In this document: one piece after another, positions 1-42,702 of the stretch
Position numbering within the stretch: the stretch's first letter is position 1
Layout: the number at the start of each line of letters is the position of its first letter
Assembly (NCBI GenBank): GCA_027315445.1
Contig: DAHUYA010000139.1
Span: forward strand, 1 to 42,702
Origin: Acidimicrobiaceae bacterium
GTDB taxonomy: Bacteria > Actinomycetota > Acidimicrobiia > Acidimicrobiales > RAAP-2
DNA length: 42,702 bases
Direction: 5' to 3'
Position numbers and translations under genes: made by a program
Notes under the pieces: generated by a model
Database searches by the model: none
What the model saw: the letters and a program-made list of their open reading frames with translations, nothing else
Told to the model about the DNA's origin: nothing

Positions 1-120
1 GCCACCCATCAGGTAGGGCACGAGGAGCTTGTCGCCCTGGTCACGCCGGCGGCGAAGGGCGCGCTCGAACGCCGTGGGCGCGGTCCCCCCCGGTGCCACC
101 GGCCGGTCGGTGGCGGTCAC
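1..120 (-). CDS. trpA: Tryptophan synthase alpha chain, N-terminal fragment (cut by window edge)
   Basis: Only the first 40 codons are present; the gene continues beyond the left edge. The translation ends in RDQGDKLLVPYLMGG, which matches the conserved opening of TrpA before strand 1 of the TIM barrel. The subunit would cleave indole-3-glycerol phosphate to indole and pass indole to TrpB. It lies 31 bp after trpB on the same strand, the usual trpBA order. I chose GTG at 120; an in-frame GTG at 147 is also possible and would add nine residues. Neither has a strong ribosome binding site, so the start is uncertain, but the identity is fairly safe from the motif and the position. Confidence 0.8.
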   Translation of the reverse strand, partial: MTATDRPVAPGGTAPTAFERALRRRRDQGDKLLVPYLMGG

Positions 121-151
121 GCCGGCGCGGCCGCCCGCCGACGACACGCGG

Positions 152-1357
152 TCACGCCGGGCCCCCCGAGCGCAGGAGCTCGCGGACCTGGGCCACGTCC
201 TTGTCGCCGCGCCCGGACAGTGTCACCAGTACCGAGGACCCCGAGGGGATGCCGCGCCCGGCCTCGCGCACGACCCAGGCGATGGCGTGGGACGACTCGA
301 GGGCCGGGATGATCCCCTCCGTCTCGGCCAGGAGCCGGAAGGCGTCGAGCACCTCGTTGTCGTCCGCCCGCTCGTAGACCGCCCGGCCGACCGCCGCCAG
401 GTGGGCGTGCTCGGGCCCGATGCCCGGGTAGTCGAGGCCGGCCGAGATGGAGTGGGCCTCGAGGATCTGGCCGACCTCGTCCTGCAGGAGCTGGGAGCGC
501 ATGCCGTGCAGCACGCCGGGGATCCCGGTGGTGATCGCCGCCCCGCCCGCCGCCTCCACACCCACCAACCGGGCCGGGGTGTCGACGAAGCCGGCGAACG
601 TGCCGGCGGCGTTGGAGCCGCCGCCCACACAGGCCACGACCACATCGGGGACCCCACCCAGCAGCTGGCGGCACTGGTCGGCGGCCTCCTCCCCCACCAC
701 CCGTTGGAACTGGCGGACCATGAACGGGAACGGGTGCGGGCCCATGACCGATCCCAGGCAGTAGTGGGTGGTGTCGACGGTGCCCACCCAGTCGCGCATC
801 GCCTCGTTGACCGCGTCCTTGAGCGTCCGGCTGCCGGCGCGGACGGGGCGCACCTCCGCTCCGAGCAGCTCCATCCGGAACACGTTGAGCTCCTGGCGCT
901 CGGTGTCGACCTCTCCCATGTAGACGACGCACTCGAGCCCCAGCAACGCCGCCGCGGTGGCGGTGGCCACACCGTGCTGGCCGGCGCCGGTCTCGGCGAT
1001 CATGCGCCGTTTGCCCATCCGCTCGGTCAGGAGCGCCTGCCCCACGACGTTGTTGAGCTTGTGCGAACCGGTGTGGGCCAGGTCCTCCCGCTTGAGCAGG
1101 AGGCGGACGCCGAGGCGGGACGACAGTCGGTGGCACTCGGTCAGCGGGGTGGGCCGGCCGCCGTAGGTCGAGAGGATCTCCCCCATCCGGCGGTGGAAGG
1201 CGGGGTCGGTCCAGGCGTCGGCGAACGCGTCGGCCAGGTCGAGGCAGGCGGGGACGAGTGACTCGGGCACGAAGCGACCGCCGAACTCGCCGAAGCGCCC
1301 GTCGGGGCCCGGGTCCCCCATCAGCGGACCCGACCCCGGTGCCGGCCCGGTGCTCAC
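152..1357 (-). CDS. trpB: Tryptophan synthase beta chain
   Basis: PLP enzyme that condenses indole with serine to give tryptophan. At 401 residues it has normal length for TrpB. It opens with the family hallmark [13 protein letters not shown]. The PLP lysine lies in [14 protein letters not shown], the GAGQHGVA loop follows, the phosphate-binding glycine loop is [10 protein letters not shown], and the C-terminal serine-binding region is LSGRGDKD. The GTG start at 1357 overlaps the trpF stop by four bases (GTGA), which implies translational coupling. An in-frame ATG at 1321 would also keep all conserved sequence. trpA follows downstream. Confidence 0.96.
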
Positions 1358-2052
1358 CCCTCCATCCAGTCATAGGGGGCGTCCCGTCCCGCCTGCCCGG
1401 CCGGACGGTCGTCGGGTTCGGGTGCGCCGAACTTCTCGTCGGCCGCCCGTGCGTTGGCGATGAACGCCCGCACCAGGTGCGGGTCCTTCACCCCGGGTGC
1501 CTGCTCCACGCCGCTCGCCACGTCCACCCCGAACGGGTGGAGACGGATCACGGCCTGGGCGACGTTCTCCGGACGCAGGCCGCCCGAGACGATGAGCCGC
1601 CGCGGGTCGACCACCCCCTCGGCCAGCCGCCAGTCGAAGAGGTCGCCCGAGCCAGGGCTCGGTCCGTCGATCAACAGGTAGTCCGCGCCGTACTGCTCGA
1701 AGCGGCCGATGGCCGGCTCACCGGCCGCGAAGGCCTTGATCACCCTCGGGACGCGCGCCGCCACCCAACGGGTCTGCTCGGCCGTCTCGTGGCCGTGCAG
1801 CTGCACGGCGCCGAGACCGACGGTGTTGGCGATCTCCACCACCCGGGCGGCGGCCTCGTCACGGAAGACCCCGACCGCCAGCACGTCGTAGGGGAGCCGC
1901 TTCACGATGTCGGCGACCGTGACGGCCGCCACCTGGCGGGGGGAAGGGGCGAACACGAAGCCCACGGCGTCGGCGCCCAGCCCGACCGCCAGCAGGGCGT
2001 CCGCCTCGGAGGTGATGCCGCAGATCTTCACGACCAGGCGGTCCCGGTTCAA
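1354..2052 (-). CDS. trpF: Phosphoribosylanthranilate isomerase
   Basis: Isomerises phosphoribosylanthranilate to CdRP in tryptophan synthesis. The barrel opens with [12 protein letters not shown], which carries the catalytic cysteine; the aspartate is in [11 protein letters not shown] and the phosphate-binding segments are SGGLRPENV and VDVASGVE. The tail after the barrel (about 25 residues, Asp/Pro/Gly-rich) is longer than usual. I placed the start at TTG 2052, which overlaps the trpC stop as TTGA. A GTG at 2031, directly before KICGIT, is a serious alternative. Operon position between trpC and trpB supports the call. Confidence 0.93.
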
Positions 2053-2867
2053 GGCTGGACGGCCCCGGCGCCGACCGCCCGCCTCCCGACCGGGTGCCCG
2101 CTGAGGGCGGCCACCGCCGCCGTCCGGTCGCCGGAGGTCACGACCGACTCGCCCACCAGCACCGCCTGGTAACCCACCTCGGCCAGGCGGACGGCATCCT
2201 CTGGGCCGGCGATCCCGGACTCGGCCACCGCCAAGGCCTCGGGCGGGATGCGGGCCGCCAGCGAGCACGCCCGCCCCCGGTCGACGGTGAAGGTGGCCAG
2301 GTCCCGCTGGTTGACCCCCACCAGGCCGGCGCCGGACTGCAGGGCGCGGTCCAGCTCGCGCTCGTCGTGCACCTCCACCAGCGCGTCGAGGGCGAGCTCG
2401 CCGGCCGCCGCCAGCAGCTCCCGAAGCTCGCCGTCCTCGAGGGCGGCCACTATGAGCAGCACGGCATCGGCGCCAATGAGCCGGGCGTCGCACACGTCGG
2501 CCACGCACACCGTGAAGTCCTTGCGCAGCACCGGCAGGGGGACCGCGGCCCTGGCGGCCTGCAGGTCGGCGGCCGAGCCGCCGAAGTACCGGGCATCGGT
2601 GAGGACCGACAGGCCGCGGGCACCACCGGCCAGGTAGGCGGTCGCCACCTCGGCCGGGTCGAGGTCGGGCGCCAGGTCGCCCCGGGACGGTGACCGCCGC
2701 TTCACCTCGGCGATGACGGCCAGCCCGGGTCCCGCCGCCAGCGCTGCGCCGAACCGGCGGGGCGGTGGGCAGCGTCGGGCCTGCTCGAGGAGGGCCTCGA
2801 GCGGCCGCTCGTCCCGTCGCGCCGCGTCGCGATGGGCGGCCACGATCTCTGCGAGGTACGGGGCCAC
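2049..2867 (-). CDS. trpC: Indole-3-glycerol phosphate synthase
   Basis: Closes CdRP to indole-3-glycerol phosphate. The 272-residue product starts with the family helix YLAEIVAAHR. Catalytic lysine and neighbours are in IAEVKRRSPSRG, followed by the SVLTDARYFGG loop, LPVLRKDF, the glutamate region LVEVHDE, GVNQRDLATF, and the phosphate site AESGI. An upstream in-frame stretch reaches 3044 but lacks conserved sequence. I chose GTG 2867 because homology begins there and a TACGCT hexamer sits 8 bp upstream, which suggests a leaderless mRNA. A trp leader peptide or attenuator is therefore unlikely. It is the first gene of trpCFBA and is divergent from a response regulator. Confidence 0.93.
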   Translation of the reverse strand: MAPYLAEIVAAHRDAARRDERPLEALLEQARRCPPPRRFGAALAAGPGLAVIAEVKRRSPSRGDLAPDLDPAEVATAYLAGGARGLSVLTDARYFGGSAADLQAARAAVPLPVLRKDFTVCVADVCDARLIGADAVLLIVAALEDGELRELLAAAGELALDALVEVHDERELDRALQSGAGLVGVNQRDLATFTVDRGRACSLAARIPPEALAVAESGIAGPEDAVRLAEVGYQAVLVGESVVTSGDRTAAVAALSGHPVGRRAVGAGAVQP

Positions 2868-2875
2868 GATCAGCC

Positions 2876-2881
2876 AGCGTA
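2876..2881 (-). promoter_or_regulatory. -10-like element for trpCFBA
   Basis: TACGCT, read on the minus strand, lies 8 nt before the trpC GTG. The spacing suits a leaderless transcript. No convincing -35 box is visible. The whole divergent region between trpC and the response regulator is 85 bp. Confidence 0.45.
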
Positions 2882-2938
2882 GCGGTGGTCCGAAGGAGCC
2901 CCGAGACTCCGGTTGCCGCCGCCACGCCGCGGCGGTGG

Positions 2939-2944
2939 CAGGCT
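2939..2944 (+). promoter_or_regulatory. -10-like element for the response regulator/kinase pair
   Basis: CAGGCT lies 8 nt before the ATG at 2953. It is a weaker match than other sites in the window because the first base is C. It would give a leaderless or nearly leaderless mRNA. Confidence 0.3.
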
Positions 2945-2952
2945 TGGTGCCC

Positions 2953-3675
2953 ATGGAACGGCCGCGCGGGCCCCGCACGCCCGACGGGGCGGTCGCGCCG
3001 GCGGACGCCGGGACGGTGGTGGTCATCGAGGACGATGCCCACATCGCCGACCTCGTCGCCCTCTACCTCCGCCGCGACGGCTTCCGGGTGGTGCAGGTCG
3101 GCGACGGCGTCCGCGGCCTCGAGCACGCCCGCCACCAGCAGCCCAGGCTGGTGATCGTCGACGTCGGCCTGCCGGGCGCGCTCGACGGCTTCGAGGTGTG
3201 CCGCCGCCTCCGACGGGAGGGCACGGTGCCGGTCATCATGCTGACGGCCCGCGACGACGAGGTCGACCGCGTCCTCGGCCTCGAGCTCGGGGCCGACGAC
3301 TACGTCACCAAGCCCTTCTCGCCGCGCGAGCTGACCGCCCGGGTCCATGCCATCCTGCGCCGCAGCGCACCGTCCGACGGCGCACCCCCCGACGTGAGCC
3401 GGGTGGGCGGGGTGACCGTCGACCGCGCCCGCCGCGAGGCCCGGACCGCCGACGGGGTCGTCCCCCTGGCCACCCGTGAGTTCGACCTGCTGGCCTACCT
3501 GGCGGCCAACCAGGGGCTGGCGCTCTCGCGCTCCCAGATCATCGAGGCCGTCTGGGGCGCCGACTGGTACGGCGACGAGCGCACCGTCGACGTCCACGTC
3601 CGCCAGCTGCGCAAGAAGCTCGGATCGGCGCTCCCCCTCGACACGGTGTGGGGCGTCGGCTACCGGCTGGGGTAG
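2953..3675 (+). CDS. OmpR/PhoB-family response regulator
   Basis: DNA-binding output protein of a two-component system. Residues 21-135 form a receiver domain: the acidic pair is in VVVIEDDAH, the phospho-acceptor is D70 (VIVDVGLPG), the switch threonine is in MLTARDD, and the conserved lysine is K120 (DDYVTKPF). Residues about 145-240 form a winged helix with the transactivation pattern LATREFDLLAYL and DVHVRQLRKKLG, ending in GVGYRLG. Start is ATG 2953; an in-frame GTG at 2947 is possible. It is followed four bases later by its kinase. The target stimulus cannot be read from the sequence. Confidence 0.9.
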   Translation: MERPRGPRTPDGAVAPADAGTVVVIEDDAHIADLVALYLRRDGFRVVQVGDGVRGLEHARHQQPRLVIVDVGLPGALDGFEVCRRLRREGTVPVIMLTARDDEVDRVLGLELGADDYVTKPFSPRELTARVHAILRRSAPSDGAPPDVSRVGGVTVDRARREARTADGVVPLATREFDLLAYLAANQGLALSRSQIIEAVWGADWYGDERTVDVHVRQLRKKLGSALPLDTVWGVGYRLG

Positions 3676-3679
3676 GGCG

Positions 3680-5113
3680 GTGCAGCGCCGGCTGGTGGCG
3701 TGGATCATGGCCCTGGTGGTCGGCACGGTGCTCGTCACCGGGGTGGGCACCACCCTGCTCGTCCACCGGACCAGCGCGGCCGACGCCGAACGGCAGCTGG
3801 TGGTGGTCGGCGACACCGTCACCTCCCACCCCCGCGTCGAAGCCCTGCTGCTGCGATATCCCGGGGTGACCGTCCGGATCGGCAGCTTCGGCGTCTTCAC
3901 CCTGGCGGCCCTCGGGCCGGGCAACCGACTGGGGCAGTCGGCCCCGGCCGCCCTGCGAGGGCTGACGGTCTCCCGGTCCCCGGCCGCCGGCTCCCCGGTC
4001 ACCGGCGCGGTCGGCTCGACGGCCTACATGGTGGCGGTCCCGAACCTCTCCGCCCGACAGCGGGCCGCGGTCGCCCGGCTGCTCGGTCCGGACACCCGGG
4101 CCGTGCTGGTCGCCACCCGGCCGGTGCCGCCGCCGACCGAGCACCTCGGCTACTTCCTGCTGGTGGCGCTCGGCGCGGTGGCGGTGGCCGGCGCCGCCAC
4201 CTACGGCCTCGTCAACCGCTACTCGAGGCCGCTGCGGACGGCGGTGCAGGTCACCCGCCGGCTGGCCGAGGGCGAGCTGGGCGCCCGGATGCCCGTGACG
4301 GTCCACGACCTTCCCGAGACGGCCACCCTGGCCACGGCCATCAACGACATGGGCGACCGGCTCGCGGGGGCCCGCGAGCAGCAGCGGCGATTCCTCCTGT
4401 CGGTCTCCCACGACCTCCGCACCCCCCTCACCTCGATCCGGGGCTACGCCGACGCCCTCGCCGAAGGCGCCACCGACGACGTGCCCGGTGCCGTCTCGGT
4501 CATCGCCGGGGAGGCACGGCGGCTCGAACGGCTGGTGGGCGACCTGCTCGACCTGGCCCGGCTGGACGCCCGGCGCCTGGCCGTCCACCCCGGCCCGGTC
4601 GACCTGGCCGAAGTGGTCCGCCAGGCGGTCGCCGGAGCCAGACCGCAGGCCGAGGGGTCGGGACTCACCGTGTCCGACGTCGTGGCGGCGGGGCCGGTGC
4701 CGGTGGTCACCGACGGTGACCGGCTGCGACAGGTGCTCGCCAACCTGCTCGAGAACGCCCTCAAGTTCGCCCGCCGGACGGTGGTGGTGGGAGCGCGCCA
4801 CGACGGCACCCACCTGACGGTCTGGGTCGACGACGACGGCCCGGGCATCGCCCCCGAGGACCTGCCCAGGGTGTTCGAGCCCCACTTCACTTCGGACCGC
4901 GCCCACCGGGCGGTGCCGGCAACCGGCCTCGGGCTGGCCATCGTGGCCGAGCTGGCCGCCGCCCTCGGCGGGGGCGTCCGGGCCGAGTCGCCGCTGGCAC
5001 CCGACGGCGGCACCCGGATGGTGCTGTGGCTCCCGGCCGACTTCCCGCCCAGCCCACCGGCCGCGCCCCGTTCCTCCCGGGCGGGCCGTTCCTCCCGGGC
5101 CCTTCAGGACTGA
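3680..5113 (+). CDS. Membrane sensor histidine kinase
   Basis: Partner kinase of the preceding regulator, 477 residues. A first membrane helix spans about residues 7-28, then an extracytoplasmic sensor domain of about 125 residues, then a second helix at 157-178. A HAMP linker follows (about 179-230), then the dimerisation/phosphotransfer domain with H244 in SVSHDLRTPLTS. The ATPase domain shows the N box (NLLENALKF), the G1 box (DDDGPGIAPEDL), an F box (VFEPHF) and the G2 box (GLGLAIV). The last 20 residues are low complexity and come from an imperfect 18-bp tandem DNA repeat. GTG 3680 follows the regulator stop by 4 bp. The stop lies 13 bp from the convergent ygfZ-like gene. Confidence 0.9.
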   Translation: MQRRLVAWIMALVVGTVLVTGVGTTLLVHRTSAADAERQLVVVGDTVTSHPRVEALLLRYPGVTVRIGSFGVFTLAALGPGNRLGQSAPAALRGLTVSRSPAAGSPVTGAVGSTAYMVAVPNLSARQRAAVARLLGPDTRAVLVATRPVPPPTEHLGYFLLVALGAVAVAGAATYGLVNRYSRPLRTAVQVTRRLAEGELGARMPVTVHDLPETATLATAINDMGDRLAGAREQQRRFLLSVSHDLRTPLTSIRGYADALAEGATDDVPGAVSVIAGEARRLERLVGDLLDLARLDARRLAVHPGPVDLAEVVRQAVAGARPQAEGSGLTVSDVVAAGPVPVVTDGDRLRQVLANLLENALKFARRTVVVGARHDGTHLTVWVDDDGPGIAPEDLPRVFEPHFTSDRAHRAVPATGLGLAIVAELAAALGGGVRAESPLAPDGGTRMVLWLPADFPPSPPAAPRSSRAGRSSRALQD

Positions 5114-5126
5114 TGTCGGGTTCGGA

Positions 5127-6116
5127 TCAGGCCAGTGGCAGCGGACGCGCCTCGCCCGCCCGCGGCGGGCCCCCGCCGGGCGCCTTGAGGTCCACGGCGG
5201 CCGGCACCGGCACGGAGCGGTGGAGGTAGGCCAGGGCGACCACCCCACCCAGCCCCGGTGACCATGCGGCCGAGGTACAGCGGCCGAGCTCCTTGCCGTC
5301 GGCTGTCCCGGGCTCGAGGACCGATGCGCCCACCAGCTCGCCCGGCGTGGCGCCACCCGGCCGGTCGACTCGGTCGGGCACCACCACCCCGACCAGCCGA
5401 CGGGCCACCCGGTTGCCCCGGGCGTCGAGACGGGCCACCAGCTCCTGCCCGGTGTAGCACCCCTTGGTGAAGCTGACCGACCTCTCCACCAGGCCGGGGA
5501 CCTCCGCCGGGATCGTCCGCTCGTCGAGCTCGGCGCCGGTCCTCGGCACGCCGGCCTCGATCCGGCACGCCTCCCATGCCGTCTCGTCGCACCACCGGTA
5601 GCCGGGCGGGGGGTGCTCGGGCGCCCCGCCCTCGTACAGGAGGTCAGCGCCCCGCCAGCCGTTCCACTCGTAGGGGAGCACGATCGCGCCGTCGGGGTCC
5701 GGGAGGGCGCCCGATCCGGGGGGGGCGTCGGGCCCGCCGGCCGTGGGCCGGAGGGCCACCGGCTCGCCGCGGAGCGCCACCACCTGCCACTCGACGGGCT
5801 CGATGGCCAACTTGGCCCGCAGCTTGAACCGGGCGAGGCGGGCCGCCAGGGCCGGCCCGGCGCCCGCGTCGGTGTCGAGCAGGTAGGCGTCCTCGGCCAG
5901 GCGGAGCACCCGGACGAGCGCCGTCACCTTGCCCTCGGGGGTGAGCACCAGCGAGTCGACCTGCGCCCCGACCGCCAGCGCCGCCAGGTCCTGGCTGCAC
6001 TGCCCCTGCAGGTACCCGCCGGCGTCGGGACCGGCGACCCGCAGCAGATCTCGCGCCCGGCGGTACGCCCCCCGCCCGGTCCGCAGGGCCCGGTAGTCCT
6101 CCAACGGGGCGCTCAC
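5127..6116 (-). CDS. YgfZ/CAF17-like folate-binding protein
   Basis: Member of the GcvT-like family involved in maturation or repair of Fe-S enzymes (family knowledge). The diagnostic motif is KGCYTGQELVARLD near residue 233; the single cysteine there is the family hallmark. The N-terminal half carries GYLQGQCSQDL, the usual start of the folate-binding fold, and the middle has CRIEAGVPRTGAEL. Length (329 residues) is normal. GTG 6116 overlaps the trpE stop as GTGA, so it is the last gene of the his-trpE operon. A role linked to tryptophan synthesis is not implied; such co-localisation is probably historical. Confidence 0.88.
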   Translation of the reverse strand: MSAPLEDYRALRTGRGAYRRARDLLRVAGPDAGGYLQGQCSQDLAALAVGAQVDSLVLTPEGKVTALVRVLRLAEDAYLLDTDAGAGPALAARLARFKLRAKLAIEPVEWQVVALRGEPVALRPTAGGPDAPPGSGALPDPDGAIVLPYEWNGWRGADLLYEGGAPEHPPPGYRWCDETAWEACRIEAGVPRTGAELDERTIPAEVPGLVERSVSFTKGCYTGQELVARLDARGNRVARRLVGVVVPDRVDRPGGATPGELVGASVLEPGTADGKELGRCTSAAWSPGLGGVVALAYLHRSVPVPAAVDLKAPGGGPPRAGEARPLPLA

Positions 6117-7753
6117 CGCCCGGCCACGACGTCGGTGGCCCGGCCGGCGGCCGCCTGCGCCCTGGCCGAGCTGGCGGCCCGGGCCACGGACACCGCCGAA
6201 AGGAGGGCCGCGGCCTTGTGCGAGCACTCGTCGTCCTCCGACCCGGGATCGCTGTCGGCCACGATCCCTGCTCCCGCCTGCACGGTGGCCCGCCCATCCG
6301 GACCGACCACCATGGTCCGGATGGCGATGGCGGTGTCGATGTTGCCCGAGAAGTCGAGGTACCCCACCACCCCGCCGTAGATCCCCCGCTTGGTCGGCTC
6401 GAGCTGGTCGATGATCTCCATGGCCCGCACCTTGGGCGCCCCCGAAAGCGTGCCGGCCGGGAGCGTGGCGCGCAGCACGTCGATCGGGCCCCTGCCCTCG
6501 GCCAGACGGCCCGAGACCTGCGAGGTCAGGTGCATGATGTGGCTGTAGCGCTCGACCGTCATGAGCTCGTCGACGTGCTCTGTGCCGAACTCGACCACCC
6601 GCCCCACGTCGTTGCGGGCGAGGTCGACCAGCATCACGTGCTCCGCCAGCTCCTTGGGGTCCTCCACCAGCTCGGCGGCCAGCAGCGCGTCGTGCTCGTC
6701 GGTGCCGCCCCGCGGGCGGGAGCCGGCGATCGGTCTCGAGATGACCGTGCCGTCGCGCAAGCGGACCATCGGCTCGGGCGACGAGCCCACCACCGTCACC
6801 TCGTCGAACCGGAGGAAGTAGAGGTACGGGCTCGGGTTCAACAGCCGGAGGGCCCGGTAGACCTCGAAAGGGTCGGCATCGAGGTCGAGGTCGAACCGTT
6901 GCGAGAGCACCACCTGGAAGATGTCCCCTTGCGTGATGAGCTCCTTGGCCGCCCCCACCGCCGCCCGGTACTCACCGCTCGACATGGTGCGGCGACAGGC
7001 CGCCGGCGACACCGGCCCATCCGGGGCGCCCACCGGTGCGGTGGGCCTCGAGCGGAAGCAGTCGGCGGCCAGGGTGCCCAACCGCCGACCGGCCTCCCGG
7101 TAGGCGGCGGTCGCCTGGGCCTCGTCCCAACCCCGCTCCACCACCACGTTCTCCACCAGGACGATCCGTTGGCGCCAGTGGTCGAACGCCGCCAGCTGGC
7201 CGATCACCGCCAGGACCGCGTCGGGGAAGCCCAAGTCGTCGGCGGGCACGTGGGGCAACCGTTCCACCTCGCGCACCACGTCGTAGCCCAGGTAGCCGAC
7301 CACCCCCCCGTAGAGCGGCGGGAGGTCGGCCAGCGATGGCGACCCGTGGCTCTCGAGCAGCGACTCGAGGACGGCCAGGATCCCGCGGTCCCCACCGGTC
7401 GGCACCGGCAGGGACCCGGTGGCGGTCACCTGCCGCCCCCTCGCCACCAGGGTGGCCAGCGGGGCGCGACCGACGAAGGAGTACCGACCCCATCGCTCAC
7501 CGCCCTCCACCGACTCGAGCAGGAAGCCCGGACCGTCGCCCACCACGTTGAGGAACGCGGCGACCGGGGTGAGGGTGTCGGCCACCACCTCGGTCCAGAT
7601 GGGGACCACCGCATGCTGGGACGCCAGCCGGTGGAACCGGTCGAGCCCGGGCCACAGCCGCAGCCCCGATCCGTCCGTGCCGACGCCGCCCGGGTCCTTC
7701 GCCGGAGCGTCGGGGACACCGGCCCGGACCGCACCGGCCTCCGGCAGGCTCAC
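6113..7753 (-). CDS. trpE: Anthranilate synthase component I
   Basis: Converts chorismate and ammonia or glutamine nitrogen to anthranilate. The 546-residue product has the tryptophan-feedback motif LLES within [20 protein letters not shown], then the chorismate-binding domain with [61 protein letters not shown] and [12 protein letters not shown]. The C-terminal residues (about 40) are alanine/arginine-rich. GTG 7753 overlaps the hisI stop (GTGA). It sits at the end of the his cluster and is separated from trpCFBA by a ygfZ-like gene and an inverted two-component pair. The glutaminase partner TrpG is not in the window. Confidence 0.95.
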
Positions 7754-8184
7754 CCTTCCGGGCGGGGCACGCCCGGTCCCTCGCCGAGGGTCCGGTGGAA
7801 GCAGCTCCAGTGCTTGGTGTGGCAGGCGGCCTCGCCGTGCTGGTCGACCAGCACCAGCAGCGCGTCCCCGTCGCAGTCGATCCGCACCTGGCGCACGTAC
7901 TGTCGGTCGCCGGAGGTCTCGCCCTTGCACCACAGCTCTTGGCGGCTGCGGCTCCAGAACCAGGTCCTCCCGGTGGCCAGGGTTCGCCGGAGCGACTCCT
8001 CGTTCATGTAGGCGACCGTGAGCACGTCAGCACCGACGGCGTCCTGCACCACCGCCGCGACCAGGCCGGCGTCGTCGAACTTCACCTGCCCGATCAGGTC
8101 CTCGGCCACCTCGAGGGGAACTCCGGGGGCGGCCCCGAGGGGAGCGGGCGCCTCGCCGGTCGCGGGCGCCGCCGGCCCGCTCAC
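7750..8184 (-). CDS. hisI: Phosphoribosyl-AMP cyclohydrolase
   Basis: Third step of histidine synthesis: hydrolyses the adenine ring of PR-AMP. It is monofunctional (144 residues); no PR-ATP pyrophosphatase (HisE) domain is fused. Metal ligands and active-site segments are visible: [26 protein letters not shown], the DCDGDALL aspartates, and CHTKHWSCF with the zinc cysteines. The first 25 residues are an Ala/Pro/Gly-rich extension. GTG 8184 overlaps the stop of the GroES-like gene (GTGA), and its own stop overlaps trpE, so all three should be co-translated. Confidence 0.95.
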
Positions 8185-8525
8185 AGGTACAGCCCCGTGC
8201 CGCCGCCGTCCCGCTCGGCGGCCACGGCGTGGATGTCCCGCTCGCGCAGGATCACGTACTCCTCCCCGTGGATCTCCACCTCGAAGCGGTCCTCGGGGTT
8301 GAACAGCACCTTGTCGCCGGCCTTCACCGCCCGCACGTGGGGCCCGACCGCCACCGTCTCCCCCCAGGCGAGCCGGCGCGACACCTGGGCGGTGGCCGGG
8401 ATCAGAATCCCCGCGCGCGACCGGCGCTCCCCCTCGGCCTGCGGCACCTGGACCAGCACCCGGTCGAACAGGACGTTGATGGGCTGCTTGGTGTCCTCGG
8501 TCCCGGACGGCTCGTTGGCTGGCAC
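8181..8525 (-). CDS. GroES-like co-chaperonin (Cpn10 family)
   Basis: About 95 residues match the Cpn10 fold: [17 protein letters not shown] at strand 1, the mobile-loop region [33 protein letters not shown], and the closing [14 protein letters not shown]. Canonical GroES has a mobile loop ending in GIVLP; here it is GILIP, so it may still bind a chaperonin. No groEL is adjacent. I chose GTG 8525 because TACCGT lies exactly 6 nt upstream, giving a leaderless start; ATG 8543 is an alternative. Lying between hisF and hisI is unusual, and it probably has its own promoter, which would then also serve hisI and trpE. Confidence 0.82.
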
Positions 8526-8531
8526 ACTCGC

Positions 8532-8537
8532 ACGGTA
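8532..8537 (-). promoter_or_regulatory. -10-like element for GroES-like/hisI/trpE
   Basis: TACCGT on the minus strand, with a 6-nt spacer to GTG 8525. If real, it is an internal promoter of the his cluster and decides the start of the GroES-like gene. Confidence 0.4.
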
Positions 8538-8589
8538 CCGCATGACCGCCGGCGTCCCGTCCGCCGCCTCCCCCGAAAGGCGCCGGGCC

Positions 8590-9363
8590 TCAGCGTGCTC
8601 CCTCCACCGGTCGCACCGCCACCCCGTGGGCCGCCATGTAGGCCTTAGCCTCGGCGATGGTGTGCTCAGCCAGGTGGAAGATCGAGGCAGCGAGCACGGC
8701 GTCGGCCCCGCCGACCGTCGCCCCCTCCACCAGGTGCTCGAGTCGTCCCACGCCCCCCGAGGCCACCACCGGGACGTCGACCTCCTCGACCACCGCCCGG
8801 GTGAGCGCCAGGTCGAACCCGTCCCGGGTGCCGTCCCGGTCCATCGAGGTCAGCAGGATCTCGCCCGCGCCGAGCTCGGCCCCCCGGGCCGCCCAACCCA
8901 CGGCGTCCACCCCGGTACCTCGGCGGCCACCGTGGGTGTGGACCTCCCATCGGCCATCCCCGGCTCGCCGGGCGTCGACTGCCAGCACCACGCACTGGGC
9001 CCCGAACTCGCCCGCCAGCTCCGACAGCAGCGCCGGTCGCTCGAGCGCCGCCGTGTTGACCGCCACCTTGTCGGCACCGGCCCGCAGCAGCCGCCGGGCG
9101 TCGTCCGCCTGGCGCACCCCGCCTCCCACGGTGAAGGGGATGACGACCTGCTCGGCGGTGCGCGAGACCACCTCCACCATGGTGTCGCGCTCCTCGGCCG
9201 AGGCGGTGATGTCGAGGAAGGTGAGCTCGTCGGCACCCTCGGCGTCGTAACGGGCGGCCAGCGCCACCGGGTCGCCGGCGTCGAACAGGTCGACGAACCG
9301 GACGCCCTTCACCACCCGGCCCGCGGCCACGTCGAGGCAGGGGATCACCCGGACGGTGCGCAT
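8590..9363 (-). CDS. hisF: Imidazole glycerol phosphate synthase, cyclase subunit
   Basis: Forms IGP and AICAR from PRFAR, using ammonia from HisH. The 257-residue TIM barrel has the catalytic aspartates in [15 protein letters not shown] and VLAVDARR. Both half-barrel phosphate sites are visible: FTVGGGVR with the nearby [11 protein letters not shown], and VVASGGVG with [15 protein letters not shown] 9363 lies inside the 3' end of hisA, giving a 19-bp overlap. A 64-bp gap to the GroES-like GTG follows, one of the few breaks in coupling inside this operon. Confidence 0.96.
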
Positions 9364-10109
9364 GCCACCAGTGCTCCCTCCATCGTGAGCCGGCCGTCCA
9401 CCAGGGCCTTGCCCACCACCACCCCGGCCAGCCGGCGGCCCGACCGCCGCCCGGCCAGGGCGGCCAGTCGCCGCAGGTCCTCGGCCGCCGCCACCCCGCC
9501 GGAGGCCACCACCGGCAGGTCGGTCTGGTCGAGCAGGCCGACCACGCCGTCCTCGTCCGGTCCACCCAGCATCCCGTCGCGGTCGATCGCCGTGGCCACG
9601 ATGGCCGCCAGGTCCGCCCCGCGCAGCGCCTCGAGGACCTCGGGCACCGGTCGGGCGCCCTCCGTCACCCACCCCCGCCCGGCCGCCTCGACCGTCCCGT
9701 CGGCTCGCCGACGGTAGTCGAGGCCGACCGCCACCCGCCCGGGGTGGGCGCCGGCGCACCGGCGGACCAGCGACGGGTCCTCGAGGGCGGCCGTGCCGAG
9801 CACCACCCGCTCGACGCCCCCGGCCACCAGCTCGTCGGCGTCCTCCTGGCGCCGCACGCCGCCCCCGGTCTGCACCCGCACGCCCCTGGTGGCGGCCATC
9901 CGGGTGACGGCCAGCACCACCGGCCGGTTGACCGCCTCACCGGTGCGTGCCGCGTCGAGGTCCACCACGTGGAGCCAGCGGGCGCCCTCCCGCATGAAGC
10001 GGTCGGCCAGCGCCAGCGGGTCCCCGTAGGGTCGCATGCGGTCGAAGTCGCCCTGCTCGAGGCGGACCGCCCCCCCGGCCACCAGGTCGATGGCCGCCAG
10101 CAGCTCCAT
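9345..10109 (-). CDS. hisA: ProFAR isomerase
   Basis: Amadori isomerase of histidine synthesis; in many actinobacteria the same enzyme (PriA) also does the TrpF step. The catalytic aspartates are in [15 protein letters not shown] and in [12 protein letters not shown]; phosphate sites are QTGGGVRR and VVASGGVA. A separate trpF gene exists at 1354-2052, so bifunctionality is not needed here. ATG 10109 shares one base with the hisH stop (TGATG). Its end overlaps hisF by 19 bp. Length is 254 residues, normal for the family. Confidence 0.94.
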
Positions 10110-10753
10110 CACGCCACGGCGCCGGGGGTGCAGCGCGCCACGAAGTTGGCCAGGATCGCCAGCCCCTCGCGCCCGGACTTCTCGGGGTGGAACTGGGTCC
10201 CCCAGACCGCTCCCCGCTCGGACGCCGCGCAGACCTTCCCGCCGTAGTCGCACACCGCCACCGTGGACGGGTCGACCGGCGGGGCGAAGGAGTGCACGAA
10301 GTAGACCCACGGCGACCCGGCCAGCCCGGCGAGCAATCGGGACGGCTCCCCCACCCGCTCGAGCCGGTTCCACTGCATCTGGGGGTGCTTGACCCCGTCG
10401 GGCAGCCTGCGGACCGTGCCGGCCAGCGCGCCCAACCCCTCGACCCCGGGGCTCTCGTCGGAGCCCTCGAACAGCAGCTGGAACCCCACGCAGATGCCGA
10501 GGAACGGACGGCCGTCGCCCAGGGCCCGGCGTGCCACCTCGGCCAGGCCCGAGCGCTCGAGGGCCAGGGCGCACGGCCCGAACGCGCCGACGCCGGGCAG
10601 GACGACGGCTGCCGCGGCATCGGCTCGGTCGGGATCCGACTCGAGGCGCGCCGGCGCCCCCAGGGCGGTGAGGGCCTTCTCGGCCGACCGGAGGTTGCCG
10701 ATCCCGTAGTCGAGGACAGCGATGAAGGGGTCGTCTCCGTTCCGGGCGCTCAC
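10109..10753 (-). CDS. hisH: Imidazole glycerol phosphate synthase, glutaminase subunit
   Basis: Class I glutamine amidotransferase that feeds ammonia to HisF. It begins with VLDYGIGNLRSAEKAL. The oxyanion loop is LPGVGAFG, the nucleophile cysteine is in FLGICVGFQLLFE, and the His/Glu pair is in TQFHPEKSG. HPQMQWNRL and YFVHSF are typical of HisH. It has 214 residues. The GTG at 10753 overlaps the hisB stop as GTGA. Confidence 0.96.
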   Translation of the reverse strand: MSARNGDDPFIAVLDYGIGNLRSAEKALTALGAPARLESDPDRADAAAAVVLPGVGAFGPCALALERSGLAEVARRALGDGRPFLGICVGFQLLFEGSDESPGVEGLGALAGTVRRLPDGVKHPQMQWNRLERVGEPSRLLAGLAGSPWVYFVHSFAPPVDPSTVAVCDYGGKVCAASERGAVWGTQFHPEKSGREGLAILANFVARCTPGAVA

Positions 10754-11355
10754 AGCGTGCCCTTGGTGGACGGGACACCCCCGCCCTCGAACCGGACGGC
10801 GTCGCGCAGCGCACGCGCCACTCCCTTGAAGCTCGACTCGAGCACGTGGTGGGTGTTGCGCCCCTCACGGCGACGCACGTGCAGGGTGAACATCCCGGCG
10901 GTGGCGAAGGCCCGCCAGAACTCCTCCGCCAGCTGGGGGTCGAAGGGCGGCTCGCCCAGCGGGACCGCGTCGTTCGGGAACGGCACCTCGTAGGCGAGGT
11001 AGGGGCGACCCGAAAGATCGAGGGCGACCTCGCTGAGCGCCTCGTCGAGCGGCAGGAGGACCGAGGCGAACCGTCGGATGCCCCTCTTGTCCCCCAGGGC
11101 CTCGTGCAGGCACTGCCCGAGCACGATGCCCACGTCCTCCACGGTGTGGTGGGCGTCCACCGCCAGGTCGCCGGTGGCCCGCACCACCAGGTCGAAGCCG
11201 GCGTGGCGGCCCAGTTGCTCCACCATGTGGTCGAAGAAGGGCAGCCCGGTGGACACCTCCACCGTGCCCGACCCGTCGAGGCAGAGCTCGACCATCACCT
11301 CGGTCTCCTTCGTGCGCCGCTGGCGCGCCGCCCGACGCGCCGCCGGGCCGCTCAT
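10750..11355 (-). CDS. hisB: Imidazoleglycerol-phosphate dehydratase
   Basis: Manganese enzyme that dehydrates IGP to imidazole acetol phosphate. It is monofunctional (201 residues), without the phosphatase domain of the E. coli enzyme. Metal-binding repeats are FFDHMVEQLGRHAGFDL, DAHHTVEDVGIVLG and NTHHVLESSFKG. The N-terminus up to about residue 15 is basic and variable. ATG 11355 is chosen because the readable continuation of hisC past its TAG ends in a TGA overlapping exactly this ATG (ATGA). That makes it the ancestral coupling point. Confidence 0.96.
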   Translation of the reverse strand: MSGPAARRAARQRRTKETEVMVELCLDGSGTVEVSTGLPFFDHMVEQLGRHAGFDLVVRATGDLAVDAHHTVEDVGIVLGQCLHEALGDKRGIRRFASVLLPLDEALSEVALDLSGRPYLAYEVPFPNDAVPLGEPPFDPQLAEEFWRAFATAGMFTLHVRRREGRNTHHVLESSFKGVARALRDAVRFEGGGVPSTKGTL

Positions 11356-11399
11356 CCCAGCACCTCGGTCAGCGCCTCGATGAACCGGTCGTTCTCCTA
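11352..11399 (-). other. Orphaned 3' end of hisC beyond an in-frame TAG
   Basis: After the hisC TAG at 11397-11399, the same frame continues as ENDRFIEALTEVLG and stops at TGA 11352-11354, which overlaps the hisB ATG. The sequence before and after the TAG reads VGTP-stop-ENDRF. HisC proteins commonly have VGT.EEN at this point, so the TAG probably replaced a GAG glutamate codon by one base change. Confidence 0.75.
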
Positions 11400-12422
11400 G
11401 GGCGTCCCCACGGTCACCCGCAGGCACCCTTCGAGGCCGGCCCAGCTCGAGCAGTCGCGGATCAGCACCGACCGGGTGACCAGTTCCTTCCAGACCTCGT
11501 CGCCGGGGCGGTCGGCCGGGCGGAACAGGATGAAGTTGGCGTCCGAGGGCCAGGCGGTCACCGGGAGGGCGCCGAGGGCAGCCGACAGCCGCCCGCGCTC
11601 CTCGGCGATGAGCGCCACCCGGCGTTCCATCTCCTCGCGGTGCCCCAAGGCGAGGAGCCCGGCCACCTGGGTCACCGCCGACAGGTGGTAGGGCAGGGTC
11701 GCCGCCTCACACCCGGCGACCACCTCGGGGTCGGCCACCAGGTACCCGAGACGGGCCGCCGCCATGGCCCAGGTCTTGGAGAAGGTGCGCACCACCACCA
11801 GCCGTTCGCCGCCCGGGCAGGTCCGCTGGTCGAGCGCCGACTGGCGGGCGAACTGACCGTAGGCCTCGTCGACCACCAGCAGGCCGGTCGGCAGGACGAG
11901 CAGGCGCTCGACCAACGCCGGCGGGTCGGCGGCACCCGTCGGGTTGTTGGGCGAGCAGAGAAAGGTGACCTCCGGCTCCTCGCGCCCGACGAGCCCCTCG
12001 GCGACCTCCGGGTCGACCCGGAACCCCTCGTCCCTCGGGGCGCCCACCGTCAGGGTCCCGGTCAGGCGACAGATGTGGCCATGGAGGGCGTAGGTCGGCT
12101 CGAACAGGGCGGCCCGCCGGCCCGGCCCGCCGTAGGCCAGCAGCAGGCACTGCAGGGCCTCATTGGAGCCGTTGGCACAGAAGACCTCGTCGGCACCGAC
12201 GCCGTGGAGCTCGGCCAGCGCCTCGCGGAGGCGGCGCGCCTGGCGGTCGGGATAGCGGTTGAACTCGATACGCGAGAGCTCGGTCGCCAACTCGTCCCGC
12301 CAGGTCTCGGGGGGTGGGAACGGCGATTCGTTCGTGTTGAGCCGCACCGCCGCCGGCACCTGGGGCGAGTGGTAGCCGCGCATGGCAGCCAAGTTCGGCC
12401 GGAGCGGCAGGCGCCCGTTCAC
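11397..12422 (-). CDS. hisC: Histidinol-phosphate aminotransferase, truncated by an amber codon near its end
   Basis: PLP aminotransferase that makes histidinol phosphate. Motifs: LNTNESPFPPP at the N-terminus, FCANGSNEALQ, SPNNPTGA, VVDEAYGQF, the PLP lysine in RTFSKTWAMAAARLGY, and the phosphate-binding arginine in GCLRVTVGT. The reading frame ends at TAG 11397, giving 341 residues. Fourteen more in-frame codons of typical HisC C-terminus follow the TAG up to an ATGA overlap with hisB. All catalytic residues precede the stop, so activity may be kept, but the last helix would be lost. GTG 12422 overlaps the hisD stop as GTGA. Confidence 0.93.
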   Translation of the reverse strand: MNGRLPLRPNLAAMRGYHSPQVPAAVRLNTNESPFPPPETWRDELATELSRIEFNRYPDRQARRLREALAELHGVGADEVFCANGSNEALQCLLLAYGGPGRRAALFEPTYALHGHICRLTGTLTVGAPRDEGFRVDPEVAEGLVGREEPEVTFLCSPNNPTGAADPPALVERLLVLPTGLLVVDEAYGQFARQSALDQRTCPGGERLVVVRTFSKTWAMAAARLGYLVADPEVVAGCEAATLPYHLSAVTQVAGLLALGHREEMERRVALIAEERGRLSAALGALPVTAWPSDANFILFRPADRPGDEVWKELVTRSVLIRDCSSWAGLEGCLRVTVGTP

Positions 12423-13699
12423 GAGCGCAACCGGATCGACTCGGCGTGAGCCGCCAGGCCCTCGGTGGTGGCCAGCGTCACCACGCTCGGTCCCAACGTG
12501 CGCACCGCCTGGCGGGTGGCCGAGACGGCGTGGAGGTGGCGGCGGAAGTCGTCGGCCCGCAGCGCCGACGCGAACCGGGCAGTGCGGTTGGTGGGTAGCA
12601 CGTGGTTCGGGCCGGCGAGGTAGTCGCCGAGGCTGGCCGGCGACCAGATCCCGCAGAACACGGCCCCCGCCGACTGCACCAGCGGCAGCAGGTCCTCGGC
12701 GTCGTCGACCAGCAGCTCGAGGTGCTCGGGCGCGACCACGTTGGCCACGGCCAGCGCCGTCTCGGCGTCGTCGACGAGGCAGCAGTAGCCACCCCGCGCG
12801 AGGGTGGCCTCGAGGTCGGCCCGCCGGGGCGAGGCGACCACCAGCCGCGCCAGCTCCACCTCGATCCGCTCGGCTGCCTCCGGGGACCAGGTCACCAGCC
12901 AGGCCAGGCCCCCGGGCCCGTGCTCGGCCTGGACCGCCAGATCGACCGCCGCCAGTGCCGGCGGGGTGCCCGGGCCGGCCACCACCACCACCTCCGAGGG
13001 GCCGGCGAAGGCCGAGGCGACCCCCACCCTGCCCGACACCTGCCGATTGGCCTCGGCCACGTAGAGGTTGCCCGGACCCACCACCACGTCGACCGCCCTG
13101 ATCGACTCGGTGCCGAACGCCATGGCCGCGATGGCCTGCGCCCCCCCCACCCGGTAGACCTCGTCGACCCCGGCGATCGACGCCGCGGCCAGCGTGGCGT
13201 CGTCCACGCGGCCGTCGGGGCCCGGGGGCACGCACAGGACCACCTCGGCGACACCGGCCACCCGGGCCGGGGCCGCGCACATCAGCACGGTGGAGGGGTA
13301 GCGGGCACGCCCGCCCGGTGCGTAGCAGCCGGCCCGGGCCACCGGCCGGACCAGATGGCGAACGGTCACACCGTCCGCCACGAAGTCCCCCGGCGGTGTC
13401 CCCTCGTGGGCGTGGTAGGCGACGATCCGGCCGTGCGCCAGCTCGAGCGCCGAGCGCAGCTCGGACGGCACCCGGAGCCGGGCCGCCGCCACGTCCTCGT
13501 CGGGCACCCGGAGATCGTCCAGCGTGACCCGGTCGAGCTCGGCGGTGAGCGCCCGCAGCGCCTCGTCGCCCCCCTCGCGCACCCGGGACAGGATGCCGTC
13601 CACGACGTCGCGGACGTCCACTCCTGGGTCTGCCGGCCGGGGCAGGAGGCGATCCAGTGGGCCGGTCTGGCCGCGCAGGTCGATCCGCGTGAGGGTCAC
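12419..13699 (-). CDS. hisD: Histidinol dehydrogenase
   Basis: Zinc-dependent NAD enzyme for the last two oxidations to histidine. Family segments are present: PGGRARYPSTVLM, VGPGNLYVAEANRQV, FAGPSEV, the zinc ligands in VQAEHGPGG, the catalytic Glu-His in VAPEHLEL, and GPNHVLPT. The start at GTG 13699 is supported by GGAG five bases upstream and gives 426 residues. An upstream in-frame extension reaches 14008 but shows no conservation. It is the first gene of the his cluster, with a TAGCAT element about 10 nt before the start. Confidence 0.96.
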   Translation of the reverse strand: MTLTRIDLRGQTGPLDRLLPRPADPGVDVRDVVDGILSRVREGGDEALRALTAELDRVTLDDLRVPDEDVAAARLRVPSELRSALELAHGRIVAYHAHEGTPPGDFVADGVTVRHLVRPVARAGCYAPGGRARYPSTVLMCAAPARVAGVAEVVLCVPPGPDGRVDDATLAAASIAGVDEVYRVGGAQAIAAMAFGTESIRAVDVVVGPGNLYVAEANRQVSGRVGVASAFAGPSEVVVVAGPGTPPALAAVDLAVQAEHGPGGLAWLVTWSPEAAERIEVELARLVVASPRRADLEATLARGGYCCLVDDAETALAVANVVAPEHLELLVDDAEDLLPLVQSAGAVFCGIWSPASLGDYLAGPNHVLPTNRTARFASALRADDFRRHLHAVSATRQAVRTLGPSVVTLATTEGLAAHAESIRLRS

Positions 13700-13704
13700 A
13701 GGAA

Positions 13705-13715
13705 CTCCGATGCTA
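13705..13715 (-). promoter_or_regulatory. -10-like element and Shine-Dalgarno before hisD
   Basis: Read on the minus strand: TAGCAT (13710-13715), then GGAG (13705-13708), 5 nt before GTG 13699. Both elements are close, so the transcript may start within or just before the SD. No leader peptide rich in histidine is visible. Confidence 0.35.
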
Positions 13716-13768
13716 CAGGCGTGCCATCTGCGTCTTTCCCGGACGTGAGCGACCCCGCACCGGTGCGC

Positions 13769-13774
13769 CATGAT
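13769..13774 (+). promoter_or_regulatory. -10-like element for the 62-residue ORF
   Basis: CATGAT, 6 nt before ATG 13781. It has the leaderless spacing seen elsewhere in the window, though the first base differs from the TANNNT consensus. Confidence 0.3.
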
Positions 13775-13780
13775 CGCGCC

Positions 13781-13969
13781 ATGACCTCCCGGGCCGAGCT
13801 CTCCTCGCTCGCCGCGTCGCTCGACGAGCTGACCCGCCGGGTCACGGCCCTGGCCGAGAGCGCCAGTGGGGCCGACGAGCAGGACCTGGCGGCCGATCTG
13901 TTCGCAGTGGAGCGCTCGCTCACCGGTGCGCTCCGCCGGCTCAGCCGGCTGGCGGAGGGCCGGCGCTGA
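13781..13969 (+). CDS. Small hypothetical protein (62 residues)
   Basis: I do not recognise a family. The product is predicted to be largely helical, with alternating hydrophobic and charged residues (SLAASLDELTRRVTALAES, then LFAVERSLTGALRRLSRL), suggesting a short amphipathic or coiled-coil hairpin. There is no membrane segment or cysteine. It is divergent from hisD (81 bp apart) and convergent with the VapC-like gene (54 bp apart). The ATG has a -10-like hexamer 6 nt upstream. Similar small helical proteins beside his genes may exist in relatives, but I cannot check. Coding status is moderately likely. Confidence 0.55.
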   Translation: MTSRAELSSLAASLDELTRRVTALAESASGADEQDLAADLFAVERSLTGALRRLSRLAEGRR

Positions 13970-14023
13970 CCGACGCGGGCCCCCGCGGCCGGCGCCGGTC
14001 GACGGCACTCCCGACCGAGGCGC

Positions 14024-14419
14024 TCAGACGGCGTAGAGGACGACGTCGTTGCCGAGCAACCCGGCCACCGACCGGAGGGCATTCTGGCGGGAGGCGACCA
14101 CCGCCGCCGCGTGCCGGGCCGCCGACTCCGCCACCGCCACTGCCGCCAGATCGGTCGTGTCGACCCGGGCGGCCAGCTCGCCGACCCTGCGGGCCAGCTC
14201 GTCGCCGAGCGGCTCGACTTCGGCCCCGGCCAGCAGCTGCTCGAGCCGGTCGACCCGGCCCTCGCTCCGGTAGGCGTCGGCCACCGCCGCCGCGGGCACC
14301 ACCGGCACGATGCCGGTGGCCAGCGCCGCCCGGTGGAGCGCCCAGACCATCCGATCGCCACGCGCCGCTGCCCGGAGCGCGCCGGCGCCGTAGACGAGCC
14401 CCTCTCGAGCAGGGCTCAC
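14024..14419 (-). CDS. VapC-like PIN-domain protein with degenerate active site
   Basis: 131 residues resembling actinobacterial PIN toxins: LVYGAGALRAAARGDRM, ALHRAALATGIVPVVPAA, LLAGAEVEPLGDELARRVGELA and AAVVAS. In active relatives (from memory) the first motif is YDTGAL, and later acidic residues follow the T-S-D pattern and the TSDPDD loop. Here D is G11 in YGAGAL, the loop reads ASRQNA, and the second aspartate after TTD is alanine. Only D90 remains clear. It is therefore probably nuclease-dead or a diverged regulator. GTG 14419 overlaps the stop of the antitoxin-like gene as GTGA. Confidence 0.72.
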   Translation of the reverse strand: MSPAREGLVYGAGALRAAARGDRMVWALHRAALATGIVPVVPAAAVADAYRSEGRVDRLEQLLAGAEVEPLGDELARRVGELAARVDTTDLAAVAVAESAARHAAAVVASRQNALRSVAGLLGNDVVLYAV

Positions 14420-14682
14420 CGGCGGCGGACCCGGGACGCCACCCCGGAGACGCCCGAGAGCAGCCGGGCCAGCAGCGCCTCCCCGGCGGCGATCTCCTCG
14501 GCGGTCAGCGCGCCGGCCTCACGCTCCCAGCCCACGACCCCACGTAGTCCCTGGCGGACGCGGAGCTGTCGTTCGGCGGCGGCAGACAACCACGCGCTGA
14601 AGGACACGCCGTCCTCCCGGGCAGCCGTCTCCACCGCTCGGGCGACGTCGTCGGCCAGTGACACCGAGCGCTTGGAGACCAC
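14416..14682 (-). CDS. VapB-like ribbon-helix-helix antitoxin
   Basis: 88 residues. The N-terminus, SKRSVSLADDVARAVETAA, forms the ribbon and first helix, followed by GVSFSAWLSAAAERQLR, the second helix; this pattern is typical of small DNA-binding antitoxins that repress their own promoter. The C-terminal part (GWEREAGALTAEEIAAGEALL) is the region that normally wraps the toxin. The frame is open further upstream, but GTG 14682 is supported by TACCCT exactly 6 nt before it. The VapC-like gene follows with GTGA coupling. Confidence 0.75.
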   Translation of the reverse strand: MVSKRSVSLADDVARAVETAAREDGVSFSAWLSAAAERQLRVRQGLRGVVGWEREAGALTAEEIAAGEALLARLLSGVSGVASRVRRR

Positions 14683-14688
14683 CTGCTC

Positions 14689-14694
14689 AGGGTA
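14689..14694 (-). promoter_or_regulatory. -10-like element for the VapBC-like pair
   Basis: TACCCT on the minus strand with a 6-nt spacer to GTG 14682. The surrounding sequence contains GGTGTTACC, which could be part of an operator, but no clear palindrome is seen. Confidence 0.4.
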
Positions 14695-15144
14695 ACACCC
14701 GAAGTAGTACCCCGGGGGCGAATCCGACGAATCTCCGAGCACGCGGAGCGGGCCCGGGGAGTTGCCCATGGCCTGGACCCTTCGGGCCCGGGGCTTGGCG
14801 GGGCCGACGGCAGACCCCCTGGGACGGCGCCGGCGGCGAGCCCCGTCGGTCGAAGACCTCGTCTCGAGCGGCTCGCGTCCGACGGCGCCCCGGACGCGAC
14901 GACGGCGCCCCGAAGGGCGCCGTCGTGCGAGCGGGTCAGGCGGCGGATCCCGACTCCGCTCTACGGAACCAGGTGGCGGGAACCGGTTCCGTGACCACTC
15001 TACAACACGGACCGGGTGCGCGCGCGGTTTTTCACCCACCACCCGACCTGGGCCTTTGCACATACACCCAGGTGACGGCCGAGTCACTGCAACCTAAGGT
15101 GTACCGGAGCCGCAACGAAACCTTCACGCCTCGGCGCCCGGCTG
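14695..15144. other. 450-bp non-coding gap with several inverted repeats
   Basis: This is the only stretch over 300 bases without a gene. It separates nth (ending at 15145) from the vapB-like start, both on the minus strand. I find no tRNA, tmRNA, SRP or RNase P signature. It contains an 11-bp perfect stem at 14899-14926, a competing stem at 14875-14897, an 8-bp stem (ACGGAACC/GGTTCCGT) at 14963-14992, and GTGAC/GTCAC at 15072-15087. Open frames across it on both strands look like GC-rich spurious frames. Confidence 0.6.
14875..14926. repeat. Competing hairpins with a 12-bp direct repeat
   Basis: ACGACGGCGCC (14899-14909) pairs perfectly with 14916-14926 across a 6-nt loop. GCGTCC (14875-14880) can pair with GGACGC (14892-14897). 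The segment GACGGCGCCCCG occurs twice (14881 and 14901), so either copy could pair with the right arm. There is no U-run on either strand, so a simple intrinsic terminator is not evident. Confidence 0.6.
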
Positions 15145-15936
15145 TCAACCGGCCCGACCGGACCTCCGGCGGGTAGCAGCGCCCTTCGGAGGGCCACCGG
15201 CCCTGGTCCCGGGGGCCCTCCTCGGGGTCCCCCCGGGCTTGGTCGCGGTCCCGGCGGCTCTCCCTCTCTTGCCGGCGGCGACGGCCCCCGCCCCCGCCGA
15301 GGGGCAGAGATCGACCAGGATGCAGTCCCCGCAGTGCGGGGAGCGGGCGGTGCAGGTGCTGCGCCCGTGCAGGATGAGCCGGAGGCTGAACGCCCCCCGC
15401 TCGTCCGGCGGGACCAGCTCGTCGAGGTCCTGTTCCACCCGGACGGGGTCGTCCTCCCGGGTGAGCCCGAGCCGCCGGGCGAGCCTCCCGACGTGGGTGT
15501 CGACGGGCAGCCCGGGGAGACCGAAGGCCACGCTGCGCACCACGTTTGCCGTCTTGCGGCCCACACCGTCGAGAGTCACCAGGTCCTCGAGGTCGGGGGG
15601 CACCCGGCCGTCGAAGCGCTCGACCAAGCCCCGTGACATCCCGAGGAGGCTCCGGGTCTTGGCCCGGAAGAACCCGGTCGACCGGATGATCTCCTCGACC
15701 TCGGCCGGGTCGGCACCGGCCAGGGCGGCCGGCCCCCGATAGCGGTGGAACAGGGTCGGGGTGACCATGTTGACCCGGGCGTCGGTGCACTGAGCCGACA
15801 GGATGGTGGCCACCAGGAGCTGGAACGGGTCGCCGTGCTCGAGGGCGCACAGCTCCGTGGCCGAGCCGGGATAGGCCTGGGCCAATCTCGCCACCACCTC
15901 GGCGGCGCGTGCCTTGGCGGCGCGGGGTGGTGCCAT
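15145..15936 (-). CDS. nth: Endonuclease III (DNA glycosylase/AP lyase)
   Basis: Removes oxidised pyrimidines and nicks abasic sites. The core (about 215 residues) shows LLVATILSAQCTD, the helix-hairpin-helix LDGVGRKTANVV with the catalytic lysine, the catalytic aspartate in VDTHVGRLARRLG, and a complete 4Fe-4S ligand set in the spacing C-x6-C-x2-C-x5-C. The last 45 or so residues form a basic Gly/Pro/Lys/Arg tail with no known domain. ATG 15936 lies 7 nt after TAACCT, so a leaderless mRNA is likely. Divergent from mshD. Confidence 0.96.
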   Translation of the reverse strand: MAPPRAAKARAAEVVARLAQAYPGSATELCALEHGDPFQLLVATILSAQCTDARVNMVTPTLFHRYRGPAALAGADPAEVEEIIRSTGFFRAKTRSLLGMSRGLVERFDGRVPPDLEDLVTLDGVGRKTANVVRSVAFGLPGLPVDTHVGRLARRLGLTREDDPVRVEQDLDELVPPDERGAFSLRLILHGRSTCTARSPHCGDCILVDLCPSAGAGAVAAGKRGRAAGTATKPGGTPRRAPGTRAGGPPKGAATRRRSGRAG

Positions 15937-15943
15937 CGGGCGC

Positions 15944-15949
15944 AGGTTA
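15944..15949 (-). promoter_or_regulatory. -10-like element for nth
   Basis: TAACCT on the minus strand, 7 nt before ATG 15936. The divergent mshD element lies 37 bp away, so two back-to-back promoters share this 61-bp region. Confidence 0.45.
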
Positions 15950-15985
15950 CCGGTCGCCCCCCGGCGGGCTCCCCGAACGGGCCGG

Positions 15986-15991
15986 TAGCCT
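15986..15991 (+). promoter_or_regulatory. -10-like element for mshD
   Basis: TAGCCT, 6 nt before GTG 15998; leaderless spacing. It supports the GTG start. Confidence 0.45.
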
Positions 15992-15997
15992 GCCGCC

Positions 15998-16963
15998 GTG
16001 CCGGGTGTCGAGCTCGAGGTCCGCTCCCGCCTCGAGCCGCCGGAGGTGGCCGAGGTGGAGGCCCTGCAGGCGGCGGCGACGGCGGCCGGGACCGACGAAC
16101 CGCTCGGGGAGCAGAGCTGGCTCGACCTGCGGGCCGGCGGTGGCGGTGGCGGTGACGTCACGGCCCGGGCCGGCCACGACGGGCGACTGGTGGGCGTCGC
16201 CCATCTGCGGGGCGGGGAGGGATCGTTCAGCGTGGAGGCGTTGGTCTGCCCCGAGGTCGGCCAACCGGCCGAGGTCCGCAGGGCGCTGCTCGTCGCCGCC
16301 CGCCGAGAGGTGGCCCGCCGGGGCGGCGGCCGGCTGCTGTACTGGGTGCACCACTGCACCGAGCCACGGGACCGCGAGGTCAGGGACTTGGGGTTCCATC
16401 CGGTCCGGGCGCTGCGGCAGATGCGGGTCGCGCTGCCGCTGGCGCAACCGGCCCCTCCCCCGCCCGAAGGGACGGCCCTGCGGCCGTTCCGGGTGGGCGC
16501 CGACGAGGAGGCATGGCTGGCCGTCAACAACCGGGCGTTCGCCGACCATCCCGAGCAGGGTGGCTGGGACCTCCAGACCCTCCGCCGCCGGGAGTCGACC
16601 CCCTGGTTCGACCCGTCCGGCTTCCTGCTGGCCGAGGACGAAAGCGGCCGCCTGGTCGGCTCGTGCTGGACCAAGGTCCACCGCGACAGCGACCCGCCCA
16701 TGGGCGAGATCTACGTCATCTCGGTCGACCCCGCCGTCCAGCAGCGAGGGCTGGGCCGGGTGCTGACGACCGCCGGTCTGCAGCACCTGGCCGGGCGAGG
16801 GTTGGCGGTGGGGATGCTCTACGTGGACGACGCCAACTCGGCGGCCCTCGCGCTGTACTCCTCGATGGGCTTCGAGACGCACCATGTCGACCGGGCCTAC
16901 GCGGTCGAGGTCGGCCCGGCGTCTCAGTGGACCGACACACCCACCAGACGACCGACGCCGTAG
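15998..16963 (+). CDS. mshD: Mycothiol synthase (acetyltransferase)
   Basis: Tandem GNAT protein of 321 residues that acetylates Cys-GlcN-Ins, the last step of mycothiol synthesis. The N-terminal GNAT half is diverged. The C-terminal half carries the family signature: GFLLAEDESGRLVGSCWTKVH, GEIYVISVDPAVQQRGLGRVL (the acetyl-CoA loop QxRGLG), and MLYVDDANSAALALYSSMGF. Mycothiol is specific to Actinomycetota, so this gene helps place the organism. The 3' end overlaps the convergent VIT1-family gene by 40 bp. Confidence 0.9.
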   Translation: MPGVELEVRSRLEPPEVAEVEALQAAATAAGTDEPLGEQSWLDLRAGGGGGGDVTARAGHDGRLVGVAHLRGGEGSFSVEALVCPEVGQPAEVRRALLVAARREVARRGGGRLLYWVHHCTEPRDREVRDLGFHPVRALRQMRVALPLAQPAPPPPEGTALRPFRVGADEEAWLAVNNRAFADHPEQGGWDLQTLRRRESTPWFDPSGFLLAEDESGRLVGSCWTKVHRDSDPPMGEIYVISVDPAVQQRGLGRVLTTAGLQHLAGRGLAVGMLYVDDANSAALALYSSMGFETHHVDRAYAVEVGPASQWTDTPTRRPTP

Positions 16964-17637
16964 GTAACGCCCGCGGCCACCGTGGCCACCGCCAGCTGCC
17001 GGAGCGCCGATCGGAGCATGGGCCGGCCGGTGAACCCGGCGAGCACCGCCCCGACGGCCAGGGAGGCCACGGCACCGATGCCCACCGACGCGAGGGTGGC
17101 GACGAGGCCGTCGGTCACCAGCCACGGCACCAGGGGCAGCACGGCACCCAGGGCGAACATGACGAAGGAGGAGACGGCCGACAGAGCGGGGGAGCCCAGG
17201 GCGGCGGGATTGATGCCCAGCTCCTCGCGGGCGTGGGTCTCGAGCGCCAGCTCGGGATTCGCCATGACCTCGTCGACCAGGCTCCTGGCGAGCGCAGGGT
17301 CGAGACCGCGCCCTTCGTAGATGGCGGCCAGCTCACGCCGCTCGCTCTCGGGGTCGGCCCGCAGCGCCTGGCGCTCCACCTCGAGCTCCCGCTGGAGCAG
17401 TTCCCGCTGGCCCTGCATCGAGACGTACTCCCCGGCAGCCATGGAGAAGGCGCCTGCCACCAGCCCGGCCAGGCCGGCGAGACGGACGAAGGTCCCGGTC
17501 GAGTGGGCCCCCGCCACCCCGAGGATCAGCGACACGTTGGTCACCAGACCGTCGCTCACCCCGAAGACGGCCGCCCGGGCCCCCCCCGACTGGACGTCGC
17601 GGTGGTGCGGTTCGGTGGGCGGGAGCACGGCACTCAT
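16924..17637 (-). CDS. VIT1/CCC1-family membrane transporter
   Basis: 237 residues. The N-terminal membrane segment DVQSGGARAAVFGVSDGLVTNVSLILG and the GAFSMAAGEYVSMQGQRELLQRELEVER region are hallmarks of the family, which moves Fe(II) or Mn(II) (family knowledge). A cytoplasmic helical insert with many Glu/Arg residues follows, then three more hydrophobic helices. ATG 17637 has TACGCT 8 nt upstream. The stop lies 40 bp inside the convergent mshD. Substrate metal cannot be told from the sequence. Confidence 0.88.
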   Translation of the reverse strand: MSAVLPPTEPHHRDVQSGGARAAVFGVSDGLVTNVSLILGVAGAHSTGTFVRLAGLAGLVAGAFSMAAGEYVSMQGQRELLQRELEVERQALRADPESERRELAAIYEGRGLDPALARSLVDEVMANPELALETHAREELGINPAALGSPALSAVSSFVMFALGAVLPLVPWLVTDGLVATLASVGIGAVASLAVGAVLAGFTGRPMLRSALRQLAVATVAAGVTYGVGRLVGVSVH

Positions 17638-17645
17638 GAGGCCCG

Positions 17646-17651
17646 AGCGTA
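17646..17651 (-). promoter_or_regulatory. -10-like element for the VIT1-family gene
   Basis: TACGCT, 8 nt before ATG 17637 on the minus strand. Confidence 0.4.
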
Positions 17652-17679
17652 GTGAACGGACGGCGGCGGTCAGGGCTGG

Positions 17680-17685
17680 CAGAAT
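17680..17685 (+). promoter_or_regulatory. -10-like element for the small membrane protein
   Basis: CAGAAT, 6 nt before ATG 17692. No Shine-Dalgarno is visible, consistent with a leaderless start. Confidence 0.4.
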
Positions 17686-17691
17686 GACCCC

Positions 17692-18039
17692 ATGGCCGAG
17701 CACAAGTGGATGGACCAGGCGCAGCCGCAGACCCTGCAGGCGGCGGTCATGCTCTGCTATATCAACGCCGCCCTGGCGGTCCTCTTCTTCCTGGTCGGCG
17801 CGGGGCCCCAGCTGATCCTGCTGCTGCTCGGGGTGGCCGGCTACTTCATCGCCAACGAGCGCCGCTGGGCCTACTGGGCGGCCGTGGTGATCGTCGGGCT
17901 CTACACCGTGCTGGCGGTCGCCACCTTCGCCGCGGGCGCTGGCTTCGGGGGGCTGCTCAACCTCCTGTTCGCCGTGGTCCTCTTCGCCCTGCTGGTGCAC
18001 CCCCAGAGCCGCCAGTACCAGAAGGTCTGGTTCCACTAG
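17692..18039 (+). CDS. Small integral membrane protein, unknown function
   Basis: 115 residues. A short hydrophilic N-terminus (EHKWMDQAQPQTLQAAV) leads into about four membrane helices: LCYINAALAVLFFLVG, QLILLLLGVAGYFIA, YWAAVVIVGLYTVLAV and LLNLLFAVVLFALLV. The end is hydrophilic (HPQSRQYQKVWFH). This layout is common among uncharacterised actinobacterial membrane proteins, but I cannot name a family. It is divergent from the VIT1-family gene and 130 bp before the hydratase gene, which appears to have its own promoter. Confidence 0.82.
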   Translation: MAEHKWMDQAQPQTLQAAVMLCYINAALAVLFFLVGAGPQLILLLLGVAGYFIANERRWAYWAAVVIVGLYTVLAVATFAAGAGFGGLLNLLFAVVLFALLVHPQSRQYQKVWFH

Positions 18040-18117
18040 GCGCCGGACGGGCGGGGTGGCGGGAGGTCCGGCATCGGTCGGCCACCGTGGGTTTGGGGGT
18101 GGCCTCGGTCGCTGATC

Positions 18118-18123
18118 TAACGT
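18118..18123 (+). promoter_or_regulatory. -10-like element for the MaoC-like gene
   Basis: TAACGT lies about 46 nt before ATG 18170. Unlike most units here, this gene has a leader and a clear GAGGGAG Shine-Dalgarno at about 18158-18164. Confidence 0.35.
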
Positions 18124-18169
18124 GCCCGCGGCGGCGCGCGCCGCGGCCCGGACGACGAGGGAGCGACCG

Positions 18170-18619
18170 ATGATCACGGTGACGGTGGACGATCTGCCCA
18201 CGCTTGCGGGCAAGGACCTCGGGTACTCCCGCTGGGTGCGGGTCGACCAGGCGAAGATCGACCAGTTCGCCGACGCCACGGACGACCACCAGTGGATCCA
18301 CGTCGACCCGGTGCGGGCCAAGGAGGGCCCCTTCGGGGGCACCATCGCCCACGGCTACCTGACCCTCTCGCTCGCGCCCGGCCTGCTCCAGTCGGTGGTG
18401 AAGGTCGAGGGCATGAAGCACGGCGTCAACTACGGCTGCAACAAGGTCCGGTTCCCCTCGCCGGTGCCCGTCGACTCCGACGTTCGGCTGCACGCAGCGG
18501 TGGCCGGCGTGGAGGAAGTGGGGGGCGGCGTCCAGATGACCCTCGACCTCACGATCGAGGCGCGCGACGCGACCAAGCCAGCCTGCGTGGCGCAGGTCGT
18601 CTACCGCTACTTCGCCTGA
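18170..18619 (+). CDS. MaoC-like (R)-specific enoyl-CoA hydratase/dehydratase
   Basis: 149-residue single hotdog domain. The hydratase-2 motif is clear: FADATDDHQWIHVDPVRA carries the catalytic Asp/His, followed by GPFGGTIAHGYLTLSL. NKVRFPSPVPVDSDVRLHA is also typical. Relatives include mycobacterial Rv0130-type hydratases acting on fatty acyl-CoA (family knowledge). ATG 18170 has a strong GAGGGAG ribosome binding site. menG follows 14 bp later. The link with menaquinone genes is probably positional only. Confidence 0.88.
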   Translation: MITVTVDDLPTLAGKDLGYSRWVRVDQAKIDQFADATDDHQWIHVDPVRAKEGPFGGTIAHGYLTLSLAPGLLQSVVKVEGMKHGVNYGCNKVRFPSPVPVDSDVRLHAAVAGVEEVGGGVQMTLDLTIEARDATKPACVAQVVYRYFA

Positions 18620-18633
18620 TCGGGCGCAGACCT

Positions 18634-19437
18634 TTGGGGCGCACCCGCCTGTCCGCCCCTCGGTCGACGCAGGGGTCTCTGCCCACCGGTGAGGAGAAGA
18701 CGGCGCGGGTGCGCGCCATGTTCGACGCCATCGCCCCCCGCTACGACCTGGTGAACCGGTTGATGACGTTGGGCCTGGACCGGCGGTGGCGGCGGGCGAC
18801 GGTCGACGCTCTCGCCCTCCCGCCCGGTGCCCTGGTGCTCGACCTGGCCTGCGGGACCGGCGATCTCTCGCGGCTGGCCGCCCGGCGCGGATACCGGGTC
18901 CTCGGGGCCGACCTGAGCGAGGGCATGCTCGCCGCCAACCGGAGCGGGGTCCCGGTCGTGCAGGCCCGGGCCGAGCACCTCCCGTTGGCGGACGGCTCGA
19001 TCGACGGGCTGGTCTGCGGCTACGCCCTTCGCAACTTCACCGAGCTCGGAGCGGCGCTGGCCGAGATGGCCCGGGTGCTGCGGCCCGGGGGCCGGGTGGC
19101 CCTCCTCGAGGTGGCGTCGCCGCCACCCGGTCCGATGCGGGCCGGCTTCACCCTCTGGTTCGAGCGGGTGGTCCCCCGCCTCGGCGGCCTGCTCTCGGAC
19201 CGGGACGCCTACCGCTACCTTCCCCGGTCGACCGCCTACCTGCCCGACGACCCGGCACTGCGGTCCCTGGTGCGCCAGGCCGGGTTCTCGGCCGTGGGTC
19301 GCCGCCTGCTCAGCGGGGGCCTCAGCCAGCTGGTGGTGGCCACCCGGGTTGGCCGTCCGGGGGCGGCCGCCCCGGCCGCGGCCGACTCCACGGCCAGGGA
19401 GGTGCACGTGGCACCACCAGGACCGAGGGCGGGGTGA
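18634..19437 (+). CDS. menG: Demethylmenaquinone methyltransferase
   Basis: SAM-dependent methyltransferase of the UbiE/MenG family, final step of menaquinone synthesis. Motifs: VRAMFDAIAPRYDLVNRLMTLGLDRRWR, the SAM loop LDLACGTGDLSRLA, GADLSEGMLA, and YALRNFTELGAAL with MARVLRPGGRVALLE. The C-terminal ends in an Ala/Pro-rich tail of about 25 residues. The start is uncertain: TTG 18634 gives a head of normal length, while GTG 18709 would start just before RAMFDAIA. Its stop overlaps the next gene as GTGA. Confidence 0.88.
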   Translation: MGRTRLSAPRSTQGSLPTGEEKTARVRAMFDAIAPRYDLVNRLMTLGLDRRWRRATVDALALPPGALVLDLACGTGDLSRLAARRGYRVLGADLSEGMLAANRSGVPVVQARAEHLPLADGSIDGLVCGYALRNFTELGAALAEMARVLRPGGRVALLEVASPPPGPMRAGFTLWFERVVPRLGGLLSDRDAYRYLPRSTAYLPDDPALRSLVRQAGFSAVGRRLLSGGLSQLVVATRVGRPGAAAPAAADSTAREVHVAPPGPRAG

Positions 19438-20801
19438 AGCCGCCCGACCCCGCCAGCGTGCGGGCCCTGACGGTCAGGCTCGAGCCGGAGGCCGCGTCGT
19501 CGCTCCTGTCGGCCACCCCCACGGGCGGCTGCATCCGGTACTGGTCGCCCCGAAGCCTGTCCCGGGCCACCCTGGGCACCGCCGCCACTCTGGCGCTGCC
19601 GGCCGGGCTGGCCGACGCCGCGGCCCTCGACGACGTGGTGGCCTGGCTGCGGGCCGTGCCCCACGACGACCGGGTCGAACGCCCAGGCTCGGGGGTCTCG
19701 GCCCACGGCGCCCTGCCCTTCGATCCCACGGGGCCCGGCCGCCTGGTGGTGCCCTCGCTCTGCGTGGCCCAAGACGACGGGGGGCAGACCTGGGCCACAG
19801 CGGTCGTCGCCGCCGGCGACACGCTCGACGAGCAGTGCGTACGGACCCTGGTCGCCCGGGCCGCAGGAGCCACGGCCGGCGGGGCCGGAGGTGGTGGCGA
19901 GGGTGCCACCGGCCCCGGCCCGGCGCCGGGCTCGGGCCCGACCGTGGTGCCGCACCCCACACCCGCCGGTCACGCCCGGGCGGTGGCCGTGGCGGTCGCG
20001 GCCGTCGACCGCGGGGTCGTGCAGAAGGTGGTGCTGGCCCGCCGCCTCGACGTGCACCTCCCGGCCCCGGCCGACGTCGGCGACGTGCTCCGCCGGCTCC
20101 GCGCCCAGGAGCCCGGGTGCACCGTCTTCGCCCATCCGGTGGCCGAGGGGTGGTTCGTGGGCGCCTCGCCCGAGCTGCTGCTCCGGCGGCACGGCGCACG
20201 GGTCTGGAGCCATCCCCTGGCGGGGACGGTCGGCCTCACCGGGACCACCGCCGACGAGCAGGTCATCGACGCCTTCGTCAACTCGAAGAAGGAGCGGTCC
20301 GAGCACGAGCTCGTGGTGGAGGAGATCGCCGCCGCCCTGAGACCGCACTGCGACCGGTTGACCCTGCCGCCGGTCCCTTCCCTCGTCCGGCTGCAGTCGG
20401 TCGCCCATCTCGGCACCCTGATCGAGGGGCGACTGGCCCGGCCGGCGGGCCCGGCCCACGCCCTCGAGCTGTTGGCGTCCCTCCACCCCACCCCGGCTGT
20501 CGCCGGGGTGCCCCGCGACCGGGCGCTGGCCCTCATCTCGGAGCTCGAGCCCGGATCGCGGGGGCACTGGGCCGGACCGGTCGGCTGGGTGGACGCACGG
20601 GGCGACGGCGAATGGATGCTGGGCATCCGTTCGGCGACCCTGTCGGGAGACGGCGCCGTCCTGTGGGCGGGCGGCGGGATCGTGTCGGGCTCGCAACCGG
20701 AGCAGGAGCTCGAGGAGACCACGATCAAGCTGGTCCCGGTGCTCGAGGCCGTGGCGCCCGGGACCGGCGGGCTGCTGCGCCCGAGAACGACCGCCCCGTG
20801 A
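19434..20801 (+). CDS. menF: Isochorismate synthase
   Basis: Chorismate-binding enzyme of 455 residues, first committed step to menaquinone here. The C-terminal catalytic domain shows VQKVVLARRLDVHL, GASPELLLRR, SHPLAGTVGLTG, KERSEHELVVEEI, SVAHLGTLIEG, LHPTPAVAGVPRDRAL, HWAGPVGW and GGGIVSGSQPEQELEET. The HPTPAVAG motif separates isochorismate synthases from TrpE/PabB, which have [12 protein letters not shown] Gly/Ala-rich linker lies around residues 145-170. GTG 19434 overlaps the menG stop. An siderophore-type EntC role is possible, but the menG neighbour favours menaquinone. Confidence 0.9.
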   Translation: MKPPDPASVRALTVRLEPEAASSLLSATPTGGCIRYWSPRSLSRATLGTAATLALPAGLADAAALDDVVAWLRAVPHDDRVERPGSGVSAHGALPFDPTGPGRLVVPSLCVAQDDGGQTWATAVVAAGDTLDEQCVRTLVARAAGATAGGAGGGGEGATGPGPAPGSGPTVVPHPTPAGHARAVAVAVAAVDRGVVQKVVLARRLDVHLPAPADVGDVLRRLRAQEPGCTVFAHPVAEGWFVGASPELLLRRHGARVWSHPLAGTVGLTGTTADEQVIDAFVNSKKERSEHELVVEEIAAALRPHCDRLTLPPVPSLVRLQSVAHLGTLIEGRLARPAGPAHALELLASLHPTPAVAGVPRDRALALISELEPGSRGHWAGPVGWVDARGDGEWMLGIRSATLSGDGAVLWAGGGIVSGSQPEQELEETTIKLVPVLEAVAPGTGGLLRPRTTAP

Positions 20802-20803
20802 GC

Positions 20804-20856
20804 CGCCGGCGCCGCGCCCGAGCCGTCACGGCGCGGACCTCCGGTCAGCGCCGGCG
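20804..20856. terminator. Possible bidirectional terminator between convergent menF and kinase gene
   Basis: CCGCGCC (20812-20818) pairs with GGCGCGG (20830-20836) across an 11-nt loop, nested inside a perfect 9-bp outer arm, 20804-20812 with 20848-20856. The two stems share base 20812, so they are not both full at once. There is no U-run. The right arm enters the end of the kinase gene. Confidence 0.35.
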
Positions 20857-22455
20857 CGCCTCCGCCGGCTCGGGCGTCCCGGACGTCTCGGGGGCCGAAG
20901 GGGTGCCGCCCGGCACGCCGGCGCCGCGCCGCGCCGTCCCCCGGCTCCGGGCTTCCGACGGCGGGACGGCCCTCGGGAGCTCGACGACGAAGCTGGCACC
21001 TTGGCCCGGCGTGGAGTCGACCCGCGCGGTCCCCTCGAGGGCCCGGGCGATGGCCCAGACGATGGAGAGCCCCAGACCGGTGCCCTCCCCCTGGCGGGCC
21101 GCGTCCCCCCGGTAGAAGCGGTCGAAGACCCGCCGGGCCACGCCGGCCGCGATCCCCGGCCCCTGGTCGGTGACCCGGATGGACCCCGTGGTGGGCGTCC
21201 CGGCGCTCTCCACCGTCACCGGCGTCCCCGGCGGGGTGTGCGAGAGGGCGTTGCGCACGAGGTTGTGCAGCACCTGGCCCAGCCCGTCGGGGTCGCCCGT
21301 CACGTACACGGGGGCCGGGGCCACCAGCTCGATCGGCCGACCGGGCTCGACCGCCCTCGCGTCGTCGACCGCGTCGGCCGCCACCCGCCGCAGGTCCACC
21401 GGCACCTTCTGCAACGGCCGCCCCTGATCGAGGCGGGCCAGCAGCAGCAGGTCGTCGACCAGCCCACCCATCCGGGCCGCCTCGTGCTCCACCCTTGCCA
21501 ATGCCCGCTGCCTGCCCTCCTCGTCGGTGAAGGCGCCCTTGCGCAGAAGCTCCGCGTAACCCCGGATGGAGGTGAGGGGCGTCCGGAGCTCGTGGGAGGC
21601 GTCGGCCACGAATTGGCGGAGCCGGGCCTCGCTGGCCGATTTCTCGGAGAAGGCCGACTCGATCTGGGACAGCATGGCGTTCAGGGCCGAGCCCAGGCGG
21701 CCGACCTCCGTGTCCCCCGCGGTGGTCTCGATCCGACGGGTCAAGTCGCCCGAGCCGATGGCCCCCGCTGTCTCGGTCATCATCTCGAGCGGCCGCAGGC
21801 CGCCCCGGATGGTCCACAGAGCCAGCACGCACAGGCCGAGGAGGACCGCCAGCGAGACCAGCACCTCCACCCGGAGCACCGAGTCGAGCGTCTCGTTGGT
21901 GGCGCTCAGGGAGACGGCGGTGACCAGGGTGCCCTGGGGCACGGCGACCGCCTCGGCGCGGTAGCGGAGACCCTCGGTCCCGACCGCGCCGACGTCGAGC
22001 GCGAACGGGTTGGGTCGGTAGGGTCCGGGCCGCCCGGACCTCGGGAAGGGGGGCGACGCCGCCACCCGCAGCCGTGACAGCAGTGGCTGGGGGCCCGGAT
22101 GGAACGGCGAGCCCGAGGGCCGGCTGACCACGACCTGGCCCTCCGGGTCGACCACCATGGAGTAGACGTCGGCCGACAGACGGTTGTCGAGCCCGACGTA
22201 GGTGGGCTGCCTCCCCAGCCGGTCGCTGTAGAGGAGGTACTTGTAGGCCAGGTTCTGGGCCGCCTCGAGCTGGGCGTCGAGGCGGCCGTAGAGGGACGAG
22301 TGCAACGAGCTGTAGGTCACCACGTCGGCCACCCCGAGGCCGATGACCAGCATCACGGCCATGGTGAAGGTCAGCCGCCGGCGCAGGTTGACCGGTCCCC
22401 GGCGGCCCGGGAGCCAGGCTCGCGCCCTCCGGACGGTCCCGGCAGCCCCGCTCAC
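20845..22455 (-). CDS. Membrane sensor histidine kinase
   Basis: 536 residues. First membrane helix at about 27-48, an extracytoplasmic domain of about 145 residues, second helix at about 196-216, a HAMP domain (RPLEMMTETAGAIGSGDL), then the phosphotransfer helix with H288 in ADASHELRTPLTSIRGYAELL. The ATPase domain shows NLVRNALSHTPPGTPV, DQGPGIAAGVARRVFDRFYRG and GEGTGLGLSIV. The architecture resembles actinobacterial TrcS/PrrB-like kinases. A 35-residue disordered tail ends it. GTG 22455 follows the regulator stop after one base, so the two are coupled. It is the last gene of the mannosyltransferase operon. Confidence 0.9.
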   Translation of the reverse strand: MSGAAGTVRRARAWLPGRRGPVNLRRRLTFTMAVMLVIGLGVADVVTYSSLHSSLYGRLDAQLEAAQNLAYKYLLYSDRLGRQPTYVGLDNRLSADVYSMVVDPEGQVVVSRPSGSPFHPGPQPLLSRLRVAASPPFPRSGRPGPYRPNPFALDVGAVGTEGLRYRAEAVAVPQGTLVTAVSLSATNETLDSVLRVEVLVSLAVLLGLCVLALWTIRGGLRPLEMMTETAGAIGSGDLTRRIETTAGDTEVGRLGSALNAMLSQIESAFSEKSASEARLRQFVADASHELRTPLTSIRGYAELLRKGAFTDEEGRQRALARVEHEAARMGGLVDDLLLLARLDQGRPLQKVPVDLRRVAADAVDDARAVEPGRPIELVAPAPVYVTGDPDGLGQVLHNLVRNALSHTPPGTPVTVESAGTPTTGSIRVTDQGPGIAAGVARRVFDRFYRGDAARQGEGTGLGLSIVWAIARALEGTARVDSTPGQGASFVVELPRAVPPSEARSRGTARRGAGVPGGTPSAPETSGTPEPAEARRR

Positions 22456-22456
22456 C

Positions 22457-23164
22457 TCAGCCCCACTCCCGGGGCAGCCGCAGGCTGTAGCCGACGCCGC
22501 GCACGGTGTGGATCAGCGGCGGGTCGAGCTCGTCCACCTTCTTGCGGAGGTAGCTGATGTACGTCTCGACGATGTTCACCTCGCCGGTGAAGTCGTAGTC
22601 CCAGACGCGGTCGAGGATCTCGGTCTTGGACACCACCCGCCGCGCGTTCTCGAGCAGGTACTGCAGCAGGTTGAACTCGGTCGCGGTCAACTCGATCGGC
22701 ACCCCCTGGCGCCAGACCTCGTGGGTGTCGAGGTCCATCACCAGGTCGGCGTACTGCAGCTGGGCGGTCCCGGCGTCGTCGCGGCCGCTCCGCCGAAGGA
22801 CCGCCCGCACCCTCGCCACCAGCTCGTCGAGGCTGAAGGGCTTGGTGACGTAGTCGTCGCCCATGGTCAGGCCGGCCACCTTGTCCTCGTTGGCGTCCCT
22901 GGCGGTCAGGAAGACGACCGGCACCGCGTCGCCGGCGGCCCGCAGCCGGCGGCACACCTCGGTGCCCTCGAGGTCGGGCAGCATCACGTCGAGCATCACC
23001 AGGTCGGGTCGGAAGCTGCGCACCATCTGCAGCGCCTCCTGCCCGGTGGGCGCCACCTCGACCGAGAAGCCCTCGAAGCGCAGGGCCGCCGACAGCAGGT
23101 CCGTGATGTACGGTTCGTCGTCGACGACCAGGATCTTCTCGGCGTCGGGCATGGTCTCCATCAT
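22457..23164 (-). CDS. OmpR-family response regulator
   Basis: Receiver plus winged-helix protein of about 235 residues. Phospho-acceptor D59 is in VMLDVMLPDLEGTEV, acidic pair in ILVVDDEPY, switch threonine in FLTARD, lysine K108 in DDYVTKPFSLDELVARVRAVLRR. The DNA-binding part has ELTATEFNLLQYLLENARRVVSKTEILDRVW and ends in GVGYSLRLP. Odd: the usual G-[GA]-D-D-Y before the lysine is one residue short here (LTMGDDYV). Several starts are possible (ATG 23179, 23164, 23161, 23152); AGGAGG lies before 23179 but only two bases from it. It sits between the mannosyltransferase and the kinase. Confidence 0.9.
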   Translation of the reverse strand: MMETMPDAEKILVVDDEPYITDLLSAALRFEGFSVEVAPTGQEALQMVRSFRPDLVMLDVMLPDLEGTEVCRRLRAAGDAVPVVFLTARDANEDKVAGLTMGDDYVTKPFSLDELVARVRAVLRRSGRDDAGTAQLQYADLVMDLDTHEVWRQGVPIELTATEFNLLQYLLENARRVVSKTEILDRVWDYDFTGEVNIVETYISYLRKKVDELDPPLIHTVRGVGYSLRLPREWG

Positions 23165-23193
23165 CCCACGCGGGCCCATCGCCTCCTCGAGCC

Positions 23194-24075
23194 CTACGCC
23201 CGGTGGCCGTCCCGCCGCCCGGGGGGAGCGGTCTGCAGCGGGTCTGCGGACCCGGTGGCCGAGGACGCCCCGGCGCCGGTCGACTGCTCGCCACCGCCCC
23301 GATCGTGGCCGTGGCCTGCGTCGGGGCCGTGGCCTGCGTCGTGGCCGGACCACGGTCGGCGCAGGGCCCCGAACAACCGGCCCAACCCCCAGTAGGCGAC
23401 GAGGCCCAACGCCTCGACCACGATCGCCATCGACATCTTGGACTGCCCCACCTCGCGGTCGACGAAACGGATCGGCACCTCGGCGATGGAGGCGCCGGCC
23501 TGCTTCGACCGGTAGGTCATCTCGATCTGGAAGCCGTAGCCCTCGGCCCGGATCCGCCCGAGATCGAGCCGGCGGAGGATAGAGGCGGCGTAGACCCGGA
23601 ATCCGGCGGTCGAGTCGGCCACGCCGAGGCCGAGCACGACGGAGGCGTACTTGTTGGCGCTCCAGGACAGCAGGTGGCGGTGCCACGACCAGTTCGGGAT
23701 GGAGCCCCCGGGGATGTACCGCGAGCCGATCGCCACCTCGTGGCCGTGCTCGAGCGGCGCCAGCAGCTCGGGCAGGGCGGCCGGGTCGTGGGAGAAGTCG
23801 GCGTCCATCTCGACGAAGGCCTCGTAGCCCCGCTCGAGACCCCAGGCGAAGCCGGCCCGGTAGGCGCTGCCGAGACCGGACTTCCCGGACCTGCGCAGCA
23901 GCGAGACGTCCCCCAGCGACACCGCGGCCTTCTCCACCAGCTCGGCCGTGCCGTCGGGGCTGCCGTCGTCCACCACCAAGATCCCTGCGTCGGGGAGGAC
24001 CTCCCTGACCCTGCCCAGCACCCGCTCGATGTTGTCGGCCTCGTTGTAGGTCGGGACGACGACCAGGACGCGCAC
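23194..24075 (-). CDS. Polyprenol-phosphate mannosyltransferase (GT2, Ppm1/DPM1-like)
   Basis: Transfers mannose from GDP-mannose to polyprenyl phosphate, the lipid donor for outside-facing mannosylation (family knowledge). Motifs: VLVVVPTYNEADNIERVL, VVDDGSPDG, GKSGLGSAYRAGF, the DxD-type EMDADFSHDP (91-93), IGSRYIPGG, STAGFRVY and YGFQIEMTYRS. No membrane anchor or Lnt domain is fused. After residue about 245 the tail is rich in His, Gly and Asp (GHDAGHGPDAGHGHD), which is unusual. GTG 24075 is preceded by TATGCT at 6 nt; ATG 24108 is an alternative. First gene of an operon with a response regulator and kinase. Confidence 0.9.
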   Translation of the reverse strand: MRVLVVVPTYNEADNIERVLGRVREVLPDAGILVVDDGSPDGTAELVEKAAVSLGDVSLLRRSGKSGLGSAYRAGFAWGLERGYEAFVEMDADFSHDPAALPELLAPLEHGHEVAIGSRYIPGGSIPNWSWHRHLLSWSANKYASVVLGLGVADSTAGFRVYAASILRRLDLGRIRAEGYGFQIEMTYRSKQAGASIAEVPIRFVDREVGQSKMSMAIVVEALGLVAYWGLGRLFGALRRPWSGHDAGHGPDAGHGHDRGGGEQSTGAGASSATGSADPLQTAPPGRRDGHRA

Positions 24076-24081
24076 CGGTGA

Positions 24082-24087
24082 AGCATA
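24082..24087 (-). promoter_or_regulatory. -10-like element for the mannosyltransferase operon
   Basis: TATGCT on the minus strand with a 6-nt spacer to GTG 24075. It is one of the best matches in the window and decides the start. Confidence 0.5.
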
Positions 24088-24195
24088 GAAGACCGCCTCC
24101 TCCGCCATTCCGCGGCCGATGGCCCCGACGGCCGGCCCGGGGGGCGCCGGGGCCTCCACCGGACCTCAAAGCCCCAGTCGCGCGGCGCGGCGTGA

Positions 24196-24201
24196 CAGCA
24201 T
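24196..24201 (+). promoter_or_regulatory. -10-like element for the YbhN-type membrane protein
   Basis: CAGCAT, 6 nt before ATG 24208. Leaderless spacing, with a weak first base. Confidence 0.3.
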
Positions 24202-24207
24202 GACTGG

Positions 24208-25449
24208 ATGCAGGACGGGGGACACGTCGGCGGGACCTCGCGCGCCGCCGCCATGCCGCAGGGCCCCGGACGTTGGCCGGACCGGGGCCTGCCCCTCGAC
24301 CCCAGGGTGCCCACCGACCGCCTGGCCGACCACGCAGGGACCAAGCACGCACGGCCCGGTCACGAGGCGACCGGGGGCCGGCCGGCGCCGGAGGGGCCGC
24401 CGCGACGACGCCGGCGCTGGATGCCACCCCAGGTGCGCTGGACCATCACCGCCGTGACCCTGTTCTTCGTGCTCGAGTACCTGGTGCTGCCCGAGCTGGC
24501 CAGCGCCCGGAAGTCCCTCGACCTCCTCGGGCAGGTCAACGTCGGTTGGCTGGTCGCCGGCGTGATCTTCGAAGGAGCCGCGCTGGCCGCCTACGCCCAG
24601 CTGACCCATACCGTCCTCTCCCCCGGCGCCCCGTCGCGCTTCCGGCTGTTCCGGGTCAACATGTCGAGCCTGGCGGTCAGCCACGTGATCCCGGGCGGCA
24701 CGGCCCCGGGAACGGCCGTGGCATACCGGCTGCTGACCGACCTCGGCGTCTCGGGGAGCACCGCCGGCTTCGCCCTGGCGACCCAGGGCGTGGGGTCGGC
24801 GGTGGTCCTCAACGCCCTGCTCTGGCTGGCGCTGCTCATCTCGGTCCCCCTCACCGGCTACAACCCGCTCTACGGGTTCGCCGCCATCGCCGGGGTGATC
24901 CTGCTCGGGCTGTTCGCCGGCACGGTCATGCTGCTCACCCGGGGCAAGCACCAGGCGGCGGACCGGCTCACCCGGCTGACGGCCCACCTCCCACTGGTCA
25001 ACCCCGAGACGGTGGCCGGGCTGGTCCAGAAGGTGGCCGACCGACTCGAGGTCCTGCTGCGCAACCGCCAGCTGCTCACCCGGGCGATGATCTGGGCAGC
25101 GGCCAACTGGCTCCTCGACGCGGCGTCGCTGTGGGTCTTCGTCTTCGCCTTCGGCCACGCCGTGAGCCCCATCGACCTGCTGGTCGCCTACGGCCTGGCC
25201 AACGTCCTCGCGGTCATCCCGGTCACCCCCGGCGGCCTCGGGGTGGTGGAGGGCGTCCTGATCCCCACCCTGGTGGGGTTCCACGTGACCAAGGCGATCG
25301 CCATCCTCGGCGTGCTCTCCTACCGACTGGTCAACTTCTGGCTGCCCATCCCGGCCGGCGGGATCGCCTACCTGTCGCTGCGCTTCGGTCCGTCGGCCCG
25401 CCGGCACCGGGGCCACACCTCGGTCGGCCGCACCCACGGCGCACGCTGA
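24208..25449 (+). CDS. YbhN/UPF0104-type multi-pass membrane protein (putative lipid flippase family)
   Basis: 413 residues. The first 70 are hydrophilic and basic, ending in PPRRRRRWMPPQ. About eight membrane helices follow. Family features: MSSLAVSHVIPGGTAPGTAVAYRLL, a middle helix pair, NWLLDAASLWVFVFAFG, and the closing VIPVTPGGLGVVEGVLIPTL with YRLVNFWLPIPAG. This is the domain also found in lysylphosphatidylglycerol synthase membrane regions and archaeal AglD; a lipid-flipping role is suggested for parts of the family. It is divergent from the mannosyltransferase (132 bp between starts), so a role in handling polyprenyl-phosphate-mannose is an attractive inference, not shown. Confidence 0.85.
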   Translation: MQDGGHVGGTSRAAAMPQGPGRWPDRGLPLDPRVPTDRLADHAGTKHARPGHEATGGRPAPEGPPRRRRRWMPPQVRWTITAVTLFFVLEYLVLPELASARKSLDLLGQVNVGWLVAGVIFEGAALAAYAQLTHTVLSPGAPSRFRLFRVNMSSLAVSHVIPGGTAPGTAVAYRLLTDLGVSGSTAGFALATQGVGSAVVLNALLWLALLISVPLTGYNPLYGFAAIAGVILLGLFAGTVMLLTRGKHQAADRLTRLTAHLPLVNPETVAGLVQKVADRLEVLLRNRQLLTRAMIWAAANWLLDAASLWVFVFAFGHAVSPIDLLVAYGLANVLAVIPVTPGGLGVVEGVLIPTLVGFHVTKAIAILGVLSYRLVNFWLPIPAGGIAYLSLRFGPSARRHRGHTSVGRTHGAR

Positions 25450-25459
25450 CCGCCCGGGA

Positions 25460-27733
25460 TCAAAGGACCGGCGTCACCTCGGCCTCTCGGGTGTCCACCT
25501 CGCGTCGGCGCCGGGCCCGCCACAGCGCCAGCTCCTTCAACCGTCCCTGCACGTCGATGCCCCGGGCGGTCGGCACCCGCCGCCACCGGCGGTCGGCACC
25601 CAGGCTCCAGGTGTGGGTGTCGTCGGTGAAGACCAGGTCGAGCACCTCGAAGAGGCGGGCCTGCAACTCGGGATCGTGCACCGGCACCAGCACCTCGATC
25701 CGCCGGTCGAGGTTCCGTTCCATCATGTCGGCCGATCCGATGTAAAGGGCCCTTGGTCGGGGCCGGCCGTCCTGGTCCGCCCCCTCGCCCCGGGACGCCC
25801 TGTCCAGGTGGGCGCCGGGCGCCGGGCCGCCGAAGCAGAAGATCCGCGAGTGCTCGAGGAACTCGCCCACGATCGAGCGGACCGAGATGGTCTCCGACAG
25901 GTCGGGGATACCCGGTCGGAGGCAGCACAGACCCCGCACCGCCAGGTCGATCGGCACGCCGGCCAGGGAGGCCCGGTAGAGCGCGTCGATCATCTCCGGG
26001 TCGGTCAGGCCGTTCATCTTCATGACGATCCGGCCGCCCGGGCCGGCGACCGTCTGCTCCTCGATCAGCTCGAGCATCCGCCGACGGAGGGTGACCGGTG
26101 ACACCAGGATCTCGCGGTACCCGGCGTGCCGGCTGAACCCGGTCAGGAAGTTGAACAGGTCGCCCACGTCGGCCCCGATGGCCGGGTCGGCGGTCAGCAG
26201 CCCCAGGTCCTCGTACATGCGGGCGGTGCGGGAGTTGTAGTTGCCCGTCCCCACGTGGCAGTAACGGCGGATGCCGTCGTGCTCGCGCCGGAGGACCAGC
26301 ACCGTCTTGGAATGGGTCTTGAGCCCGACCAGGCCGTAGACCACGTGCACCCCGGCCTGCTCGAGGGCACGGGCCCATCCGATGTTGGCCTGCTCGTCGA
26401 AGCGGGCCTTCACCTCCACCAAGGCCGCCACCTGCTTGCCCGACTCGGCGGCCCGGATGAGCGAGGCGACGATCGGGCTGTCCCCCGACGTCCGGTACAG
26501 GGTCTGCTTGATCCCGAGCACGTCGGGATCGTCCGCCGCCTGAGCGACGAACGCCTCGACCGAGGTGGCGAACGAGTCGTAGGGGTGGTGGACCAGCACG
26601 TCACGGTGGCGGAGAACGGCGAAGAGGTCGTTGGGCTCGTTGCCGGCGGTGGCCAGCGGGGGTGGCGTCATCGGTGTCCACGTCTCGGCGTGCAAATCCG
26701 GTCGATCGAGGGCGTAGACGGCCCAGAGCCCGTCGAGCCCGATCGGCGCGTCCACCAGGTAGACGCCGTGTGCCGGGACCTCGAGCTCGGTGGCCAGCCG
26801 GTCCGCCAGGTCGGGGCGGGCGTTCGCCGCGATCTCGAGCCGCACCGCGCTGCCGAAGCGGCGGCGGCGCAGCTCCATCTCCACCGCCACCAGCAGGTCG
26901 TCGGCCTCGTCCTCCTCGAGCGCCAGGTCGGCGTTCCGGGTCACCCGGAAGACGTCGTGCTCGCCGATCGTCATGCCCGGGAAGAGGGTGTCGAGATGGG
27001 CGGCGATCACCTGCTCGAGGGGGACGAAGCGCTCGCCGTCGGGCATGACGACGAACCGGGGCAGCACGGGGGGCACCTTCACCCGGGCGATCCGCTGCTC
27101 ACCGGTCGAGGGATCGCCGACCTCGACCAAGAGGTTGAGGGACAAGTTGGAGATGTAGGGGAACGGGTGCCCCGGGTCGACCGCCAGCGGAGTGAGCACC
27201 GGGTAGATCTCCCGGTGGAAGACCTCGACCAGGTGGTCGCGATCGTCCTCGTCGAGGGTGGACCAGTCCGACAGCACGACCCCGGCGTCGGCCAACGCCG
27301 GCACCAGACGCTCGAGAAAGACGTGGTCCTGGCGCGCCACCAGCTCCTCCACCCGGGTGCGGATCACCCGGAGCTGCTCGCCCGGCCGGAGCCCGTCGAC
27401 CGACCGGCTGCGCACCCCCGCAGCCACCTGGTCCTCGAGCCCGGCCACCCGGACCTGGAAGAACTCGTCGAGCAGCTCGGAGAAGAGCGCCATGAACTTG
27501 ACCCGCTCGAGGAGCGGGTTGCCGTCGTCGTCGGCCAGGTCGAGCAGCCGAGCGCCGAAGTCCAGTCGGGAGAGCTCACGGTTGGTGAAGCGCTGGTAGC
27601 CGAACGAGCGGACGTCGTGGCCGGCCCGCCCGTCCCCCCCGGTCGGCTCCGAACGGCTCTCGGGACGCGCCGCGTCAACCGACATCCGCGACCCGCCGAG
27701 GCCGCCAGTGGACACGGTGCGCTCGAGGGCCAT
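25460..27733 (-). CDS. ppk1: Polyphosphate kinase 1
   Basis: Makes and reverses inorganic polyphosphate from ATP. The 757 residues cover the whole family: N-domain RFTNRELSRLDFGARLL, LFSELLDEFFQVRV, the head domain TPLAVDPGHPFPYISNLSLNL, then the two phospholipase-D-like halves with VLGIKQTLYRTSGDSPIV, the probable phospho-histidine H474 in GLKTHSKT, and H493 in YCHVGTGNYN, then MKMNGLTDPEMIDALY and YIGSADMMERNLDRRIEVLVP. ATG 27733 is supported by GGAG seven bases upstream; ATG 27685 is an alternative. Divergent from the SEDS gene and convergent (10 bp) with the YbhN-type gene. Confidence 0.96.
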   Translation of the reverse strand: MALERTVSTGGLGGSRMSVDAARPESRSEPTGGDGRAGHDVRSFGYQRFTNRELSRLDFGARLLDLADDDGNPLLERVKFMALFSELLDEFFQVRVAGLEDQVAAGVRSRSVDGLRPGEQLRVIRTRVEELVARQDHVFLERLVPALADAGVVLSDWSTLDEDDRDHLVEVFHREIYPVLTPLAVDPGHPFPYISNLSLNLLVEVGDPSTGEQRIARVKVPPVLPRFVVMPDGERFVPLEQVIAAHLDTLFPGMTIGEHDVFRVTRNADLALEEDEADDLLVAVEMELRRRRFGSAVRLEIAANARPDLADRLATELEVPAHGVYLVDAPIGLDGLWAVYALDRPDLHAETWTPMTPPPLATAGNEPNDLFAVLRHRDVLVHHPYDSFATSVEAFVAQAADDPDVLGIKQTLYRTSGDSPIVASLIRAAESGKQVAALVEVKARFDEQANIGWARALEQAGVHVVYGLVGLKTHSKTVLVLRREHDGIRRYCHVGTGNYNSRTARMYEDLGLLTADPAIGADVGDLFNFLTGFSRHAGYREILVSPVTLRRRMLELIEEQTVAGPGGRIVMKMNGLTDPEMIDALYRASLAGVPIDLAVRGLCCLRPGIPDLSETISVRSIVGEFLEHSRIFCFGGPAPGAHLDRASRGEGADQDGRPRPRALYIGSADMMERNLDRRIEVLVPVHDPELQARLFEVLDLVFTDDTHTWSLGADRRWRRVPTARGIDVQGRLKELALWRARRRREVDTREAEVTPVL

Positions 27734-27750
27734 GGGTGGTCTCCGCGGCA

Positions 27751-27756
27751 ATCCTA
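27751..27756 (-). promoter_or_regulatory. -10-like element for ppk1
   Basis: TAGGAT on the minus strand, 17 nt before ATG 27733, with a GGAG ribosome site in between. A short leader is expected, unlike most promoters here. Confidence 0.4.
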
Positions 27757-27767
27757 GTACCCGCCGC

Positions 27768-27773
27768 TACGCT
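27768..27773 (+). promoter_or_regulatory. -10-like element for the FtsW/RodA-like gene
   Basis: TACGCT with a 7-nt spacer to GTG 27781. It lies back to back with the ppk1 element, 11 bp apart. Confidence 0.45.
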
Positions 27774-27780
27774 GCCCCTC

Positions 27781-29187
27781 GTGGTCGAGCTCGCCACCCG
27801 CAAGCCGACGCGCCAGCAGGGGGCCCCGTTCCTCCCGCCCTGGCCCCGGGGCGCCAAGCCCAAGCGCCGCACCGAGCTGGGACTGTTGGTCTTCGCCGCC
27901 CTCATCACGGTGGCCCTCTACGTGATCGCCGAGGTCGGGACGAAGGGCAAGATCCCGCCCCACATCGGCCCCATCCTCGGGGTGGTGCTGGTCATCGTCC
28001 TGGCCGCCCACCTGGCCAACCGCTGGCTGGCGCCGAACGCCAACGCCGTCGTGCTACCCCTGGCCGCCCTGCTCAACGGGATCGGCTACGTGGAGATCGT
28101 CCGCTGGAACCCGGCCGACGCCAAGCTGCAGGCGACGTGGGCGGCCCTCGGGGTCGCTCTCTACGTCCTCACCCTGCTGGTGATCCGCCGCAGCCGCGAC
28201 CTGGACCGCTACCGCTACCTGCTGCTCTTGTTCGCCGTGCTGCTGCTGGTGGCGCCCCTCGTCCCGGGCATCGGCAAGGACGTGTACGGCGCCCGACTGT
28301 TCGTCGGCATCGGCAACACCTTCGAGTTCCAGCCGGTGGAGCTGGCCAAGATCGTGCTCTGCATCTTCTTCGCCTCCTACTTCGCCGAGAAGAAGGAACT
28401 GCTGTCCATCCCGACCGCCCGCATGGGCAACCGGCTGTTCGTCGACCCCCGGCCGATGCTCCCGATCGGTATCGCCTGGCTGTTCGCCATGGGGGTGATC
28501 GGGCTCGAGAACGACATCGGCTTCGCCATGCTCATCTTCACCATGTTCATCGCCCTCCTGTGGGTGACCACCGGCCGGGCCGCCTACCTGGTGCTGGCGG
28601 TGGCGCTGTTCATCGGCGGGGCGGTGGTGGCCTCCCACCTCTTCAGCCAGGTCCACGAGCGGGTCTCCATCTGGCTCGACCCGTGGGCCACCCAGAGCGG
28701 CAGTGGCTACCAGCTGGCCAACGGCTGGTACTCGATGGGCACCGGCGGGGTCGGGGGGGCAGGGCTCGGCCTCGACCACTTCGCCTCGGTCATCCCCGAT
28801 CTGACCAGCGACATGATCTTCACCGCCATCGGCACCGACATGGGGCTGCTCGGCACGAGCGCAGTGGTGATCGCCTTCACCTTGCTGGTGGGGGCCGGAT
28901 TGCGGATCGCCCAGACCGCCCGGTCGGACTTCTCCAAGCTGACCGCCACCGGGCTGACGGCCATCCTGGGCTTCCAGGCCTTCTTCATCATGGCCGGGGT
29001 GGTGCGCCTGTTGCCCTTCACCGGCATCACCCTGCCCTTCGTGGCCTACGGCGGTTCCTCGCTGCTCGCCAACTACATCCTCATCGCCCTGCTGATGCGG
29101 GTCTCCGAGGAGGGTGCCTCCACCGTCGCCGAGCGGGCCTCCGGGGTGATCCAGCCCGGAGAGACCGCATTCGTCGTGACCAACTGA
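27781..29187 (+). CDS. SEDS-family (FtsW/RodA/SpoVE) peptidoglycan polymerase-like protein
   Basis: 468 residues with about 11-12 membrane helices. SEDS signatures: FEFQPVELAKIVLCIFFASYFAEK, AWLFAMGVIGLENDIGFAMLIFTMF, SGSGYQLANGWYSMGTGGVGGAGLGL, DMIFTAIGTDMGLLG and LPFTGITLPFVAYGGSSLLANY. The extracellular loop reads WATQSGSGYQ; in E. coli FtsW the same place is WEDPFGSGYQ with the catalytic aspartate, so that residue appears to be threonine here (alignment from memory). I chose GTG 27781 from the leaderless -10 and because the frame upstream overlaps the ppk1 promoter. No cognate class B PBP is adjacent. Confidence 0.9.
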   Translation: MVELATRKPTRQQGAPFLPPWPRGAKPKRRTELGLLVFAALITVALYVIAEVGTKGKIPPHIGPILGVVLVIVLAAHLANRWLAPNANAVVLPLAALLNGIGYVEIVRWNPADAKLQATWAALGVALYVLTLLVIRRSRDLDRYRYLLLLFAVLLLVAPLVPGIGKDVYGARLFVGIGNTFEFQPVELAKIVLCIFFASYFAEKKELLSIPTARMGNRLFVDPRPMLPIGIAWLFAMGVIGLENDIGFAMLIFTMFIALLWVTTGRAAYLVLAVALFIGGAVVASHLFSQVHERVSIWLDPWATQSGSGYQLANGWYSMGTGGVGGAGLGLDHFASVIPDLTSDMIFTAIGTDMGLLGTSAVVIAFTLLVGAGLRIAQTARSDFSKLTATGLTAILGFQAFFIMAGVVRLLPFTGITLPFVAYGGSSLLANYILIALLMRVSEEGASTVAERASGVIQPGETAFVVTN

Positions 29188-29248
29188 CGGCTCGGCGGGG
29201 CTCCGGCTCGGCCGGGTGACCAAGGCGGTGGGGCGCCCGCCCTTGCGC

Positions 29249-29932
29249 TCAGGCCGATGCCGACCGGCCCGTCGGGTCCCCCCGGCCCTCCTCGTCGGCG
29301 GGGTCCTCCGGCATGCTCCTATCCCCCTCGTCGACCCGGTCCACCACCCCCAGCCCGCCTTCGTCGGGAGGCGTCACGTCCCCGGGACCTTCGAGCAGCC
29401 GTTCGTCGGCCACCACCGGCGCCGCCACCGGCTGCCGGAGGGCCAGGATGATCCCGTCGGAAGGCCGACAGGGGAGGGTCACGGTGCCCCGCGGTCCGCT
29501 CAGGACCAACTCGGCCAGATAGGTCCCGCCCCGCCGACCCACCAACCGCACGGTCGCGATGTCGGCCCCCAGCTGCTGCAGCGCGGTCGTGAACAGCTCG
29601 TGGGTGAGCGGGCGCGGGGTGGCCACGCGGCGGAGGGCCTGGGCCAGGGCGACCCCCTCGGGCAGGCCGATGGGGAAGGTCAGGTCGCGCAGCGGGGGCT
29701 CGGCCTCCTGCAGGTGGACGGTCGGGTACTGGGCCGGGAGGTCGACCGAGACCGACAGCACGTCCATCACCCGGAAGGTCGCCCTACGGGGCCCGGCCGT
29801 CGGGGAATGGCCGTCGGGCCGCGGCGGCGGGACGTCGAGCTGCGGCGGCGGGACGTCGAGCGGCGGCGGGACGTCGGGCCGCGGCGGCGGCGCCTCCGGC
29901 GAGACTGCCTCGTCGGGCGGCGCGTCGGGCAC
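29249..29932 (-). CDS. Bifunctional nuclease family (DUF151) protein with proline-rich head
   Basis: Residues about 55-185 match the BFN domain: MDVLSVSVDLPAQYPTVHLQEAE, FPIGLPEGVALAQAL, RPLTHELFTTALQQLGADIATVRL, GGTYLAELVLSG, and CRPSDGIILALR. Homologues include Arabidopsis-type bifunctional nucleases and many uncharacterised bacterial proteins. The first 50 residues are almost only Pro, Asp, Val and Leu, encoded by a short tandem DNA repeat, and the last 40 are acidic. GTG 29932 follows the rodA stop by one base, so it could be coupled; ATG 29767, right at the domain start, is a good alternative. Confidence 0.8.
   Translation of the reverse strand: MPDAPPDEAVSPEAPPPRPDVPPPLDVPPPQLDVPPPRPDGHSPTAGPRRATFRVMDVLSVSVDLPAQYPTVHLQEAEPPLRDLTFPIGLPEGVALAQALRRVATPRPLTHELFTTALQQLGADIATVRLVGRRGGTYLAELVLSGPRGTVTLPCRPSDGIILALRQPVAAPVVADERLLEGPGDVTPPDEGGLGVVDRVDEGDRSMPEDPADEEGRGDPTGRSASA
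29821..29880. repeat. Tandem repeat, about 20 bp x 3, in the BFN gene head
   Basis: Three imperfect units of GCGGCGGCGGGACGTCGAGC begin at 29821, 29842 and 29862, of 21, 20 and 19 bp. They encode PPP-x-DV blocks on the minus strand. Unequal unit lengths would shift frame if copy number changed by one unit. Confidence 0.75.
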
Positions 29933-29933
29933 G

Positions 29934-31085
29934 TCAGCCGCTCCTGCGGGAGCCGACGCTCAGCGCCACCCCAACGGCGGCGAAGAAGCACAGCGCGGCC
30001 GACCCCCCGTAGCTGACGAAGGGCAAGGGGATGCCGGTGATCGGCATGATCCCCATGGTCATGCTGGCGTTCTGGAACGTGCTGTACGCAAGGAAGGTGA
30101 AGATCCCAGCGCACAGCAGGCGACCGAAGGGGTCCCTGGCCACCTGGGCGGCCCGCAGCACCCGCCAGCACAGCAGGCCGAGCAGCCCGAGGACGGCCGT
30201 CCCGCCCACGAACCCGAGTTGCTCGCCGATGGCCGTGAAGATGAAGTCCGTCTGCTGCTCGGGCACGTACCCCAGGTTGGTGGCCGAGCCGTGGAGCAGC
30301 CCGCGGCCGAACATGCCCCCCGACCCGATGGCGTCCTTGGCCTGTTGGAGGGTGTAGATGGCGCCCTGGAGGCTGGGGTTGTTGGAGTCCTGGTGGATGA
30401 AGGTGGTGAGCCGGGAGATCTGGTACGAGTGCAGCACGCCGGCCTTGAGGGCGAGGAAGAAGACGGCCAGGGCGCCGAGCACCAGCAGGAGGAGGATCCG
30501 ACCGGGCACGCCGGCGACGGCCAGCATGACCAGCAGGACGACCGTCATGATGATGGCGGTGCCCATGTCGGGCTGCTTCACGACGAGCAGGACCGGGATC
30601 CCGACCATGGCGAGCAGCCGCCACACGTCGCGCCACGCCAGCCCGTCCGCCCGCCGGGAGCAGTACGTGGCGACCGCCAGGATCTCGGCCAGCACGGCGA
30701 ACTCGGACGGCTGAAGCTGGAGCGGACCCACGCTGAACCAACGCGAGGAGCCCAGGGCGCTGGAGCCGATGTGGGGGACCAGGACGGCCAGCAGGGCGAA
30801 CACCATCAGCCCGTACAGCGCGTAGCTCACGTACTCGAGGCGCCGGTAGTCCTGGGTCGCCAGGACGAGCATGGCGACCAGGCCCATCATGACGAAGATG
30901 CCCTGACGCTTGAGCACCGCCAGGGCATCCCCCACCGGCAGCCCCTGGCCGACCAGCGTGCCCCGGGTCGCCGTGTAGATCATCACCAGCCCGATGGCGG
31001 TGACGAGCAGCACCGTCCCCAGCAGGGCGACGTCGAAGCGGGCCGCACGGCGCCCCACGGAGGTCGTACGAAGACTCGTGATCAC
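29934..31085 (-). CDS. rodA: RodA-like SEDS peptidoglycan polymerase
   Basis: Cell-elongation glycosyltransferase family, 383 residues with about ten membrane helices. Motifs: GPLQLQPSEFAVLAEILAVA, VKQPDMGTAIIM, AIGSGGMFGRGLLHG, LGYVPEQQTDFIFTAIGEQLGFVGG and PITGIPLPFVSYGGSAAL. The loop before AIGSGG reads HQDSNNPSLQGAIY; E. coli RodA has SDPLGAGYH there, so the catalytic aspartate seems replaced by Asn, with another Asp two residues earlier. GTG 31085 gives a normal N-terminus. The BFN gene follows after one base. Confidence 0.92.
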   Translation of the reverse strand: MITSLRTTSVGRRAARFDVALLGTVLLVTAIGLVMIYTATRGTLVGQGLPVGDALAVLKRQGIFVMMGLVAMLVLATQDYRRLEYVSYALYGLMVFALLAVLVPHIGSSALGSSRWFSVGPLQLQPSEFAVLAEILAVATYCSRRADGLAWRDVWRLLAMVGIPVLLVVKQPDMGTAIIMTVVLLVMLAVAGVPGRILLLLVLGALAVFFLALKAGVLHSYQISRLTTFIHQDSNNPSLQGAIYTLQQAKDAIGSGGMFGRGLLHGSATNLGYVPEQQTDFIFTAIGEQLGFVGGTAVLGLLGLLCWRVLRAAQVARDPFGRLLCAGIFTFLAYSTFQNASMTMGIMPITGIPLPFVSYGGSAALCFFAAVGVALSVGSRRSG

Positions 31086-31104
31086 CGTGCCTGCACCGGA
31101 AGGA

Positions 31105-31112
31105 CAGAATAT
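31105..31112. promoter_or_regulatory. Overlapping divergent -10-like elements, mscS and rodA
   Basis: On plus, CAGAAT (31105-31110) lies 7 nt before the mscS GTG at 31118. On minus, TATTCT (31107-31112) lies 21 nt before the rodA GTG at 31085. The two hexamers overlap by 4 bp, so the polymerases could not bind both at once. Confidence 0.4.
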
Positions 31113-31117
31113 CGACC

Positions 31118-32227
31118 GTGCAGCCCTCGCCACGGGTCGGCTTGCTCGCCGCGGCGGGTGGGACGACCTCCACCACCCCGGCCCTGTTGACCGGCAACGG
31201 CACCGCCGGGGGCGGATGGCTCTACGACCTCCTCAGCAAGGCCGGGGTCTCCCCGTCGGCCGCCCACACCACGGTCGAATTCGTCTTCCGCCCCCTCGAG
31301 GTGGTCTTCGTCCTCGTGGTGGCCGTGCTGGTGGCCCGCTACGGGGCACGGCTGATACGGCGGACGCTGGGCCGGGTGGCCCACCGGGCGGCCGGGCGCT
31401 CGGGCTCGGTGCGGGCCGGCGCCCGGAGCCTGACGGTCGTCGCCCTCGTCGCCAACCTGTGGCGCTTCTTCGTGGCCGTCGTGGCCGTCGCCACGATCCT
31501 GGGCATGCTCGGGATCAACCTGACCCCGCTTTTGGCCAGCGCCACCGTGATCGGGGCGACGATCGGCTTCGGTGCCCAATCGCTGGTGCGGGACTACCTC
31601 TCGGGCGTCCTGCTCACGGTCGAGGACCAGTTCGGGATCGGCGACACTGTCAACGTCAATGACACGGTTGGAGTTGTCGAGGACCTCAGCTTGAGGGTTA
31701 CACGCCTTCGTTCGGCTGACGGGACGGTCTGGTACGTGCCCAACGGCGAGATCCGGAAGCTGGCCAACACCTCCCGGGGCTGGGCCAAGGCGGTGGTCGA
31801 CCTCCCGGTGGCCCCCGAGGCCGTGCTCCGGATGCGCGAGCTGGAAGACGAGCTGGCCGACGCGGCACGCCAGGTGGCGCACCGGCCGACCTTCGCCGCC
31901 GCCGCCGCCGAGCCGCCCGAGGTCCTCGGGATGACCGACGCCGCCACCGACAGCTGCTCGGTCCGGGTGGCCGTCCGGACGGTCCCGGCCCACCGGGACG
32001 CCCTGCAGCGGGCACTGCGCGACGCCCTGGTGGACCGTCTGGTCCGGCTCGGGGCGTGGCCGGGCCTCCCCTCTCCGACCCCGTCCGCCTCCGGGACCGG
32101 AGGAACGGAGCAGGCGGGGGGCGACGGCACCGGCTCGGGGGTGCAGGAGCCGGCGCCCGGGGGCGACGGGGGCGACGGGGGCGCCGCCCGGGGTGACGGC
32201 GAGGGCCCGACGGGAGAGCGACGGTAG
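31118..32227 (+). CDS. MscS-family mechanosensitive channel
   Basis: 369 residues. Three hydrophobic helices: about 53-80, 104-130, and the pore helix beginning LLASATVIGATIGFGAQSLVRDYLSGVLL (about 138-166). The typical beta-domain follows: VEDQFGIGDTVNVNDTVGVVEDLSLRVTRLRSADGTVWYVPNGEIRKLAN. The C-terminal cytoplasmic part is present up to about residue 300, then a Gly/Glu/Asp-rich disordered tail of about 65 residues. GTG 31118 has leaderless spacing from CAGAAT. The secreted-protein gene follows 8 bp after its stop. Confidence 0.92.
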   Translation: MQPSPRVGLLAAAGGTTSTTPALLTGNGTAGGGWLYDLLSKAGVSPSAAHTTVEFVFRPLEVVFVLVVAVLVARYGARLIRRTLGRVAHRAAGRSGSVRAGARSLTVVALVANLWRFFVAVVAVATILGMLGINLTPLLASATVIGATIGFGAQSLVRDYLSGVLLTVEDQFGIGDTVNVNDTVGVVEDLSLRVTRLRSADGTVWYVPNGEIRKLANTSRGWAKAVVDLPVAPEAVLRMRELEDELADAARQVAHRPTFAAAAAEPPEVLGMTDAATDSCSVRVAVRTVPAHRDALQRALRDALVDRLVRLGAWPGLPSPTPSASGTGGTEQAGGDGTGSGVQEPAPGGDGGDGGAARGDGEGPTGERR

Positions 32228-32235
32228 GGGCGGGC

Positions 32236-33072
32236 GTGCGCCGGCTCATGCCCTGGGCGCTCCTGGCGATGGTGCTCGGCGGCACCGGCGGGGCCGCCAC
32301 CCTCGGGGCGGTGGCCGGCCCGGGCGCGCCATCCCCTGCCGCCTGGGTGGCCCAGTTGATCGCCCGGACCAGGGGAGCCGGGACCGCCCGGGTCTCCTAC
32401 ACCTCCCTCGTCACCAACACCGACCCGGCGGCCCGTACCGTCTTCTCGGAGTCCGGCGCAGTCGACTTCGCCGACGGGAACCTCCAGGCGGCCGGCACCG
32501 AGCACTCGACCTGGCAGACGCCCGGGCCGGTGACGGCCGCCTACACCCTCCACCTCGTACAGCGCAGGGTGGGTAGGACGCTGTACCTCGAGACCGACGA
32601 CGCCACCGCCTCCTCAGGCGTCGAGTTCCAGACGGCCCAGTGGTCGAGCGTCCGCCTGCCGGCGACCCCGGGGAGCCTCTTCCCGCCCGACCTCACCGGG
32701 CCGTCCCTGCCGGTCCTCTCGCCGGACTACTCGGCGGTGGCCGTCCACACCGTCGGCCCGGCCAGCGTGAAGGGCGTGGCCACCACCGAGTACCGGGTGA
32801 CCGACCGGCTCGACTGCCGGGTGCGCCGCGGCACCCTGCAGACGGCACCCACGCTCCTCTGGGTGGACCGGCAGGGTCGGCTGGTGGAGGCCCGAGAGCG
32901 ATCGACCTACCGGTTCACCCCCGGCACGACGGGCGGGCACCCCTCGACGACCACCATGACCGAGCTGGTCCGCCTGGGCCGCTTCGGGACGCCGGTCCGG
33001 GTCCTCCGGCCGGACCTCCGGCACGACGGGCTCGCCTCTCGGCACCTGATCGTCGGCTCGACCTGCGCCTGA
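32236..33072 (+). CDS. Secreted protein, unknown function
   Basis: 278 residues. The N-terminus (MRRLMPWALLAMVLGG..) is a signal peptide or signal anchor; there is no lipobox cysteine. The mature part is beta-rich, with regularly spaced strands (ARVSYTSLVTNTDP, ESGAVDFADGNLQAAG, YTLHLVQRRVGRTLYLET, TTEYRVTDRLDC, TLLWVDRQGRLVEARERSTYRF). This recalls the LprG/LppX or LolA-like fold that holds lipids, but that is an impression from pattern only. Two cysteines near 196 and 277 could form a disulfide. GTG 32236 lies 8 bp after mscS, so co-transcription is likely. Confidence 0.78.
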   Translation: MRRLMPWALLAMVLGGTGGAATLGAVAGPGAPSPAAWVAQLIARTRGAGTARVSYTSLVTNTDPAARTVFSESGAVDFADGNLQAAGTEHSTWQTPGPVTAAYTLHLVQRRVGRTLYLETDDATASSGVEFQTAQWSSVRLPATPGSLFPPDLTGPSLPVLSPDYSAVAVHTVGPASVKGVATTEYRVTDRLDCRVRRGTLQTAPTLLWVDRQGRLVEARERSTYRFTPGTTGGHPSTTTMTELVRLGRFGTPVRVLRPDLRHDGLASRHLIVGSTCA

Positions 33073-33120
33073 GCACGGCGGCCCCGGCCGGTCCGCCCGT
33101 TCCCACCCCGACAGGGCGTG

Positions 33121-33609
33121 TCAGAGGGTGCCGGGTGGCGCCTGGCGGTCCGACGGCGGCCAGCCGTCCATCCCAAGCCGCCGCATGCGGGCCCGGCGGC
33201 CCCGGCCCGGCCCCCGGCTGAAGCGGCGCAGGGCCGCCGCCCCGCTGGCCAGCATCACCCATCCCGGCCAGAAGGCGCCCCGGTGGCCGGCGGCCAGCCA
33301 CACCCCCGTGGAGATGAGGGAGGGGGAGGCGAGACCGGTCAGCGACCGCGCCAGGTCCCCCGGGCGGGGCCTGGCGGGACGCGGACCCGCCGGCACGGGC
33401 GCCGGCCGGCTCAGGGGCGGCAGCTCGCGGCGGGCCCGGGCCAGCTGGCCGTGGGTCCGGGCGGCGTAGACCTCGTCGAGGCGCTCGGTGAACTCCTCCA
33501 TGGTGAGGCGGCCGTCCTCGAGGTGCTGGCGCAGCTCGGCGGCCGCCGCGTCCCGCTCGGCGTCGGACGCGCGGAGGCTCCCGTCCCCACCGGGAGGGGC
33601 ATCGTTCAC
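33121..33609 (-). CDS. DUF1707 (SHOCT-like) domain protein with membrane hairpin
   Basis: 162 residues. Residues about 12-65 match DUF1707: LRASDAERDAAAAELRQHLEDGRLTMEEFTERLDEVYAARTHGQLARARRELP. The domain is common at the N-terminus of actinobacterial membrane proteins, with unknown function. A proline-rich linker follows, then a hydrophobic hairpin (LASPSLISTGVWLAAG, FWPGWVMLASGAAAL) and a basic tail. GTG 33609 is chosen because MNDAPPGG..LRASDAERD gives the usual lead-in. It converges with the secreted-protein gene, 48 bp apart. Confidence 0.82.
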   Translation of the reverse strand: MNDAPPGGDGSLRASDAERDAAAAELRQHLEDGRLTMEEFTERLDEVYAARTHGQLARARRELPPLSRPAPVPAGPRPARPRPGDLARSLTGLASPSLISTGVWLAAGHRGAFWPGWVMLASGAAALRRFSRGPGRGRRARMRRLGMDGWPPSDRQAPPGTL

Positions 33610-33679
33610 AGCCTCATGTTCGCGCGCCCGGAAGGGCGCGTACAGCAGTCGTCACCCTCCCGTGAGACCGCCCGCCCCG

Positions 33680-34561
33680 TCAGACCATGCGGGTGGCGGC
33701 CTGCCACATGGCACCGACCGGGGGATCCTGGCCCGTCCAGCTGCGCAACTGCGCCGCAGCCTGGTGCACCAGCATCCCGAGGCCGCTCACCACGGTGGCC
33801 CCGTTGGCGTCCGCCGACACCAACCACTCGGTGCGCAACGGGTGGTACACGAGGTCGGCCGCGACCTGGCCGGGACCGATCGAGGTCGCAGGCACCAGGG
33901 GGACGTCGCCGGCCGAGGCGGTCCCGGCCATCCCGACCGGGGTCGCATTGACCACCAGGGCGGCCCCGGCCGCCTCTTCGGGACCCCCCACCCGGCCCAC
34001 CCGGCCCGCCAGGGCGGCGGCCGCCTCCGCCCGTCCCGGGTGACGGTTGACCACGACCACCTCGGCGGCGCCCGACTCGGCCAGGGCCAACACCACGGCC
34101 CGGGCGGCCCCGCCGGCCCCGACTACCAGGCAGCGGGCGCCGTCAGGCTCGAACCCCGCCCCGCGGCGCAACGACGCCACGAAGCCCTCCCCGTCGGTGT
34201 TGTCGCCCACCAGCGCCCCGTCCTGGCGGATCACGCAGTTGACCGCCCCCAGGGAGACCGCCACCGGGCTGCACCGGTCGACCAGCGCCGCCACCGTCGT
34301 CTTGTGCGGCATCGTGACCGACAGTCCGGCCAGCCCGAGGGCCCGCATCCCCGTCAGCGCCCCGGCCGCCGCCCCCTCGGGGACCGGGAAGCCCACCGAC
34401 ACCCAGTCGAGGCCCATGGCGGCAAAGGCGGTGTTGTGGAGCAGCGGCGACAGCGAGTGGGCGACCGGGTACCCCATCACCCCCACCACCGTGGTGGCCG
34501 CCGAGGGGAAGGCGACGCCGTCGGCCGCCGGCGAGGCGGGCTCCCGGCTTGGGGGCGTCAC
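33680..34561 (-). CDS. aroE: Shikimate dehydrogenase
   Basis: NADPH-dependent reduction of 3-dehydroshikimate, feeding chorismate to trpE and menF. Motifs: VMGYPVAHSLSPLLHNTAF, LAGLSVTMPHKTTV with the catalytic lysine, GAVNCVIR, GDNTDGEGF with the catalytic aspartate, the Rossmann loop VVGAGGAARAVVLAL, NRHPGRAE, VVNATPVGM and ADLVYHPLRTEWL. Length is 293 residues including a 20-residue extra head. GTG 34561 overlaps the mltG stop as GTGA. The operon order mltG-aroE is common in Actinomycetota. Confidence 0.95.
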   Translation of the reverse strand: MTPPSREPASPAADGVAFPSAATTVVGVMGYPVAHSLSPLLHNTAFAAMGLDWVSVGFPVPEGAAAGALTGMRALGLAGLSVTMPHKTTVAALVDRCSPVAVSLGAVNCVIRQDGALVGDNTDGEGFVASLRRGAGFEPDGARCLVVGAGGAARAVVLALAESGAAEVVVVNRHPGRAEAAAALAGRVGRVGGPEEAAGAALVVNATPVGMAGTASAGDVPLVPATSIGPGQVAADLVYHPLRTEWLVSADANGATVVSGLGMLVHQAAAQLRSWTGQDPPVGAMWQAATRMV

Positions 34562-35817
34562 CCGAGCCCCCGGCTCCGGGCCAGGTTCTCGTTGGCCAAC
34601 TGCCCGGCATAGGTGTCGGAGAAGGCCTCCGTGCCGTCCTTCTTCACCACCACGAAGTACAGCCACTGCCCGGGGGGCGGCGCGAGCGCGGCGGCCAGAG
34701 CGGCCGCCGAGGGTGCGCAGGTGGGCGTGGGCGTGAGCCCGGTGTGGAGGTAGGTGTTGTAGGGCGTGTCGATCCTCTCGTCGGCCGGCGTCACCTTCCC
34801 GCCATCCTGACCGAGCGAGTAGAGCACGGTGGAGTCCATCTGCAGGGGCATGCCCTGCGCCAACCGGTTGTAGATGACCCGGGCGACCGGGCCCATGTTC
34901 TTCTCGATGTAGCCCTCCTTCTCCACGATGGAGGCCACGACGACGACCTGGTACGGGCTCACCCCCAACCGGGCGGCCGCCGCCGGCGTCAACCCGACGG
35001 CGGCCGCCGTCCGGTCGAAGCGGTCCACCATCTCGCTCAGCAGCTGGCGGTCGGTCTCCCCCGGCGTCACCAGGTAGGTCCCCGCCCCGATCAGCCCCTC
35101 GAGGCTGGACGAACCCGGCGGGTCGAAGGGTGAGCGGACCGCCCCGCTGGCCGCCTCCCTCAGGAAGCCGACCCGACCGTGGTGCGGCACGGTGTCGAGT
35201 TGGGCCGCCACCTGCTCGAGGGTGTAGCCGGGGAAGACCGTCACCTCGAAGACGTCTGGACCCCCCGAGAGCACCGACTGAACCGTGCCGAACGACAGGT
35301 TCTGGTGGAAGAGGTAGGTGCCGGGCTGGACCGTGGGCGTCCCGTGGACCACGAACGACAGCCGCATGGCCAGCGCGCTGCCGATCACCCCGTGGGCCGC
35401 CAGGTCGTCGGCCACCTGGCCCACCGACTCGCCTTGGGAGACGGTGATCAGCTCCCGGTGACCCGGGCCACCCAACGGGTGCGCCTCGATCTCGTACCAG
35501 GCGACCCCGGCCACCAGGACGAGCGCCACCGCCGCAACCAGCGTCCGCCACAGGCGTCGTCTGCGACTCGGCGGCCGGCGGTGCCCTCCGGGCCGCCGGC
35601 GCCGGACGCCTCCCGTCCCCTCCGGCGGCTCCTCCCCCGGCCGGTCGGTGGGCGGTGCCGGGTCGACCGACCCGCCGGGAGTCGGGGACCACGTCGTTTC
35701 CGGGACGGACGGCACGCCGGGGACGGACGGCACGCCCTCCGCCGGGGTCGGCTCCCCCGACCAGGCGCGGGCGCCCCCCTCGCCCGTGGGTCCGTGCGGG
35801 GCGGCGTCGCCGGTCAC
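34558..35817 (-). CDS. mltG: Endolytic murein transglycosylase
   Basis: YceG-like lytic transglycosylase that cuts nascent glycan strands at the membrane. From GTG 35817 it has 419 residues: a disordered Pro/Gly/Arg-rich cytoplasmic head (1-88), a membrane helix at about 90-110, a LysM-like subdomain (ITVSQGESVGQVADDLAAHGVI), then the catalytic domain with GTYLV, the glutamate in VASIVEKEGYI, and RVIYNRLAQGMPLQMDSTVLYSLG. The usual YNTY..GLPP.PI.NPG reads YNTYLHTGLTPTPTCAPS, a deviation. I preferred GTG 35817 (GTGA overlap with ruvX) over ATG 35832. The head contains an 18-bp tandem DNA repeat. Confidence 0.92.
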   Translation of the reverse strand: MTGDAAPHGPTGEGGARAWSGEPTPAEGVPSVPGVPSVPETTWSPTPGGSVDPAPPTDRPGEEPPEGTGGVRRRRPGGHRRPPSRRRRLWRTLVAAVALVLVAGVAWYEIEAHPLGGPGHRELITVSQGESVGQVADDLAAHGVIGSALAMRLSFVVHGTPTVQPGTYLFHQNLSFGTVQSVLSGGPDVFEVTVFPGYTLEQVAAQLDTVPHHGRVGFLREAASGAVRSPFDPPGSSSLEGLIGAGTYLVTPGETDRQLLSEMVDRFDRTAAAVGLTPAAAARLGVSPYQVVVVASIVEKEGYIEKNMGPVARVIYNRLAQGMPLQMDSTVLYSLGQDGGKVTPADERIDTPYNTYLHTGLTPTPTCAPSAAALAAALAPPPGQWLYFVVVKKDGTEAFSDTYAGQLANENLARSRGLG

Positions 35818-36245
35818 CGGGCGTCGAGCCATGCCTGGAGCAGCACGGTGGCGGCGGCGCTGTCGACGGAACGGCGACGGTCCCGACCCGGCCGGCCCGC
35901 GCCCGCCAGCGCGGCGTCGGCGCTCACGGTGGTCAGTCGTTCGTCGAACGGCTCCACCCCGACGCCGAGGTCGGCCAGTCCTTCGGCCAATGACTCGCAC
36001 TCCTCGAGCGCCCGGCGAGCCGCCGGGCCCCGGCGACCGTCGAGGGAGAGCGGCAGCCCGACCACCACCCGGGTGGCGCCGGTCTCGCGCACCACCGACC
36101 GGATGGCCGCCACGTCGGCCGCCGGGTTCCCCGTCCTCGAGATGGCCTGCCGGGGGAACGCCACCCCGCCGGAGGGTCCCACGACCGCCACCCCGATGCG
36201 CCGGCTGCCGAGATCGAGGGCCACGACGGCGCCCCCGCTGCTCAC
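35814..36245 (-). CDS. ruvX: RuvX/YqgF-type Holliday-junction-resolvase-like protein
   Basis: 143-residue RNase H-fold protein. The first catalytic aspartate is in VALDLGSRRIGVAV, then VVVGLPLSLDGR, the glutamate in FDERLTTVSAD, and the last acidic residue in SVDSAAATVLLQAWL. The family acts in 16S rRNA 5' processing and possibly recombination (family knowledge). GTG 36245 overlaps the alaS stop and its own stop overlaps mltG, both as GTGA. The order alaS-ruvX-mltG-aroE is a well-known actinobacterial operon. Confidence 0.94.
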   Translation of the reverse strand: MSSGGAVVALDLGSRRIGVAVVGPSGGVAFPRQAISRTGNPAADVAAIRSVVRETGATRVVVGLPLSLDGRRGPAARRALEECESLAEGLADLGVGVEPFDERLTTVSADAALAGAGRPGRDRRRSVDSAAATVLLQAWLDAR

Positions 36246-38821
36246 CCGGCCACGAGCAGCCGGCGGCCCTCTGCCAGCGCCTGGTCGATGCCGGCAGCGT
36301 CCCGACCGCCCGCCACCGCCACCTCCGGGGAGCCCCCACCGCCACCGCCGACCAGCGGGGCGATCTGGCGCACCACGGCGGCCGCGTCGGCCTCGCCGCC
36401 GGTGGCGACGGCGATGGCCACCTTCCCGTCCGCCTGCCCGCCGAGCACCACCGCCCGCACGCCGTCGCGGCGCCGGACCGCCAGGGCCAAACCGCGCAGC
36501 TCGTCCGCCGTCCGGCCGTCCCGCCGTGCGGTGACCACCCCGCCTTCGGCGGTCTGCGCCAGGGCGACCGCCTCGCCCTCCACCGCGGACTGGCGGAGGC
36601 GGGCCAGCTCCTTCTCGGACGCCCGCTGGCGGTCGAGGAGCCGCTGCAGTGCGTCGAGCAGCTCGTCCGGCTCCACCTTCAGCAGGCTCGAGGCCTCGTG
36701 CACCAGGTTGGCCCGCCGGGTGGCCTCGCTGACGGTGGCCAAGCCGGTCGTGGCGAACAGCCGACGGGTGTTGGAGCCGATCGAGCCCTCCGACACGATG
36801 TCGATCGGGCCGATCATCCCCAGGGCGTGCACGTGGGTGCCGCCGCAGAACTCCAGCGAGTGCGGTCCGGCACGCACCACCCTGACCACGTCGCCGTACT
36901 TCTCCTCGAAGAAGGCCACCGCCCCCATCCGCTCGGCCTCGTCGCGAGAGGTCTCGATGGTCTCCACCGGGTCGTCCGTCAGCACGTCGCCGTTCGTCAT
37001 CTCGAGCACCGCCGACAGCTCCTCGGGGGCGGGCGCCCGGTGGTGGCTGAAGTCGAAGCGGAGCCGGTCCGGCCCGACGTGGGATCCCTGCTGGCGGACG
37101 TGGTCGCCGAGGACCGCCCGGAGGGCGGCATGGAGCAGGTGGGTCCCGGTGTGGTTGCGGCGGATCGATTCGCGGCGGGCGCCGTCGATGGTGGCCAAGG
37201 CGTCCTGACCGGCAAAGAGCTCACCCTGCAACCGGACCCGGTGGGCGGTCAACCCCGGCAGGGCGGCCACCGTGTCGTAGACGTCGGCCCGCCCGGTCTC
37301 GGTGACGATGGCCCCGGTGTCCCCGACCTGCCCTCCCCCCTCGGCATAGAAGGGGGTGTGGTCGAGGAACACCTCGGCGGTGCCCGGCTCGGCGCCGGCC
37401 AGCACACCGACCACGGTGGCGGGCACGGCGTAGTGCTCGGGGGTGCGCCCGACGAACGCGCTCGGGCCCTCCGTGTCGAGCAGTCGGCGGTAGGCGTCCT
37501 CGTCGGCCGCCGCCGACGCGCGGGCCGCCTGGCGGGCCCTGGCTCGCTGGCCCTCCATCGCCGCCTCGAACCCCGCCCGGTCGACCTCGATCCCCGCCTC
37601 GCGGGCCAGCTCCTCGGTCAGCTCGATCGGGAAACCGTGGGTGTCGTGCAGGCGGAAGGCGACGGCCCCGGGCACCTCGCCCCCGCCGGCCCGGGCGTCG
37701 GCGAAAGCCTCGTCGAGCAGGCTCAACCCGGTCCGCAGGGTGCGGTCGAAGGCCCTTTCCTCGCGCTCGAGCACGTCGCGCACGAGGTCGAGGTCGTCGT
37801 GCAGGGCGCGGTAGGTGCCGCCCAGGACCTCGGCGGCGCTGGCGGCCAGGGCCGGCGTGACCAGGTCCTCCACCCCGAGCCGGCGGGCGGTTAGCACCGC
37901 CCGCCGGATCAGCCGTCGCAGCACGTACCCCCGCCCGTCGTTGGAGGGCAGGACCCCGTCGGCGATCAGCATGCTCGTGCTCCGGGCGTGGTCGGCCAGC
38001 ACCCGCAGCGAGACGTCGACCTCGCCGTCCTCCCCGTAGGTGCGGCCGCTGAGCCGCTCACCGGTGGCGATGATCGGGCGCAGCACGCTCGTCTCCCAGA
38101 TCGACGGCACCCCTTCGAGCACCGTCAGCATCCGCTCGAAGCCGGCGCCGGTGTCGATGTTCGGCCGGGGCAGCGGCTCGAGAGACCCGTCGGGCTGCCG
38201 GTCGTACTGGGTGAACACCAGGTTCCACAGCTCGACGTAGCGCTCCTCGCCCCCGTGCAGCGGGCCGCCGGGCTCGCCGAGCTCGGGCCCCCGGTCGAGG
38301 TAGATCTCCGAGCACGGGCCGCAGGGACCGGTCTCCCCCATCTCCCAGAAGTTGTCCTCGCCCATCCGCTGGATGCGCTCGGCGGGCAGTCCGATCGCCT
38401 CGTGCCAGATCCCGGCGGCCTCGTCGTCGTCGACGTGGACGCTCGCCCAGAGCCGGTCGCCGTCGAGCCCGAGCACGTCGGTCAGCAGCTCCCACGCCCA
38501 CCCGATGGTCTCGGCCTTGAAGTAGTCGCCGAAGCTGAAGTTGCCCAGCATCTCGAAGAACGTGAGGTGCCTGGTGGTCCGCCCGACCAGTTCGATGTCG
38601 TCGTGCTTGCCCCGGACCCGTACGCACTTCTGCACGGTGGTGGCCCGCCGGTAGGGCGGCACCTCCTCGCCGAGGAAGTAGGGGATGAACTGGTTCATCC
38701 CGGCGTTGGTGAACAACGGCGCCCTCGGATGGTGCGGGACCAGGCTCGCCGACGGGACCACCTCATGGCCGCGGGCCGCGAAGAAGTCGGTGAAATTCCT
38801 CCTCAGCGAGTCGGCGTCCAT
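36242..38821 (-). CDS. alaS: Alanyl-tRNA synthetase
   Basis: 859 residues, normal length. Catalytic core opens with LRRNFTDFFAARGHEVVPSASLVPHHPRAPLFTNAGMNQF, then MLGNFSFGDYFK, FWEMGETGPCGPCSEIY and NIDTGAGFERM. The editing domain has the zinc ligands HTGTH (in RRNHTGTHLLHAAL) and CGGTH. The C-terminal DHHA1-like part is glycine-rich (VGGGGGGSPEVAVAGGRD). ATG 38821 has TAGGCT 7 nt upstream, inside the 3' end of the preceding gene. This points to a leaderless start and argues against a T-box leader. Confidence 0.97.
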   Translation of the reverse strand: MDADSLRRNFTDFFAARGHEVVPSASLVPHHPRAPLFTNAGMNQFIPYFLGEEVPPYRRATTVQKCVRVRGKHDDIELVGRTTRHLTFFEMLGNFSFGDYFKAETIGWAWELLTDVLGLDGDRLWASVHVDDDEAAGIWHEAIGLPAERIQRMGEDNFWEMGETGPCGPCSEIYLDRGPELGEPGGPLHGGEERYVELWNLVFTQYDRQPDGSLEPLPRPNIDTGAGFERMLTVLEGVPSIWETSVLRPIIATGERLSGRTYGEDGEVDVSLRVLADHARSTSMLIADGVLPSNDGRGYVLRRLIRRAVLTARRLGVEDLVTPALAASAAEVLGGTYRALHDDLDLVRDVLEREERAFDRTLRTGLSLLDEAFADARAGGGEVPGAVAFRLHDTHGFPIELTEELAREAGIEVDRAGFEAAMEGQRARARQAARASAAADEDAYRRLLDTEGPSAFVGRTPEHYAVPATVVGVLAGAEPGTAEVFLDHTPFYAEGGGQVGDTGAIVTETGRADVYDTVAALPGLTAHRVRLQGELFAGQDALATIDGARRESIRRNHTGTHLLHAALRAVLGDHVRQQGSHVGPDRLRFDFSHHRAPAPEELSAVLEMTNGDVLTDDPVETIETSRDEAERMGAVAFFEEKYGDVVRVVRAGPHSLEFCGGTHVHALGMIGPIDIVSEGSIGSNTRRLFATTGLATVSEATRRANLVHEASSLLKVEPDELLDALQRLLDRQRASEKELARLRQSAVEGEAVALAQTAEGGVVTARRDGRTADELRGLALAVRRRDGVRAVVLGGQADGKVAIAVATGGEADAAAVVRQIAPLVGGGGGGSPEVAVAGGRDAAGIDQALAEGRRLLVAG

Positions 38822-39144
38822 CCGGGAGAGCCTACCGGCGGGTCCACCCCGCCCCGGCTCCCCGCGACGGCCGTCCGGGGGCCACCGGAGGGGGCCGGGC
38901 CGGGCCGGGCCAGCTCCTCCCACAGCTCCCCCTCGCGTTCGGCCCGGGCCCGACGGCCGGCGGCCATTGCCTCGGACAGGCGGTCGCCGAAGCGACGAGC
39001 ACCCTCGATGGTCTCGTGCACCATGCTGTCGGGGGCGAGCCGGGCCGCCGCCCTGCGGACGCCGCGCCGGAGCCGCTGCTCGGCCCACAGCGTCCCGGTC
39101 GCGCCGAGCGCCACCCCGGTGGCCAGCCACGCCGTCCGACGCAT
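38803..39144 (-). CDS. Small membrane-anchored protein, unknown function
   Basis: 113 residues. The N-terminus has one hydrophobic helix (RRTAWLATGVALGATGTLWA), then a basic segment (EQRLRRGVRRAAARLAPDS) and a helical part rich in Arg/Glu. The last 30 residues are Gly/Pro-rich. Small proteins of this kind before alaS are frequent in actinobacteria, but I cannot name the function. ATG 39144 shares one base with the previous stop (TGATG). Its end overlaps alaS by 19 bp. Confidence 0.75.
   Translation of the reverse strand: MRRTAWLATGVALGATGTLWAEQRLRRGVRRAAARLAPDSMVHETIEGARRFGDRLSEAMAAGRRARAEREGELWEELARPGPAPSGGPRTAVAGSRGGVDPPVGSPGWTPTR
38829..38834 (-). promoter_or_regulatory. -10-like element for alaS, inside the upstream gene
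   Basis: TAGGCT on the minus strand with a 7-nt spacer to ATG 38821. It lies within the last 32 bases of the upstream small gene, so it would be an internal promoter. Confidence 0.45.
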
Positions 39145-39560
39145 CAGCGGGCCCCGTTGCGCCGGCCGGCGCCGGCCCGGCGGGCCGGTCGCGAGCCCCC
39201 CGGTGCCCCCTGCTCGCGCAACCGCCGCCCGCCGGTGGCCGTCCCGGCGCCGAACGCCAGCACCTTCACCACCGGGTTGGCGAACGCCCGGTGGGCCAGC
39301 CGAGAGGCCGAGTCGACCGTTGCCGTGACCGCCTCGGTCCCCTCGAGCACCGCTTCGATCCTCGCCATCTCCCCGCTGGCTCGACCGACCGCCACCCGGG
39401 CCTCGGTCACCAGCGGCAGCGCCTCCGACTCGAGACGGCTCGCCAAGTGGTCGAGGCGGCGGGTCTGCACGGCCAGGACGCGGGCCACCGCCAAGGTCAG
39501 GGTGGCTGCCAGCAGGGCGACCCCCGCGGCCACCAGCGCCACCACCTCAGGCCAGCCCAC
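39144..39560 (-). CDS. DUF948-like membrane-anchored helical protein
   Basis: 138 residues. One membrane helix at the start (VVALVAAGVALLAATLTLAVARVL), then a long amphipathic helix (QTRRLDHLASRLESEALPLVTEARVAVGRASGEMARIEAVLEG) and a short hydrophobic patch (ANPVVKVLAFGAGTATG). The layout matches DUF948-type proteins, which have a single N-terminal anchor and a coiled-coil. The basic tail ends in RRAGAGRRNGAR. GTG 39560 has TAGCCT 6 nt upstream. It is the first gene of the alaS operon. Confidence 0.78.
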   Translation of the reverse strand: MGWPEVVALVAAGVALLAATLTLAVARVLAVQTRRLDHLASRLESEALPLVTEARVAVGRASGEMARIEAVLEGTEAVTATVDSASRLAHRAFANPVVKVLAFGAGTATGGRRLREQGAPGGSRPARRAGAGRRNGAR

Positions 39561-39566
39561 GGGCGA

Positions 39567-39572
39567 AGGCTA
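39567..39572 (-). promoter_or_regulatory. -10-like element for the alaS operon
   Basis: TAGCCT on the minus strand with a 6-nt spacer to GTG 39560. It sits in the 28-bp space after the sedolisin stop. Confidence 0.45.
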
Positions 39573-39588
39573 GGTGATCGGTCGCCGC

Positions 39589-42273
39589 TCAGGTGACGGC
39601 GGCCGAGACGACCGGCGCCACGAGCGGCTGGCCGCCCATCGAGCCGTAGAAGGCGGCGTCGCCGAAGGCGAAGATCCCCCCGTCGGAGGCCACCTCCCAG
39701 TACCCGGCGCCGTCGGGGGTGGCCGCCATGCCGACGATCGGTCGGTTGAGCGGCTTGCCGCCCATCGAGCCGTAGAAGGCGGCGTCGCCGAAGGCGAAGA
39801 TCCCGCCGTCGGCGGCCACCTCCCAGTACCCGGCGCCGTCGGGGGTGGCCGCCATGCCGACGATCGGCGCCACCAGCGGCCGGCCGCCCATCGAGCCGTA
39901 GAAGGCGGCGTCGCCGAAGGCGAAGATCCCCCCGTCGGCCGCCACCTCCCAGTAGCCGGCGTCGTCGGGGGTGGCCGCCGTGCCGACCACCGGGCGGTCG
40001 AGCGGGCGGCCGCCCATCGAGCCGTAGAAGGCGGCGTCGCCGAAGGCGAAGACGCCCCCGTCGGAGGCCACCTCCCAGTACCCGGCGCCGCGGCGGCCGT
40101 AGAGGTAGTCCGCCTGGGGCGCGGCGGCAGAGGTCCCGTTGGGCGTGGTCACGCGCACGGGCACCACTCCCGGCACACCCGCCGGCACCACCACCGTCAC
40201 CGACGCCGGGCCGTCGGAGAGCACCCGTGCAGCCCGGCCCGTCCCGAAGTCGACGGCCGTCGCCCCCGCCAGGTCGCTCCCGCCGATCGTGACCACCGAG
40301 CCGCCCCCCCCCGGGCCGACGCCCGAGCTGAGAGAGGTGACCGAGGGGCACCCGCCCGCCGGCTGCAGGTCGGTCAACAGGGTGCCGCCGACGGGGGAGC
40401 CCCAGCCGCTGGCCAGGTCGTAACCGGGGCCGGCCGGGTAGGCACCCTGGTTGGTGCCGGTCAGGTCGTTCGAACCGGTGGTGATGTCGTGGAAGGCGGC
40501 CGAGCCGCCGAGGGCGTAGAGGGCGGGGTCGACGAACCCCACCCCGGCCGAGCACCCCTGGTCGGTCAGGGCGAACAGGGCCGCCCAGAGCGGCGTGGCG
40601 GCGCTGGTGCCGCCCACCGGCGACCAGTGGCCCTGGTAGTAGATCTCGTAGCCGGTGTACGGGCTGGCGTCGGCCGCCACGTCGGGGAGCTCGCGGCAGT
40701 CACCGGACGACGCCCCGCAGGGCGTGCCCGAGGAGTACCCGTTGACCGTCCCCCGGGCCGCCGCGGCCGACTGCCAGCTCGGCATCGGCCAGTAGGTCGA
40801 GATCCCCCCGCCGCCCGCCCCCGCCGACCCGCTGGCGGCGCACGACGACGCGGCGTTCTGGCAGTCGTTCCAGACGGTCTCCCCGGCGGTGGTGGCCCCG
40901 TTCGGCAGGGCGGTGCCGCCCACCGCCGTCACGTAGGGCTGGGAGGCCGGGTCCTCCACGGCCAGCTGGGTCTGAGGGGTCTGGGGCGAGTAGCAGGCCT
41001 CGGAACCGGAATCGCCGGTGGCCGCCACCACCGTCTGGCCCTGGGCGGCCATCACCTGGAAGAGGGCGTTCTCCGCCGCCGCGGCCGAGCCGTGGCCCGT
41101 CCCGCCGCCCTGGGGCGGGTAGTCCATGCTCTCGCACTGTCCCCAACTGGTGCTCACCACCTGGGCGTTGTCGTCCGAGGCGATCCGGCTCCAGACGTCG
41201 TAGGGTCCCGCCCCGGGACCGTCGTTCTGGGAGTTCGGACCCTCGTACACCTCGAGCGAGGCGCCCGGGGCCATGGCCGCCGCGTCCTCGATGTCGAGGG
41301 TGGCCTCGCCCACCCCCGACCCGGAGCCCGCCCCCCCGTCCACCTGCACCTGGCGGATCGGGTTGGAGAGGCCGTAGCAGCTCTCGAAGGCGGCCACGTC
41401 GCCAGGGTCGTACGGCTCGAGCTCGTAGAGGGCGATGGTCACGCCGAGCCCGGTGCGCCCCTGACCGTACAGCCCGGTGTAGCCGTACGTGCTGGCCAGC
41501 TGCGCCATGGACAGGGCGGCCGTGGGCGCCTGGGCCTGCTGCTCGGCTGCGCATGGCTGGGGACCGACCCCGGCGGCCGCCGGGCTGGTGGCGCCCGTGA
41601 GGGCGGCACTGCGGAGCCCGCCGGACGCGCCGGTGGACGGGCCGACGGCACGGGCCAGCTGGGGCCGCCAGGCGGTCAGGTCGTCGAGGCCCACCACCGA
41701 CTGCACGGCACCGGCCACCGAGGCGGGGACGCTCGGGGTGCTGGAGGTCGTGAACGCTCGGGCACCGGAGGCGAGACGCACCTGGGCGAGAGTGGTGGCG
41801 AAGGCCGCCTCCACGGACGAGGCCGGCCCGCTGGCCGGCACCTCGAGGCCGTCGCCGGCGGTCGGGCCGACGGTCAGCCCCTGCGAGGCCAGCCATCCCC
41901 GCACCGCCTCGACGGTGGCCGGCGAGGGCCCGAACCGGGTGGCGAACTGGCCCGGACCGAGGTAGTGCCGGTAGTCGGGCGACGCCGGGTCCGACGTGGC
42001 GGCCACGAAGGCGGAGACGGCGGCGGGGTCCGGGACGGCCAGCACCACGCCGATCTGCAACCGCTGGCCGGCAGGAAGGACACCGGTCACCGCCGATCCG
42101 CCCGGCAGCGCCGGCACCGCCCCCGAAAGGGCGCTGCGGGTGGCCGGGGTCGCCGAGGGTCCCGCGCCCTGGGCCCCGGCCGACGCCGGGCCGGCCAGCA
42201 CGCCGAGCAGGAGCACCCCGCCGCCCAGCGCCATCCATCGCCGCCGTGCGGACACCCCACCTCGAGCGATCAC
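39589..42273 (-). CDS. Secreted sedolisin (S53 peptidase) with IPT domain and four 42-residue repeats
   Basis: 894 residues. Signal peptide about 1-33 ([20 protein letters not shown]), activation prodomain about 50-210, catalytic domain about 250-640, an IPT/TIG-like domain about 643-725, then four repeats of 42 residues each starting GYWEV (731, 773, 815, 857). Catalytic residues: E323 and D327 in [10 protein letters not shown]421 in AATGDSGS, S557 in GGTSAATP. The calcium-site region [24 protein letters not shown] is complete. So it is probably an active acid serine-carboxyl protease, secreted and perhaps surface-bound. GTG 42273 overlaps the rarA stop as GTGA; GTG 42255 is also possible. 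Confidence 0.9.
39592..40083. repeat. Tandem 126-bp repeat, about four copies, in the sedolisin gene
   Basis: Four near-identical units encode GYWEVA[SA]DGG[IV][14 protein letters not shown] blocks plus a variable spacer (for example [17 protein letters not shown]). Units begin, on the minus strand, near 40083, 39957, 39831 and 39705. High DNA identity suggests recent duplication or gene conversion, and copy number could vary between strains. Confidence 0.9.
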
Positions 42274-42702
42274 TCACCCTCCCGCTGTCGGCGCATCCGG
42301 TCGGCCAGCCCCCGCTCCGCGCCGTGCTCGGACGGCTCGAAGTAGACGTGCCCCTCGACCTCGTCCGGCCGGTGCTGCTGGGGCACCCAGCCTGCCGGCT
42401 CGTCATGAGGGTAGCGGTAGCCCACCCCGTGCCCGATGTCGGCCGCCCGCCGGTAATGGGCGTCCCGGAGGGGCGGTGGCACGTCGCGCCGGCCCCCGGA
42501 GGCGAGGTCCGCCCGGGCCCGGCCGAGGGCCACCGTGACCCGGTTCGACTTGGGGGCGCAGGCGAGGTACACGACGGCGTGGGCCAGGTTGAGGGCCGCC
42601 TCGGGGAGCCCCACCACCTCCACCGCCCGGGCGGCTGCGTCGGCCACCAGCAGGCCGAGTGGATCGGCCATGCCCACGTCCTCGCTGGCCAGGATGACCA
42701 GG
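42270..42702 (-). CDS. rarA: Replication-associated recombination ATPase RarA, C-terminal part (cut by window edge)
   Basis: The gene enters from the right edge; about 144 codons are visible. [14 protein letters not shown] at the edge, [57 protein letters not shown] and FEPSEHGAE match the C-terminal tetramerisation region of RarA/MgsA, an AAA+ ATPase acting at stalled forks. The frame runs through the window edge without a start, so the N-terminal ATPase domain lies outside. Its stop overlaps the sedolisin start by four bases. Confidence 0.9.

What the first reader, a model, noticed from the sequence alone, without database searches (positions are those of the whole stretch)
14024..14682. 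VapBC-like pair whose PIN domain has lost most active-site acids
The antitoxin-like gene is intact, with promoter and GTGA coupling. In the PIN protein the first motif reads YGAG rather than YDTG, the second aspartate after TTD is alanine, and the final SDPDD loop is SRQNA. Only one acid seems to remain. An intact operon with a dead nuclease could be a former toxin kept as a co-repressor, an anti-toxin sponge for other VapB proteins, or an early pseudogene.
Basis: partly seen in the sequence, partly recalled or inferred. Interest (0 to 1): 0.5.

Follow-up and report, generated by a model that had tools for sequence, protein, structure and literature searches.

The report
Dead toxin pair kept as regulator
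A toxin-antitoxin gene pair whose toxin has lost its cutting site has been kept intact at one chromosomal place across dozens of related actinobacteria, and sites like the one in its own promoter recur near the replication origin and at a lipid-type operon, which suggests that a former poison-antidote pair became a gene or chromosome regulator.

Summary
The minus-strand pair (antitoxin 14416-14682, PIN-like protein 14024-14419) is intact and lacks the motif 1, 3 and 4 acids. It is not a lone decayed copy: 37 of 172 genomes of the GTDB family carry it, all with motif-1 Gly and motif-4 Arg, against Asp at motif 1 in 39 of 39 other relatives. It lies beside nth in 26 of 26 regions checked. The 15 closest pairs give PIN dN/dS 0.00-0.18.

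A 21-bp site (two GGTANTACC units, 12-bp period) lies in the clade-A antitoxin promoter. Its perfect form occurs in 2 of 520 genomes outside clade A, both times just upstream of a homologous antitoxin gene. In clade A it recurs inside parB or yidC near oriC (22 of 26 genomes within two mismatches, 0 of 18 others within three) and at an LLM oxidoreductase-thiolase operon (29 of 29 beat all shuffles).

Best reading: a domesticated VapBC-type pair acting as a DNA-binding regulator, the dead PIN as co-repressor or bridge. Binding is inferred; the structure model was poor (pLDDT 61). Boldest reading: an origin-region binder that brackets parS.

The parts
14416..14682 (-). Antitoxin-like gene (88 aa, GTG start, N-terminus KRSVSL... 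read as ribbon-helix-helix, C-terminus ...VRRR)
   Evidence: 40 positions from the KRSVS motif onward are invariant in the 36 sequences compared. The ribbon-helix-helix fold is inferred from the sequence; Pfam gave no hit, NCBIfam a sub-threshold YlcI/YnfO hit.
14024..14419 (-). PIN-like protein gene (131 aa) with motif 1 D->G11, motif 3 D->A93 and motif 4 D/N->R111; D48 and D90 kept
   Evidence: (Pfam PIN E 0.0045, 18 bits, cut-off 23.6).
14416..14419 (-). GTGA overlap of the antitoxin stop and the PIN start codon (translational coupling is inferred)
   Evidence: Sequence.
14691..14711 (-). Operator-like site GGTACTACTTCGGGTGTTACC just upstream of the antitoxin start; 2 of 16 fixed positions differ from GGTANTACCNNNGGTANTACC
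   Evidence: 30 of 31 clade-A genomes match within 4 mismatches 37-39 nt (one 47 nt) before the KRS codon; mean shuffled minimum 7.3-8.0 mismatches, lowest single shuffle 3.

Best explanation
This is a VapBC-type toxin-antitoxin pair that was fixed beside nth in the ancestor of part of this actinobacterial family and lost its nuclease active site there (shown by comparison). It is kept by selection as a DNA-binding regulator. The antitoxin's dimers bind pairs of GGTRNTACC units 12 bp apart: at its own promoter in clade A, at the start of an LLM oxidoreductase-thiolase-KAS III operon and, in clade A, at sites inside parB and yidC beside oriC (site conservation shown, binding inferred). The dead PIN protein most likely holds the antitoxin dimers together as a co-repressor or bridge, the non-enzymatic part of a VapC's job (inferred).
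For: Conserved dead state in one clade: 31 clade-A and 6 clade-B genomes of 172 in the family; G at motif 1 and R at motif 4 in 37 of 37, Asp at motif 1 in 39 of 39 other relatives; A+B on one side of a branch, support 100/98. Fixed place: nth in 26 of 26 regions, a small opposite-strand gene in 24 and hisD in 22. Purifying selection: dN/dS 0.00-0.18 (PIN) and 0.02-0.25 (antitoxin) in the 15 closest pairs. The site belongs to this antitoxin family: perfect 21-bp matches in 13 of 31 clade-A genomes and 2 of 520 others, the latter both directly upstream of homologous antitoxin genes, one with an intact YDTG PIN partner. With at most one mismatch: 27 of 31 clade-A and 0 of 32 other genomes; 45 positions in clade A, where the reversed-pattern control gives 2 (control in the 32 others: 6). 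I assign 41 of the 45 to parB/yidC (29) or to the LLM/thiolase operon (12). LLM locus, which was not used to build the matrix: 29 of 29 clade-A and 5 of 5 clade-B regions beat 50 of 50 shuffles; 0 of 7 outside regions do. Two clade-A genomes without an LLM hit keep a site before the thiolase gene. Codons in parB: site codons 2 and 6 vary in amino acid while the rare third-base T is kept in 21 and 20 of 24.
Against: No binding, expression or structure was measured. The genomes are related, so the co-occurrence may rest on few evolutionary events. The matrix was trained on the operators and oriC sites themselves, so high oriC scores in clade A and part of the codon result are circular. Clade B lacks the palindrome at its own promoter (0 of 6) and good oriC sites (0 of 4). 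Three of 27 clade-A oriC regions lack a good site (G398 12.2, G399 12.0, G401 none), and one non-clade-A region, G493, holds an 18.6-scoring site. Some LLM sites are weak: four clade-A scores of 14.1-16.3 with 3-5 mismatches and clade-B G451 at 8.7 (7 mismatches), while a single shuffle of another region reached 17.9. Over all 574 pairs in range the median PIN dN/dS is 0.33 and one A-B pair gives 1.05. Most sites lie inside coding sequence, unusual for repressors. The PIN fold rests on a sub-threshold Pfam hit and motif alignment, with no significant PDB match (VapC 5k8j E 0.077, behind an unrelated toxin at 0.062); the AF2 model is poor and found nothing in the PDB.
Confidence: 0.7

Rival explanations
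1. The antitoxin alone is the working regulator; the PIN-like protein is only a stabilising partner, or an anti-toxin sponge for VapB proteins of active relatives in the same cell.
For: The antitoxin is more conserved than the PIN protein (mean identity 0.82-0.87 against 0.68 within clade A). 14 of 31 clade-A genomes show a further match to the PIN query at E<=1e-3, 6 at E<=1e-12. My first count named only the 6; I raised this rival from 0.13 to 0.15 for it.
Against: The PIN gene is under purifying selection and present beside the antitoxin in every locus read. The own genome shows no other family member, so a sponge has no known client there.
Confidence: 0.15
2. The oriC and LLM sites are bound by a different lineage-specific protein (for example a ParB- or Noc-like factor), and the likeness to the antitoxin operator is coincidence or convergence.
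For: The oriC sites lie in the parAB neighbourhood; no binder has been shown; clade B has LLM sites but no such palindrome at its antitoxin promoter.
Against: Sequences close to canonical parS are present separately in most A and non-A regions. The only perfect matches in 520 non-clade-A genomes are at promoters of homologous antitoxins. The 12-bp period and palindromic unit suit ribbon-helix-helix dimers (general knowledge).
Confidence: 0.1
3. The PIN-like protein is still a nuclease or nucleotide binder using other residues (D48, D90 and neighbours), so the pair is an unusual active toxin-antitoxin system.
For: Position 48 is D or E in 37 of 37, and D90 is kept in 29 of 31 clade-A copies (E in the other two).
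Against: Motif 1, 3b and 4 acids are gone in 31 of 31 clade-A copies, with Arg at motif 4 in 37 of 37; clade B keeps D90 in only 2 of 6. No sign of mobility: fixed neighbour nth, no relative found in plasmids or viral contigs.
Confidence: 0.04
4. An early pseudogene drifting after loss of function.
For: The active site is lost.
Against: Shared by 37 genomes, intact frames, dN/dS 0.00-0.18 in the 15 closest pairs.
Confidence: 0.01

Closest known systems
VapBC / FitAB (PIN toxin with a DNA-binding antitoxin; PMC3384007, passages read)
   Same: Antitoxin-first overlapping operon, PIN-like partner, RHH-type antitoxin (as in FitAB), palindromic operator-like site. In those complexes a hetero-octamer binds operator DNA, and antitoxin Arg and Gln enter the toxin's acidic site.
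   Different: The PIN acids are lost; R111-Q112 sit at motif 4 of the PIN protein itself (R111 in 37 of 37, Q112 invariant only in clade A). The pair is chromosomally fixed and its sites recur at unrelated loci.
PrpT/PrpA (PMC7848731, abstract read)
   Same: An antitoxin that, besides autoregulation, binds replication-origin DNA.
   Different: Plasmid iterons, a ParE-like active toxin and another antitoxin family; here chromosomal sites lie inside parB and yidC and the toxin is dead.
ParB spreading stopped by a DNA-bound regulator (PMC7053999, passages read)
   Same: A tight DNA binder beside parS can hold back ParB spreading in vitro (TetR).
   Different: Only an analogy for the boldest reading; none of the 8 papers listed of 34 is titled as showing a dedicated natural roadblock.

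Membership tests
VapBC type II toxin-antitoxin | Two-gene operon, antitoxin first, overlapping or adjacent | tested here: met
   GTGA overlap at 14416-14419; both genes present in every orthologue locus read. Co-transcription not tested.
VapBC type II toxin-antitoxin | Toxin with a PIN fold | tested here: inconclusive
   Pfam PIN E 0.0045, below cut-off; no significant PDB match (VapC 5k8j E 0.077); AF2 pLDDT 61; homology to relatives with the full motif pattern.
VapBC type II toxin-antitoxin | Conserved catalytic acids | tested here: not met
   37 of 37 lack the motif 1 and motif 4 acids; clade A lacks the motif 3b acid in 31 of 31 and clade B in 6 of 6.
VapBC type II toxin-antitoxin | Antitoxin-bound operator in its own promoter | tested here: inconclusive
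   A conserved operator-like sequence is present in 30 of 31 clade-A genomes, 0 of 6 clade-B. Binding not tested.
VapBC type II toxin-antitoxin | Toxicity neutralised by the antitoxin | not testable with these tools
   Needs expression.
VapBC type II toxin-antitoxin | Mobile, patchy distribution | tested here: not met
   nth beside the pair in 26 of 26 regions; no plasmid or viral-contig relative found.
ParB/parS-type centromere site | Canonical parS TGTTTCACGTGAAACA | tested here: not met
   The oriC sites have another sequence; parS-like sequences occur beside them in most regions.

The most novel reading that the evidence does not exclude
A domesticated VapBC-type complex has become a chromosomal origin-region binding system. 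With its catalytically dead PIN subunit as bridge, it occupies 12-bp-period palindromes inside yidC and parB that bracket the parS-like sites (14 of 14 two-site regions), limiting or anchoring the ParB partition complex, and it ties this to its lipid-type target operon.
Probability: 0.25. Interest if true: 0.93.

Novelty: new variant of a known kind. Interest (0 to 1): 0.8.

Why it matters
Whether chromosomal toxin-antitoxin pairs can lose toxicity and be kept for regulation is an old question. Here the steps are laid out in sequence: relatives with intact motifs, a dead conserved clade, its operator-like site, and recurring candidate targets that define a regulon to test. It may show an addiction module turned into a chromosome-region binder next to parS. 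The listings of the searches made showed no such case; they are title and abstract listings of a partial library.

Tried and rejected
Structure: AF2 with window + 11 relatives gave pLDDT 61, and Foldseek against the PDB gave nothing below E 4; not used as evidence. Relatives in viral contigs and plasmids: none found.

I first took the oriC palindromes for parS variants. That was dropped because parS-like sites are present separately and because the same palindrome lies in the promoters of homologous antitoxins. 'Brackets parS' is weak on its own, because parS lies between yidC and parB in general.

Four of 45 sites with at most one mismatch are unassigned: G437:C217 and G444:C92 (look-alike stretches; in G444 inside a membrane-protein coding frame, probably chance), G434:C24 and G461:C54. 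Five loci were read on the wrong strand and re-read. L044 (different operator spacing, by eye) and clade B were left out of the site matrix. The dN/dS and antitoxin comparisons used 30 of 31 clade-A genomes. Not examined: clade-B G454 at the LLM locus; G437, G439, G454 (no ParB hit), G455 (partial ParB hit) and G452 at parB; G461's oriC region was fetched but left out. The 11 named loci L033-L043 are not independent: several have the contig lengths of genomes also counted under G handles.

Full report
OBSERVATION. The minus strand holds an antitoxin-like gene (14682-14416) and a PIN-like gene (14419-14024) overlapping by GTGA. The PIN-like protein reads YGAG, TTDLAA and ASRQNA where intact relatives mostly read YD[TA]G, xD[VI]VD and [TS]S[DN]. 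It scores below Pfam's PIN cut-off (E 0.0045, 18 against 23.6 bits). Of five relatives with the motif-1 Asp that were tested, three gave no PIN hit and two scored 19-20 bits, so the family is divergent as a whole.

A CONSERVED DEAD CLADE. Of 172 genomes in the family, 31 (clade A, including the window) hold a copy 59% or more identical to the query (the 30 others: 59-79%) and 6 (clade B) one 48-52% identical. All 37 have Gly at motif 1 and Arg at motif 4. Motif 3b is A, V or S in clade A and G or T in clade B. The 39 other relatives all have Asp at motif 1 and at position 90; 36 of 39 have Asp at 3b and 37 of 39 have D or N at motif 4. The tree puts A+B on one side of a branch (100/98). In 19 of these 39 the motif-4 loop ends in His instead of Asp, 15 of them with Asn first (S-N-x-x-H or T-N-x-x-H). 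The own genome (81% complete) shows a single copy of each gene.

SYNTENY AND SELECTION. In 26 of 26 regions of clades A and B the pair lies beside nth. A small opposite-strand gene follows in 24 and hisD in 22. L077, L096 and L104 end at a contig end; L094 (G398) has the small gene but no hisD within 4.8 kb. Among the 15 closest pairs dN/dS is 0.00-0.18 for the PIN gene and 0.02-0.25 for the antitoxin. Over all pairs with dS 0.05-1.5 the medians are 0.33 (574 pairs, maximum 1.05, an A-B pair) and 0.13 (504 pairs); these are near saturation and I give them little weight. The antitoxin is the more conserved partner: mean identity 0.82 (RHH part) and 0.87 (C-terminal part) against 0.68 for the PIN protein within clade A. 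Its invariant C-terminal VRRR recalls the VapB arginine that enters a VapC's acidic site in the Shigella complex (PMC3384007, passages read). That the PIN protein's own R111-Q112 now fills this pocket is speculation.

THE DNA SITE. In clade A the antitoxin promoter carries GGTR-N-YAC-Y-NNN-GGTGYTACC at a fixed place (30 of 31 within 4 of 16 mismatches; mean shuffled minimum 7.3-8.0, lowest single shuffle 3). Clade B lacks it (0 of 6). The idealised form GGTANTACCNNNGGTANTACC, two palindromic units 12 bp apart, matches perfectly in 13 of 172 family genomes, all clade A, and in 2 of 397 order genomes; 18 genomes are in both sets, so 551 were scanned, 520 of them not clade A. Those two matches lie directly upstream of homologous antitoxin genes (MAVTKRSVSLDD..., MAVSKRSVSLDD...), one followed by an intact YDTG PIN gene (L007). 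This ties the site to this antitoxin family independently of clade A.

TARGETS. With at most one mismatch the site occurs in 27 of 31 clade-A genomes (45 positions; reversed-pattern control 2) and in 0 of 32 others (control 6). The four clade-A genomes without one are G000, G441, G433 and G399. By my assignment, 29 of the 45 are in parB or yidC, 12 at the LLM/thiolase operon, 4 elsewhere. In parB/oriC regions, 22 of 26 clade-A genomes have a site within two mismatches and 25 of 26 within three; 0 of 18 clade-B or other regions have one within three (L191 of G455, which is not an oriC region, left out). A matrix built from 30 operators and 37 oriC sites scores 24 of 27 clade-A genomes at 20 or more (circular for these), against 1 of 18 others above 15 (G493, 18.6); shuffles reached 14.7. 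G461, not in those calls, has a perfect parB site.

The LLM locus was not used for the matrix. There, 29 of 29 clade-A regions (scores 14.1-32.0) and 5 of 5 clade-B regions (8.7-21.0) beat 50 of 50 shuffles of their own sequence; 0 of 7 outside regions do (scores -12.2 to 3.9). The weakest are within reach of the highest single shuffle of another region (17.9). In six genus-g213 genomes the best site lies upstream of the LLM start (-69 to -140) instead of in its first codons, and in G402 and G448, without an LLM hit, it lies just before the thiolase gene. Such turnover argues for DNA-level function. The operon has a hotdog-type thioesterase (named by eye), the LLM oxidoreductase (Pfam Bac_luciferase), a thiolase-like gene and a KAS III-like gene (by eye), with a divergent GntG/threonine-aldolase-type gene. 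In the own genome the antitoxin operator, a parB site (two mismatches) and an LLM site (score 21.3, two mismatches) were found, no yidC site.

DNA-LEVEL CONSTRAINT. In 24 of 27 parB genes with an in-frame site scoring 15 or more, codons 2 and 6 change amino acid (T, S, I, V, N; T, S, N, A), while third-base T is kept in 21 and 20 of 24; ACT is 0.048 of Thr and AGT 0.077 of Ser codons elsewhere in these genes. All 43 site glycines use GGT (0.206 elsewhere). Sites were picked by a matrix that favours these bases, so the result is partly circular.

PARS. A parS-like sequence (at most 3 mismatches) is present in most A and non-A regions. In 14 of 14 regions with two sites, such sequences lie between them. 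Because parS lies between yidC and parB in general, this is suggestive only. A DNA-bound regulator can block ParB spreading in vitro (PMC7053999, passages read). An antitoxin that binds an origin is known for the plasmid system PrpT/PrpA (PMC7848731, abstract read).

JUDGEMENT. Shown: the loss, its shared ancestry, selection, synteny, and conservation and co-occurrence of the sites. Inferred: that the antitoxin binds them, that the PIN protein is a co-repressor or bridge, and any role at the origin. Against: no structure, no binding data, shared ancestry of the genomes, clade B without an own-promoter palindrome, and sites mostly inside genes. After re-checking I lowered the best reading from 0.72 to 0.70 because more clade-A genomes than first counted carry paralogues.

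Noticed in passing
window 13781-13969 (+): A 62-aa ORF (MTSRAELSSLAASLDELTRRVTALAES...) between the PIN-like gene and hisD, on the opposite strand, is conserved at 49-66% identity in 24 of 26 orthologous regions; the other two end at a contig end. Function unknown.
   Followed up: partly
L191:9431-9475 and L208:4977-5021: Tandem arrays of about four 12-bp units of the site in genomes G455 and G448, as expected for cooperative binding by a ribbon-helix-helix protein.
   Followed up: partly
L004-L032, L079-L088: Of 39 relatives with Asp at PIN motif 1, 19 end the motif-4 loop with His (15 of them with Asn first) and 20 with Asp: two active-site variants within one divergent PIN family that falls below Pfam's cut-off in the members tested.
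   Followed up: no
L139, L143, L144, L145, L179, L182, L184, L189, L192: In genus g213 the best parS-like sites near parAB have drifted to 2-3 mismatches from the canonical sequence, while several other genera keep copies with 0-1 mismatch.
   Followed up: no
L211:5001 and L213:5001: Two single-mismatch sites in G434 and G461 that lie at neither the oriC genes nor the LLM/thiolase operon.
   Followed up: partly
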